Positions 1 through 42,350 of a stretch of DNA of 42,350 nucleotides are shown here, piece after piece; the first letter of the stretch is position 1; each line of letters starts with the position of its first letter. The translations under genes were made by a program, and so were the position numbers. The notes beneath the pieces were generated by a model. That model was not told the origin of the DNA, searched no databases, and saw only the letters and a program-made list of their open reading frames with translations. Origin of the DNA: an uncultured Armatimonadota bacterium (GTDB taxonomy: Bacteria; Armatimonadota; Fimbriimonadia; Fimbriimonadales; Fimbriimonadaceae); contig CAIUHP010000044.1 of assembly GCA_903899015.1 (NCBI GenBank), positions 1 to 42,350 on the forward strand. The letters run 5' to 3'.

Positions 1-402
1 GAATTCAATGAGCTGAGAGAGCGATTCGAGAAGCTTGGCAAGCCGATGTTCCCCGTTTCTGGTTTCACCGGACAGGGCTTGCCTGAACTCTTGAGGCAGA
101 TTTCAGAGACGCTTGCGGCTACCAAGCCAGAAGATGACATTCCAATGTTGCTCCCTGCACTAAAAGCAACATTTGACCTGGCATTTGATGTGGAAGAGAC
201 TTCCGACGGATTTAAGGTTACTGGCAAGCGCATCGAGCGATTGGTTGCCATGACCGACCTCGGCAATGATGAAGCAGTCAGGTACCTTCACCGAAGACTT
301 GAGCGCATTGGTGTTATTGAGAAGCTTCGACAACACGGTGCACAGGAAGGGGATAACGTCACGATCGGTGAAGTTTCCTTTGGATTTACAGACGAACAAT
401 GA
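1..402 (+). CDS. obg: GTPase Obg, C-terminal part (5' end outside window)
   Basis: The reading frame is open from base 1 and ends in TGA at 400-402, so only the last 133 residues are present. Obg is a ribosome-associated GTPase that acts in 50S subunit assembly and the stress response. The visible part begins at the end of the G domain: PVSGFTGQGL matches the G5-type loop followed by the last helix. It then continues into a typical Obg C-terminal (OCT) domain with FKVTGKRIERLVAMTD, a two-helix stretch and a final VTIGEVSFGF. The stop overlaps the nadD start in an ATGA arrangement, so the two are translationally coupled. Obg next to nadD and rsfS is a common bacterial gene order, which supports the call. 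The N-terminal glycine-rich domain and G1-G4 motifs are not in the window. Confidence 0.93.
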   Translation, partial: EFNELRERFEKLGKPMFPVSGFTGQGLPELLRQISETLAATKPEDDIPMLLPALKATFDLAFDVEETSDGFKVTGKRIERLVAMTDLGNDEAVRYLHRRLERIGVIEKLRQHGAQEGDNVTIGEVSFGFTDEQ

Positions 403-983
403 GAATCGGAATACTCGGAGGAACCTTCGACCCACCCCATCAAGGTCACTTGTCGCTCGCAAAGGCGGCAATCGATCAGTTGCAACTGGATGAAGTGATC
501 TTCCTCCCTGCCAATCGTAACCCCCTGAAAGCCCGAAGCGTTCAGACCGCCAGCAAGCACCGACTTGCGATGGTGGACCGAATGATCAAGGACGAACCAC
601 AGATGAGTTATAGCGATATGGAAATCACACGAGGTGGTTCCAGCTATACCGTCGATACTCTTGGCGAACTACAAATGGTTCGACCGGCCGAGTATTGGTT
701 CTTGATGGGAGCCGATTCCCTTCGCGGGATTTCGGAATGGAAAAATCCGATCCGACTCATGAAGCTCTGTCGACTCGGCGTTGCGGTTCGCCCGCCTCTG
801 ATTGTCGCCGATGTCCTGGTAAAGCTTCCCGAAGAATACAAAGGCAAGGTGGACATCGTAAATATGCCCGCTTTAGACGTATCTTCCACCGACCTCCGCG
901 GCAGAATTCACCGTGGACAAAATGTAAGCCCCTGGATCAAGCCAGAAGTCTTACAATACATTCAGACAAATAAACTGTACTAA
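399..983 (+). CDS. nadD: nicotinate-nucleotide adenylyltransferase
   Basis: NadD transfers AMP from ATP to nicotinate mononucleotide to make deamido-NAD, the penultimate step of NAD synthesis in the cytoplasm. The protein is 194 residues, the normal size. It opens with the nucleotidyltransferase signature GGTFDPPHQGH (residues 7-17), which carries the HxGH ATP-binding motif. Near residues 93-110 is YWFLMGADSLRGISEWKN, and near residue 165 is VSSTDLRGRI, equivalent to the ISSTxxR phosphate-binding motif. The ATG overlaps the obg stop by four bases. rsfS starts five bases after the stop, so the three genes form an operon. Confidence 0.95.
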   Translation: MRIGILGGTFDPPHQGHLSLAKAAIDQLQLDEVIFLPANRNPLKARSVQTASKHRLAMVDRMIKDEPQMSYSDMEITRGGSSYTVDTLGELQMVRPAEYWFLMGADSLRGISEWKNPIRLMKLCRLGVAVRPPLIVADVLVKLPEEYKGKVDIVNMPALDVSSTDLRGRIHRGQNVSPWIKPEVLQYIQTNKLY

Positions 984-988
984 ACCGC

Positions 989-1330
989 ATGACAGCAGAA
1001 GAAAAAGTAGCAAAAATCACCGAAGCCGCCGACGATATGAAGGCGGAATCTATTGAGACCCTCGACGTTCGAAACAAGTCCTCTATCGCAGAGTTTTTCA
1101 TCGTCTGCAGTGGCACTAGCGATCGACACATCGACGCGATTGCCGAGCGCGTAGCTGAAAAGCTCGCGATCAGCAAAATCAAGCCACTCCGAACAGAAGG
1201 TGAGCGAACCGGCTGGGTACTTCAAGACTATGGCGACGTGCTTTTCCACGTAATGAAGGAAGAGCAACGTCAGTTCTACGATCTCGAAACCCTCTGGAAG
1301 AACATGTCCGTTAATCCGAACATCCTTTAG
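989..1330 (+). CDS. rsfS: ribosomal silencing factor RsfS
   Basis: RsfS (the DUF143/Iojap family) binds ribosomal protein uL14 and blocks subunit joining when nutrients are scarce. The 113-residue length is typical. The family hallmark is seen as an N-terminal helix, then ETLDVRNKSSIAEFFIVCSG, then a helix with SDRHIDAIAERVAEKL. The C-terminal half holds GWVLQDYGDVLFHVM, the conserved strand near the uL14-binding face. It follows nadD after five bases and is the last gene before a strong terminator, which closes the obg-nadD-rsfS operon. Confidence 0.95.
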   Translation: MTAEEKVAKITEAADDMKAESIETLDVRNKSSIAEFFIVCSGTSDRHIDAIAERVAEKLAISKIKPLRTEGERTGWVLQDYGDVLFHVMKEEQRQFYDLETLWKNMSVNPNIL

Positions 1331-1354
1331 TTTCGAACTTGTTTATAAACCGCT

Positions 1355-1398
1355 GAAGTCTTCGCTCCCAATTAGGGGCGAAGACTTCTTTACTTTTC
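1355..1398 (+). terminator. rho-independent terminator after rsfS
   Basis: A perfect 10-bp stem, GAAGTCTTCG at 1355-1364 with CGAAGACTTC at 1379-1388, is extended inward by CTCCC against GGGG. A T-rich stretch (TTTACTTTT) runs on to 1397. It lies 24 bases after the rsfS stop. The hairpin is nearly symmetric, but only this strand has a clear T tract. Confidence 0.85.
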
Positions 1399-1413
1399 GC
1401 TAAACTCCTCTTC

Positions 1414-3450
1414 GTGCTTCTCTTCCCATTCTTGAGTTCTGTCGCAACTTGCCGTCTTGCCGAACATGATCTCATTTTTGTGTCTCGCTCGGACAACGAT
1501 CTTTACCGAACATTCTCTCGATCGAAACGAGTTTCCTTGTCTGGCCGGTTAGACATAGCTCTCAAGGACGCCAAAGTAGGAAGCGGGATTCTCATCTTAG
1601 ATGGCGAACCGTGGACGTCAGCCTCCCAAGAGATCGCGGTGAAGAAGGACCTAAAGGTTTATCGTGAGTTGCCGGTTGACGGTCCCAAATCAAAGTCAAT
1701 CGAATGGGAGCGTGTTTTTGTCGCTTCCAACCAGTTTGGAGACGCACTCAAGTTGGGCCGGATATTGTCGGTTGGACGTCAGCCCATGGCGATAAGCTCT
1801 GCTCCCAACCCTTTGCTCTCGATCGGAAGAATTGCTGGCTTCGATTCCCTCGCATTCGGTCCTCCCAATCATTCCGACCCGTTGCTGTGGCTAGAAAACG
1901 ACCGAACCATGTTGTCCGCCGTGCCGATCAGTCGCTTCTCAACCGCTCGCTATGCTCCGGCTAAGGCCTGGAAACCGGTGATTCAACACATCCTGACTTG
2001 GTTAGGGGCTCCCAGCCTCGTGAGCCAGTTTGTATGGAAACCAGAAGTGCGTCCAATGTTCGGCCCCAACGAGGACTTGCCGAGCGATGTTGAAAAGAGA
2101 ACGGCTCGCGCGGGAGCAAAGTGGTTTACGCAATCCCACCTGATCCTGACTCACGACGATGTTGAAACCTACATGAAGGCTGATCAATGGCCGGACCGAA
2201 TAGGTCCGCAGCCGATAGGTAACTCGGACGGCATCAACGGAATCATCGAAGGGTATTCCTCAGCCATCGACGCAAAAGGCAATCAACCGGTTCGATACTA
2301 TCGACGAGCAGACTGCAATGCAGAGTCCGCAATGGCGCTTACCCTGGCCGGAGGTGAAAGGGAGCGGAAGATTGGCGAGAACCTTGGCGATTACATTGCC
2401 TTCAAGAGCAAAGTGCTCCATAACGACCCTACGAAGCAGACCTTCGGGCTCGTGGGTTGGAACGACCAAGAAAACAACCGAGGCAATTTCTATGGAGACG
2501 ACAATGCGCGGTATATCCTGGGGCTCATCGGAACCGCAGGAGCGTTAAAGACTCGCAAATACGACGATCAAATACTGGCCTGCATCCTCGCCAATTTCCG
2601 AACAACAGGAACAAATGGTTTTCGGGGCGACAATTTAAGTGAGTCCGATATTGAAAGGCTCGGATGGAAACATTTCTTTGATGCTCCGACCATTAATATG
2701 GCCCCCCATTTCGAGGCCTACAATTGGGCGCTTTACCTATGGGCCTATCAAAAAACCGGATATTCACCTCTGTTGACCCGTTCCATAAAAGCGATTACTC
2801 GATGTATGGACTCGGGTGAAAACGCTTGGACGTGGACCAACGGAATCCAGCAGGAAAGAGCCCGAATGCTGCTACCGCTTTCGTGGTTGGTACGCGTCGA
2901 AAATACATCCTTGCATCGTAAGTGGCTAACCGCTGTGGCGCATGAAGTTATTCGCCACCAGGACGCCTGCGGTGCGATTCGCGAGGAAATAGGAGATTTA
3001 TCACACGGAATCGCTGGCCCTCCTCGCTCGAATGAGGCATTCGGCACCGCCGAAACTCCGCTCATTCAAAACAACGGCGATCCGGTTGCGGACATGCTCT
3101 ACACGTCGAACTTCGCGTTTCTGGGCTTACATGAGGCAGCCAGCTCAACCCACGATCCGGCGATTGTTGAGGCTGAAAACAAGCTCGCCAAGTTCCTGTG
3201 TCGGATCCAAGTGCGCTCAGAGACTCACCCCGAATTGAACGGCGCGTGGTTCAGGGCATTTGACTTCGGAGACTGGGATTATTGGGCAAGCAATGCCGAT
3301 CTTGGTTGGGGCACCTGGAGCATCGAAACCGGATGGAGTGTTTCGTGGATTACTTCCCTGCTTGCGATCCGACAGCGCCACATTTCCTTTTGGGACATTC
3401 ACCCAACATTTGCACCGAACCTTGAACTCGTGAAGAAAATGTTGCCCTAA
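1414..3450 (+). CDS. secreted six-hairpin (alpha/alpha) glycosidase-like protein
   Basis: I cannot assign an exact family to this 678-residue protein. The first 220 or so residues look like a beta-rich and Rossmann-like region (GILILDGEPW near residue 50). The remainder is rich in Trp, Tyr, Asn and Asp, with helix-turn repeats such as GNFYGDDNARYILGLIG, PHFEAYNWALYLWAYQ and LGWGTWSIETGWSVSW. That pattern is typical of an (alpha/alpha)6 toroid as found in glycoside hydrolases and lyases. The GTG at 1414 is the only conventional start downstream of the in-frame TGA at 1354. The hydrophobic leader (LLFPFLSSVATC) suggests export, but it lacks the usual basic N-terminus and no good ribosome-binding site is visible. 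It probably acts on a carbohydrate outside the cytoplasm, which is inference. Confidence 0.72.
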   Translation: MLLFPFLSSVATCRLAEHDLIFVSRSDNDLYRTFSRSKRVSLSGRLDIALKDAKVGSGILILDGEPWTSASQEIAVKKDLKVYRELPVDGPKSKSIEWERVFVASNQFGDALKLGRILSVGRQPMAISSAPNPLLSIGRIAGFDSLAFGPPNHSDPLLWLENDRTMLSAVPISRFSTARYAPAKAWKPVIQHILTWLGAPSLVSQFVWKPEVRPMFGPNEDLPSDVEKRTARAGAKWFTQSHLILTHDDVETYMKADQWPDRIGPQPIGNSDGINGIIEGYSSAIDAKGNQPVRYYRRADCNAESAMALTLAGGERERKIGENLGDYIAFKSKVLHNDPTKQTFGLVGWNDQENNRGNFYGDDNARYILGLIGTAGALKTRKYDDQILACILANFRTTGTNGFRGDNLSESDIERLGWKHFFDAPTINMAPHFEAYNWALYLWAYQKTGYSPLLTRSIKAITRCMDSGENAWTWTNGIQQERARMLLPLSWLVRVENTSLHRKWLTAVAHEVIRHQDACGAIREEIGDLSHGIAGPPRSNEAFGTAETPLIQNNGDPVADMLYTSNFAFLGLHEAASSTHDPAIVEAENKLAKFLCRIQVRSETHPELNGAWFRAFDFGDWDYWASNADLGWGTWSIETGWSVSWITSLLAIRQRHISFWDIHPTFAPNLELVKKMLP

Positions 3451-3465
3451 AGGGTTAGGCGTACC

Positions 3466-3495
3466 AGTGGCTCCAAGCATCCTCTCGGAGCCACT
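3466..3495. terminator. hairpin between convergent genes
   Basis: The 9-bp arms AGTGGCTCC (3466-3474) and GGAGCCACT (3487-3495) are perfect complements with a 12-base loop. The hairpin sits between two convergent genes ending at 3450 and 3508, where it could stop transcription from both sides. The T tract is poor on either strand, so intrinsic termination is likely but not certain. Confidence 0.6.
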
Positions 3496-3507
3496 TCATT
3501 TCCCAAA

Positions 3508-3876
3508 TCAAGATTTAACGGTGATTGGGCTCAGATAGAGGGTCGTATCACCTTCCGCCCCTGATGTGAGGCCGGAAATGTCCACGAAGATAATTTGCTT
3601 GAGTTGACTAGGGTCAAATTTCGCCTTCTTATCAGGCGAATCGTCCGAAATGTTCAAGGTTGAGAGTGGTATCGAGTAAGCCTTCGACTCAGCCTTACCT
3701 GGCAATTCGATTGTTGTGTTGAACTTGGCCCCATTAATCTGCTCAAGCTGAACCACGAGTTGGCATGAGCGAGTACAGCCGGCTTCAAAAACAAGGTTCT
3801 TCTTCCCTACCATCTCTGGAGCTTGCAACGCATGGACGATGCTTGCCACATGTCCGCCACTGATGTGATAGTCCAC
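3508..3876 (-). CDS. C-terminal half of CBM-like protein, separated by an in-frame TAG
   Basis: This 122-residue stretch from a GTG codon lies in exactly the same reading frame as the gene ending at 3883. Only TAG (3885-3883) and the two codons CTG and AAG lie between them. It reads like the rest of a jelly-roll carbohydrate-binding domain: KVDYHISGG, then CQLVVQLEQINGAKF, SQLKQIIFVDIS and LYLSPITVKS. These parallel LDYNYKVGTG, TIMVTVQEKDGGRYG, DQINGVAVIDVD and LYLSDVQFLE in the preceding domain. The fragment has no signal peptide and lacks the first strands of its domain, so it is unlikely to be an independent gene. It is most likely the cut-off end of a two-domain protein, through mutation, sequencing error or possibly readthrough. 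Confidence 0.6.
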   Translation of the reverse strand: MDYHISGGHVASIVHALQAPEMVGKKNLVFEAGCTRSCQLVVQLEQINGAKFNTTIELPGKAESKAYSIPLSTLNISDDSPDKKAKFDPSQLKQIIFVDISGLTSGAEGDTTLYLSPITVKS

Positions 3877-3882
3877 CTTCAG

Positions 3883-4659
3883 CTATTTGCCCGCGAAAGG
3901 AGAATCGGATGCGACCGTCATTTCGTTGACTCCAAGCCCAATCCAAGATTGGTGGGGTCGAGCAAAGGTATCGATCTTATAGCCATCGGAACCGGTGGCA
4001 AAGGCATTCGGCAATTTAGCTTCTAGGAACTGAACATCTGAAAGATAGAGATGGCGCGTTCCTGGGGTTATCCCAAGCATTTCTGAAAAAGTTGCATTCT
4101 GCGCGATAAAAGAGTCGACATCGATAACGGCAACTCCATTAATTTGGTCGGGATCTAGCTTGCCGTCTGGATCTTTAGGCGCATCCGCTTCCGTTGAGGG
4201 TGAAAAATCGGTAAGCGAGAGTTGAACTTCTTGCCATTGGTTTTTTGGCACTCGACAATTGGCACCATATCGCCCTCCATCCTTTTCCTGTACCGTCACC
4301 ATAATCGTCGTCGCATGGTCGCTCTGAACCCAAAAATGAAGGGAGTTCATGCCAGCAAGCTTTCCTGGTGTTACCGAAAGTGCCGTCACGCTTACTTCGC
4401 CAGTGCCGACTTTGTAATTGTAATCAAGGCTTCCTGGACCATTCTTGAGGTGCGCTTTGTCATAAGTCGCTTCTACTTTTGCTCCCGCACCGGCAATCTG
4501 CATGACTGCCCATCCTTCGACTCCGCGGTCAAAAGTGTTGTGAAGTAATGCGGGTTCCTGAAGAGCTGAACCTGCCAAAAGGCCAAGAATAATCGAAGTA
4601 ACCATGACTACAACGAATAAGACCCTGGAAGAACCCGCAAGGTTGCGATCCAGGGTCAT
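3883..4659 (-). CDS. exported carbohydrate-binding-like protein, ends at a premature TAG
   Basis: The product is 258 residues. A basic N-terminus (MTLDRNLAGSSR) is followed by a long hydrophobic segment at about residues 13-33, either a signal peptide or an anchor. A jelly-roll domain resembling carbohydrate-binding modules follows, with NTFDRGVEGW near residue 42, then GPGSLDYNYKV and a C-terminal LYLSDVQFLE near 208. A second copy begins with RPHQSWIGLGVNEM but stops at TAG, a few residues into its second strand. The missing remainder is encoded in the same frame downstream (3508-3876). The gene starts nine bases after the M61 peptidase stop, so the two are probably cotranscribed. No enzymatic residues are recognisable. 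Confidence 0.75.
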   Translation of the reverse strand: MTLDRNLAGSSRVLFVVVMVTSIILGLLAGSALQEPALLHNTFDRGVEGWAVMQIAGAGAKVEATYDKAHLKNGPGSLDYNYKVGTGEVSVTALSVTPGKLAGMNSLHFWVQSDHATTIMVTVQEKDGGRYGANCRVPKNQWQEVQLSLTDFSPSTEADAPKDPDGKLDPDQINGVAVIDVDSFIAQNATFSEMLGITPGTRHLYLSDVQFLEAKLPNAFATGSDGYKIDTFARPHQSWIGLGVNEMTVASDSPFAGK

Positions 4660-4668
4660 GCAAGGCGA

Positions 4669-6540
4669 CTAGTTTCGAGCTTTCTTCTGCGCCAACCAAG
4701 CCTGGCGAAGTTTCAGCTGACCTTCGGTAGCAGTGGACTCGGGAGCGATTGAATAGATGTCTCTCGTTAGCGTCGCAGGCGAGATTTCAACATCCATCTT
4801 CGCGTCACCGCGCATGATCGTCAGCTTGATTGGGGTGCCAGCAAGAACGTCCTTTGTCACCTTGGTCATATCCGCCGCCATCGCTCGCACGTTGTCTCCT
4901 GCGAGTGCTTTCCCGTTCACGGCCAGGATCTTGTCTCCGACCTGTACCTTGCCCTCAGCTGAAGCACGCACCGCATTTACCACCAATGCGGTAGCTCCAG
5001 GAAAACCGCCGAAACCGATACCCAAATCGACATACTGCTCGGGCTTAACAACGACCTTCAAACCAACTTTCGCGAGTGTGTCTTCCATTGCCATGCCATC
5101 GGCTTTCATGACAATGCGATCGTAAACGGCACCCATTTCGGGTCCGCCCATTCGAATGGTTTGCCTTCGGATCTCGTCTTCTTCAAAACCAGGCTTATCG
5201 TTGCGGCATAACTCCCACAGGGCGTGTTCCACGTCGTCCAGCGACTTCTTCCCGTTGGTTGCGGATCGAATCTCAATATCAAGGCACAAGCCTGCCAGCC
5301 ATCCTAGGTTGTAGTAGCTCATCAGATAGCCATTACTGTTGCCACGACCGCCGTTGGCCTCATCAACTCTCAAACTCGCTTCATTCGGACCTACTAGCTT
5401 GTGCGCAGGATTGTTTCGTATGATTTGAAGATTCGACGCAATCGTGGAGAAGTAAGACGCATCGTCATTGCCTCCATAGCGATGTGGAAGTGTAAACGCG
5501 TAATAGTCGGTCACGCCTTCAAGCCACCACAGCGCGCCTGTTTCAGGCAACTTCGTATAGTCGAATGGACCAAGCGGCTTCGATCGAATCCTCTTCACAT
5601 TCCAAAGGTGGAAAAACTCGTGAGCTAGAACGCTCTTGGCTCGTGGTCCAACACCCGCAGCTAACGATATCTGAGTGCTGCTTAGATGCTCGAGCCCGCC
5701 TGCTCCATCAGGAGAATCCATGACTGCAAAGTGCCAGACATATTTATCGTAAGGAGCCGAAGCACCGAAGAAATCGGTTTCGGTATCGCTTACAAATTTA
5801 CAGGCATTCAGGAGATTGACTCGATCAACCTTGGTTCGAGCCGCACCGCGCATCACGATCCAATGGGTCTTACCTCGGCTTTCATAATGGTCGACGGTAA
5901 GTTCTCCGGTGCTAACCGGATTATCGGCAAGCACGTCGTATGTCTTCGCGGTAAAGACATTGGAGCCTGGTTTCGTTTCAGTGAGGCCAAGGTAGGGAGT
6001 CCAACCTTGAGGCAGTTGAAGTTCGAGAACACATTTCTCTAGGCGATGGCCCGTTTCGTAGAGATAGGTTGTTGGACCACCCCAATGAACGGCTCCATCA
6101 ACCGGCTTTTGGGCGATATCGTATTCGACGGTGAGCGATTTTGTCGGCTTTACCTTCCAAGTGCACACCGGAATCTCGAATACCTTGTCGGCTAGTCCAT
6201 CACGATAGGTCTTCTTGATCGAGACGATTTCTTGAGCGATATCCAGAGGATTTCCATCCGCATCGAGCGCTTTTAAATTCTTCACTGCCTTGAAGTTTTC
6301 ATTCAGGAAATACGCTCCCGGTGCCCAATTTGGCATTTGGAACTGACTGCCTCGGTTGGTACCTGTCAGATGCATCGAGATATGGAGCATTCCTGCGTCC
6401 GGCAGGACAGAAACTTTGTAATGAACATCCGCGAACGCAAGTGGCACGAGCGTTAACGCAGCAGCGGCCATTGCGAGAGATCGGTACAAAGCAACACCAC
6501 GAGTGACGTTCGCACGAGATAAGCCAGTAGATTCCATCAT
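4669..6540 (-). CDS. M61 family (glycyl aminopeptidase-like) zinc peptidase with PDZ domain
   Basis: This is a secreted or periplasmic metallopeptidase of family M61. Counting from the GTG at 6582, the zinc site is HEFFHLWNVKRIR at about residues 321-333 (HExxH), and the third ligand is probably Glu355 in WWLEGVTDYY. The N-terminal half has the M61 beta domain (FQMPNWAPGAYFL). A PDZ domain at about 520-600 contains VNAVRASAEGKVQVGDKILAVNGKAL. I chose the ATG at 6540 because GGTGA lies seven bases upstream. A longer GTG start at 6582 would add 14 residues. A signal peptide follows (RGVALYRSLAMAAAALTLV, cleavage near AFA-DV). It is followed after nine bases by the CBM-like gene, so the two probably form an operon. 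Confidence 0.9.
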   Translation of the reverse strand: MMESTGLSRANVTRGVALYRSLAMAAAALTLVPLAFADVHYKVSVLPDAGMLHISMHLTGTNRGSQFQMPNWAPGAYFLNENFKAVKNLKALDADGNPLDIAQEIVSIKKTYRDGLADKVFEIPVCTWKVKPTKSLTVEYDIAQKPVDGAVHWGGPTTYLYETGHRLEKCVLELQLPQGWTPYLGLTETKPGSNVFTAKTYDVLADNPVSTGELTVDHYESRGKTHWIVMRGAARTKVDRVNLLNACKFVSDTETDFFGASAPYDKYVWHFAVMDSPDGAGGLEHLSSTQISLAAGVGPRAKSVLAHEFFHLWNVKRIRSKPLGPFDYTKLPETGALWWLEGVTDYYAFTLPHRYGGNDDASYFSTIASNLQIIRNNPAHKLVGPNEASLRVDEANGGRGNSNGYLMSYYNLGWLAGLCLDIEIRSATNGKKSLDDVEHALWELCRNDKPGFEEDEIRRQTIRMGGPEMGAVYDRIVMKADGMAMEDTLAKVGLKVVVKPEQYVDLGIGFGGFPGATALVVNAVRASAEGKVQVGDKILAVNGKALAGDNVRAMAADMTKVTKDVLAGTPIKLTIMRGDAKMDVEISPATLTRDIYSIAPESTATEGQLKLRQAWLAQKKARN

Positions 6541-6698
6541 AGAGTCTTCACCAGGCACTATCTTGGCACCTCTTGTCGGCACCGTGTCCTAAATAGGATT
6601 AAGTCTGGCAATTACCTCGGCACGATAATTTGAATTTATTGTGTTCAAGAGCCTGAACAGACTCGTCCTGAGGGAGCAAGCGGTGATATTATCCGAAC

Positions 6699-7085
6699 AT
6701 GCGAAAGTTGGCATTCTGTCTTTGTGCTTCTCTAGCCATATTGGGTTGCTCTCATCAAACGACAGGTGTCGTGGGTACTTGGAAGTCACCCAAGCTTTTG
6801 ATAATCTTCAAAGCGGACAAGACTTGGTCCATCATTGGAATGAGTAATGATTCGGGAACGTGGGAGCAAGACGGCAATAGAGTTAAAGTTCTCCCCATTA
6901 AAATTCAAGGAAAGACTCGAAAGCAGTACACTTCAACCACTAAAGGCAATATGGCCAAAGAGCTAGAAAACATCCAGGCTCTTGACAAGGCATTCGCACC
7001 GATTACACTCGATCTCGATGACTCGGAAACAAAGATGAAGGACAAATCAGGAACGATTGGGGATCTTGTCCGGCAGGCGAATTAG
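6699..7085 (+). CDS. small lipoprotein of unknown function
   Basis: The 128-residue product starts with MRKLAFCLCASLAILGC, a clear lipoprotein signal: a basic start, a hydrophobic core and the lipobox LAILG-C with Cys17. The mature part is short and polar. The segment VVGTWKSPKLLIIFKADKTWSI, and then SGTWEQDGNRVKV, resembles small lipocalin-like or copper-resistance-type lipoproteins in which a GTW-x-x motif repeats. A family name would be a guess. It lies upstream of the PNPOx-like gene, 107 bases away, with an inverted repeat between them, so it is probably transcribed separately. Confidence 0.75.
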   Translation: MRKLAFCLCASLAILGCSHQTTGVVGTWKSPKLLIIFKADKTWSIIGMSNDSGTWEQDGNRVKVLPIKIQGKTRKQYTSTTKGNMAKELENIQALDKAFAPITLDLDDSETKMKDKSGTIGDLVRQAN

Positions 7086-7136
7086 CGCCGAGACGCGAAA
7101 CCTGACTGAATCAGATTCGACTACTAGTTAGGTAGT

Positions 7137-7176
7137 GGTTTGCAAACAAAGACTATGTTTGAAGCCTTTGCAAACC
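7137..7176. promoter_or_regulatory. inverted repeat upstream of the PNPOx/mgtA operon
   Basis: GGTTTGCAAA (7137-7146) and TTTGCAAACC (7167-7176) are perfect 10-base inverted copies 20 bases apart. Each contains the self-complementary core TTTGCAAA. The right arm ends 16 bases before the start at 7193. This could be a paired operator for a dimeric regulator or a stem in the leader RNA. There is no T tract after it, so it is not a terminator. Confidence 0.45.
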
Positions 7177-7192
7177 GCGAGAGGTGGCTTAA

Positions 7193-7651
7193 ATGATTGG
7201 AACTCTGAACGAAACCCAGGTCAATGCTCTGTTGGATCGCATTCTCTATGGCCACTTGGGTTGCCAGGCGGGTGGAAAGCTCTACGTGGTTCCAATCAGC
7301 TTTGCTCGCGATGGAGACATCCTTTACGGACATACGACCGACGGACTTAAAATCGACATCATGCGCGAGAATCCTAACGTGTGTGTTCAAGTCGATGAAG
7401 TTAAAGATTTAGCCGAATGGGAAAGTGCCATTGTTTGGGGTCGATACGAAGAGCTCAAAGGTAAAGACGAGATTGAAGCGATGGTCAAATTGATCGATCG
7501 ATACGGCCCCATCTTTGATACCATCCCTGACGCGGATGAACGAGGACGGGATGTCGCTCCTCCAAGACTTGACGGCAGAGCGGCCCACCATGTGCTTTAT
7601 CGAGTCAAAATTACCGAGAAGTCCGGACGGTTTGAAACGAAGTCGACTTAG
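7193..7651 (+). CDS. pyridoxamine 5'-phosphate oxidase-like flavin-binding protein
   Basis: This 152-residue protein belongs to the split-barrel flavin-binding superfamily (PNPOx-like, related to the NimA and Rv1155 groups). The visible pattern is a helix (TLNETQVNALLDRILYGHLG), then the barrel strands YVVPISFARDGDILYGHT, and then the helix GLKIDIMRENPNVCVQVDEV, followed by SAIVWGRYEEL. It probably binds FMN or F420 or reduces a small substrate; the substrate cannot be told from sequence. The ATG is preceded by AGAGG at a good distance. The Mg2+ ATPase gene starts 17 bases after its stop, so they form an operon. Similar proteins sit in hypoxia or stress regulons of other bacteria. Confidence 0.85.
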   Translation: MIGTLNETQVNALLDRILYGHLGCQAGGKLYVVPISFARDGDILYGHTTDGLKIDIMRENPNVCVQVDEVKDLAEWESAIVWGRYEELKGKDEIEAMVKLIDRYGPIFDTIPDADERGRDVAPPRLDGRAAHHVLYRVKITEKSGRFETKST

Positions 7652-7668
7652 GCCGAAATGTAGGGCCA

Positions 7669-10224
7669 GTGAAAAACAACTTGAGCCAAGCAACCAAGGC
7701 TTTTTGGGTTCAAGACCCCAACCAAGCGACCCAGGATTTGTCCTCGAGTCGCGATGGCTTAACCTCCGCCGAAGCAGGAAGGCGGCTCGCTTCAAATGGG
7801 CCGAATGTGTTAGCAGGCAAGGCTCGATCAAGCGATTTCATCCTGCTTCTTTCACAGTTTCGAAGTCCAATCATCATCCTGCTCTTAGTTGCCGCTCTCC
7901 TTTCCTTTTTCACCCGGGATCACACCGGAGCTTCGATCATTATCGGCATCGTATTCGCGAGCAATCTCCTCTCGTTCTTTCAAGAACGAGGCGCCAATGG
8001 TGCGATCACCAAATTATTGGGCCTGATTCAATCCAAAACCCGAACGCTACGCGATGGCACGCCGGTTGACTTGCCAAATTCCGACATCGTCGTCGGCGAC
8101 GTTGTGCTGCTACATGCGGGTGACATCGTTCCTGCTGACGGATTGATTCTTGAACTGAACCAGCTTTCGACGAATGAGTCCACGATGACCGGTGAGTCGT
8201 TCCCGGTCGAAAAGTCACTCGGATCGGTCGCAGCCGATGCCTCCATTTCAAAACGAACCAACTCCCTCTTCGCTGGAACGTTTGTTCAGAGTGGTTCGGC
8301 GCGATTGCTCATTTGCGCAACAGGTCAACAAACTGAGTTGGGCTCGATATCTGACTCACTTCGGAGCCGCCCTGCGGAAACGGACTTCGAACATGGCATC
8401 AGGCTCTTCGGCTTGCTCCTTATGGAAGTCACGCTCATTCTGACAATGAGCATTTTCGCGATCAATGTCTACCTGCACCGCCCCGTTATTGACTCGTTCT
8501 TGTTTGCTCTTGCACTCGCAGTTGGTTTAACCCCTCAGCTCCTCCCTGCCATTATAAGCATCAACTTGACGAAAGGGGCTCAGAAGATGGCGGCCAAGAA
8601 AGTCATCGTCAAGCGACTTTCGGCAATCGAAAACTTCGGAAGCATGAACGTGTTTTGTTCCGATAAGACCGGAACCCTCACCGAAGGGGCGGTCCGACTG
8701 AGTAGCTGCTTGGATTCACTCGGTCAGGAGTCAGAGACCGTCCATCGGTTGGCTTACCTCAATGCCAAATTTCAAGCCGGATACTCGAATCCGATCGATG
8801 AAGCCATCCTTCAGATTGAACTTGACACCGGAGATTCGATTGGCATTCATGAACTGCCTTACGATTTCCAACGAAAACGACTCTCAACCCTCATCTCGAA
8901 TGGGCAAGCGAAGACGCTGATCACGAAGGGCGAACTCAAAAGCGTTTTATCGGTCTGCCAAACGGCTAGAGGCGAATCCATCGAGCCCCACCTTACTGAA
9001 ATTGGGAAATTGCTCGAGAAATTCAGCACCGACGGATTCAGAACGATCGGAGTCGCCACCAAGCCGATTTCCACCGAGACCGTTTCGCTCGCTGACGAGT
9101 CGGCCATGAATTTCGAAGGCTTCCTGCTCCTTCAGGACCCGCTGAAAGAGAATGTTCGTCATGACATCGACGCATTGCTCAAGCTAGGAATCTCCCTCAA
9201 GATGATTACCGGTGACAATCGGTTTGTCGCCAGCAACGTAGGGAAAGCAGCCGGAATTAAGAATTCCGTTCCACTTACCGGAGATGACCTTCGCCACATG
9301 TCAGATGCGGAACTGACTCATCGGGTGAAGACTGTCGACATTTTCGCGGAGGTCGATCCTGACCAGAAACGGAGAACCATCGTCGCCCTTCAACACGCCG
9401 GATTCGTCGTTGGCTACCTGGGTGACGGCATCAACGATGCCCCTGCCTTGCATGCGGCTGACGTGGGCATCTCGGTATCCAATGCGGCTGATGTTGCACG
9501 AGAAGCTGCCGACTTTGTCTTGCTTGAAAAAGATTTAGGTGTCCTTGAGCGAGGTGTCGTCGAGGGAAGGACAACCTTTGCAAACACCCTGAAGTACATC
9601 TTCATGGCAACCAGCACTAATTTCGGCAACATGTTCAGCATGGCGGGAGCATCCTTATTCCTGCCCTTTCTTCCCTTGCTTCCCAAGCAGATACTCCTCG
9701 GCAATATGCTGACCGACTTCCCCGAAATGAGTATCAGCACCGACAGCGTCGACGCGAGCATGATCGATGTTCCCCAAACATGGAATGTCCAATTCATCAA
9801 GCGATTTATGGTTGTGTTCGGACTGACGAACTCCGTCTGCGACTACCTCACATTTGGCATTCTCTTACTGGCAATGCACTCCACCCCAACTCAGTTCCGA
9901 ACCGGGTGGTTCATCGAAAACGTTGTCACGGGTGCACTCATCGTCCTTGTCGTTCGGTCGCGCTATCCGTTCTGGAAGAGTCGTCCGAGTCGACTTTTGA
10001 TGTCGATGATTGCCATCACTGTGGTCGTTGCTCTCGCACTGCCCTATTCCCCATTGGCACCGTTGTTAGGGTTCGAACCACTTTCTGCATGGTTCATTCT
10101 CGCACTCGTGGGAATAACCGTGTTCTATATCGTCGTTACTGAAACGTGCAAATGGTTCTTTTATCGGTCGAATACTTTACCGATCCACCCTCGCCTACAA
10201 AGAGCTCGCCGACACCACCGTTAG
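7669..10224 (+). CDS. mgtA: magnesium-translocating P-type ATPase (MgtA/MgtB class)
   Basis: This 851-residue inner-membrane P-type ATPase starts at GTG. The family elements appear in order: an N-terminal cation-ATPase domain (GLTSAEAGRRLASNGPN), TM1-TM2 at about 57-104, the actuator TGES at about 174-177, TM4 with LTPQLLPAIIS near 287-297 (typical of the MgtA class IIIB rather than the PEGL of Ca2+ pumps), the phosphorylated Asp332 in DKTGTLTEG, TGDN near 515, GDGINDAP near 586 and a bundle of C-terminal TM segments. By family knowledge it imports Mg2+ at the cost of ATP. It follows the PNPOx-like gene by 17 bases. It runs into the end of ackA on the other strand, with a 30-base tail-to-tail overlap. 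Confidence 0.92.
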   Translation: MKNNLSQATKAFWVQDPNQATQDLSSSRDGLTSAEAGRRLASNGPNVLAGKARSSDFILLLSQFRSPIIILLLVAALLSFFTRDHTGASIIIGIVFASNLLSFFQERGANGAITKLLGLIQSKTRTLRDGTPVDLPNSDIVVGDVVLLHAGDIVPADGLILELNQLSTNESTMTGESFPVEKSLGSVAADASISKRTNSLFAGTFVQSGSARLLICATGQQTELGSISDSLRSRPAETDFEHGIRLFGLLLMEVTLILTMSIFAINVYLHRPVIDSFLFALALAVGLTPQLLPAIISINLTKGAQKMAAKKVIVKRLSAIENFGSMNVFCSDKTGTLTEGAVRLSSCLDSLGQESETVHRLAYLNAKFQAGYSNPIDEAILQIELDTGDSIGIHELPYDFQRKRLSTLISNGQAKTLITKGELKSVLSVCQTARGESIEPHLTEIGKLLEKFSTDGFRTIGVATKPISTETVSLADESAMNFEGFLLLQDPLKENVRHDIDALLKLGISLKMITGDNRFVASNVGKAAGIKNSVPLTGDDLRHMSDAELTHRVKTVDIFAEVDPDQKRRTIVALQHAGFVVGYLGDGINDAPALHAADVGISVSNAADVAREAADFVLLEKDLGVLERGVVEGRTTFANTLKYIFMATSTNFGNMFSMAGASLFLPFLPLLPKQILLGNMLTDFPEMSISTDSVDASMIDVPQTWNVQFIKRFMVVFGLTNSVCDYLTFGILLLAMHSTPTQFRTGWFIENVVTGALIVLVVRSRYPFWKSRPSRLLMSMIAITVVVALALPYSPLAPLLGFEPLSAWFILALVGITVFYIVVTETCKWFFYRSNTLPIHPRLQRARRHHR

Positions 10225-11340
10225 CGTTTCATTCGCAATCTGTCGCTCTTCATCGGTTGGAACGATCCACACGGATGGTTGATGGTCGCCGCTCAGGCAG
10301 GTGATTCCATCGGCGGTTTGGATGGATTCCACGTGATCGACTCCGAACACTTTCAATCGACCACAAATTCGTTGCCGCATGTCGTCCGAGTGCTCGCCAA
10401 CACCGCCCGAAAACACTAAGGCGTCCAACCCTCCCAAGACGACCACGTACGAACCCACATACTTAGCCACTCGATAGGCAAAACTTTCAAGGGCAAACTC
10501 TGCCGCGAGATCTCCAGCTTTCGCGGCATTCTCTAAGACTCGAACATCGGCGGAACCTCCGGAAAGCCCTAACAATCCAGATTTTGAATTCAAAAGTTGA
10601 TCGGCTTCCTGAACCGTCATTCCCGTTTCGCGCAGCAGGTAAAGCACCGCACCGGGGTCAATATCTCCTGAACGCGTTCCCATGATCAAGCCTTCAAGAG
10701 GAGTCATTCCCATGCTCGTCTCAACGCTCTTGCCGTCTTTCAAGGCACACACACTCGCCCCACTACCAAGGTGGCAAGCAACGATTCGACCCGTTTCACT
10801 TCCCCGCACTCGTGCGATTTCATTTGCTACGTATTGATAAGAAATACCGTGGAAACCATATCGCCGCACATGTAGTTGGTCCTCAACGAACTTTGGAACG
10901 GCATACCGATACGCAAGTGGAGGAAGCGTTCGGTGGAAGGTCGTGTCAAACACCGCAACCTGGGGAACGGAAGGAAGCTGATCAGAAACCGCTTCAAGGA
11001 CTTCGAGGTCTCGTGAATTATGGAGAGGGGCCAAGGGAGCTAGTTTGCGAATCTCTTCGAGAACTGACGCATTGACAATTGTCGAACCCTCAAACCGATC
11101 ACCGCCATGCACGACACGGCAACCCACCGCTTCAACGGGTCCAACTTCCTGAAGTACAAGTTGAACCGCGTTCAAGTAACTCACTCGACCGACTGATCGC
11201 TCCGAACCCTCACGCCTCAAAACAGCGTCCGCCCCGCCCAAGCGGTCCACGATTCCTCGCACCAATACGGACTTGGTTGTCAGATCGTAGGACGCGAACT
11301 TGAGCGTTGAGCTTCCTGCGTTAAGAGCCAGAACGTTCAT
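10195..11340 (-). CDS. ackA: acetate kinase
   Basis: AckA interconverts acetyl phosphate plus ADP with acetate plus ATP in the cytoplasm. The 381 residues include the N-terminal ASKHA phosphate-binding motif [12 protein letters not shown], then [23 protein letters not shown], the family signature [13 protein letters not shown] and [11 protein letters not shown], and near the C-terminus [12 protein letters not shown]. Its ATG overlaps the stop of the phosphoketolase gene by four bases (ATGA). This gives translational coupling with the enzyme that supplies acetyl phosphate. It is slightly shorter than the usual 395-400 residues, but all motifs are present. Confidence 0.95.
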
Positions 11341-13721
11341 TTATCGTATGGCCAAGTCCAATTTGCGATTTCTGGCATGTCTTCACCGTGCTCGCAAATG
11401 TAGCGAGTGTGCTCCATAAGCTGATCTCGAACGGTTTGTTTGAGATGAGCGGCATGGTATCCCAGACTCGGTACTCGATCAATGACATCTTGGACAAGAT
11501 GGAATCGATCCACTCGGTTTCGGACGCACATATCAAAGGGAGTCGTCGTGGTTCCTTCTTCGACATATCCACGGACGTGGATATTGTTGTGCCCCGCTCT
11601 TCGGTAGGTCAACCGGTGAATCAACCAAGGGTATCCGTGGAAAGCAAAAATGACTGGTTTGTCGGTGGTGAAGAGTTCATCAAAATCCACGTCATTCATT
11701 CCGTGAGGGTGCTCGGTATGGGGCTGGAGCACCATTAAGTCCACCACATTCACAAGTCGAATGCGAAGCTCGGGCCGATGCTTTCTCAGAATAGAAACCG
11801 CAGCGAGTGCTTCAAGAGTCGGCACATCTCCCGCGCAGGCTAAAACAACATCCGGGTCCGCATTCTCGTCGTTGCTGGCCCATTTCCAGATTCCCGCACC
11901 CGCCGAGCAATGATTAACGGCTTCGGCCATGTCTAGGAATTGAAGCGCAGGTTGTTTACCGGCAACAATCACGTTTACATAGTTTCGACTGCGCAAGCAG
12001 TGATCACCAATCGCTAATAACGTGTTTGCATCCGGGGGGAGATACACCCGAACGATTTCAGCTTTCTTATTGATCACGTGATCTAGAAAACCGGGATCTT
12101 GGTGGGAAAATCCGTTGTGATCCTGCCGCCAAACGTGAGAGGTCAACAGGTAGTTGAGCGAAGCGATTGGCCGTCTCCAGGGAATGTTTCTTGTCACCTT
12201 CAGCCATTTCGCATGCTGATTGAACATCGAATCGACGATATGGATGAACGCTTCATAGCAGGAAAGAAATCCATGACGACCAGTGAGCAGATACCCTTCG
12301 AGCCAACCTTGGCAATTGTGCTCGCTCAAGATTTCCATCACTCGCCCGTCTCGGGCTAGGAACGCATCATCATCTGGCTCGATTTCATCTTCCCAGGTCC
12401 GACCAGTAACTTTAAGGATGTCTCCCAAACGATTGGAAGCAGTTTCGTCCGGACCAAAGACGCGGAAGTTCTTTGCTGCATCGTTTAACTTCATGACGTC
12501 CCGCAGATATTCTCCAAGGCTCCGAGTGGACTCATGCACCACGCGCCCCGGCTGAGGAACGTCAACCGCATACGATCGGAAATCGGGAAGGTGAAGGTCC
12601 TTTAGCAATAGTCCGCCGTTCGCAAAAGGAATCGCACTCATGCGTTGTTCGCCGACGGGAGCAAGCGCTCGGAGTTCTTCAATCAGTCGGCCGTCAGCAT
12701 CAAATAATTCCTCCGGGCGGTACGACTTCAACCACTCTTCAAGAATCGCTAAATGCTCTGGTTTCTCAAGGTTGGTCAACGGCACCTGATGGGATCTCCA
12801 GTTACCCTCTGTTTTCTTGCCGTCAACTGACTTTGGACCCGTCCAGCCTTTGGGAGTGCGGAGAATGATCATCGGCCACTTGGGGCGCTCCGTATTGCCT
12901 TCTTCTCTTGCCTGTTTCTGAATTCGTTTGATCTTCTCGATCGCCGTTTCGAGGACTTGGGCCATCCGTTCGTGAGTTGGGATGGGATCGGAACCTTCTA
13001 CCCACAAAGGTTCATAGCCATAGCCCACCGTGAGCGATTCTAACTCTTCGTGCGGAAGTCGGCTTAGCACCGTGGGGTTCGCGATCTTAAAGCCATTAAG
13101 GTGAAGAATCGGAAGCACCGCACCATCGTTTGCGGGATTGAGAAACTTGTTCGAGTGCCATGCGGCCGCTAAGGGCCCGGTCTCTGCTTCGCCATCTCCG
13201 ATCACGCAGAAGACCATCAAGTCGGGATTGTCAAACGCCGCACCATAGGCGTGCGACAGCGAATAACCTAATTCGCCCCCTTCGTGAATGGATCCGGGAG
13301 TTTCAGGAGCGGCGTGGCTAGGAATACCGCCCGGAAAAGAAAACTGCCTAAACAGTTCTTTCATTCCGGCGACGTCTTCGGAAACTGCCGGATAGACCTC
13401 GCTGTAAGTTCCTTCTAGATAAGTGTTTGCCACCATTCCCGGTCCGCCATGACCGGGTCCACATATATAGATTGCCTTTAAGTCATGCCGCTTGATCGCC
13501 CGATTAAAGTGAACATAGAGAAAATTCAAGCCCGGGGTCGTTCCCCAGTGTCCGAGGAGGCGCGGTTTAACGTCTTTGAGCCGGAGGGGCTCGCGCAGAA
13601 GCGGATTGTCAAGAAGATAGATTTGACCAACCGAGAGGAAGTTCGCTGCCCGCCAATAGGCGTTAATCAATTCAAGTTCGGAGGAGGAGATTGGAGGCGT
13701 TGAGTTGGTTTGATTTGGCAT
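11337..13721 (-). CDS. xfp: phosphoketolase (xylulose 5-phosphate/fructose 6-phosphate)
   Basis: This thiamine-diphosphate enzyme cleaves xylulose 5-phosphate (and often fructose 6-phosphate) with phosphate to give acetyl phosphate plus glyceraldehyde 3-phosphate or erythrose 4-phosphate. At 794 residues it has the usual length. Hallmarks are [16 protein letters not shown], the signature [17 protein letters not shown], the ThDP/Mg motif [20 protein letters not shown] and the phosphoketolase segment GYGYEP. The C-terminal half has ENCQ-like [19 protein letters not shown] and [15 protein letters not shown]. It is the first gene of a two-gene operon with ackA, a complete route from sugar phosphate to acetate plus ATP. 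Confidence 0.96.
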
Positions 13722-14080
13722 GAGCAGACTCGTTGACGACTAGAACGACAGGTTGTTCCCGGATCAAGATGACTCTTCATTCGATTCGCAATGGAATTCA
13801 CCTGGTCACTAGAACATTAGCCGCACTTCTAAGCCATCACCAAGATTCAGATACGGTTTTTCTGAATCGCTCGACGTTGAGGGATAGGCTCAATTCGTAC
13901 ATTAGGAACTTGAGTATATCCACAGAACCGATCCATTGTTCCGATCGATTATTCGACAGTTGGAGCCTTGCCTTCACGGCAAATCACCCTCGCTCTATCG
14001 CCTTTCTCAGGGGAGATGTAAACTCGACCCAGGTGCCACCGACCTAACCTGGGGTTCTTGGTGACGTCCTCCAAAAAACC
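13722..14080. other. divergent intergenic region between xfp and a large glycosidase-like gene
   Basis: This 359-base region contains the upstream sequences of two divergent genes. A 7-bp inverted repeat, GATTCAG (13844-13850) and CTGAATC (13862-13868), lies 123-147 bases upstream of xfp. GAAC and GTTC half-sites flank GACAGGTT near 13742. A 104-residue open frame on the + strand (13733-14047) has no convincing protein features and I do not call it a gene. No promoter is clear enough to place. Confidence 0.4.
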
Positions 14081-17000
14081 ATGAGCTTGATTTTTGCTTT
14101 ACTTGTGATTGCCGGACATCGAACCGCAATTGGACCGACGGTGGATGCAGTAGGCATGCCGGTTGACATTGCTTCAAGCGCCTATCAGTATCGGGCGGAC
14201 CGCGCTCCCAGTGCGAATGCTCCCGAGAGTTGGCTAGCCCTCATGCACTTTGCTCATGTGCCGCTGAATGCCGTCGACATCAAATCACCCATCCTGCAGA
14301 CGGTCACAACTGCCCTGCTTTGGGAAGAAATTCGACCGATTCAGAGCGTTAAATTGACATGGTCTCCCGGAGCAAAAAGAATCCCACCCGCCTCCATGAT
14401 TCAAGTGAACGCCCTCATGAATCAGGGAGGTTCGAGTTCCTGGTGGAACAACCTCCGTTCGACTGAAGTGACTCAATCGCCAAGTTTCAACCAAGAAAAT
14501 CATGAAGTCACGATTCCGATTGGACTTCAAACATGTGGAATCGTTTTGAGTCTCAAGGGCGGCGCAAAGGCCGCTGATTTCGATACCCCTAAAGTCAACG
14601 TCTTAGTTGCAGACGTTTGGAAACAGATGGACGTTGAGATCGAATGGGGGTTCGAGCCCGGACGGAAGTCGAAAGATTATTCGGGCCGTTTGACCACATA
14701 TGACGGTCGAATTTCCAGCGTTCAACCCATTGAAGATGACTTTCAAACCCGCGTCGACGGGCCGCTTTCTTGGTCGTCAAAAACCAATGCCTCTCCCCGC
14801 CGCGGAATTAAAATCTCGTTGTTGTACATGGGGACTTCGAAGTGGCGCAAGGTTCAACCTTACACTTCACAACCGGACGATGTCTCTCGATCCATCGTGA
14901 CCGTTTGGACTCGATCAGGAAGCTTCTCGTTTCTCGCTTCTGACCTCGAAAATGGTCCCATTCTGGCTCCTGAATATGGCTTTTTTGTTCGGCGGCTCCA
15001 TGGAACTCGCCCATCCAAACCAGTTGAACCAACCCTCAACTTATTTCCTTCTACGCTCTCAGCGAAAATGAACGAGATCGCGGGTCAACCTGAGCTCAAG
15101 GGTTGGGGTTCCGACGAAACCCCTTGGTTTGGCTCCAATCCCACTAGCGAAGATATTGACGTCCTTGGCATCCATTTCCCCGAGCATTCCGTCGCGATGC
15201 ACCCTGGTCAGTCCGTTGATGTAGTTGCCGAGTGGAAAAGCCCGATTTCTGGACTCGTGACTCTGCAAGGCAGTCTTACTCATGCACAAGCCGGTAGCAA
15301 CGGAGTTGACTGGTGGGCATTCTCTCACCATGCTTCCGTTAGTCAACTATTAGCCCACGGCAATTCAAACGGATCGGGCAGTCAAAGAATCTCGTCCCTT
15401 AAACCAATCCGAGTAGAGGTTGGCGACACACTGTCCATCGTTGTCGGTCCCAAAGGGGATCATCGATGCGACACGAACCTATTGGAAATGACAGTCGCCG
15501 AAGTTGGGGGTGCGAAACGGTTTTGGAACCTGGCAGACGACGTTGCTGCAGACCCACTTGCAGGTAACCCTCATGCCGATCGTTTTGGCAACCCGAACGT
15601 CTGGCGCTTCTGTTCAGAAATCCCTCTTCCTACCGGCAGCACCTCAGCTTCCGAGCCGCCGATCGATCTACAGTCAAAGGCAAAAACCGCTACCGAATAT
15701 GTCTCAGAGCTGAAGACGCGAAATCTCCAAACGATTCGTCAAGCAACCCGAAGTCATGCCGAGCCAACCTGGGAAGATGCGGTGACCGCCACTCGAGGTT
15801 CAGATTTGCCTCCCCATCCTGCGCCACCCATCGGTTCGGAGCCGGTCATGAAAGTCGATGTTCCTTCCGCTCGACTCACTTCCCAGTGGAACTTGAGCAC
15901 TTGGCATCTGCTTCGACACTGCGCTGCCAATCCCAAAACGGGCAAGCTTTGGTTCAACGATTTTCCTTATGGAATTCTCGCGGCTGAGACCTATCTCGTG
16001 CTTTCCGTCCTCGACCAAATTGGTTCTCACGACGCAGCTGCCGATGGATTTGACCAGTGGCTATCTTTGCCCCTCGACCGCAACCCTCCGGGAACCGATC
16101 CTGCTCACATGTTGCCTGCTCATCCGGTGGGTCTCTTCTCTGAAGGGCAAGGTGCATTTACCTATGCGGAAGGTCCAGACGGCTACGGTGGGCAGATGGA
16201 CGGGATCCACGCCTTCGGCCCGGGATCGATTGGCTGGGCGCTGACTCAGCACTTTTGGATGACGGGCGATAAGGCTTGGCTAAAAGCCAACGCATCCCGT
16301 CTGATTGCAAACGCGGAGTGGATGCTTAGGCAAAGGAAGTTGAATGAAATGGCCCTGCCCGGAGGAGCCCGACTTTGGTGTAAGGGGCTCCAACCCGCCC
16401 TTCAGGTCACACCCGACAGCGGCGGACTCTGGATGCAATTTTACGAATGCGAAGCCTATTATTGGGCTTCCGTTTCACGATTAGCCACCACCTTAGCCGA
16501 AGTCGACCCGTCTGGCGCGTCTCGACTGAAGAAAGAATCGGAACAGTATCGAAAGGACCTGCTTTGTGCGGTGGAACGGTCCATCACGTTATCTCCTGTC
16601 GTCCCCATTCGAGATGGGACCTTCCATTCGGTACTTCCCTTCGCCTGCTACGTTCGCGGACTCAGCAATGGAGCGTGGGGCTGGCAACGAGAAGGTTCCG
16701 GTAGCCATGTCGGGCCACTCTACTGGGACACGGTGCAGACTGGTGCCGCTCTCGTTAGCCCCGCTGAATTACTTCCTACAAGCGATGTTCGCATTCAGGG
16801 TTACCTCGATGTTCTTGAAGATCGGCTTCTACTAGAAAACGAGAATGTCGGGACTCGCAACTGGTTTTATAAGGGCTGGCAATATCAGGGGGGCCTCGAA
16901 CGCCAGGCGAACATGCACCTTGCTGCCGATGACATTCCGGTGTTTCTCAGGTCATTCTTTAACTGCTACGCAGTAGATATCCTGCCGAAAGATGGATACG

Positions 17001-17422
17001 TGTTCAACGAACATGCAGTCCATGGGCCACCCGATAAGATCTTCGAGGAAGCGGCGTTTATCGAGCGATTCAGAAATTTGCTCGTCATGGAGTCGGGTTC
17101 AACTCTTTGGATAGGTCGCGGTACCCCTAGAAGCTGGCTGGAAGATGGAAAACACATTTCAGTCAAATATGCACCGACCGCCTTTGGAGACATCGATTTC
17201 GATATCACGTCTCATGTTAAAAGTGGACGAATCATTGCAAAGATATCGGTCCCCGGAAGAAAACCTGCTACCGCAGTCCTTCTTCGACTCCGACACCCGG
17301 AATCGAAACCTATCCGATCGGTTTCGATCAACGGGAAACCCTGGCGCGACTTCGATCCTGTCAAGGAAATCGTCAAGTTGAATGGCTTTGTAGGTCAAGT
17401 CACGGTTGAAGTCACCTATTGA
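14081..17422 (+). CDS. very large secreted six-hairpin glycosidase-like protein
   Basis: The product is 1113 residues. A short hydrophobic start (MSLIFALLVIAGHRTAIG) suggests export. The N-terminal 500 residues are beta-rich and contain a stretch with SGLVTLQGSLTHAQAGSNGVDWWAF and VEVGDTLSIVVGPKGDHRCD, resembling jelly-roll modules that wrap sugars. After a linker near residue 530-590, a helical barrel begins (LSTWHLLRHCAANPKTGK, then FPYGILAAETYLVLSVLD). It carries QMDGIHAFGPGSIGWAL and TGDKAWLKANASRLIANAEW, typical of (alpha/alpha)6 glycoside hydrolases. The C-terminal beta domain has RSVSINGKPWRDFD, like the domain that closes GH78 and GH95 enzymes. No exact family, substrate or catalytic acid can be named. 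It stands alone, followed by a terminator. Confidence 0.75.
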   Translation: MSLIFALLVIAGHRTAIGPTVDAVGMPVDIASSAYQYRADRAPSANAPESWLALMHFAHVPLNAVDIKSPILQTVTTALLWEEIRPIQSVKLTWSPGAKRIPPASMIQVNALMNQGGSSSWWNNLRSTEVTQSPSFNQENHEVTIPIGLQTCGIVLSLKGGAKAADFDTPKVNVLVADVWKQMDVEIEWGFEPGRKSKDYSGRLTTYDGRISSVQPIEDDFQTRVDGPLSWSSKTNASPRRGIKISLLYMGTSKWRKVQPYTSQPDDVSRSIVTVWTRSGSFSFLASDLENGPILAPEYGFFVRRLHGTRPSKPVEPTLNLFPSTLSAKMNEIAGQPELKGWGSDETPWFGSNPTSEDIDVLGIHFPEHSVAMHPGQSVDVVAEWKSPISGLVTLQGSLTHAQAGSNGVDWWAFSHHASVSQLLAHGNSNGSGSQRISSLKPIRVEVGDTLSIVVGPKGDHRCDTNLLEMTVAEVGGAKRFWNLADDVAADPLAGNPHADRFGNPNVWRFCSEIPLPTGSTSASEPPIDLQSKAKTATEYVSELKTRNLQTIRQATRSHAEPTWEDAVTATRGSDLPPHPAPPIGSEPVMKVDVPSARLTSQWNLSTWHLLRHCAANPKTGKLWFNDFPYGILAAETYLVLSVLDQIGSHDAAADGFDQWLSLPLDRNPPGTDPAHMLPAHPVGLFSEGQGAFTYAEGPDGYGGQMDGIHAFGPGSIGWALTQHFWMTGDKAWLKANASRLIANAEWMLRQRKLNEMALPGGARLWCKGLQPALQVTPDSGGLWMQFYECEAYYWASVSRLATTLAEVDPSGASRLKKESEQYRKDLLCAVERSITLSPVVPIRDGTFHSVLPFACYVRGLSNGAWGWQREGSGSHVGPLYWDTVQTGAALVSPAELLPTSDVRIQGYLDVLEDRLLLENENVGTRNWFYKGWQYQGGLERQANMHLAADDIPVFLRSFFNCYAVDILPKDGYVFNEHAVHGPPDKIFEEAAFIERFRNLLVMESGSTLWIGRGTPRSWLEDGKHISVKYAPTAFGDIDFDITSHVKSGRIIAKISVPGRKPATAVLLRLRHPESKPIRSVSINGKPWRDFDPVKEIVKLNGFVGQVTVEVTY

Positions 17423-17461
17423 CCAAGCAGAGCGAGCATAGCGATCCCAGGAATATCAAGA

Positions 17462-17488
17462 CCCCGTTGAAACTAGCTCTCAACGGGG
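17462..17488. terminator. terminator hairpin between convergent genes
   Basis: The 9-bp arms CCCCGTTGA (17462-17470) and TCAACGGGG (17480-17488) pair perfectly around a nine-base loop, followed by AAGTATTTATT on the + strand. It lies between the convergent ends at 17422 and 17505 and could serve both. Confidence 0.75.
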
Positions 17489-17504
17489 CCAAGTATTTAT
17501 TGAG

Positions 17505-18353
17505 TTAAGGGCGAAGGATCAGAACCGAGTGAGGAGTCGCAACCACTTGTTGGAGACAAGAGCTACCAATGAACAGGCGCTCCATAAATCCGTGTCCTTG
17601 TGCTCCCAGAATCAGTAATTCAGCATTGAACTTAGTCATTTGCTCGTCGATGACGGAGTCAAACTCACCGGTCACGATTCGATATTCTGCTTCGATTCCC
17701 GCCTCCTTGAGGTGGTCCACGAGGCTGCTACTCTTGTTCTGCATATACGTGCGAAACTTCTCTTTCTCAATTTCGCTAGCTCCTTCGATCATGTCGTGAT
17801 CGATGGCCGTAACAAGAATGACTTTCTCAATTCCCTTGGGATTCAATCTCGCAAACAGAACGACTGCTTCGTCTGCATACTGCGAGTGGTCCGTTGCGAA
17901 AACCGCGGTGATCTTTCCGGTCTTCGCTACTTCTCCCTTCGCGATCAAAACTGAATGTCTCGATCCAATGGCGAGAGCACGACCGACGCTGCCGAAAAAG
18001 AAACTGCCGTACTTGGACTTTCGGGTCGAGCCTATAGCAATGATATCGGCATGGATCGCCTCTGCGCGCTCCATGAGCATCTGAGCTGGAGAACCGATGA
18101 AAACGTTCTTACCGATCAGGCTCATTCCGAGCTCTTCCACCGCGTCTCCCGCATCGTGAATCACGTTCTCGTCGGTCTTTCTTTGCATTTCAAGGACTTC
18201 TGCCGTCCATGCAAAGCCTTCGGAAGGACTGGTCGTGGAGGGCTCGTCAATTCGAAGTAATTCGACTTCCGAGTGAGGCATTGCCAACCGCCCCAAAAAG
18301 TTCAGAGCAGGATTATACAATCCCATTACGTCTACACCAACAATTGCCTTCAT
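17505..18353 (-). CDS. tandem-domain universal stress protein
   Basis: The 282 residues contain two UspA folds. The first runs from MKAIVGVDVMG to ADIIAIGSTRKSKYGSFFFGSVGRALAIGSRHSVLIAKG at about residues 100-138. The second begins KITAVFATDHSQYADEAV and ends LLILGAQGHGFMERLFIGSSCLQQVVATPHSVLILRP. Both carry the G-x2-G-x9-G(S/T) ATP-binding pattern in the expected place, the first in a degenerate form. Universal stress proteins are cytoplasmic and are induced by starvation, hypoxia or stationary phase. Their genes often co-occur with phosphoketolase, acetate kinase and Mg2+ ATPase genes, as here within 10 kb. No operon partner is evident. Confidence 0.9.
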   Translation of the reverse strand: MKAIVGVDVMGLYNPALNFLGRLAMPHSEVELLRIDEPSTTSPSEGFAWTAEVLEMQRKTDENVIHDAGDAVEELGMSLIGKNVFIGSPAQMLMERAEAIHADIIAIGSTRKSKYGSFFFGSVGRALAIGSRHSVLIAKGEVAKTGKITAVFATDHSQYADEAVVLFARLNPKGIEKVILVTAIDHDMIEGASEIEKEKFRTYMQNKSSSLVDHLKEAGIEAEYRIVTGEFDSVIDEQMTKFNAELLILGAQGHGFMERLFIGSSCLQQVVATPHSVLILRP

Positions 18354-18442
18354 GACTCTATTGTGGGCATATTCAACCCGACTTGATAGTCGGTATTCTC
18401 AGGTACCACCCTCCTTGTCATTGAAAGAAATGACACGAACCA

Positions 18443-18463
18443 CTGCCGATTTTGACTCGGCAG
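18443..18463. repeat. small hairpin between two same-strand genes
   Basis: CTGCCGA (18443-18449) and TCGGCAG (18457-18463) form a 7-bp stem with a seven-base loop. It lies downstream of the outer-membrane protein gene (ends 18493, minus strand). There is no T tract, so it may be a weak or rho-assisted transcription end. Confidence 0.4.
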
Positions 18464-18492
18464 GCAAAAGTTGGATATTTAAGTCTCGGTCA

Positions 18493-19335
18493 TTACGGCC
18501 CCGTTGATCGGGTCGATGGACGCATCCCTCCGAGAGCCGCGTCCATATTGGCTTTGGCCCTATTCGGGTCAAGGTTTTCAGCCTTCTCTTTGGGGCCGAA
18601 GGTCCACTGGAAAGCAAGATAAGCCGTTCCTAAGTTCTGCTTCTGAAAGCCTTTGCCGACCGAGAAAAGCAAGTGGTGACCCTCGTCGAAGTCATAAACT
18701 GCACCAAGGTTAAACCCAGTTTGGGCATTTCCTTGAACCGTCGACGGAGTCGTGTGGAACAGTTCTCCACCAAGTGAAAGGTTCTTGGTTGCTTGGGTCT
18801 GTGCTTGTAGCCCCATAAACCAGTAGTCTCGATTTCCGGGCCCAGGGTTGTGCCAATAGCCCCCTCCACCATAGCTACTCCAATTTCCAAAGCTTTTTTG
18901 AAGCCAGATCGGCAAAAAGTAGCCTGCTTGTCCCGCACCTAAACCCTTGTTGGCGTTGCCGGTTGGAACCTCGATCAGCGGAAAAATTCCGACCATCGGA
19001 CGCGTCTTGGTTTCTTGCAGAAACCGGAATTTCACGCCGAGTTCGGTGTCTCCGTACCCCCACTGATTTGTCCCACCAGCCGGGTTCGCATAAGCGAATG
19101 GCGTGATCAAATGCAGTTGCACGTTCGGCACAATCCCGTAGTTCAGTTCAAAATGCGGCGCCGTCCCGTCAACTTCACCCAGCCGATGGAGATATTGCGA
19201 CGCAATATAAACCTCCCAGTGGTGAAATTCCACCGTCTCCGGATCATCCGTAAAATAAGGCGGACCGGCCATCGCAAACGTCGACAGAGCACCAAGCAAA
19301 ACGACCGAGCAGAAAATACGGGACAACAGGTTCAT
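18493..19335 (-). CDS. outer-membrane beta-barrel protein (MetA-pathway/transporter-like)
   Basis: The 280-residue product has a signal peptide (MNLLSRIFCSVVLLGALSTFAMA, cleavage before GPPYFTDD). The mature start GPPYFTDDPETVEFHHWEVYIAS is characteristic of the family often annotated as putative transporter or MetA-pathway of phenol degradation. Alternating polar and aromatic strands follow: APHFELNYGIVPNVQLHLITPFAY, then GDTELGVKFRFLQE, then SSYGGGGYWHNPG, and a last strand LGTAYLAFQWTFGPKE. These indicate a beta-barrel in an outer membrane. The substrate is unknown. The last 25 residues after the barrel are polar and probably periplasmic. Its presence argues for a diderm cell. Confidence 0.8.
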   Translation of the reverse strand: MNLLSRIFCSVVLLGALSTFAMAGPPYFTDDPETVEFHHWEVYIASQYLHRLGEVDGTAPHFELNYGIVPNVQLHLITPFAYANPAGGTNQWGYGDTELGVKFRFLQETKTRPMVGIFPLIEVPTGNANKGLGAGQAGYFLPIWLQKSFGNWSSYGGGGYWHNPGPGNRDYWFMGLQAQTQATKNLSLGGELFHTTPSTVQGNAQTGFNLGAVYDFDEGHHLLFSVGKGFQKQNLGTAYLAFQWTFGPKEKAENLDPNRAKANMDAALGGMRPSTRSTGP

Positions 19336-19604
19336 GAGCCCCTCAGAGATTAGGTGAATCCATTCCCCGAATCAAGCCTTCCAGTTGAGATTGTTTTAAC
19401 CGAAGCCGATATTGTTCAAGCCGCGACGGGTTGACCTATGGGGAACAGGTCAGGAGCCCCATATCCCCAAACCTCAAAACGGAAACGATAAAGTTAGAAC
19501 GATTCTGACGGACATCTGGTCCGAAATCGACTGGGCCCGAGTGCGAGGGCATTGGTAAGAGCACATTTCGTACACCAATTCGTACACACGCCCCAAACAA
19601 ACGA
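19336..19604. other. non-coding region upstream of outer-membrane protein and downstream of tRNA
   Basis: No supported gene lies here. A minus-strand open frame runs through it, but it also reads straight through the tRNA and is therefore spurious. The 9-base direct repeat TTCGTACAC occurs at 19567-19575 and 19579-19587, close to the 3' side of the tRNA gene. The region near 19340-19440 probably holds the promoter of the outer-membrane protein gene. Confidence 0.45.
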
Positions 19605-19605
19605 C

Positions 19606-19632
19606 AAAACCCTCTCGATCTGAGAGGGTTTT
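19606..19632 (-). terminator. rho-independent terminator of tRNA-Thr
   Basis: AAAACCCTCTC (19606-19616) and GAGAGGGTTTT (19622-19632) form a perfect 11-bp stem around a five-base loop. The A/T ends supply the T run on the minus strand. It begins 12 bases after the tRNA 3' end in the direction of transcription. Confidence 0.88.
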
Positions 19633-19644
19633 GAACCTGAAACA

Positions 19645-19719
19645 TGGAGCCGATGATGGGAATCGAACCTACGACCTGCTGTTTACGAAACAGCTGCTCT
19701 ACCACTGAGCTACATCGGC
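19645..19719 (-). tRNA. tRNA-Thr (anticodon CGT)
   Basis: Read on the minus strand, the 7-bp acceptor stem is GCCGATG with CATCGGC, the D arm is GCTCAGTGGTAGAGC, and the anticodon stem GCTGT/ACAGC encloses TTCGTAA, giving anticodon CGT, which reads ACG (Thr). The T arm contains GGTTCGATTCC and the gene encodes its own 3' CCA. The D arm and the variable region (AGGTC) are standard. It is a single tRNA gene followed by a strong terminator. Confidence 0.95.
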
Positions 19720-19783
19720 GGACCAGCAAAAAATATACCCAGAAATGGGTTCTTCTTGCATCGAACAACGTGAAAACGCAAGG

Positions 19784-21364
19784 CTAGCGACGTTTTACTT
19801 CGATCGTGGTGATGCTGAAGGCGCGGGTTTTGACACTCAACTTGCCTTCAACGATCTCAACTGGCCCTGAATCGGGTTCGCGATAGACGCCGTCGTGGAT
19901 CGAGAAACTCATGGCTGACTTGGGCAAAAATCCCTGAGTACCGATTTTCAGATCTTGGTCAACGCTCGTCTTATTGATCACTACCAGAGTCAACCGGTTC
20001 TTGTCGTGCGAGTCCAACGCAGCATAGACGGAATTCTCCGCAGGGATTTCTCCGCTTACCGCCAGGCCTCGATCTCCAAACTTGGCACCGCGACGATCGA
20101 AATCGGTGAACGATTGAAAAGCGGCATAAACGGGCGCCTCGTCATACTTCACTCCCCAATGGCAGGCCGCGAAAAGTCCGAATCGGCCAAACACTCCGAG
20201 TGCGTCGGCTTGAGCCAACGCTCCGCTGATTTTGTTTCGCCCTCCAAACTCATATTCCGTAATCGCGAGTTTAGTTCCGGGAAAGTGCTTCGCAATCCGT
20301 TCGGCAAAATCAGGCAACAACCGAATGGGTTTGTTGCCGGATGACTTCGTAATCCAACTGTCCTCAACGTACGTTGGATCCCAAAGCGAACGAGGTGCTT
20401 GGATTCGAGCAGTCAGCGTTCCCGGCTTGTCGGGAGCTTGGTTGTAAATGATCCGAACTCCGTCTCCCGTCGCTTCCGGATACCAGTGAAAGTCGTAAAC
20501 ATCGACTAACCGCTTCCCTTCTTTTTTAGAAGCTTCACGCACTTGATCTAAATACGTGTTGGCAAAATCCCTTCCGTTCCCGTCTTTCGCACCTTGAAAG
20601 GCTCGCATTCCGTACCAACCGTAATTCACCGGTCCAAAGACAAGCGATTTGGGAGCTACTGATTTGATCGCGGAAGCGTACGTGATATTGTTTTCGATGA
20701 TCTGCTTATAGGTGAGTAGTTCTGGGCTGATTCGGGCATGAGTGTGGGGCCAGAAGTCGGGCTCGTTATCTAAGGAGAACCAAACCGGCGACTTCTTCGA
20801 TTGGACGCTTACTACCCAACGAACAAATTCATCTTGGTAAACCTTGTGGTCGTTGGTGTCGGGAGGATAGGTCAACTTCCCTCCTGGCTTTTTCGGAAGG
20901 GATTCAAGAAACCGGCTGTGAACCCAATCCTTGGAGTGATTCACATCTTTACCCCCGTCCCGTTTGTCATCTTTGTCGGCGGCGACAAATCCTAAAGTTG
21001 GAACGGTAATTAAAGCGGCAGCTCCTACCGACTGTACATGGTCAAGAAAGGTCTTAACTGTCCAGCCAGGCTCGTTACTTTCTCCGAGATAGCCGTCGTT
21101 TTGAAAGAAGTAATCGCTACCTGCGTTGCTTGCATTAGTCTCCCAGTTGTAGGCACTAAAACGATTGCCGCCTTCTCTTGCCAACGTGTAAGCACCGTGG
21201 TGAGCGTCCCACTCCTTAAACCATTCCTGAATAAAGGAATCAGGATAGTTGACTCCATAAATGTAGGGAGAGATCGCATATGACTTGCGAGCGTCCACGT
21301 CAATTTGTTGGACCTTTGCGCCCTGCAACCCAAAACCGATCAGAAGAATCGAAGCAACCAGCAT
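19784..21364 (-). CDS. secreted glycoside hydrolase family 44 enzyme (endoglucanase/xyloglucanase type)
   Basis: The 526 residues begin with an N-terminal signal-like segment (MLVASILLIGFGLQGAKV). The GH44 TIM barrel is recognisable from ISPYIYGVNYP, the conserved early motif REGGNRFSAYNWETN, and the acid/base region WFSLDNEPDFW with Glu201. The nucleophile region is LAITEYEFGG with Glu370. A small beta domain at the end (SVYAALDSHDKNRLTLVVINK) is the usual C-terminal partner of GH44. By family knowledge, GH44 enzymes retain configuration and cut beta-1,4-glucans, notably xyloglucan. The substrate here is inferred. No attached carbohydrate-binding module is seen. The gene lies between tRNA-Thr and a divergently transcribed cyclase. 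Confidence 0.88.
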   Translation of the reverse strand: MLVASILLIGFGLQGAKVQQIDVDARKSYAISPYIYGVNYPDSFIQEWFKEWDAHHGAYTLAREGGNRFSAYNWETNASNAGSDYFFQNDGYLGESNEPGWTVKTFLDHVQSVGAAALITVPTLGFVAADKDDKRDGGKDVNHSKDWVHSRFLESLPKKPGGKLTYPPDTNDHKVYQDEFVRWVVSVQSKKSPVWFSLDNEPDFWPHTHARISPELLTYKQIIENNITYASAIKSVAPKSLVFGPVNYGWYGMRAFQGAKDGNGRDFANTYLDQVREASKKEGKRLVDVYDFHWYPEATGDGVRIIYNQAPDKPGTLTARIQAPRSLWDPTYVEDSWITKSSGNKPIRLLPDFAERIAKHFPGTKLAITEYEFGGRNKISGALAQADALGVFGRFGLFAACHWGVKYDEAPVYAAFQSFTDFDRRGAKFGDRGLAVSGEIPAENSVYAALDSHDKNRLTLVVINKTSVDQDLKIGTQGFLPKSAMSFSIHDGVYREPDSGPVEIVEGKLSVKTRAFSITTIEVKRR

Positions 21365-21516
21365 TAGAAGTTATGGTACGCGAAATGGAACGTCATCACA
21401 AACAACGCATGTTTGCGCTCTTAATCGATATTCGTTCGTCTTAACTAATCGAAGTCGAGAAACTCTCGTCTAATTAATCGTGTCTTTGTCGAATAAGGCT
21501 CGAATGGTTGTGAATA

Positions 21517-22830
21517 ATGATGCCTATGGACCCAAACACTCCTGACGTACCGACTAAAGAGCAAAGAATGTTGGCTGCCATCGTCTTTACCGACGTTGTT
21601 GGTTTCAGCAAGCTCGCGGCCCAAAATGAGGCCCGCGTGTACGTCTCACTTCAACGGGACATGGGCATTATCACCAGCCTCTGTCGTGCACATAGTGGCC
21701 AAGTGCTTAACACGATGGGCGATGGTATGTTGCTGTGCTTTACCAGCGCCGTCGATGCGATGTCGTGTGCGGTCGAAATTCAGCGGACATTCTATTCTCA
21801 ATCCGCAACCTTGCCTGCAACCGATGTCCTTCATCACCGAATCGGTGTCCACCTTGGAGACATTATCGTCAATGGAGACAATGTATTTGGCGACGGCGTT
21901 AACATCGCAGCCCGACTTCAAGCGGAAGCAAAACCCGACGGCATTTGTTTCTCCAAAACCGTCAATGATGTCATCAAGAACAAACTCAAAATCGACGCCG
22001 TCTACATGGCTCCGCGCCAACTAAAGAACATTGGCAAGGTCGAAATCTGGCAGGTTCCGCCAATCGAAGAAGCTCGAAAGACCGCGATGAACGAGCTCAT
22101 TACCGCTCCTCTTGAAGTGAAGCAAGAATCCACGGGAGTAGGTGGCTACAAATCCATTGGACTCGCCTTGGCGGTCCTCGTTTGTTTAGGATCCATTGTT
22201 TTCTTAGTCAAATCGGCCGCGAACAAAGGCATTCCTCCATCCGCAAAACCTGGAAGCGTGCTCAAAGACCCCAACGCGGCGCTAAGAATCATGGCGTCCG
22301 ACCGCATGAAGAAAATCAAGGGTGGAGCGACGGATAGCGCAACCGACGCAAGCTCTTCTACGAACACGAACGCACCCATTACCGGTGGAACCGCCCCTGT
22401 ATCGGTGGCCGAACTGCAAGCGAAGTTGGATGGAATGAAAACCCAGCTCGAATTCGACCAGATCGCAGCGTTTCTACAGGCCGAAGGTAAGACTTTGCCC
22501 AACGCCGCGACGATGGCTCAGAGTTTCAGCGACTTGAGTGAAATGAAACATTGGATCGATGGCGAAGTCAATGCTGCGACTGCAAGTAACAAGATTTCTT
22601 GCTCACTCATCATGAATGGCTCTCCGACCGAAGTTGGAATCTATCGCGATCCGAGTGGAGCAGGATATACGGTTGAGACCGCAGCGGGCGTTCAGTCGGT
22701 GCCATTTGCGCAATTCGGCGCGGCAGGCATCGCCGCCATTATTCAATCGCTTGCGGCCCACCCGATCACGAACGTCCAACCAAATGCTCAAAAATGGCTT
22801 GGCGAGTTCCAACAGCTCTACCCTGGCTAA
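21517..22830 (+). CDS. membrane-anchored class III adenylate/guanylate cyclase
   Basis: The 437-residue product starts with a class III nucleotidyl cyclase catalytic domain at about residues 18-180. Metal-binding Asp26 lies in VFTDVVGFS and Asp69 in NTMGDGMLLCF. The region VFGDGVNIAARLQAEA carries the conserved Asn and Arg that bind the transition state. A single transmembrane segment (SIGLALAVLVCLGSIVFLV) follows at about 213-231. The remaining 200 residues, with Ala/Thr/Ser-rich linkers and VAELQAKLDGMKTQLEF, form a domain I do not recognise. The catalytic part precedes the membrane segment, so it should face the cytoplasm with the C-terminal part outside. Whether it makes cAMP or cGMP cannot be settled. 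ATG codons also exist at 21520 and 21526. Confidence 0.88.
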   Translation: MMPMDPNTPDVPTKEQRMLAAIVFTDVVGFSKLAAQNEARVYVSLQRDMGIITSLCRAHSGQVLNTMGDGMLLCFTSAVDAMSCAVEIQRTFYSQSATLPATDVLHHRIGVHLGDIIVNGDNVFGDGVNIAARLQAEAKPDGICFSKTVNDVIKNKLKIDAVYMAPRQLKNIGKVEIWQVPPIEEARKTAMNELITAPLEVKQESTGVGGYKSIGLALAVLVCLGSIVFLVKSAANKGIPPSAKPGSVLKDPNAALRIMASDRMKKIKGGATDSATDASSSTNTNAPITGGTAPVSVAELQAKLDGMKTQLEFDQIAAFLQAEGKTLPNAATMAQSFSDLSEMKHWIDGEVNAATASNKISCSLIMNGSPTEVGIYRDPSGAGYTVETAAGVQSVPFAQFGAAGIAAIIQSLAAHPITNVQPNAQKWLGEFQQLYPG

Positions 22831-22923
22831 CTGCTGTATCTCTTAATTGGAAATCCGCTTGTGCCCTAGGCGGTTCAAGCGGCCTAATCCATAATCTGAT
22901 GCAATAACTAACCGAGGTTTGCA

Positions 22924-24012
22924 ATGACCCCAGACACATTTCCTATTCGACGCATCGATCACATCCGATTCTATGTTGGCAATGCCCGACAGTCGGCATT
23001 CTTCTATCGACACCTGTTCGGATTCAGTGTGAAGCAGTTTCACGGTCTCGAAACCGGACTGAAACATGAAGTGGATTACCTGCTTGAGCAGGGCAATATT
23101 CGGTTCCTTTTTTCGGCTCCTGTTCGACCAGGTCACCCCATCGCCGAGCAGTTGGCGATTCATGGCGACCACGTTCAAGATGTCGCATTTGAAGTTGACG
23201 ACGTCGATTGGTCGTACAACACCGCCATCGCCCGAGGCGCAACGTCAGCTCGCGAACCCTACACATTAAGCGATGTGAATGGAGAAGTTCGCCTTGCCAG
23301 TATCCACACCTACGGCGACACGATTCATACATTTATCAACCGAGATAATTTCAAAGGTACGTTCCTTCCCCGCTTCGTCGATCGAGATGAGCCAGGAATC
23401 ACCACCGGATTGCTAGAGGTCGACCACTGCGTCGGCAATGTCGAACTGGGAGCGATGAACAAATGGGTGAAGTGGTACGAGGATGTGCTCGGTTTCACTC
23501 AGCTCATCTCCTTTGATGACAAAGATATCTCGACCGAATACACCGCTTTGATGTCCAAAGTGATGTCAGGTGGGGACGGTCGAGTCAAATTCCCAATCAA
23601 CGAGCCGGCCGAAGGGAAAAAGAAGTCCCAGATCGACGAGTACCTCGAGTTCTTTGGTGGAGCAGGCATTCAGCATGTCGCTTTAAGAACCGACGATATC
23701 GTCGCAACCGTCACCGAACTTCGAAACCGAGGCTTGCAGTTCTTACGGGTCCCTGCCACCTACTACGAAGATCTTCCCAACCGAGTCGGAAAGATTGACG
23801 AGGATCTTGCCGCCCTCCAAGATCTCGGTGTTCTGGTCGATCGGGACGACGAGGGATACCTCCTTCAAATATTCTCGAAGCCAATTACCGACCGACCGAC
23901 CCTCTTTTTTGAGATCATTGAGCGCAAAGGGGCCAAGAGCTTTGGAAAGGGCAACTTTAAGGCCCTGTTCGAAGCGATTGAGCGTGAACAGGAAGTTCGC
24001 GGAACTCTTTAG
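22924..24012 (+). CDS. hppD: 4-hydroxyphenylpyruvate dioxygenase
   Basis: HPPD converts 4-hydroxyphenylpyruvate to homogentisate in tyrosine breakdown, using Fe(II) and O2. The 362 residues form two vicinal-oxygen-chelate domains, starting with RRIDHIRFYVGN and EVDHCVGNVELG. The iron ligands are His168 (EVDHCV), His251 (GIQHVAL) and Glu330 (FFEIIER). The C-terminal KSFGKGNFKALFEAIEREQEVRG matches the conserved HPPD helix that closes the active site. GAGG lies six bases before the ATG. No other homogentisate-pathway gene is next to it. The strong hairpin after the stop suggests it is transcribed alone. Confidence 0.96.
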   Translation: MTPDTFPIRRIDHIRFYVGNARQSAFFYRHLFGFSVKQFHGLETGLKHEVDYLLEQGNIRFLFSAPVRPGHPIAEQLAIHGDHVQDVAFEVDDVDWSYNTAIARGATSAREPYTLSDVNGEVRLASIHTYGDTIHTFINRDNFKGTFLPRFVDRDEPGITTGLLEVDHCVGNVELGAMNKWVKWYEDVLGFTQLISFDDKDISTEYTALMSKVMSGGDGRVKFPINEPAEGKKKSQIDEYLEFFGGAGIQHVALRTDDIVATVTELRNRGLQFLRVPATYYEDLPNRVGKIDEDLAALQDLGVLVDRDDEGYLLQIFSKPITDRPTLFFEIIERKGAKSFGKGNFKALFEAIEREQEVRGTL

Positions 24013-24037
24013 GTCGGTTTTGCCTTATTAAGAACGT

Positions 24038-24067
24038 CAGAGGTCGCACTTTCAAGTGCGACCTCTG
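24038..24067. terminator. very strong hairpin after hppD
   Basis: CAGAGGTCGCACTT (24038-24051) and AAGTGCGACCTCTG (24054-24067) are perfect 14-base complements separated by two bases. The stem is far too stable to be chance, but it is followed by CGTCAGAAAGTGG rather than a T tract. It may therefore be a terminator that needs help or a protective mRNA 3' stem. Confidence 0.6.
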
Positions 24068-24189
24068 CGTCAGAAAGTGGACCATCCAATCCCCAAATGG
24101 GGAAGGTGTCACAATCACCTTGCACCTCGATTCTGGTGCTCAAAGAAATCTCTCGGCCCGAATCAGCGTACTAACCCATTACAGACAGC

Positions 24190-25992
24190 ATGAATGCCCG
24201 TATCTTGAAACCCACGTTCTTCCTACTCCTGGGACTCCTCATTTCCCTTTGCTCGGCTCAACCTGCGCAGAAGATAAAGTGGTCCAGCCATGTTGTCACG
24301 GGAGAACTCAAGGCCAACGCAAAGGTGCTGGTTGAAGTTGACGCTCAGATCGAGCCGAAGTGGCACTTGTATGCCCTACCGCCCACGAAAGCTACCAACA
24401 TTCCCACGACCATCGAAGTGGAAGCCCCGGCTAAGTTGGACGGCAAAGTCACCCAAGACAAACCGGAGCTGAAGTTCGATAACAATTTCAACGCGCAGGT
24501 TGAGTTCTTCGAGAATTCGGCAAAGTTCATGGTTCCCGTCCAGTTGGGAGCCGATGGCAAGGGCACGCTCAAGGTTCGTTACCAAGCTTGTAACGATCGA
24601 ATGTGTCTGCCGCCAACCAATGTGTCGGTTCCCATCGGCGGAGCCGCATCGACAGCCGCACCTAAGACCACGGGCGCCGATGCTGCAGGCACCAAGTCGT
24701 TAGAACAACAAGTCAACGAGCAAGAGAAGAAAGGATTGCTTTCCTTCTTCCTCTTCGCCTTCGGAGCAGGGCTTCTCGCCCTTCTGACCCCTTGCGTGTT
24801 CCCGATGGTCCCAATTACCGTCAGCTACTTCTCGAAGCACAAAGAATCGATGGGTACGAAGTCGAGTATCGCGGCTCCGGTGGCTTACTGCTTGGGAATC
24901 ATTTCCGCTTTCACCGGCTTTGGACTCATTGTTTCCATCGTGTTTGGTGCAAGCGGAATACAGAAATTTGCGACCAACCCGATCGTCAATCTCTTGCTCG
25001 CGGGACTGTTCATCTTCTTGGCTCTGAATTTGTTCGGAATCTACGAGATCCAACTTCCAGTTTCCCTTCAGAACAAGTTCTCACCCCGCGGTAAGCAGGG
25101 CCTGATCGTTCCGGTGTTGATGGGCTTGACCTTCACCCTCACTTCTTTCACCTGCACTGTTCCCTTTGTCGGAACGATTTTGGTGAACGCAACCAAAGGC
25201 GACATCCTGTATCCCTTCGTTGGAATGCTCGCCTTCAGTTCGGCTTTTGCTTCGCCATTCTTCTTACTTGCGCTCTTCCCTCAGTACCTTGCCAAGTTGC
25301 CCAAATCCGGTTCGTGGCTCTCGGCAGTCAAGGGCTTTATGGGATTCGTCGAGATCGCAGCCGCCGTTAAATTCTTCAGCAATTCTGACCTTGTTTGGGG
25401 AACAGGAATCTTATCCCGAACCGCATTCCTTGGGGTTTGGGTACTGGTATTCGTCGCCGCAGCGCTGTTCTTGGTCGGCATTCTTCGACTTCCTAAAGTG
25501 GACATGCCACAAAAGTTTGGCCCTGGCCGATTGATCGTGATGGTTCTAACGGTTTTCAGTGCCATCTACTTTGGATACGGCATGACCGGAAACTCACTTG
25601 GTGAAATGGAAGCCTATTTGCCCCCTAGCAAGAGTGGTTGGATCGAGAAGTACAACGAAGCGGTGGATCTTGCCAAGCGCACCAATAAGCCCATCTTCAT
25701 CAACTTCACCGGGGTCACCTGCACGAACTGTCGATGGATGGAAAAGAACATGTTCACCCGTAAGGATGTCAAGAACGAATTGAATAACTTTGTCCTTGTG
25801 GAGCTTTACACCGATAAGCAGTCAAAGGAAGATGAAGACAATCAAGCGCTTCAGCAGAAGCTCACGGGCACGGTCACATTGCCGGTTTATGTAAGCGTGA
25901 CGCCAGAAGGAAAGGTCATTAAAACCTTCGGCTCATCAACCCGAGACCCGCAGGAATTCGTAAAGTTTCTACACGACGGTCGCGGAAGCTAG
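24190..25992 (+). CDS. dsbD: thiol:disulfide interchange protein DsbD
   Basis: DsbD carries electrons from cytoplasmic thioredoxin across the inner membrane to reduce periplasmic disulfides. The 600-residue protein has all three domains. A signal peptide (ILKPTFFLLLGLLISLCSA) precedes the N-terminal immunoglobulin-like domain with Cys134 and Cys139 (YQACNDRMCLPP). The eight-helix membrane domain at about 182-465 holds Cys202 (LTPCVFPM) and Cys322 (SFTCTVPFVG). The C-terminal thioredoxin-like domain has the active site CTNC at 511-514 after FINFTGVT. All six cysteines of the relay are present. It stands alone, downstream of the hppD hairpin, and the ATG is at 24190. Confidence 0.95.
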   Translation: MNARILKPTFFLLLGLLISLCSAQPAQKIKWSSHVVTGELKANAKVLVEVDAQIEPKWHLYALPPTKATNIPTTIEVEAPAKLDGKVTQDKPELKFDNNFNAQVEFFENSAKFMVPVQLGADGKGTLKVRYQACNDRMCLPPTNVSVPIGGAASTAAPKTTGADAAGTKSLEQQVNEQEKKGLLSFFLFAFGAGLLALLTPCVFPMVPITVSYFSKHKESMGTKSSIAAPVAYCLGIISAFTGFGLIVSIVFGASGIQKFATNPIVNLLLAGLFIFLALNLFGIYEIQLPVSLQNKFSPRGKQGLIVPVLMGLTFTLTSFTCTVPFVGTILVNATKGDILYPFVGMLAFSSAFASPFFLLALFPQYLAKLPKSGSWLSAVKGFMGFVEIAAAVKFFSNSDLVWGTGILSRTAFLGVWVLVFVAAALFLVGILRLPKVDMPQKFGPGRLIVMVLTVFSAIYFGYGMTGNSLGEMEAYLPPSKSGWIEKYNEAVDLAKRTNKPIFINFTGVTCTNCRWMEKNMFTRKDVKNELNNFVLVELYTDKQSKEDEDNQALQQKLTGTVTLPVYVSVTPEGKVIKTFGSSTRDPQEFVKFLHDGRGS

Positions 25993-26019
25993 TCTTCCCC
26001 GCTTGTTGCTCGCCTTTCG

Positions 26020-27000
26020 CTATTCGGTCGGGAGGCGGGCTGGGCGTCCATCTGGGAAGACTTCCACTCGATTACGACCATTCTGCTTGGCCATGTAAAG
26101 TGCCTGGTCGGCCGCTGAAATCAGGTCCGAAGCATTCTGGATGTGTTCGTTGCAGGTGGCTACTCCAAAACTTGCAGTTATCGGACGGTGTGGCCAAGTC
26201 GCTCGCTCAATCGCTTCTCGGAACCTTTCCGCAGCGATTACGGACTCCATCCGTGAGCATCTTTGAAGGATGATCGCGAACTCTTCTCCGCCGTATCGAG
26301 CCGGTAATTCGTGTCGGCGTGAGTTCTCCGAGAGCACTCTCGCAACCGTTCTTAGCGCTTCATCGCCCGCTTGGTGCCCAAATTGGTCATTAAGGTTTTT
26401 GAACCGGTCAATGTCCATAAGCATCAACGAAAGCTGATCGCCCGCTCGAAGATGTTCGTCGATTCCCTCTTCCAGCATCTCTTGAAATCGCCGGCGATTG
26501 GAAAGCCCGGTCAGAGCATCCGTCACCGCGAGATGATTGAGTTTCTCATTCATCGACTCCAACTCAGCCTTCTGACGCTGGACAACTTCTTCTGCCTCAA
26601 GGATTCTAAGTGCGACTCGAAGCCGAATCTGAAGTTCGCTTCGGTCAAGTGGCTTCGTCATGAAGTCATCGACGCCCGCATCGTACGCTTCGAGGCGGTC
26701 GGACTTTTGCCCTTTTGAGGTGCAGAGAATGAAGTAGACGTATGGACCGCCTAATTTACGGAAGGCACGGCAAAGATCCACGCCATTCATTTCTGGCATC
26801 ATCCAGTCGGACAACACCAGGCGATAGCGATTCTGTCGGTGCAGATCGAGCGCGATCGCTCCATTAGTTGCGTGGTCGAGAGGAAGATTCTGAGCCAAAA
26901 ACATCTGCTGTATCAAATACGCAGAAACTGGATCGTCTTCGACGAGCAACACTTTAGGCCTTAAGGAAGCGTTCTCGACTTCGGTCGTGGTTATATCCAT
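26020..27000 (-). CDS. response regulator diguanylate cyclase (REC-GGDEF, PleD-like)
   Basis: The 326-residue protein (ATG at 27000; a TTG one codon upstream is possible) has a receiver domain with phospho-acceptor Asp at about residue 65 (VLSDWMMPEMNG) and the conserved Lys in MTKPLD. A short coiled coil (EEVVQRQKAELESMNEKLN) links it to the GGDEF domain (TDALTGLSNRRRF, MDIDRFKNLND, RYGGEEFAIIL). The GGEEF signature indicates an active cyclase that makes cyclic di-GMP from two GTP. The inhibitory I-site position reads RRHE rather than RxxD, so product feedback may be altered. No partner kinase is adjacent. A promoter-like sequence lies upstream. Confidence 0.92.
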   Translation of the reverse strand: MDITTTEVENASLRPKVLLVEDDPVSAYLIQQMFLAQNLPLDHATNGAIALDLHRQNRYRLVLSDWMMPEMNGVDLCRAFRKLGGPYVYFILCTSKGQKSDRLEAYDAGVDDFMTKPLDRSELQIRLRVALRILEAEEVVQRQKAELESMNEKLNHLAVTDALTGLSNRRRFQEMLEEGIDEHLRAGDQLSLMLMDIDRFKNLNDQFGHQAGDEALRTVARVLSENSRRHELPARYGGEEFAIILQRCSRMESVIAAERFREAIERATWPHRPITASFGVATCNEHIQNASDLISAADQALYMAKQNGRNRVEVFPDGRPARLPTE

Positions 27001-27075
27001 CAAGAGTTCTTTAGCGTCGGTAAATTAGCCCTAACTATTATTCCTTATCCCGTATACGCCAAGTTGAGTCCATCT

Positions 27076-27102
27076 ATTATAAATCGGCCCATTTGCTCTC
27101 AA
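27076..27102 (-). promoter_or_regulatory. possible sigma-70-type promoter of the diguanylate cyclase
   Basis: On the minus strand, a perfect TATAAT (27081-27076) is preceded by TTGAGA (27102-27097) with a 15-base gap, slightly shorter than the ideal 17. It lies about 75 bases before the ATG, in an AT-rich region, and points the right way. Confidence 0.4.
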
Positions 27103-27281
27103 TCTTAAGCTAGTCACTTTTTCTTTTGCCAAATCGGGTCAATCAGCCTATTTTCTGGATGCTTTCCACCCTATATCTTGACGAAATCGCATTGAATGTA
27201 TCGACTTATGACGTGTTCCTTCCTAAAGAGTTCTTCAAGACTCCATAGGCGAGAATATTATTCCGAGACAATCGTAAAGTC

Positions 27282-28052
27282 TCACCGACGTCCCGCGTCG
27301 GACCATGCTCGTTTGAACTTGGTGTGAACATAACGACTGACCATGAAGCGATTGGGAGACTTTTCCGCCGGGGTTAATCGTTCGGTAAATGCCATCTCGT
27401 AACCTGCCTTTTGAGCTGCTCTAGCCACCCGGGTATCAAACTTGCCGTTGGGATAAGCTAAGAAACGGTTGACATGCCCCAGCCGTCGTTCCAGAATTCG
27501 TTTCGAGCCCACCATTTCGGATTCCAGTTGTGCGGCCGTCAGCGTGCGAAGATCCTCCGGGTGAGTTTGAGTTTGCGAACAGATTGAGACCAGTCCTTCC
27601 CGATCCAGTTCCTTCAATTGGTCCCAGCTCATCTTCGGTCGACCATGTTGGTCTCCCACGTAACTTGTGTGAACAAACATCGTCGCGGGTATGTGCCTGC
27701 GTCTTAGAATCGGCAATCCAAGCTGATAAAACCCTTCGTATCCATCCGCAAAAGTCAGCGCGATCGCATTCGGCGGCAAATGAGTTCCCCGCGTTAGGTG
27801 TTCAAACACTTGGTCGAGGGTTACAAAGTGAGCCCCATGCTTGGTGAGCCAATCCAACTGACTTTCGAGTTCTGGCACTGAGACATCGAACCAAAGGGCC
27901 TGGGAGTCTCGACTCGCAATCACATCATGAAACGTGAGAATTGGGGTGCGCTCGGTCAGATGCGACTTCAATTCCCAGTGACTGACTGAGGGTGTTGCAT
28001 GCTGAGTGCGGCCCACGGAGAGCGTGGCCAAAACCGAAAGAACCAGGAACAC
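27282..28052 (-). CDS. polysaccharide deacetylase-fold protein with altered catalytic motifs
   Basis: The 256-residue product has a hydrophobic leader (MFLVLSVLATLSVG), suggesting export, and a NodB-like fold. Recognisable elements are ILTFHDV, the strand AIALTFADGYEGFYQLGLPIL, the helix HIPATMFVHTSYVGD, SICSQTQTHPEDL, and FLAYPNGKFDTRVARAAQKAGYEMAF. The family normally has TFDDG and SHTxxH: the first Asp is the catalytic base, the second Asp and two His hold the metal. Here the sequence reads TFADG and SQTQTH, so the base Asp is Ala and the first His is Gln. It is probably not an active deacetylase of the usual type and may bind polysaccharide. It starts from GTG and is divergent from the YkgJ gene, 38 bases away. 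Confidence 0.82.
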   Translation of the reverse strand: MFLVLSVLATLSVGRTQHATPSVSHWELKSHLTERTPILTFHDVIASRDSQALWFDVSVPELESQLDWLTKHGAHFVTLDQVFEHLTRGTHLPPNAIALTFADGYEGFYQLGLPILRRRHIPATMFVHTSYVGDQHGRPKMSWDQLKELDREGLVSICSQTQTHPEDLRTLTAAQLESEMVGSKRILERRLGHVNRFLAYPNGKFDTRVARAAQKAGYEMAFTERLTPAEKSPNRFMVSRYVHTKFKRAWSDAGRR

Positions 28053-28090
28053 CGCTCCATTGTATTTCCATCCTGCGGTAGCCTACAACT

Positions 28091-28894
28091 ATGGCCCATT
28101 GGCAAAAGCCAAGTTCGAATATCGAGCAGAGACGGCAAGACTGGCTGAACTCGGTTCAACAACAAGTTGCGACCAAACTAGAGTCTGCCCTGCAGCCCTC
28201 GTCCAACAGCCAGTCGCTTACGGCCTCCGTTTCAAGCATCCACGAATTAGCCAATCGGAATATCGAGATGATTGAAAACAATGCCGCCGAGATGCGGCGT
28301 AAGGGCCAAAAGCTCCCTCAGATTGCCTGCAAAAAGGGATGCGATATATGCTGTTTCATTCGGGTGAAAGCAAGTATTCCTGAGGTCCTCCATATTGCGG
28401 ACCATATCCGATCTACCTTCACGGACGCAGAGATTGAGAACCTGAAGGCGAAGATCGATGCGAATCTCGCCGCCTTTGAAGGCTTAACTGGCAAAGACCG
28501 ACTCAACAAAATGGTTCCCTGCCCCCTTCTGGAGGATCACAGCTGTTCCGTGCACAGTGTTCGGCCGGTTCCCTGCCGCATGCACCATTCCACCGATCTA
28601 GAGGTATGCAAACAGGCGTTTGATCAGCCAGACAAAGTGCAGATTCCTCATTTCCTAGATGTCGATACGGTGGTCCACCCGATCATTCACGGAATCCGAA
28701 CTGCCGTTCGGTCGGCCAACCTCAAGGACCCGGGTTTGGTATTGGCAAGGGCATTGAAAATCGCGATGGAAGATCCTCAAGCACGCGAGAAATGGCTAAA
28801 CGGTGAAGACCTTTTCGCGCCTGCTGTCGACAAAGAGCTCCAACAGCTTGAAGAGTTTGAGATGCGTAGGCGAATGATCCAGCTAAAGCGCTGA
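28091..28894 (+). CDS. YkgJ-family cysteine cluster protein
   Basis: The 267-residue protein belongs to the UPF0153/YkgJ family, thought to bind zinc or an iron-sulfur cluster, with unknown function. The cysteine pattern is CKKGCDICCF with Cys80, 84, 87 and 88, followed by MVPCPLLEDHSCSVHSVRPVPCRMHH with Cys144, 152 and 162. This spacing is characteristic. The N-terminal 70 residues are helical and polar without a signal peptide, so it is cytoplasmic. It starts 38 bases from the divergent deacetylase-like gene and its 3' end overlaps the end of the GH29 gene by 12 bases. Confidence 0.82.
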   Translation: MAHWQKPSSNIEQRRQDWLNSVQQQVATKLESALQPSSNSQSLTASVSSIHELANRNIEMIENNAAEMRRKGQKLPQIACKKGCDICCFIRVKASIPEVLHIADHIRSTFTDAEIENLKAKIDANLAAFEGLTGKDRLNKMVPCPLLEDHSCSVHSVRPVPCRMHHSTDLEVCKQAFDQPDKVQIPHFLDVDTVVHPIIHGIRTAVRSANLKDPGLVLARALKIAMEDPQAREKWLNGEDLFAPAVDKELQQLEEFEMRRRMIQLKR

Positions 28895-29851
28895 ACCGAT
28901 CGCTCGCTTCAAATTCAACAGGGCCTGTCGACTTTCTTCCGAGATCCGGCCCGATCGGTCGGGCGGAACGTCAAGCAGTAAGTTGCCTCCTCGGCCCACC
29001 GTGGATTGAAACAGTTCAAGCAATTGCTCGGTCGTTTTGAGCGTATCACCGTCGATGTGAAACCAATATTTCGAAAGCGTGTCGCAGGTTTCCATTGGCA
29101 GATAATAGGTTTGTCCGTTGTACGCCACATTGGGTTTGTGTCCCGATTCGGCAGGCGGGGTGCGTTCCCCATTGATAAGGTCGGCGGGCCAAATGTCGAC
29201 GAGCGGCCCGTCGATCTCCTTGAAATTGTAGGAAGACTGCCGGCGACGAATCGAGCATCCGTCCCACTCACTAGAGTTGAGCATCACCAAGCAATCGGGC
29301 TGGATCTCCTTCACCAAGTCGTAGAGCCTTTGAAGAATCGCCTGACTATCAGGCCCTAAATCGAACGGAATATCGAACCACATCACAAAAATAGGGCCGT
29401 AAGTGGTCAACAGTTCTTCAATTTGGTGCGCGAGAAAATTAGCGTAACTATGGGGGGCGAGTTGGGACTGGTGTTTGAGCTCCCAACCGAGTAGGTAGTA
29501 CAGCCCTGGCTGAATCCCTCGCGCTCGGCATGAAGTAACGAATTCTGCCACGACGTCTCGGGTGTTTGGGCTGTTGACGACCGTGAAATCGGTGAAGCGC
29601 GAGGGCCATAAACAGTGTCCTTGCTGATGCCGCGCAGTCAGGACCGCATACTTCATCCCCGCTTCTGCCGCGACCTCGATCCATTGGTCAGGATTCAAGT
29701 CGGTCGGCGCATAAAGGTTGATATCCGCCTGTCGATCCGCAAATTCGTCCTGGCTAAAAGTCGCGAGCCCGAAGTGAATGAACATTCCGTATTTGAGCGA
29801 TTCAAACCGGGCATGTTGAGGTGTTTGTGCGCGGGATGGATGGAACTTCAT
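28883..29851 (-). CDS. alpha-L-fucosidase-like glycoside hydrolase family 29 protein
   Basis: The 322 residues make a single TIM barrel without the usual C-terminal beta domain and without a signal peptide, so it is probably cytoplasmic. GH29 features include FESLKYGMFIHFGLATFS at about 16-33, then PDQWIEVAAEAGMKYAVLTARH and RARGIQPGLYYLLGWE. The nucleophile Asp160 sits in FVMWFDIPFD, and NLLLDVPPDRSGRI is near the end. The typical HHDGF loop reads HQQGH here, so sugar specificity may differ from L-fucose. The EamA gene ends the preceding frame four bases away. The two genes are co-oriented and likely cotranscribed (EamA first). Confidence 0.84.
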   Translation of the reverse strand: MKFHPSRAQTPQHARFESLKYGMFIHFGLATFSQDEFADRQADINLYAPTDLNPDQWIEVAAEAGMKYAVLTARHQQGHCLWPSRFTDFTVVNSPNTRDVVAEFVTSCRARGIQPGLYYLLGWELKHQSQLAPHSYANFLAHQIEELLTTYGPIFVMWFDIPFDLGPDSQAILQRLYDLVKEIQPDCLVMLNSSEWDGCSIRRRQSSYNFKEIDGPLVDIWPADLINGERTPPAESGHKPNVAYNGQTYYLPMETCDTLSKYWFHIDGDTLKTTEQLLELFQSTVGRGGNLLLDVPPDRSGRISEESRQALLNLKRAIGSAL

Positions 29852-29855
29852 CGTT

Positions 29856-30269
29856 CTATCGAAGGGTTAAAAGGACTCCACAAACAATGAGGGCGGCTCC
29901 TCCAATGATGTTCCAACTGGGTTTTTCACCGAGCACAACCATCCCGATCACGACTGCAATCACAAAGCTGAGCTTATCAATGGGAGCAACCCGAGATACC
30001 GGTCCAAGCTGAATGGCGCGAAAATAGCAAAGCCAGGATGCTCCGGTCGCAATTCCGGAAGCCACCAGAAACATCCAGCCTCGCGTGGTAATTGAGCTGA
30101 TCTTGGTTTGCTTCGTCGCGAGAGCAATCACGACCGCGAAAATCAGAACCACGCAAACTCGGACCGCGACCGCGAGGTTCGAAGGAACGTTCTCAACCCC
30201 CTTCTTAGCCAGGACCGCCGTAACGCCCGCGAACAGCGCGGAGAAGATAGCCCACACCTGGTAGCTCAT
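29856..30269 (-). CDS. EamA-family small membrane transporter
   Basis: The 137-residue protein has four hydrophobic segments: YQVWAIFSALFAGVTAVLAKKG, then NLAVAVRVCVVLIFAVVIALAT, then WMFLVASGIATGASWLCYFRAIQLG, and DKLSFVIAVVIGMVVLGEKPSWNIIGGAALIVCGVLL. It matches one EamA (drug/metabolite transporter) repeat, half of the usual ten-helix protein. Such single-repeat forms are known and should work as dimers. The substrate is unknown. It precedes the GH29-like gene by four bases. Confidence 0.85.
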   Translation of the reverse strand: MSYQVWAIFSALFAGVTAVLAKKGVENVPSNLAVAVRVCVVLIFAVVIALATKQTKISSITTRGWMFLVASGIATGASWLCYFRAIQLGPVSRVAPIDKLSFVIAVVIGMVVLGEKPSWNIIGGAALIVCGVLLTLR

Positions 30270-30311
30270 GATTCCATACTGACAGAATCAAGGAAACCTG
30301 GCAACGACGTT

Positions 30312-30809
30312 TTACTGCTGGATCGAATAGGACGGTTTCGGTTGGTGAAGAGATGCCTGTCTTTTGCGAACAAAGCTGACCACCAGGCACACCGCGACAA
30401 TACCAATTGCGTCGATGAGAACGTCGGAAACCCGACCGCCGCGTCCGGGAACAAACGTTTGATGGAACTCATCGCTCGCCGCATAAAGTAGAGCGAACGA
30501 CGCGACGAACGGCAGCTTAAATCGCAGAGGCTTGAGCAGTAAGACCGCGAGCAATGCGAATTCCAATACGTGATATCCCTTCACAAACACCCACCAATAA
30601 CTGTCCCAAAACCGGTCAAAACTGCTCGGGCTGATCGCAATTGGACCATGAGTCGAGACCGCTTTGCTCAGTTCCTCACTCGAAATGAAGCGACAGGAGG
30701 TGCCGAAAATGACCGACATCCAAACGGCTAACAAGATCCATTCCTTACGAATCGCTCTCATGATCCAAAGTCTAGCGAGCCGAGTGAGAAAGCCATGCTC
30801 TGGTCCCAT
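30312..30809 (-). CDS. VanZ-like family membrane protein
   Basis: The 165-residue product has three or four hydrophobic segments and the VanZ signature SDEFHQTFVPGRGGRVSDVLIDAIGI at about 111-137, preceded by KGYHVLEFALLAVLLL. VanZ proteins give low-level resistance to glycopeptides in a few bacteria, but for most members the role is unknown. A shorter start at ATG 30761 would begin MRAIRKEWILL, which looks more natural for the first membrane helix. The choice is unresolved because neither start has a strong ribosome-binding site. Confidence 0.82.
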   Translation of the reverse strand: MGPEHGFLTRLARLWIMRAIRKEWILLAVWMSVIFGTSCRFISSEELSKAVSTHGPIAISPSSFDRFWDSYWWVFVKGYHVLEFALLAVLLLKPLRFKLPFVASFALLYAASDEFHQTFVPGRGGRVSDVLIDAIGIVAVCLVVSFVRKRQASLHQPKPSYSIQQ

Positions 30810-30850
30810 GTTTTTCAGACCCTAAATCTTGTTCATGATTCGAAAGAAGG

Positions 30851-31447
30851 ATGCGCCTGCATAAAGGTATGATCTCGCCCATGCCGGATGACCACACCGC
30901 AGTCGCCAATCCCGATTTCGAACGACTTCAGAATGAACTGGAGGTGTTTGAACTCATGACAGCCGGATATGTCGGCAGCATCGTCCGAGCCGCCAGCCTC
31001 ATCCCGGACGACAAATGGAATTGGAGCTTCTCAGAGCGCACTCCCACCGCTAAGGAGATATGCGAACACGCGTTTGTCTGGCTCTGGTGCGACCGCCAAC
31101 AGCTTTGCGTGCTCGATCGCAGCCTCCACCGCCCCACTCCCGACCTTCCGAGTGACCGCGAAACGATGATTCAGATGCTCAAAGCAGAAGCTCAAGAGTG
31201 GCGCAACCTAGTCCGCTCGCTGACACTCGAGCAGCTTCAAGAAGAGCGAGAACCTTGGGAAGGCGAAACCCGCCTCGTTCGCTCCTTCCTGTTCCACATG
31301 GGCCAGCACATCATCTACAAAGCCGGCCAAATCTGGATGCTAGCTTTCGATCTAGGCCTAGATGGCCCCGAACCTTACGACGCTCCCTTTCCCAACCGAA
31401 TCTACGGCTTCAAAGACACTCCCCCTTGGCCCGCACCTCGCGGGTAG
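30851..31447 (+). CDS. DinB-family protein
   Basis: The 198-residue product matches the DinB/YfiT four-helix bundle. The recognisable elements are AASLIPDDKWNWSFSERTPTAKEICEHAFVWLW and LFHMGQHIIYKAGQIWML. The His residues in EICEHA, HMGQH and the second helix are in the places that normally bind a divalent metal. The biological role of most DinB-like proteins is unknown; some are thiol-dependent transferases. Three ATG codons (30851, 30869, 30881) could be the start. AAGAAGG directly precedes the first and AAAGG the second, so the start is uncertain. Confidence 0.82.
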   Translation: MRLHKGMISPMPDDHTAVANPDFERLQNELEVFELMTAGYVGSIVRAASLIPDDKWNWSFSERTPTAKEICEHAFVWLWCDRQQLCVLDRSLHRPTPDLPSDRETMIQMLKAEAQEWRNLVRSLTLEQLQEEREPWEGETRLVRSFLFHMGQHIIYKAGQIWMLAFDLGLDGPEPYDAPFPNRIYGFKDTPPWPAPRG

Positions 31448-31506
31448 AGGATCTGACGGAGCTGATTTGATCCCAATCCCCACTATGTCAGAATATTTCA
31501 GCAAAG

Positions 31507-32898
31507 ATGCTGCTGATTTCGACGACTCATAGACCGGCTACTGATTTGGGGTACTTGCTGCACAAGAACCCTGTGAGGGCTCAGGAGGTGGAGCTGACCT
31601 TCGGTGCGGCTTGGGTCGTTTATCCGGAGGCGACGGAGGAGCGGTGTACGGCGGCGGTGATGCTCCAGATTGATCCAGTGGGGCTGGTTCGGCGCAAGGA
31701 TGGAGCGGGTTCCCTTGCCCAATATGTCAACGACCGACCTTACGTGGCGAGTTCCTTCCTATCAGTCGCTTTGTCCGAGCTATTCGGAACCGCGATTGCC
31801 GGCCGATGCAAAGAGCGTCCTGAACTTGTCACAACGCCTATTCCGCTCGAAATCCGGGTCCCGGTGCTTTCTTGCCGCGCGGCGGAGGAACGGATTGCGC
31901 GACTTTTCGCACCCTTAGGATACGAAGTATCAACCTCGCGGCTCCAACTTGATGAGCACTTCCCTGAGTGGGGCGAGAGTCATTATTACGACGTCACCCT
32001 CCGTGGCACCGTGCTTTTGAGAGACGCCCTGCGCCATCTCTACCTTCTCCTACCGGTGCTGGATGCGAAGAAGCACTATTTTATGGACAAAACGGAGGTC
32101 GACAAGCTGATGTCGAAGGGTGAAGGATGGCTGGCCAACCACCCAGAAAAGGATTGGATCGTCAGGAGTTCACTCGGCCGGAAGCCATCTCTCATGCGCG
32201 AAGCTCTGGAGCAACTAGCGAACATCGAAGAATCGCTTGAGGCGGAAGAAAACACCGTCGATGAAGCGTTTATTGCCCCCGAAGAGTCTGCCACCGAACC
32301 GAAAGAATCGCTGCACACCAAGCGGCACAACCGAATTGTGGAACGGGTTCGGGAGATCAAACCGCAGAGCTTAGTTGATCTGGGATGCGGTGATGGAAAA
32401 CTGCTGCGTCAGCTAATTAAAGTCCAAGGCCTGAACCGAATTTTGGGAATGGACGTGAGCTATTTTGAGATCGAAACAGCCGAGCGAGCCCTCCACCTCG
32501 ACGAAGCGAGTCCCCATATCCGGGAACGCATTCAACTCATCCATGGCAGTCTGATGTATCGCGACGAAAGGCTGGAAGGCTTCGACGTGGCCACGGTGAT
32601 CGAAGTGATTGAGCATCTCGACCAAGCGAGGCTCGCGGCATTTGAACGGGTCGTGTTCGAATGCGCCCAGCCCAAGCACGTGCTCCTAACCACCCCGAAC
32701 CGTGAATACAACGCAGTTTACGAATTGGATGACAAGTTCCGGCACACCGACCACCGGTTCGAGTGGGACCGCGAGCAATTTGCCACTTGGGTTGAGCGGA
32801 TCTCGGAAATATACGGTTATCGGGCCCAAATAGAAGGAATTGGCGAGGAGCATGAAGCGTTCGGCTGCCCAAGCCAGATGGTGGTGTTCACGAGATGA
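31507..32898 (+). CDS. hen1: Hen1: RNA 3'-terminal 2'-O-methyltransferase
   Basis: Bacterial Hen1 methylates the 2'-OH of the 3' end at the cut in a damaged RNA before ligation, protecting the repaired site from being cleaved again. The 463 residues comprise the bacteria-specific N-terminal domain (DLGYLLHKNPVRAQEVELTFG near residue 13, then RPYVASSFLSVALSELFGTA) and a C-terminal methyltransferase. The SAM-binding motif is LVDLGCGDGKLLRQL at about 289-303. The Mn2+ site is EVIEH at 366-370 with His416 in TDHRFEW. An acidic linker of about 40 residues joins the domains. Its stop overlaps the pnkp start by four bases (ATGA). The pair is the RNA repair operon. Confidence 0.95.
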   Translation: MLLISTTHRPATDLGYLLHKNPVRAQEVELTFGAAWVVYPEATEERCTAAVMLQIDPVGLVRRKDGAGSLAQYVNDRPYVASSFLSVALSELFGTAIAGRCKERPELVTTPIPLEIRVPVLSCRAAEERIARLFAPLGYEVSTSRLQLDEHFPEWGESHYYDVTLRGTVLLRDALRHLYLLLPVLDAKKHYFMDKTEVDKLMSKGEGWLANHPEKDWIVRSSLGRKPSLMREALEQLANIEESLEAEENTVDEAFIAPEESATEPKESLHTKRHNRIVERVREIKPQSLVDLGCGDGKLLRQLIKVQGLNRILGMDVSYFEIETAERALHLDEASPHIRERIQLIHGSLMYRDERLEGFDVATVIEVIEHLDQARLAAFERVVFECAQPKHVLLTTPNREYNAVYELDDKFRHTDHRFEWDREQFATWVERISEIYGYRAQIEGIGEEHEAFGCPSQMVVFTR

Positions 32899-35423
32899 GA
32901 CTTGAGATTCCAGAATTTGCGATGGTGACCATCATCGGGACAAGTGGCTCGGGAAAGTCCACTTTTTGCCGCAAGCATTTCCTTCCGACCGAAGTTCTCA
33001 GCAGCGACACCTATCGTGGTTACGTCTGTGATGATGAAGACAGCCTCGATGTCTCGGACCATGCGTTTGAGGCACTCCACTTCATGCTTTCAAAGCGTCT
33101 CGAACTGGGCCGATTGACAGTAGTCGACGCGACGAACGTCCAGAAAGAATCCCGGGCTCCGCTTCTCAAGATTGCTCAAAAGTGGCATGCGTTAAGGATC
33201 GCCATTGTGCTCGACATTCCGCAGCAAGTCTGCATGGATCGTAATGCGTTAAGGCCCAACAGGCAGTTCGGCCCGCACGTCGTCCGGAATCAGCGGAACA
33301 ACCTTCGCGAGTCATTCAGGCTGTTTCGATCCGAGCGTTGGAACAAAATCTATGTCCTCAAACCGGAGGATATTGACTCAGTTGAGATCGTTCGCAGCAG
33401 GCTTTGGAGCCGTCGGCCCGAAGAACATGGTCCGTTCGATATCATCGGCGACATCCATGGTTGCTTGCAGGAACTTCACCAACTGCTTGCGGAGCTAGGT
33501 TGGTCGTTGGAACCAGAAATCAGTCATCCCGAGGGACGAAAGCTCGTGTTGCTGGGCGACTTAGTCGATCGGGGTCCCGATCCAGTTGGCGTTCTGAAGC
33601 TCGCAATGGATGCGGTGCGTCGCGGCGTCGCAATTTGGACGCCTGGGAATCACGACATGAAGCTTGCCCGAGCGTTGGGTGGGAAGAACGTCACCTTGAA
33701 CCATGGACTTGCTGAGACCATGGCTGCGATGAATGAGCAATCGGCCGAGTTCCGAACCGAAGTACAACAATTCATTACCGACCTCGTGAGCCACGCGGTT
33801 CTCGATGATGGCAAGTTGTGTGTGGCGCACGCAGGTATGCGTGAAGAGATGCAAGGTCGCGGTTCGTCAGCGGTGCGCGATTTTGCCCTTTACGGGGAAA
33901 CAACTGGCGAGATCGATGAGTTTGGACTCCCGGTTCGGTACCCATGGGCCAATCAATATCGCGGTAAGGCGATGGTGGTTTACGGCCACACCCCCGTTCC
34001 GCGAGCCGAGTGGGTCAATAATACAATCGACATCGATACTGGCTGCTGCTTTGGAGGTTCACTCACCGCCCTTCGCTATCCCGAGCGAGAGCTTGTGAGC
34101 GTGCCTGCTCAACGCACCTATGCCGAGCCGGCCCGACGGATTCATGCTGAAATGCCCACCTTTACAGGGCAGCAAGAAATCGACACCCTTCTCGACCTGT
34201 CGGACGTGACCGGTCGCCGATCCATCGAGACTAAAATGGTGGGTCGGATCACCATTCAGGAAGGCAATGCGATTGCCGCTCTCGAAGTCATGTCGCGCTT
34301 CGCTGCCGATCCGCGCTGGCTCATTTACTTGCCTCCAACGATGTCCCCCTGTCAGAGTTCGGAGCGAGACGGATACTTGGAATATCCCACCGAAGCTCTG
34401 AGCTATTTCGCTTCGCAAGGTGTGGAGCAGGTGGTCTGCGAAGAAAAACACATGGGCTCGCGTGCGGTTGCCGTTGTCTGCAAAAATCCAGATGCGGCAA
34501 GGGACCGATTTGGAGTCGAGGGTGACAGTTCAGGTGTGATCGTTACTCGAACCGGCCGACAGTTCTTCGACGACCCCGACATAGAACGAGCCCTGCTCGA
34601 CCGTTTACTAAACGCATCCGGATTCCTATTTGAGGAACTGAAGTCAGATTGGATTCTTCTAGATCTTGAGTTGATGCCATGGTCGGCCAAAGCAGTCAGT
34701 TTGCTCAAAGAGCAATACGCTCCCGTTGCCTCTTCCGCCTTAGCGTCGGCGTGTGTTTGGTCCGAAGTGCTTCAGGGTGCTCAGGCTCGAGGCGTGACCG
34801 GCGCCGAATCTTTGATTCTCGCGGGTCACGGTCGTATCGAGTCTTCGGAACGGTTTGCGCAAGTCTATCGGCGCTATTGTTGGCAGGTGAACTCCATCGA
34901 GGATTACAAGCTAGCTCCATTCCATCTGCTCGCTTCCGAAGGACATGTTCATACGGATAAAGACCATCAATGGCACATGGAAACGCTTGGACGTCTGTGC
35001 GATGCCGATCCAACGATCCTGGTTCGCACTCCTTACCGAATTGTGAACTTGAACTCCGAACAAGAAGTCCTCGAAGCTTGCGCCTGGTGGGAGTCGCTGG
35101 TCGGAAAGGGTGGCGAAGGCATGGTCGTTAAACCATTCTCCTTCATCGCCCATCATGAAAATAAGCTCGTTCAACCCGCCGTTAAATGCCGTGGCCCCGA
35201 ATACCTACGGCTCATCTACGGCCCCGACTATCTGCGCCCAGAGAATCTCAATCGACTGCGATCACGTGGTCTCAACCGAAAGCGCATGTTAGCCCACCGG
35301 GAGTTCGCGCTTGGTGTCGAAGCGATGGAGCGGTTTGTCCGATACGAGCCTCTTCGCCGTGTCCACGAATGCGTGTTCGGAGTGCTCGCACTAGAAAGCG
35401 AACCCGTGGATCCACGCCTGTAA
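32895..35423 (+). CDS. pnkp: Pnkp: polynucleotide kinase-phosphatase-ligase
   Basis: Pnkp heals and seals broken RNA. Its kinase phosphorylates the 5'-OH, the phosphatase removes the 2',3'-cyclic phosphate or 3'-phosphate, and the adenylyltransferase domain starts ligation together with Hen1. The 842 residues hold the kinase P-loop GTSGSGKST at 15-23, the metallophosphatase motifs GDIHG (185-189), GDLVDRG (221-227), GNHD (251-254), CVAHAGM and VYGHTP, and the ligase domain starting near residue 470, with the nucleotidyl Lys518 in EEKHMGSRAV. The C-terminal part contains GEGMVVKP (ligase motif V type) and EYLRLIYG. All catalytic motifs are intact. It is coupled to hen1 by the four-base overlap. 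Confidence 0.96.
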   Translation: MRLEIPEFAMVTIIGTSGSGKSTFCRKHFLPTEVLSSDTYRGYVCDDEDSLDVSDHAFEALHFMLSKRLELGRLTVVDATNVQKESRAPLLKIAQKWHALRIAIVLDIPQQVCMDRNALRPNRQFGPHVVRNQRNNLRESFRLFRSERWNKIYVLKPEDIDSVEIVRSRLWSRRPEEHGPFDIIGDIHGCLQELHQLLAELGWSLEPEISHPEGRKLVLLGDLVDRGPDPVGVLKLAMDAVRRGVAIWTPGNHDMKLARALGGKNVTLNHGLAETMAAMNEQSAEFRTEVQQFITDLVSHAVLDDGKLCVAHAGMREEMQGRGSSAVRDFALYGETTGEIDEFGLPVRYPWANQYRGKAMVVYGHTPVPRAEWVNNTIDIDTGCCFGGSLTALRYPERELVSVPAQRTYAEPARRIHAEMPTFTGQQEIDTLLDLSDVTGRRSIETKMVGRITIQEGNAIAALEVMSRFAADPRWLIYLPPTMSPCQSSERDGYLEYPTEALSYFASQGVEQVVCEEKHMGSRAVAVVCKNPDAARDRFGVEGDSSGVIVTRTGRQFFDDPDIERALLDRLLNASGFLFEELKSDWILLDLELMPWSAKAVSLLKEQYAPVASSALASACVWSEVLQGAQARGVTGAESLILAGHGRIESSERFAQVYRRYCWQVNSIEDYKLAPFHLLASEGHVHTDKDHQWHMETLGRLCDADPTILVRTPYRIVNLNSEQEVLEACAWWESLVGKGGEGMVVKPFSFIAHHENKLVQPAVKCRGPEYLRLIYGPDYLRPENLNRLRSRGLNRKRMLAHREFALGVEAMERFVRYEPLRRVHECVFGVLALESEPVDPRL

Positions 35424-35438
35424 AGGGGCCATACCGAT

Positions 35439-37511
35439 TTACTGACTACTGAGCTTGGCGTTTCGCCAGGCTTCAGGGCCATCGATGAAGCCGGCAGCGG
35501 TAACGCCGCCGAGTCCCTTCGTCGCTACTGAGCCATCGAACAAGATCCATTGCGGATATCGCCGATAGCTATCGTACGGATTGTAATAGTAGGCGAGCCG
35601 GGACGCGACGGCATTGATCCCGCCGATTGCGGACCAGATTTGATTGCCACATCGCCCCTGAATCATCCAGGACGATAACTGATAACCTCGGCTCGTTGCG
35701 CGATTCAATAATTTTCCTGCCGTGGGATGAAGTTTCCATAGCCGGTTCGATTTGGGTGTGCCAAACATCACGATATTTCTTCCCGCGATTTCCCGATTCG
35801 TTACGGTATCGGGGACCACTTGGCAGTCGACCATGAAGCTCTCTCGCGCGATCGCAGCTTCTCTCCGTGCTCGGTCGAAGGAATCTTGATTTTCTTCGGG
35901 AGATCCTGCCGTACTGTAAACTGCCACGCTCCGTCTCCCCATGCACTCAGCCCAAAATGGAGTCACCGGCTTTCCTCCCCAAAGATTTCCGGTTCCGCGA
36001 TGGCTCGACCGAAGGAGACCTTGAAGGAGTGGCGGAAAATCATACTGGTTCCCCTCGCCATTTGGCAAACTCCAAAAGTGGTTTGCGTGCCTTTGAACGA
36101 ACATTTCCACTTTGGTACCGCGAGCTTCAAGCGCGTTCAAGATGCGAAACGACTCGGAAATGGGTACCGATTGGTCGGCGTCACCGTGCATCATCCACAC
36201 GTTCTTTGTAGCCGCAATATCATCAAGTCGTCCTTCAAGATCAGTTTCAGACATCGCCTTTCGGAAAATCTTAGCGATAGGGTCGGCTGTTATGACTTCG
36301 GGATAGGTGTCCGAGATATAAGTGAAATTGGAGAGCCAAGCCGCGCTTAGCCCAATGCCAGCAAATGCTTTCGGATTGATGGACGACATCACATATACGG
36401 CATGCCCGCCCATCGAATGCCCCAGTAAGTACATGCGACTTCTATCGGCTTGCAGACGTTTTGCGGCGACATCGAGTGTCTCCAAGGCATCACGCCGCCC
36501 CAAACCGTCCCAGTTTGACGTTCTAAAATCGGGAGAAACCACGTGGCACTCGCGCCGCGCATGAATCATTGAAAGCTGGGATTCACTGGTACGACCACCT
36601 CCATAGGTGAACAGAACAATGGGCTGATTGTTTGAAGGTTGGAGCGATTCAAGAATGGAATAGCCTCGCACCATGCCGTCGAACCGACTCACGTAGGTGC
36701 ACCGTCGAACAACTCCTCGATCTGCGACCAAAAACTTTAAATCGCAAGGATCGATACCTTTGCCCCAAAGCTTGAGATGATGATTTCCTGGCTTTAGGTG
36801 GCTAGACACCATAAAATCAAATCGAACAATCCGGCTGTCCATGGCAGGCACTAGCTCCGTCAAATGAGACGTCACGGGACCGTTATCGACTTGTGTTTGG
36901 ATTGAAGCGCGGGTTGCGACGTCGCCAGCATTAACTGCAACGATGCTCGCGACAAATGGGCCCTGCTCTCCCAATTTCGCATCGGGAGCCACAATCGTAT
37001 CCATCAAAAATGAAATCGGAGCCTTGATCGAAAGAAGCTGGAAATTAGCTGATCCCGCGGCAATGAATTGATTGGTTCCCTTCTTTAACGCAACGGGAAC
37101 TAACTGTCGGACGCCCCAGCCGTTTATGTGTCCGGTCTCCAAATGTCCATTGATCAAAAATCGGGAAGCAAACGTGAAGATGAGCGCCTTTCTGGCAACC
37201 GGTTCAACCCACTCCACACCCAAACCGGCACTCCCCGACTTTGAAATCAGTGCTCCTCCGTCTCCTAACCGGACCGCATCGTCACCAGATTGGACCTCGC
37301 GCCACTTCACCGAACCGACCCATCCTTCCGACGGCACCGACCGAATATTGCTATGGATTGCCGCAATCTGAAAGTTCGAGATACGGAAATATGAGCTACC
37401 GGATGGCGCGGGGCTCGGACACACAAAGGACCTCGTAAAGCGCAGCGTATTGCCAGAGTCACCATAATGAGGCAGCGTCACAACCAGGAAAACCAGAGGA
37501 ATCAGAAGCAT
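35439..37511 (-). CDS. secreted alpha/beta hydrolase (esterase/peptidase-like)
   Basis: From ATG 37511 the product has 690 residues. A longer frame to 37643 would overlap the divergent regulator and is less likely. The leader MLLIPLVFLVVTLPHYGDSG is a signal peptide. The N-terminal 280 residues are beta-rich. The alpha/beta hydrolase core holds GHSMGG with Ser366, HGDADQSVP with Asp446 and RHANHFW with His478, a complete triad of the prolyl-oligopeptidase/feruloyl-esterase kind. A C-terminal domain of about 200 residues (GRNIVMFGTPKSNRLW, AYYYNPY) is unfamiliar. The substrate is unknown. No strong ribosome-binding site precedes the ATG. A palindrome sits immediately upstream. Confidence 0.8.
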   Translation of the reverse strand: MLLIPLVFLVVTLPHYGDSGNTLRFTRSFVCPSPAPSGSSYFRISNFQIAAIHSNIRSVPSEGWVGSVKWREVQSGDDAVRLGDGGALISKSGSAGLGVEWVEPVARKALIFTFASRFLINGHLETGHINGWGVRQLVPVALKKGTNQFIAAGSANFQLLSIKAPISFLMDTIVAPDAKLGEQGPFVASIVAVNAGDVATRASIQTQVDNGPVTSHLTELVPAMDSRIVRFDFMVSSHLKPGNHHLKLWGKGIDPCDLKFLVADRGVVRRCTYVSRFDGMVRGYSILESLQPSNNQPIVLFTYGGGRTSESQLSMIHARRECHVVSPDFRTSNWDGLGRRDALETLDVAAKRLQADRSRMYLLGHSMGGHAVYVMSSINPKAFAGIGLSAAWLSNFTYISDTYPEVITADPIAKIFRKAMSETDLEGRLDDIAATKNVWMMHGDADQSVPISESFRILNALEARGTKVEMFVQRHANHFWSLPNGEGNQYDFPPLLQGLLRSSHRGTGNLWGGKPVTPFWAECMGRRSVAVYSTAGSPEENQDSFDRARREAAIARESFMVDCQVVPDTVTNREIAGRNIVMFGTPKSNRLWKLHPTAGKLLNRATSRGYQLSSWMIQGRCGNQIWSAIGGINAVASRLAYYYNPYDSYRRYPQWILFDGSVATKGLGGVTAAGFIDGPEAWRNAKLSSQ

Positions 37512-37512
37512 A

Positions 37513-37527
37513 TTGGTACTGTACCAA
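37513..37527. promoter_or_regulatory. 15-bp palindrome between the divergent hydrolase and XRE-cupin regulator
   Basis: TTGGTAC-T-GTACCAA (37513-37527) is a perfect 7-bp inverted repeat around one base. It lies directly upstream of the hydrolase ATG and 40 bases before the regulator ATG. This is the size and symmetry expected for a dimeric HTH regulator operator. It may bind the adjacent regulator, which is inference. Confidence 0.5.
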
Positions 37528-37567
37528 ATTTTACTCTTCCCGGTTCCGAGTGCTGGGAGTTCTCGCA

Positions 37568-38233
37568 ATGGGCTCTGGGTATTCTGGTGCCTTGAACGGT
37601 TCAGGATCATGGTCGGAAAATGTTCGCCAACTTGCTGGAGCACGCCTTCGCCGCACTCGAATTCAGCAGAGCCTTTCCGTTAGAACGGTGGCTGAAAAAG
37701 CGAATCTGAGCAAAACGACCGTTGTGGCGGTAGAAGCGGGCCGGGCGATTCGAGTGGGCTCTTATCTCAAGGTTGCGGAACTCCTTGGACTCCACCTGGA
37801 CGTTCTACTTAGAGAGGCCGCGCCCAACGATTCTCCCTTCGCAGTCCACCGGCGAGAGGATGATGAGTGGTTTGATCTCAGCCACTTTGGCGACGGTCCG
37901 CTACCCCAGGACGCGCAACACGATCAAGAAGAGCGCAACCGACTCGCACTTGAAGGCAAGTCCCCCTTAAATATCCTCAGAAGTCGACTCGACGGTGGTC
38001 GCATCAAACCGACGATTATCGAAGTTTCTGGTCCGAGTGAACGACGCATCCATCCCGGAGAGGAGCATCTGTTTGTCCTATCTGGATCGGCCTCTATTTC
38101 GGTCGGAGGACATGTCGTGGAACTTGAGGAGGGAGAGAGCATTACCTTTTGGAGTTCGGAACCCCATTCCTATGCACCCAAGCAAGGGTCCAAGCTACCT
38201 ACTCGACTTTTGTCGGTTCGCATTGACTCTTAA
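37568..38233 (+). CDS. XRE-family transcriptional regulator with cupin sensor domain
   Basis: The ATG at 37568 is preceded by GGAG at a good distance, better than the GTG at 37550. The 221-residue product has an XRE helix-turn-helix at about residues 24-75 (LRRTRIQQSLSVRTVAEKANLSKTTVVAVEAGRAIRVGSYLKVAELLGL). A C-terminal cupin at about 150-215 contains RRIHPGEEHLFVLSGSASISVGGHVVELEEGESITFWSSEPHSY. This HTH plus cupin layout is found in regulators of the MerR/PuuR/SutR-like group, in which the cupin binds a small ligand. It probably regulates itself and the divergent hydrolase gene. The ligand is not known. Confidence 0.9.
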   Translation: MGSGYSGALNGSGSWSENVRQLAGARLRRTRIQQSLSVRTVAEKANLSKTTVVAVEAGRAIRVGSYLKVAELLGLHLDVLLREAAPNDSPFAVHRREDDEWFDLSHFGDGPLPQDAQHDQEERNRLALEGKSPLNILRSRLDGGRIKPTIIEVSGPSERRIHPGEEHLFVLSGSASISVGGHVVELEEGESITFWSSEPHSYAPKQGSKLPTRLLSVRIDS

Positions 38234-38366
38234 CTGGAACGGTGCCACTAGTGATTTGAAGGTTCGGTGGTAGTAGGACTTTTGAAGTTCGTGCCGTGAA
38301 AAAGAGTCACAATCACAAGTCGGCCCCAGGTTCAGGTCAAGTTTTCTGATCGCTTGTTGAAAGGAC

Positions 38367-38495
38367 ATGCCAATCGAACTACCCTTAAAAAATCCTAAGG
38401 ACATTACGAGAGCATTGGGAAAGATACTAAGAATTAGGGTTTGCTTAAGCAACCTAAACAATCCTCCGGAGGCGCAGTCATCTCAGAAAATCTAA
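38367..38495 (+). CDS. possible short upstream open frame before the response regulator
   Basis: A 42-codon frame runs from ATG at 38367 to TAA at 38493-38495. The ATG has AAGGA close before it. The product (PIELPLKNPKDITRALGK and onward) looks like nothing known. The stop lies inside the first codons of the response regulator, as for translational coupling. This could simply be chance. No conserved features support it as a protein. Confidence 0.2.
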   Translation: MPIELPLKNPKDITRALGKILRIRVCLSNLNNPPEAQSSQKI

Positions 38496-39169
38496 AAGTC
38501 ATGCTTGTTGAAGACGAACAGGCGGTTCTCGATTTCCTTACCCAAGCATTGAGTGAAGTTGGCTACACAACCTCGCGGTTTACAAGCGGTCAAGCTGCGA
38601 TAGGAGCATTTGCGCAAGAAGATCCTCAATTGGTTGTGCTGGACGTGATGTTGCCCGACGTTGACGGATTTCAGGTTCTGAGAGAAATTCGAACGCAATC
38701 GAAGGTTCCGGTGCTGATGTTGACCGCCCGTACCAGCCTGGAAGATCGCGTGACCGGATTGGATGCAGGTGCAGACGACTACCTGCCCAAACCCTTCATG
38801 CTGGAAGAGTTTCTCGCTCGAGTTCGAGCCCTACTTCGCCGGACCCAGCAAGATAACACTCGACTTCAATACAACGACCTCGTTGTCGACACGATTACGC
38901 GTAAGGTCACGCGTGGCACTCGTCCCATTTATCTCTCGGCAACCGAATTTGCCTTGCTTGAAATTCTTATCCGAAGCATCGAGACGCCAGTTTCAAAACA
39001 AACTATTCTTGAAAAAGTTTGGGACGACAGTGGTTATCGTGACCCAAATGTCGTCGAAGTATATGTAAGCTACCTACGCCACAAGCTAGAACGCAGTGGC
39101 ATGACCCGACTGATTTATACCGTTCGAGGTCAAGGGTACATGCTAGGAAAACCTCGGGATGAGGATTAG
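38441..39169 (+). CDS. OmpR-family two-component response regulator
   Basis: The 242-residue frame from TTG 38441 encodes a receiver domain with phospho-acceptor Asp68 in VVLDVMLPDVDG and Lys in YLPKPF. A winged-helix DNA-binding domain follows (LSATEFALLEILIRSIETPVSKQTILEKVWDDSG, then VVEVYVSYLRHKLERSGM and TVRGQGYML). The start is unclear. The perfect GGAGG at 38468-38472 lies seven bases before an in-frame ATC at 38480, which would give SENLKVMLVEDE. The ATG at 38501 would cut into the first beta strand. The end overlaps the histidine kinase start by 11 bases, so they form an operon. Confidence 0.9.
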   Translation: MLKQPKQSSGGAVISENLKVMLVEDEQAVLDFLTQALSEVGYTTSRFTSGQAAIGAFAQEDPQLVVLDVMLPDVDGFQVLREIRTQSKVPVLMLTARTSLEDRVTGLDAGADDYLPKPFMLEEFLARVRALLRRTQQDNTRLQYNDLVVDTITRKVTRGTRPIYLSATEFALLEILIRSIETPVSKQTILEKVWDDSGYRDPNVVEVYVSYLRHKLERSGMTRLIYTVRGQGYMLGKPRDED

Positions 39170-40520
39170 CCATCGTGGGCGATTAACATTAACAACGTCT
39201 GTCGTATCGGGAACGATATTGGCGGGTCTCTTTGCGATCTCCTTCTTGATCTTTCGCAGGGAGGAGATCAACCGGGCCCACGATATTTTGCGTCCCGCTG
39301 TTTTGCAAATTGAACAGGACGCCGTCACCCAAGACACGATAACCCCCGACCTTGGATTGGTTGTTGAGGCTAACCCTCAGCTGAGCTTCGGCACTTTTGA
39401 CCTGCGTGGCCAACTCTTAGCCAGTTCGGGAGCACTCTCGCTGGAACCGACCTTCAAATGGGCTGCTTCAATGGTTGGCAAACCCACCAACAAGAGTGGA
39501 GTGGAGTGGGGCACCATCGACATAGGGAACATGACGGTCGTTGCGGGCAGCAAAAGCACCAGCAAGGGCCTTATTGTAGGCGTCCTCCCTTGGGAAGAGC
39601 GCGAACGCACAATGGCGCAGGCCGCGATTGCATTGGTCTTGCTCTGGTTCCCTCTCGTCGGTCTGATCGGCGCGATTACCTGGATCGCATCAGCGAAAAC
39701 CTTTAAGCCTCTTACCGCCCTCGCCGAACAAGCAGAGCTCTTCAGTGAGTCAGATCTCACTCGGCGACTAACCGTTGACTCCCACGACGAATACGCAACG
39801 TTTGCTGCCCGACTCAACAACTTCCTCGACCGTTTAGAAGATTCGGTTCAAAGACAGAAGCAGTTCGTAGAAGATGCCGCTCACGAACTACGAACCCCGC
39901 TCACTATTCTGAGAGGTCGAATCGAAACGAGCTTAATGATCGATCGATCCAGCGAAGAATATAGAAATGCGCTTTTACTTGTTTTGAGAGAAACCGAGCG
40001 CATGTCTCGGTTGGTCGAAGCCATGCTCCAGTCCGCGCTGCCGGTCCAAGATTTATCGATTCCAGTTGACGTCGAAGCGGCGCTTGAGAAAGTTGAGGCA
40101 AGGTGGCTGGATCGTTTTGTCGAGTCGAACGTCCATTTAGAACTTGAAACCGAACCAGCGGAAACACTTGCGCTTGAAGAAGAAGTGGACTGCGTCATCG
40201 ATAACTTAGTCTCGAATGCCTTGCGGTCGAGTCCCAATGGCTCCACTTGCACCCTCAAAGTGGAGCACGACGGTGGGTTTGTTTTGGTGACGGTGACCGA
40301 TGAAGGTCAAGGTGTACCGGTTGAAAAGCGAGAGGCGATTTTTGAGCGCTTCACGCGATTAGAAAAGAGCCGAAACCGGTCACTCGGAGGATTCGGGGTA
40401 GGGCTGGCGGTTTCAAAACGCCTCGTAGAAGGACGTGGAGGCACGATTCGAGTGACAGACGGCCCCACCGGTGGAGCTCGTTTCGAGGTCCGTTGGCCCA
40501 ACACCCCTACTAAGGGGTGA
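39159..40520 (+). CDS. sensor histidine kinase
   Basis: The 453-residue inner-membrane kinase is the partner of the OmpR-type regulator. Its ATG lies within the last codons of that gene. It has a first transmembrane segment (VVSGTILAGLFAISFLIF, about 15-32), a sensor region of about 120 residues, and a second segment (AAIALVLLWFPLVGLIGAITWIA, about 155-177). A HAMP-like helix pair follows, then the HisKA motif VEDAAHELRTPLTILRGRIE with His242. The ATPase domain has DNLVSNALRSS, VTDEGQGVP and GGFGVGLAVSKRLVEGRGG. The sensed signal is unknown; the sensor region has no recognisable ligand domain. Confidence 0.93.
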   Translation: MRISHRGRLTLTTSVVSGTILAGLFAISFLIFRREEINRAHDILRPAVLQIEQDAVTQDTITPDLGLVVEANPQLSFGTFDLRGQLLASSGALSLEPTFKWAASMVGKPTNKSGVEWGTIDIGNMTVVAGSKSTSKGLIVGVLPWEERERTMAQAAIALVLLWFPLVGLIGAITWIASAKTFKPLTALAEQAELFSESDLTRRLTVDSHDEYATFAARLNNFLDRLEDSVQRQKQFVEDAAHELRTPLTILRGRIETSLMIDRSSEEYRNALLLVLRETERMSRLVEAMLQSALPVQDLSIPVDVEAALEKVEARWLDRFVESNVHLELETEPAETLALEEEVDCVIDNLVSNALRSSPNGSTCTLKVEHDGGFVLVTVTDEGQGVPVEKREAIFERFTRLEKSRNRSLGGFGVGLAVSKRLVEGRGGTIRVTDGPTGGARFEVRWPNTPTKG

Positions 40521-40582
40521 AATGGGGGCGGATTATTTTCGCAAAAATACACGCCATTAAAGCGTCGGGACCCGGTTAAACT

Positions 40583-40604
40583 ATAGTAGACATTTTTCTA
40601 CTAT
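40583..40604. promoter_or_regulatory. inverted repeat enclosing the start codon of the next gene
   Basis: ATAGTAGA (40583-40590) and TCTACTAT (40597-40604) pair over eight bases with a six-base loop. The right arm contains the first two bases of the ATG at 40603. The left arm also overlaps a TATAGT (-10-like) element at 40582-40587. It could be an operator over the promoter or a hairpin hiding the start codon. Confidence 0.45.
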
Positions 40605-40932
40605 GGAACGCCTCGATATTGCCCTTCCCTATCACAATGCTTTGCTCGTTCTGCACCAGAAAGGACAGTTTTATGTCCGACTCCTGATGGTCCTGAATGA
40701 CAAGAGAACATTCGTTACGCCCAAGCTTGAAATCGCCGAATCGGACCTTCGGCGATTGATGAATGTGAAGTACATTGAGGTCAACCTCGGTGAACTGAGA
40801 TTGTCTTCTGAACCTACCCACCTAACGGTTCACTGGCAGGTCTATCATATGCCGGCCGACAACACGATCTGGAAACCGTTGCTACGAAAGTTCTTTACCG
40901 AGATCAACCAAAACGAAGGAAGTGAAGCTTGA
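40603..40932 (+). CDS. small protein of unknown function
   Basis: The product has 109 residues and no recognisable family. It is mixed alpha/beta (MERLDIALPYHNALLVLHQ, then FYVRLLMVLNDKR, a helical DLRRLMNVKYIEVNLGEL and a final HMPADNTIWKPLLRKFF) with no signal peptide or membrane segment, so it is probably cytoplasmic. No ribosome-binding site precedes the ATG. If the TATAGT at 40582 is the -10 element, the mRNA would have a leader of only about ten bases. The stop codon abuts the stop of the next gene, which is on the other strand. Confidence 0.65.
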   Translation: MERLDIALPYHNALLVLHQKGQFYVRLLMVLNDKRTFVTPKLEIAESDLRRLMNVKYIEVNLGELRLSSEPTHLTVHWQVYHMPADNTIWKPLLRKFFTEINQNEGSEA

Positions 40933-42135
40933 TCAAATCTGCTCAAACAGAAAGACACCCTTCTTGTTTGCAATCACGATGTCTTCGCGACCATCGTGAT
41001 TCACGTCTTGCACCACAAAATGGGTTCCGACGCCGGAGTCTTCGTCGATGACAGTTCGCACCCACTCCACTCCTTTTTTCGTTCGGCTCATTTCATATCG
41101 CACTAATAAAGCAGGTTCGTTTGCTCCCAAATCTTTGTTGGGACCGTGAGCCCAGAATCTTTTCCCCGTCACGATGTTGAGCTGCTTTCTCCGACCAAAA
41201 TGTCCCAACACCAGAGAGTGGGTTTGAGAGATCGTGTCATCGATCAGGTGGCTCCGAAATCCCGCCCCATTTGCAAGTTGCTCGTGCCACCAAACGCCCC
41301 GGTCGTGGGCAGAACTGCTGATGACATCGGGCAAATGATCTCCATTTATATCCAGAACTGGCATATGCGCACATGGAGGTCCCAGATCCGCCTTGACGAA
41401 CGTCCAAGGTTCGCTGCGAGGATTCGCAGGCGCAACGTAATAGCCCTCGTTTGTAATAATCTCGTTGCGTCCGTCGGCGTTAATGTCACCTACTCCCAAA
41501 CCGTGCCAGTAACGCTGCGAACCTGGCTCTTTCTTTTCGCTGACACGATGAAAGTTCCACTCCGCATAAGGATCTGTAGCAGGTTCAAACCAGCCGACAT
41601 AGTCATCGTCAGTCCCCATCACGAGCACCCGCTTGCCATTCTTAAATAGATCGACATAGTGCGGAGTTTCGTCGCAAGCGCTACGCCAAACCAGATGCTC
41701 CTTCCAAGGTTGATTCAATCCTTTCGGATTTTCACGCCATACGACCTTTTCTCCCGGCATCCCAACAACTAGCTGATCCACCCACCCGTCGTGATTGAAG
41801 TCTTCGGCCCAACTCAAAAACGCATTGCTGTAGCCAGTTGCCGGGTCGACAAATTGGAACGGCGCGATCTCATACGGTGTCCAATGGGGAGCCTCGTACC
41901 AAACATTCCCCACCAAAATGTCCAGTTTCCCATCCCGATTCACATCCGCAACCGCCACACTCTCCGCCACAAACCGTGAATCAAGAACAGTTTTCTTGAA
42001 ACGAACTTCCCTTTGATCCTCTGCCCAACCAAAGATTTCACCCGGAAGGAGTGTCTCCTTCAGCATCAAAGCCGAAGCCGCCCCCGCGTGCGTCAAAAGT
42101 CGTCGACGACTCAAGTAATCAGGTTGGTTCCCCAC
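40933..42135 (-). CDS. Tat-exported FG-GAP/VCBS repeat protein
   Basis: The 400-residue product starts with a twin-arginine signal (LSRRRLLTHAGAASALML), so it is probably exported folded. The rest is repeated beta-propeller blades with the Asp-rich motif of VCBS/FG-GAP repeats. Examples are VADVNRDGKLDILVGN, EDFNHDGWVDQLVVG, VGDINADGRNEIITNEG, LDINGDHLPDVISSS and QDVNHDGREDIVIANKKG, each with the DxNxDGxxD calcium-binding loop. The number of clear repeats is at least five. Such proteins may bind carbohydrate or protein ligands outside the cell. The substrate is unknown. Confidence 0.88.
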   Translation of the reverse strand: MGNQPDYLSRRRLLTHAGAASALMLKETLLPGEIFGWAEDQREVRFKKTVLDSRFVAESVAVADVNRDGKLDILVGNVWYEAPHWTPYEIAPFQFVDPATGYSNAFLSWAEDFNHDGWVDQLVVGMPGEKVVWRENPKGLNQPWKEHLVWRSACDETPHYVDLFKNGKRVLVMGTDDDYVGWFEPATDPYAEWNFHRVSEKKEPGSQRYWHGLGVGDINADGRNEIITNEGYYVAPANPRSEPWTFVKADLGPPCAHMPVLDINGDHLPDVISSSAHDRGVWWHEQLANGAGFRSHLIDDTISQTHSLVLGHFGRRKQLNIVTGKRFWAHGPNKDLGANEPALLVRYEMSRTKKGVEWVRTVIDEDSGVGTHFVVQDVNHDGREDIVIANKKGVFLFEQI

Positions 42136-42293
42136 GATTCGTATTCTATCTCCACAATGCCGGTAGTAAAGCGTCGTTACAAGCCCTAGGTCGGCTACGC
42201 CTAAGAAGTGAGGGAAATGTGGGCTCTAGATCATTCGTGGGGGCAGGCAACCTCTTCATTTTTCTGACACAACTGTCATTGAGGTGAAAGATT

Positions 42294-42350
42294 GTGTTCA
42301 ATTCGGAGGCTTTGGTCGGCCTGCCCTTTTTCGAGGTTACCGGAACTCGC
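42294..42350 (+). CDS. start of an unknown gene (truncated by window end)
   Basis: From GTG 42294, with GAGGTG about seven bases upstream, an open frame runs 19 codons (MFNSEALVGLPFFEVTGTR) to the window end. The ribosome-binding site and uninterrupted frame make this plausible, but the piece is too short to identify. Confidence 0.4.
   Translation, partial: MFNSEALVGLPFFEVTGTR

Follow-up and report, generated by a model that had tools for sequence, protein, structure and literature searches.

The window, the whole stretch of DNA that we analysed, is an entire contig of 42,350 bases from a draft genome of 4.94 Mb in 119 contigs. On its minus strand, a gene at positions 4659–3508 is split by an in-frame TAG at 3885–3883, which is codon 259. 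The frame runs from an ATG at 4659 through 258 codons to the TAG, passes CTG, AAG and a GTG at 3876, and stays open for 124 codons after the TAG until a TGA at 3510–3508. The preliminary description had reported two ORFs in one frame with only TAG, CTG and AAG between them, and both its coordinates and its codons proved correct. Under a simple base-composition model, the chance of 123 codons staying open is approximately 0.002. The locus and its immediate neighbours comprise the following features, given with the evidence for each.

1414–3450, plus strand: converging neighbour of 678 amino acids, also found beside the nearest orthologue (synteny)
3508–3510, minus strand: TGA, terminator of the full frame (frame)
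3511–3882, minus strand: post-stop tail of 124 codons, open, gapless against the nearest orthologue and presumably untranslated or rarely translated (frame, alignment, branch test)
3511–3993, minus strand: domain 2, residues 223–383, homologous to domain 1 and broken at codon 259 (alignments, orthologue model)
3874–3876, minus strand: GTG taken as the start of the second ORF, with no Shine–Dalgarno-like sequence seen by eye at a usable distance (ORF list, sequence)
3883–3885, minus strand: in-frame TAG, codon 259 (frame, class-wide homologue search)
3886–4659, minus strand: pre-stop part of 258 codons, with an N terminus that looks signal-like by eye, domain 1 and a domain 2 stub (frame, AlphaFold model)
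4021–4560, minus strand: domain 1, residues 34–213, with a CBM11-like beta-sandwich fold (VIA-align to 1v0a; Pfam CIA30 and CBM_4_9 below cut-off)
4669–6582, minus strand: upstream neighbour, an M61 glycyl aminopeptidase, also found beside the nearest orthologue (Pfam, synteny)

The order of genes is the same around the nearest orthologue: the 678-amino-acid gene, the target, the M61 peptidase and a 128-amino-acid ORF, the last with a weak DUF896 match below the cut-off. The 678-amino-acid ORF had no Pfam match at E 1; it is 64% identical to its syntenic counterpart in the nearest relative. The M61 peptidase ORF and the target lie in the same frame, parted by the TAG of the peptidase and three codons (4659–4671, minus strand), and in the nearest orthologue the peptidase and the target homologue likewise share one frame with a stop between them. 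Searches of the genome with the pre-stop protein and with the CIA30 profile each hit a single place, the target itself, giving no second copy of the gene, and no similar plasmid DNA was found.

The stop falls within the second of two homologous domains

The preliminary description had proposed two tandem domains of the same fold, and this is borne out by BLASTP, which aligned domain 1 with the part after the stop at E = 2e-7 (21 of 105 columns identical). As had been claimed, the alignment pairs LDYNYKVGTG with the LKVDYHISGG stretch. The two domain ends that had also been matched, LYLSDVQFLE and LYLSPITVKS, fall outside the BLASTP alignment, and both are strands in the orthologue model. For the intact orthologue, two beta-sandwich domains were predicted with a mean pLDDT of 82.1. 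The column of the stop corresponds to residue 261 of this orthologue, the first residue of the domain 2 strand 261–268, so that a product ending there would lack most of domain 2. In an AlphaFold model of the truncated product, the domain 1 block had a pLDDT of 82–96 and the domain 2 stub 57–71, and the blocks of the intact orthologue that match the stub had 74–83. Domain 1 is thus predicted still to fold after truncation.

The nearest fold to the predicted model of domain 1 was CBM11 (1v0a; VIA-align Z 16.1, rmsd 2.4, 154 residues, 17% identity). In a Pfam listing to E 1, domain 1 matched CIA30 (E 0.00047; 20.7 bits against a cut-off of 24 bits) and, also below the cut-off, CBM_4_9; the tail alone matched no Pfam family. 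From the likeness of fold, with Pfam matches only below the cut-off, we infer that the protein may bind carbohydrate. Its signal-like N terminus, judged by eye, suggests that it is probably secreted.

Homologues are open where this gene is interrupted

A profile search across 113 genomes of the class, including the genome of the window, found a homologue in 25, of which only the window's own is interrupted, by its single TAG. The preliminary description had named beforehand, as a finding that would speak against an interruption, homologues that naturally end at the same site; all 24 others are open, and the proposal of an interrupted gene stands. With the pre-stop part as the query, homologues were found in 22 of 61 genomes (own included). 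The stop column held a sense codon in all 21 aligned homologues, encoding glycine in 17, alanine in 3 and tryptophan in 1, the last being the nearest (60% identity). The residue replaced by the stop had been proposed to be serine or tryptophan. Tryptophan agrees with that one nearest homologue of the 21, serine occurs in none, and most homologues carry glycine or alanine instead. The part after the stop matched domain 2 in five other genomes of the same genus. The scan of contigs depended on the query: a single protein recovered no relative and an alignment recovered nine.

The alignment with the nearest orthologue crosses the stop without a change of frame, at 55% identity over 365 columns. 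Identity is 63.9% in domain 1, 63.9% in the 36 pre-stop columns of domain 2 and 45.2% in the 124 columns after the stop. Neither part of the gene had a match at E 0.001 in 14 of 20 genomes of the genus; the gene is therefore not shared by the whole genus, and is probably dispensable.

Change after the stop appears accelerated in this lineage

We compared evolution on the two sides of the stop in eight homologues (LG+G4, fixed topology). The terminal branch leading to the window sequence was 0.269 before the stop and 0.563 after it, and that of its sister was 0.273 and 0.336, with total tree lengths of 5.29 and 5.21, respectively. In all 100 bootstrap pairs the window sequence took a larger share of the tree after the stop than before it, as the sister did in 71 of 100; when columns were permuted, a contrast as large arose in 1 of 500 trials for the window sequence and in 137 of 500 for the sister. 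Other comparisons weigh the other way. In sliding segments, the share of the window sequence fluctuated along the protein, being 0.020–0.089 in the eleven that end by residue 295, two of which straddle the stop, and 0.095–0.123 in the last four. The window sequence departed from otherwise invariant tail columns 4 times, hardly more than the others (3, 2, 0, 3 and 1 times). Relative-rate counts for the tail with four outgroups gave uncorrected P values of 0.405, 0.007, 0.265 and 0.845, one of the four being significant. Taken together, these comparisons of sequences provide moderate evidence of relaxed constraint on the tail in this lineage.

At the codon level, the window and sister sequences differ at positions 1, 2 and 3 in 52, 36 and 79 of the 124 post-stop codons, and in 51, 33 and 119 of the 180 codons of domain 1. 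Positions 1 and 2 differ more often in the tail, and the third-position excess of coding sequence is kept; on any reading, this excess mostly predates the stop. Synonymous sites were saturated in most comparisons, with dS undefined or 1.7–3.3.

The 124 codons of the tail contain no second stop and no indel relative to the nearest orthologue, as would also be seen after a recent event. If the approximately 37 excess replacements estimated from branch lengths had all occurred after the stop arose, one would expect 1.5–2.0 additional stops, and the chance of seeing none would be 13–22%. The clean tail thus argues for a fairly recent stop, for a relaxation older than the stop, or for some constraint or product that persists.

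A truncating mutation and its alternatives

Of the three readings offered by the preliminary description (a nonsense mutation, an error, and readthrough or recoding), the first is the best supported. We consider it likely that a nonsense mutation has truncated a probably secreted, tandem CBM11-like protein, which is the simplest account of the locus. The mutation would have arisen during the descent of this Fimbriimonas-like bacterium, and ribosomes would terminate at the TAG through RF1. The product released would have 258 residues, with domain 1 complete and domain 2 reduced to an incomplete stub, and may be secreted and stable. Constraint on domain 2 would have been relaxed in this lineage, either through the stop or before it. 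On our best reading, the lost domain 2 is dispensable. The locus would then be unremarkable as an instance of a nonsense mutation removing a domain; it also illustrates how ORF calling lists two genes for what is a single gene in relatives.

One alternative is that the organism has a sense codon here and that the consensus is wrong, through an error of sequencing or assembly or through a mixture of strains. The tail is otherwise open and free of indels, as an error would leave it, the assembly is a draft of 119 contigs, and a single genome represents the species in our comparison. However, an error would not be expected to come with faster evolution of the tail in this one lineage, an acceleration that the relative-rate counts support weakly; such lineage-specific acceleration speaks for a stop that is real and a tail under relaxed constraint. 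The other genes compared also speak against an error. When eight window genes were aligned, each on its own strand, to 40 kb of the relative, the target alone had a stop within the ORF; two further stops in this comparison sit just upstream of start codons. The comparison covered the genes with an orthologue in those stretches, which the other main ORFs of the window lacked. We therefore regard an error as unlikely.

If the TAG were read through, whether leakily or in a programmed way, a little full-length, two-domain protein would be made, keeping the tail open under lowered constraint. The open tail without indels is consistent with this, as is the account in the part of PMC7918605 on which we draw, in which in-frame stops are widespread in bacterial genes and dN/dS is below 1; the same part describes such stops as mostly short-lived, with fairly high dN/dS, and takes most of them to lack functional recoding. 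Against readthrough, the stop is not conserved across species, being absent from every other genome with a homologue. The RNA downstream of it is not unusually stable (z = +0.62; 148 of 200 shuffled sequences are as stable), and no readthrough-stimulating structure was seen there. One tRNA was the only Rfam family to reach the gathering score anywhere in the window. A search with the tRNA family, with anticodons assigned by ARAGORN, found no CUA anticodon among at least 44 tRNA genes, having scored 150 of 280 first-look candidates, such that a very odd tRNA could escape it. Overall, readthrough appears distinctly improbable. In a specific form of the idea, to which we attach little probability, the TAG would be a leaky stop peculiar to this lineage and would determine how much of the secreted binding protein has one domain and how much has two, with weak selection keeping the tail open. 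The phylum Armatimonadota has few described species, and the locus, if read through, would be a natural case of amber readthrough in it.

Separate translation of the tail by reinitiation at GTG 3876, which would make this a split gene, is very improbable. The GTG lies two codons past the stop, but we saw by eye no Shine–Dalgarno-like sequence upstream of it that ribosomes could use, on which ground we rejected reinitiation, and its product would have neither the signal-like N terminus nor the opening strands of domain 2.

Reassignment of TAG to an amino acid across the genome would explain why the codon aligns with sense codons in every aligned homologue, but it is negligibly probable and was rejected, given an RF1 above the cut-off (474.8 bits against 423.25), the lack of any tRNA gene with a CUA anticodon among the at least 44 found and the ordinary use of TAG, which ends 14 of 32 selected main ORFs of the window (TAA 9 and TGA 9, the target being counted by its final TGA). 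The preliminary description had suggested looking for an amber suppressor tRNA or a change of release factor, and neither came to light, the former among the tRNA genes recovered. The RF1 of this genome has its GGQ and P-A-T motifs, and a second release factor has GGQ and SPF, as RF2 does. RF1 matches were present in all 20 genomes of the genus (own included), 19 of them over the cut-off. In all 20, the flank of the GGQ loop reads AGGQHMQKNE, whose sequence is not that of Escherichia coli RF1, GGQHVN. The RF1 match of one genome of the genus was flagged with an internal TGA; the frame around its GGQ has stops only before the start and at the end, and the flag probably stems from where the boundary of the match was drawn.

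Comparison with known systems

Domain 1 shares its fold with the CBM11 module of Lic26A-Cel5E (1v0a). It differs from this module in sequence (17% identity) and in setting, as the target is a tandem without a catalytic domain, and Pfam lists only CIA30 and CBM_4_9 for it, both below the cut-off. A second likeness is to the sandwich of CIA30 (Complex I intermediate-associated protein 30), the weak Pfam match. Domain 1 superposed on the complex I assembly intermediates 7zkq and 7zkp with Z scores of 14.1 and 13.4, respectively, although identity was 10–11% and the CIA30 score lies under the 24-bit cut-off. The matched chains are presumably the CIA30 factor in both entries, NDUFAF1 being named only in the title of 7zkp. 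For the intact two-domain model, the top Foldseek match was the CBM22 tandem of Paenibacillus Xyn10C (4xup; E 3.1e-10), but superposition of both domains together is poor (TM 0.28, rmsd 15.5).

The interruption itself can be compared with the in-frame stops of bacterial genes described in PMC7918605. The part of that study on which we draw centres on stops common to at least two species, whereas the stop reported here is known from one genome. In other respects the cases described there resemble the target, with one in-frame stop, orthologues that are open and a tail that is still recognisable.
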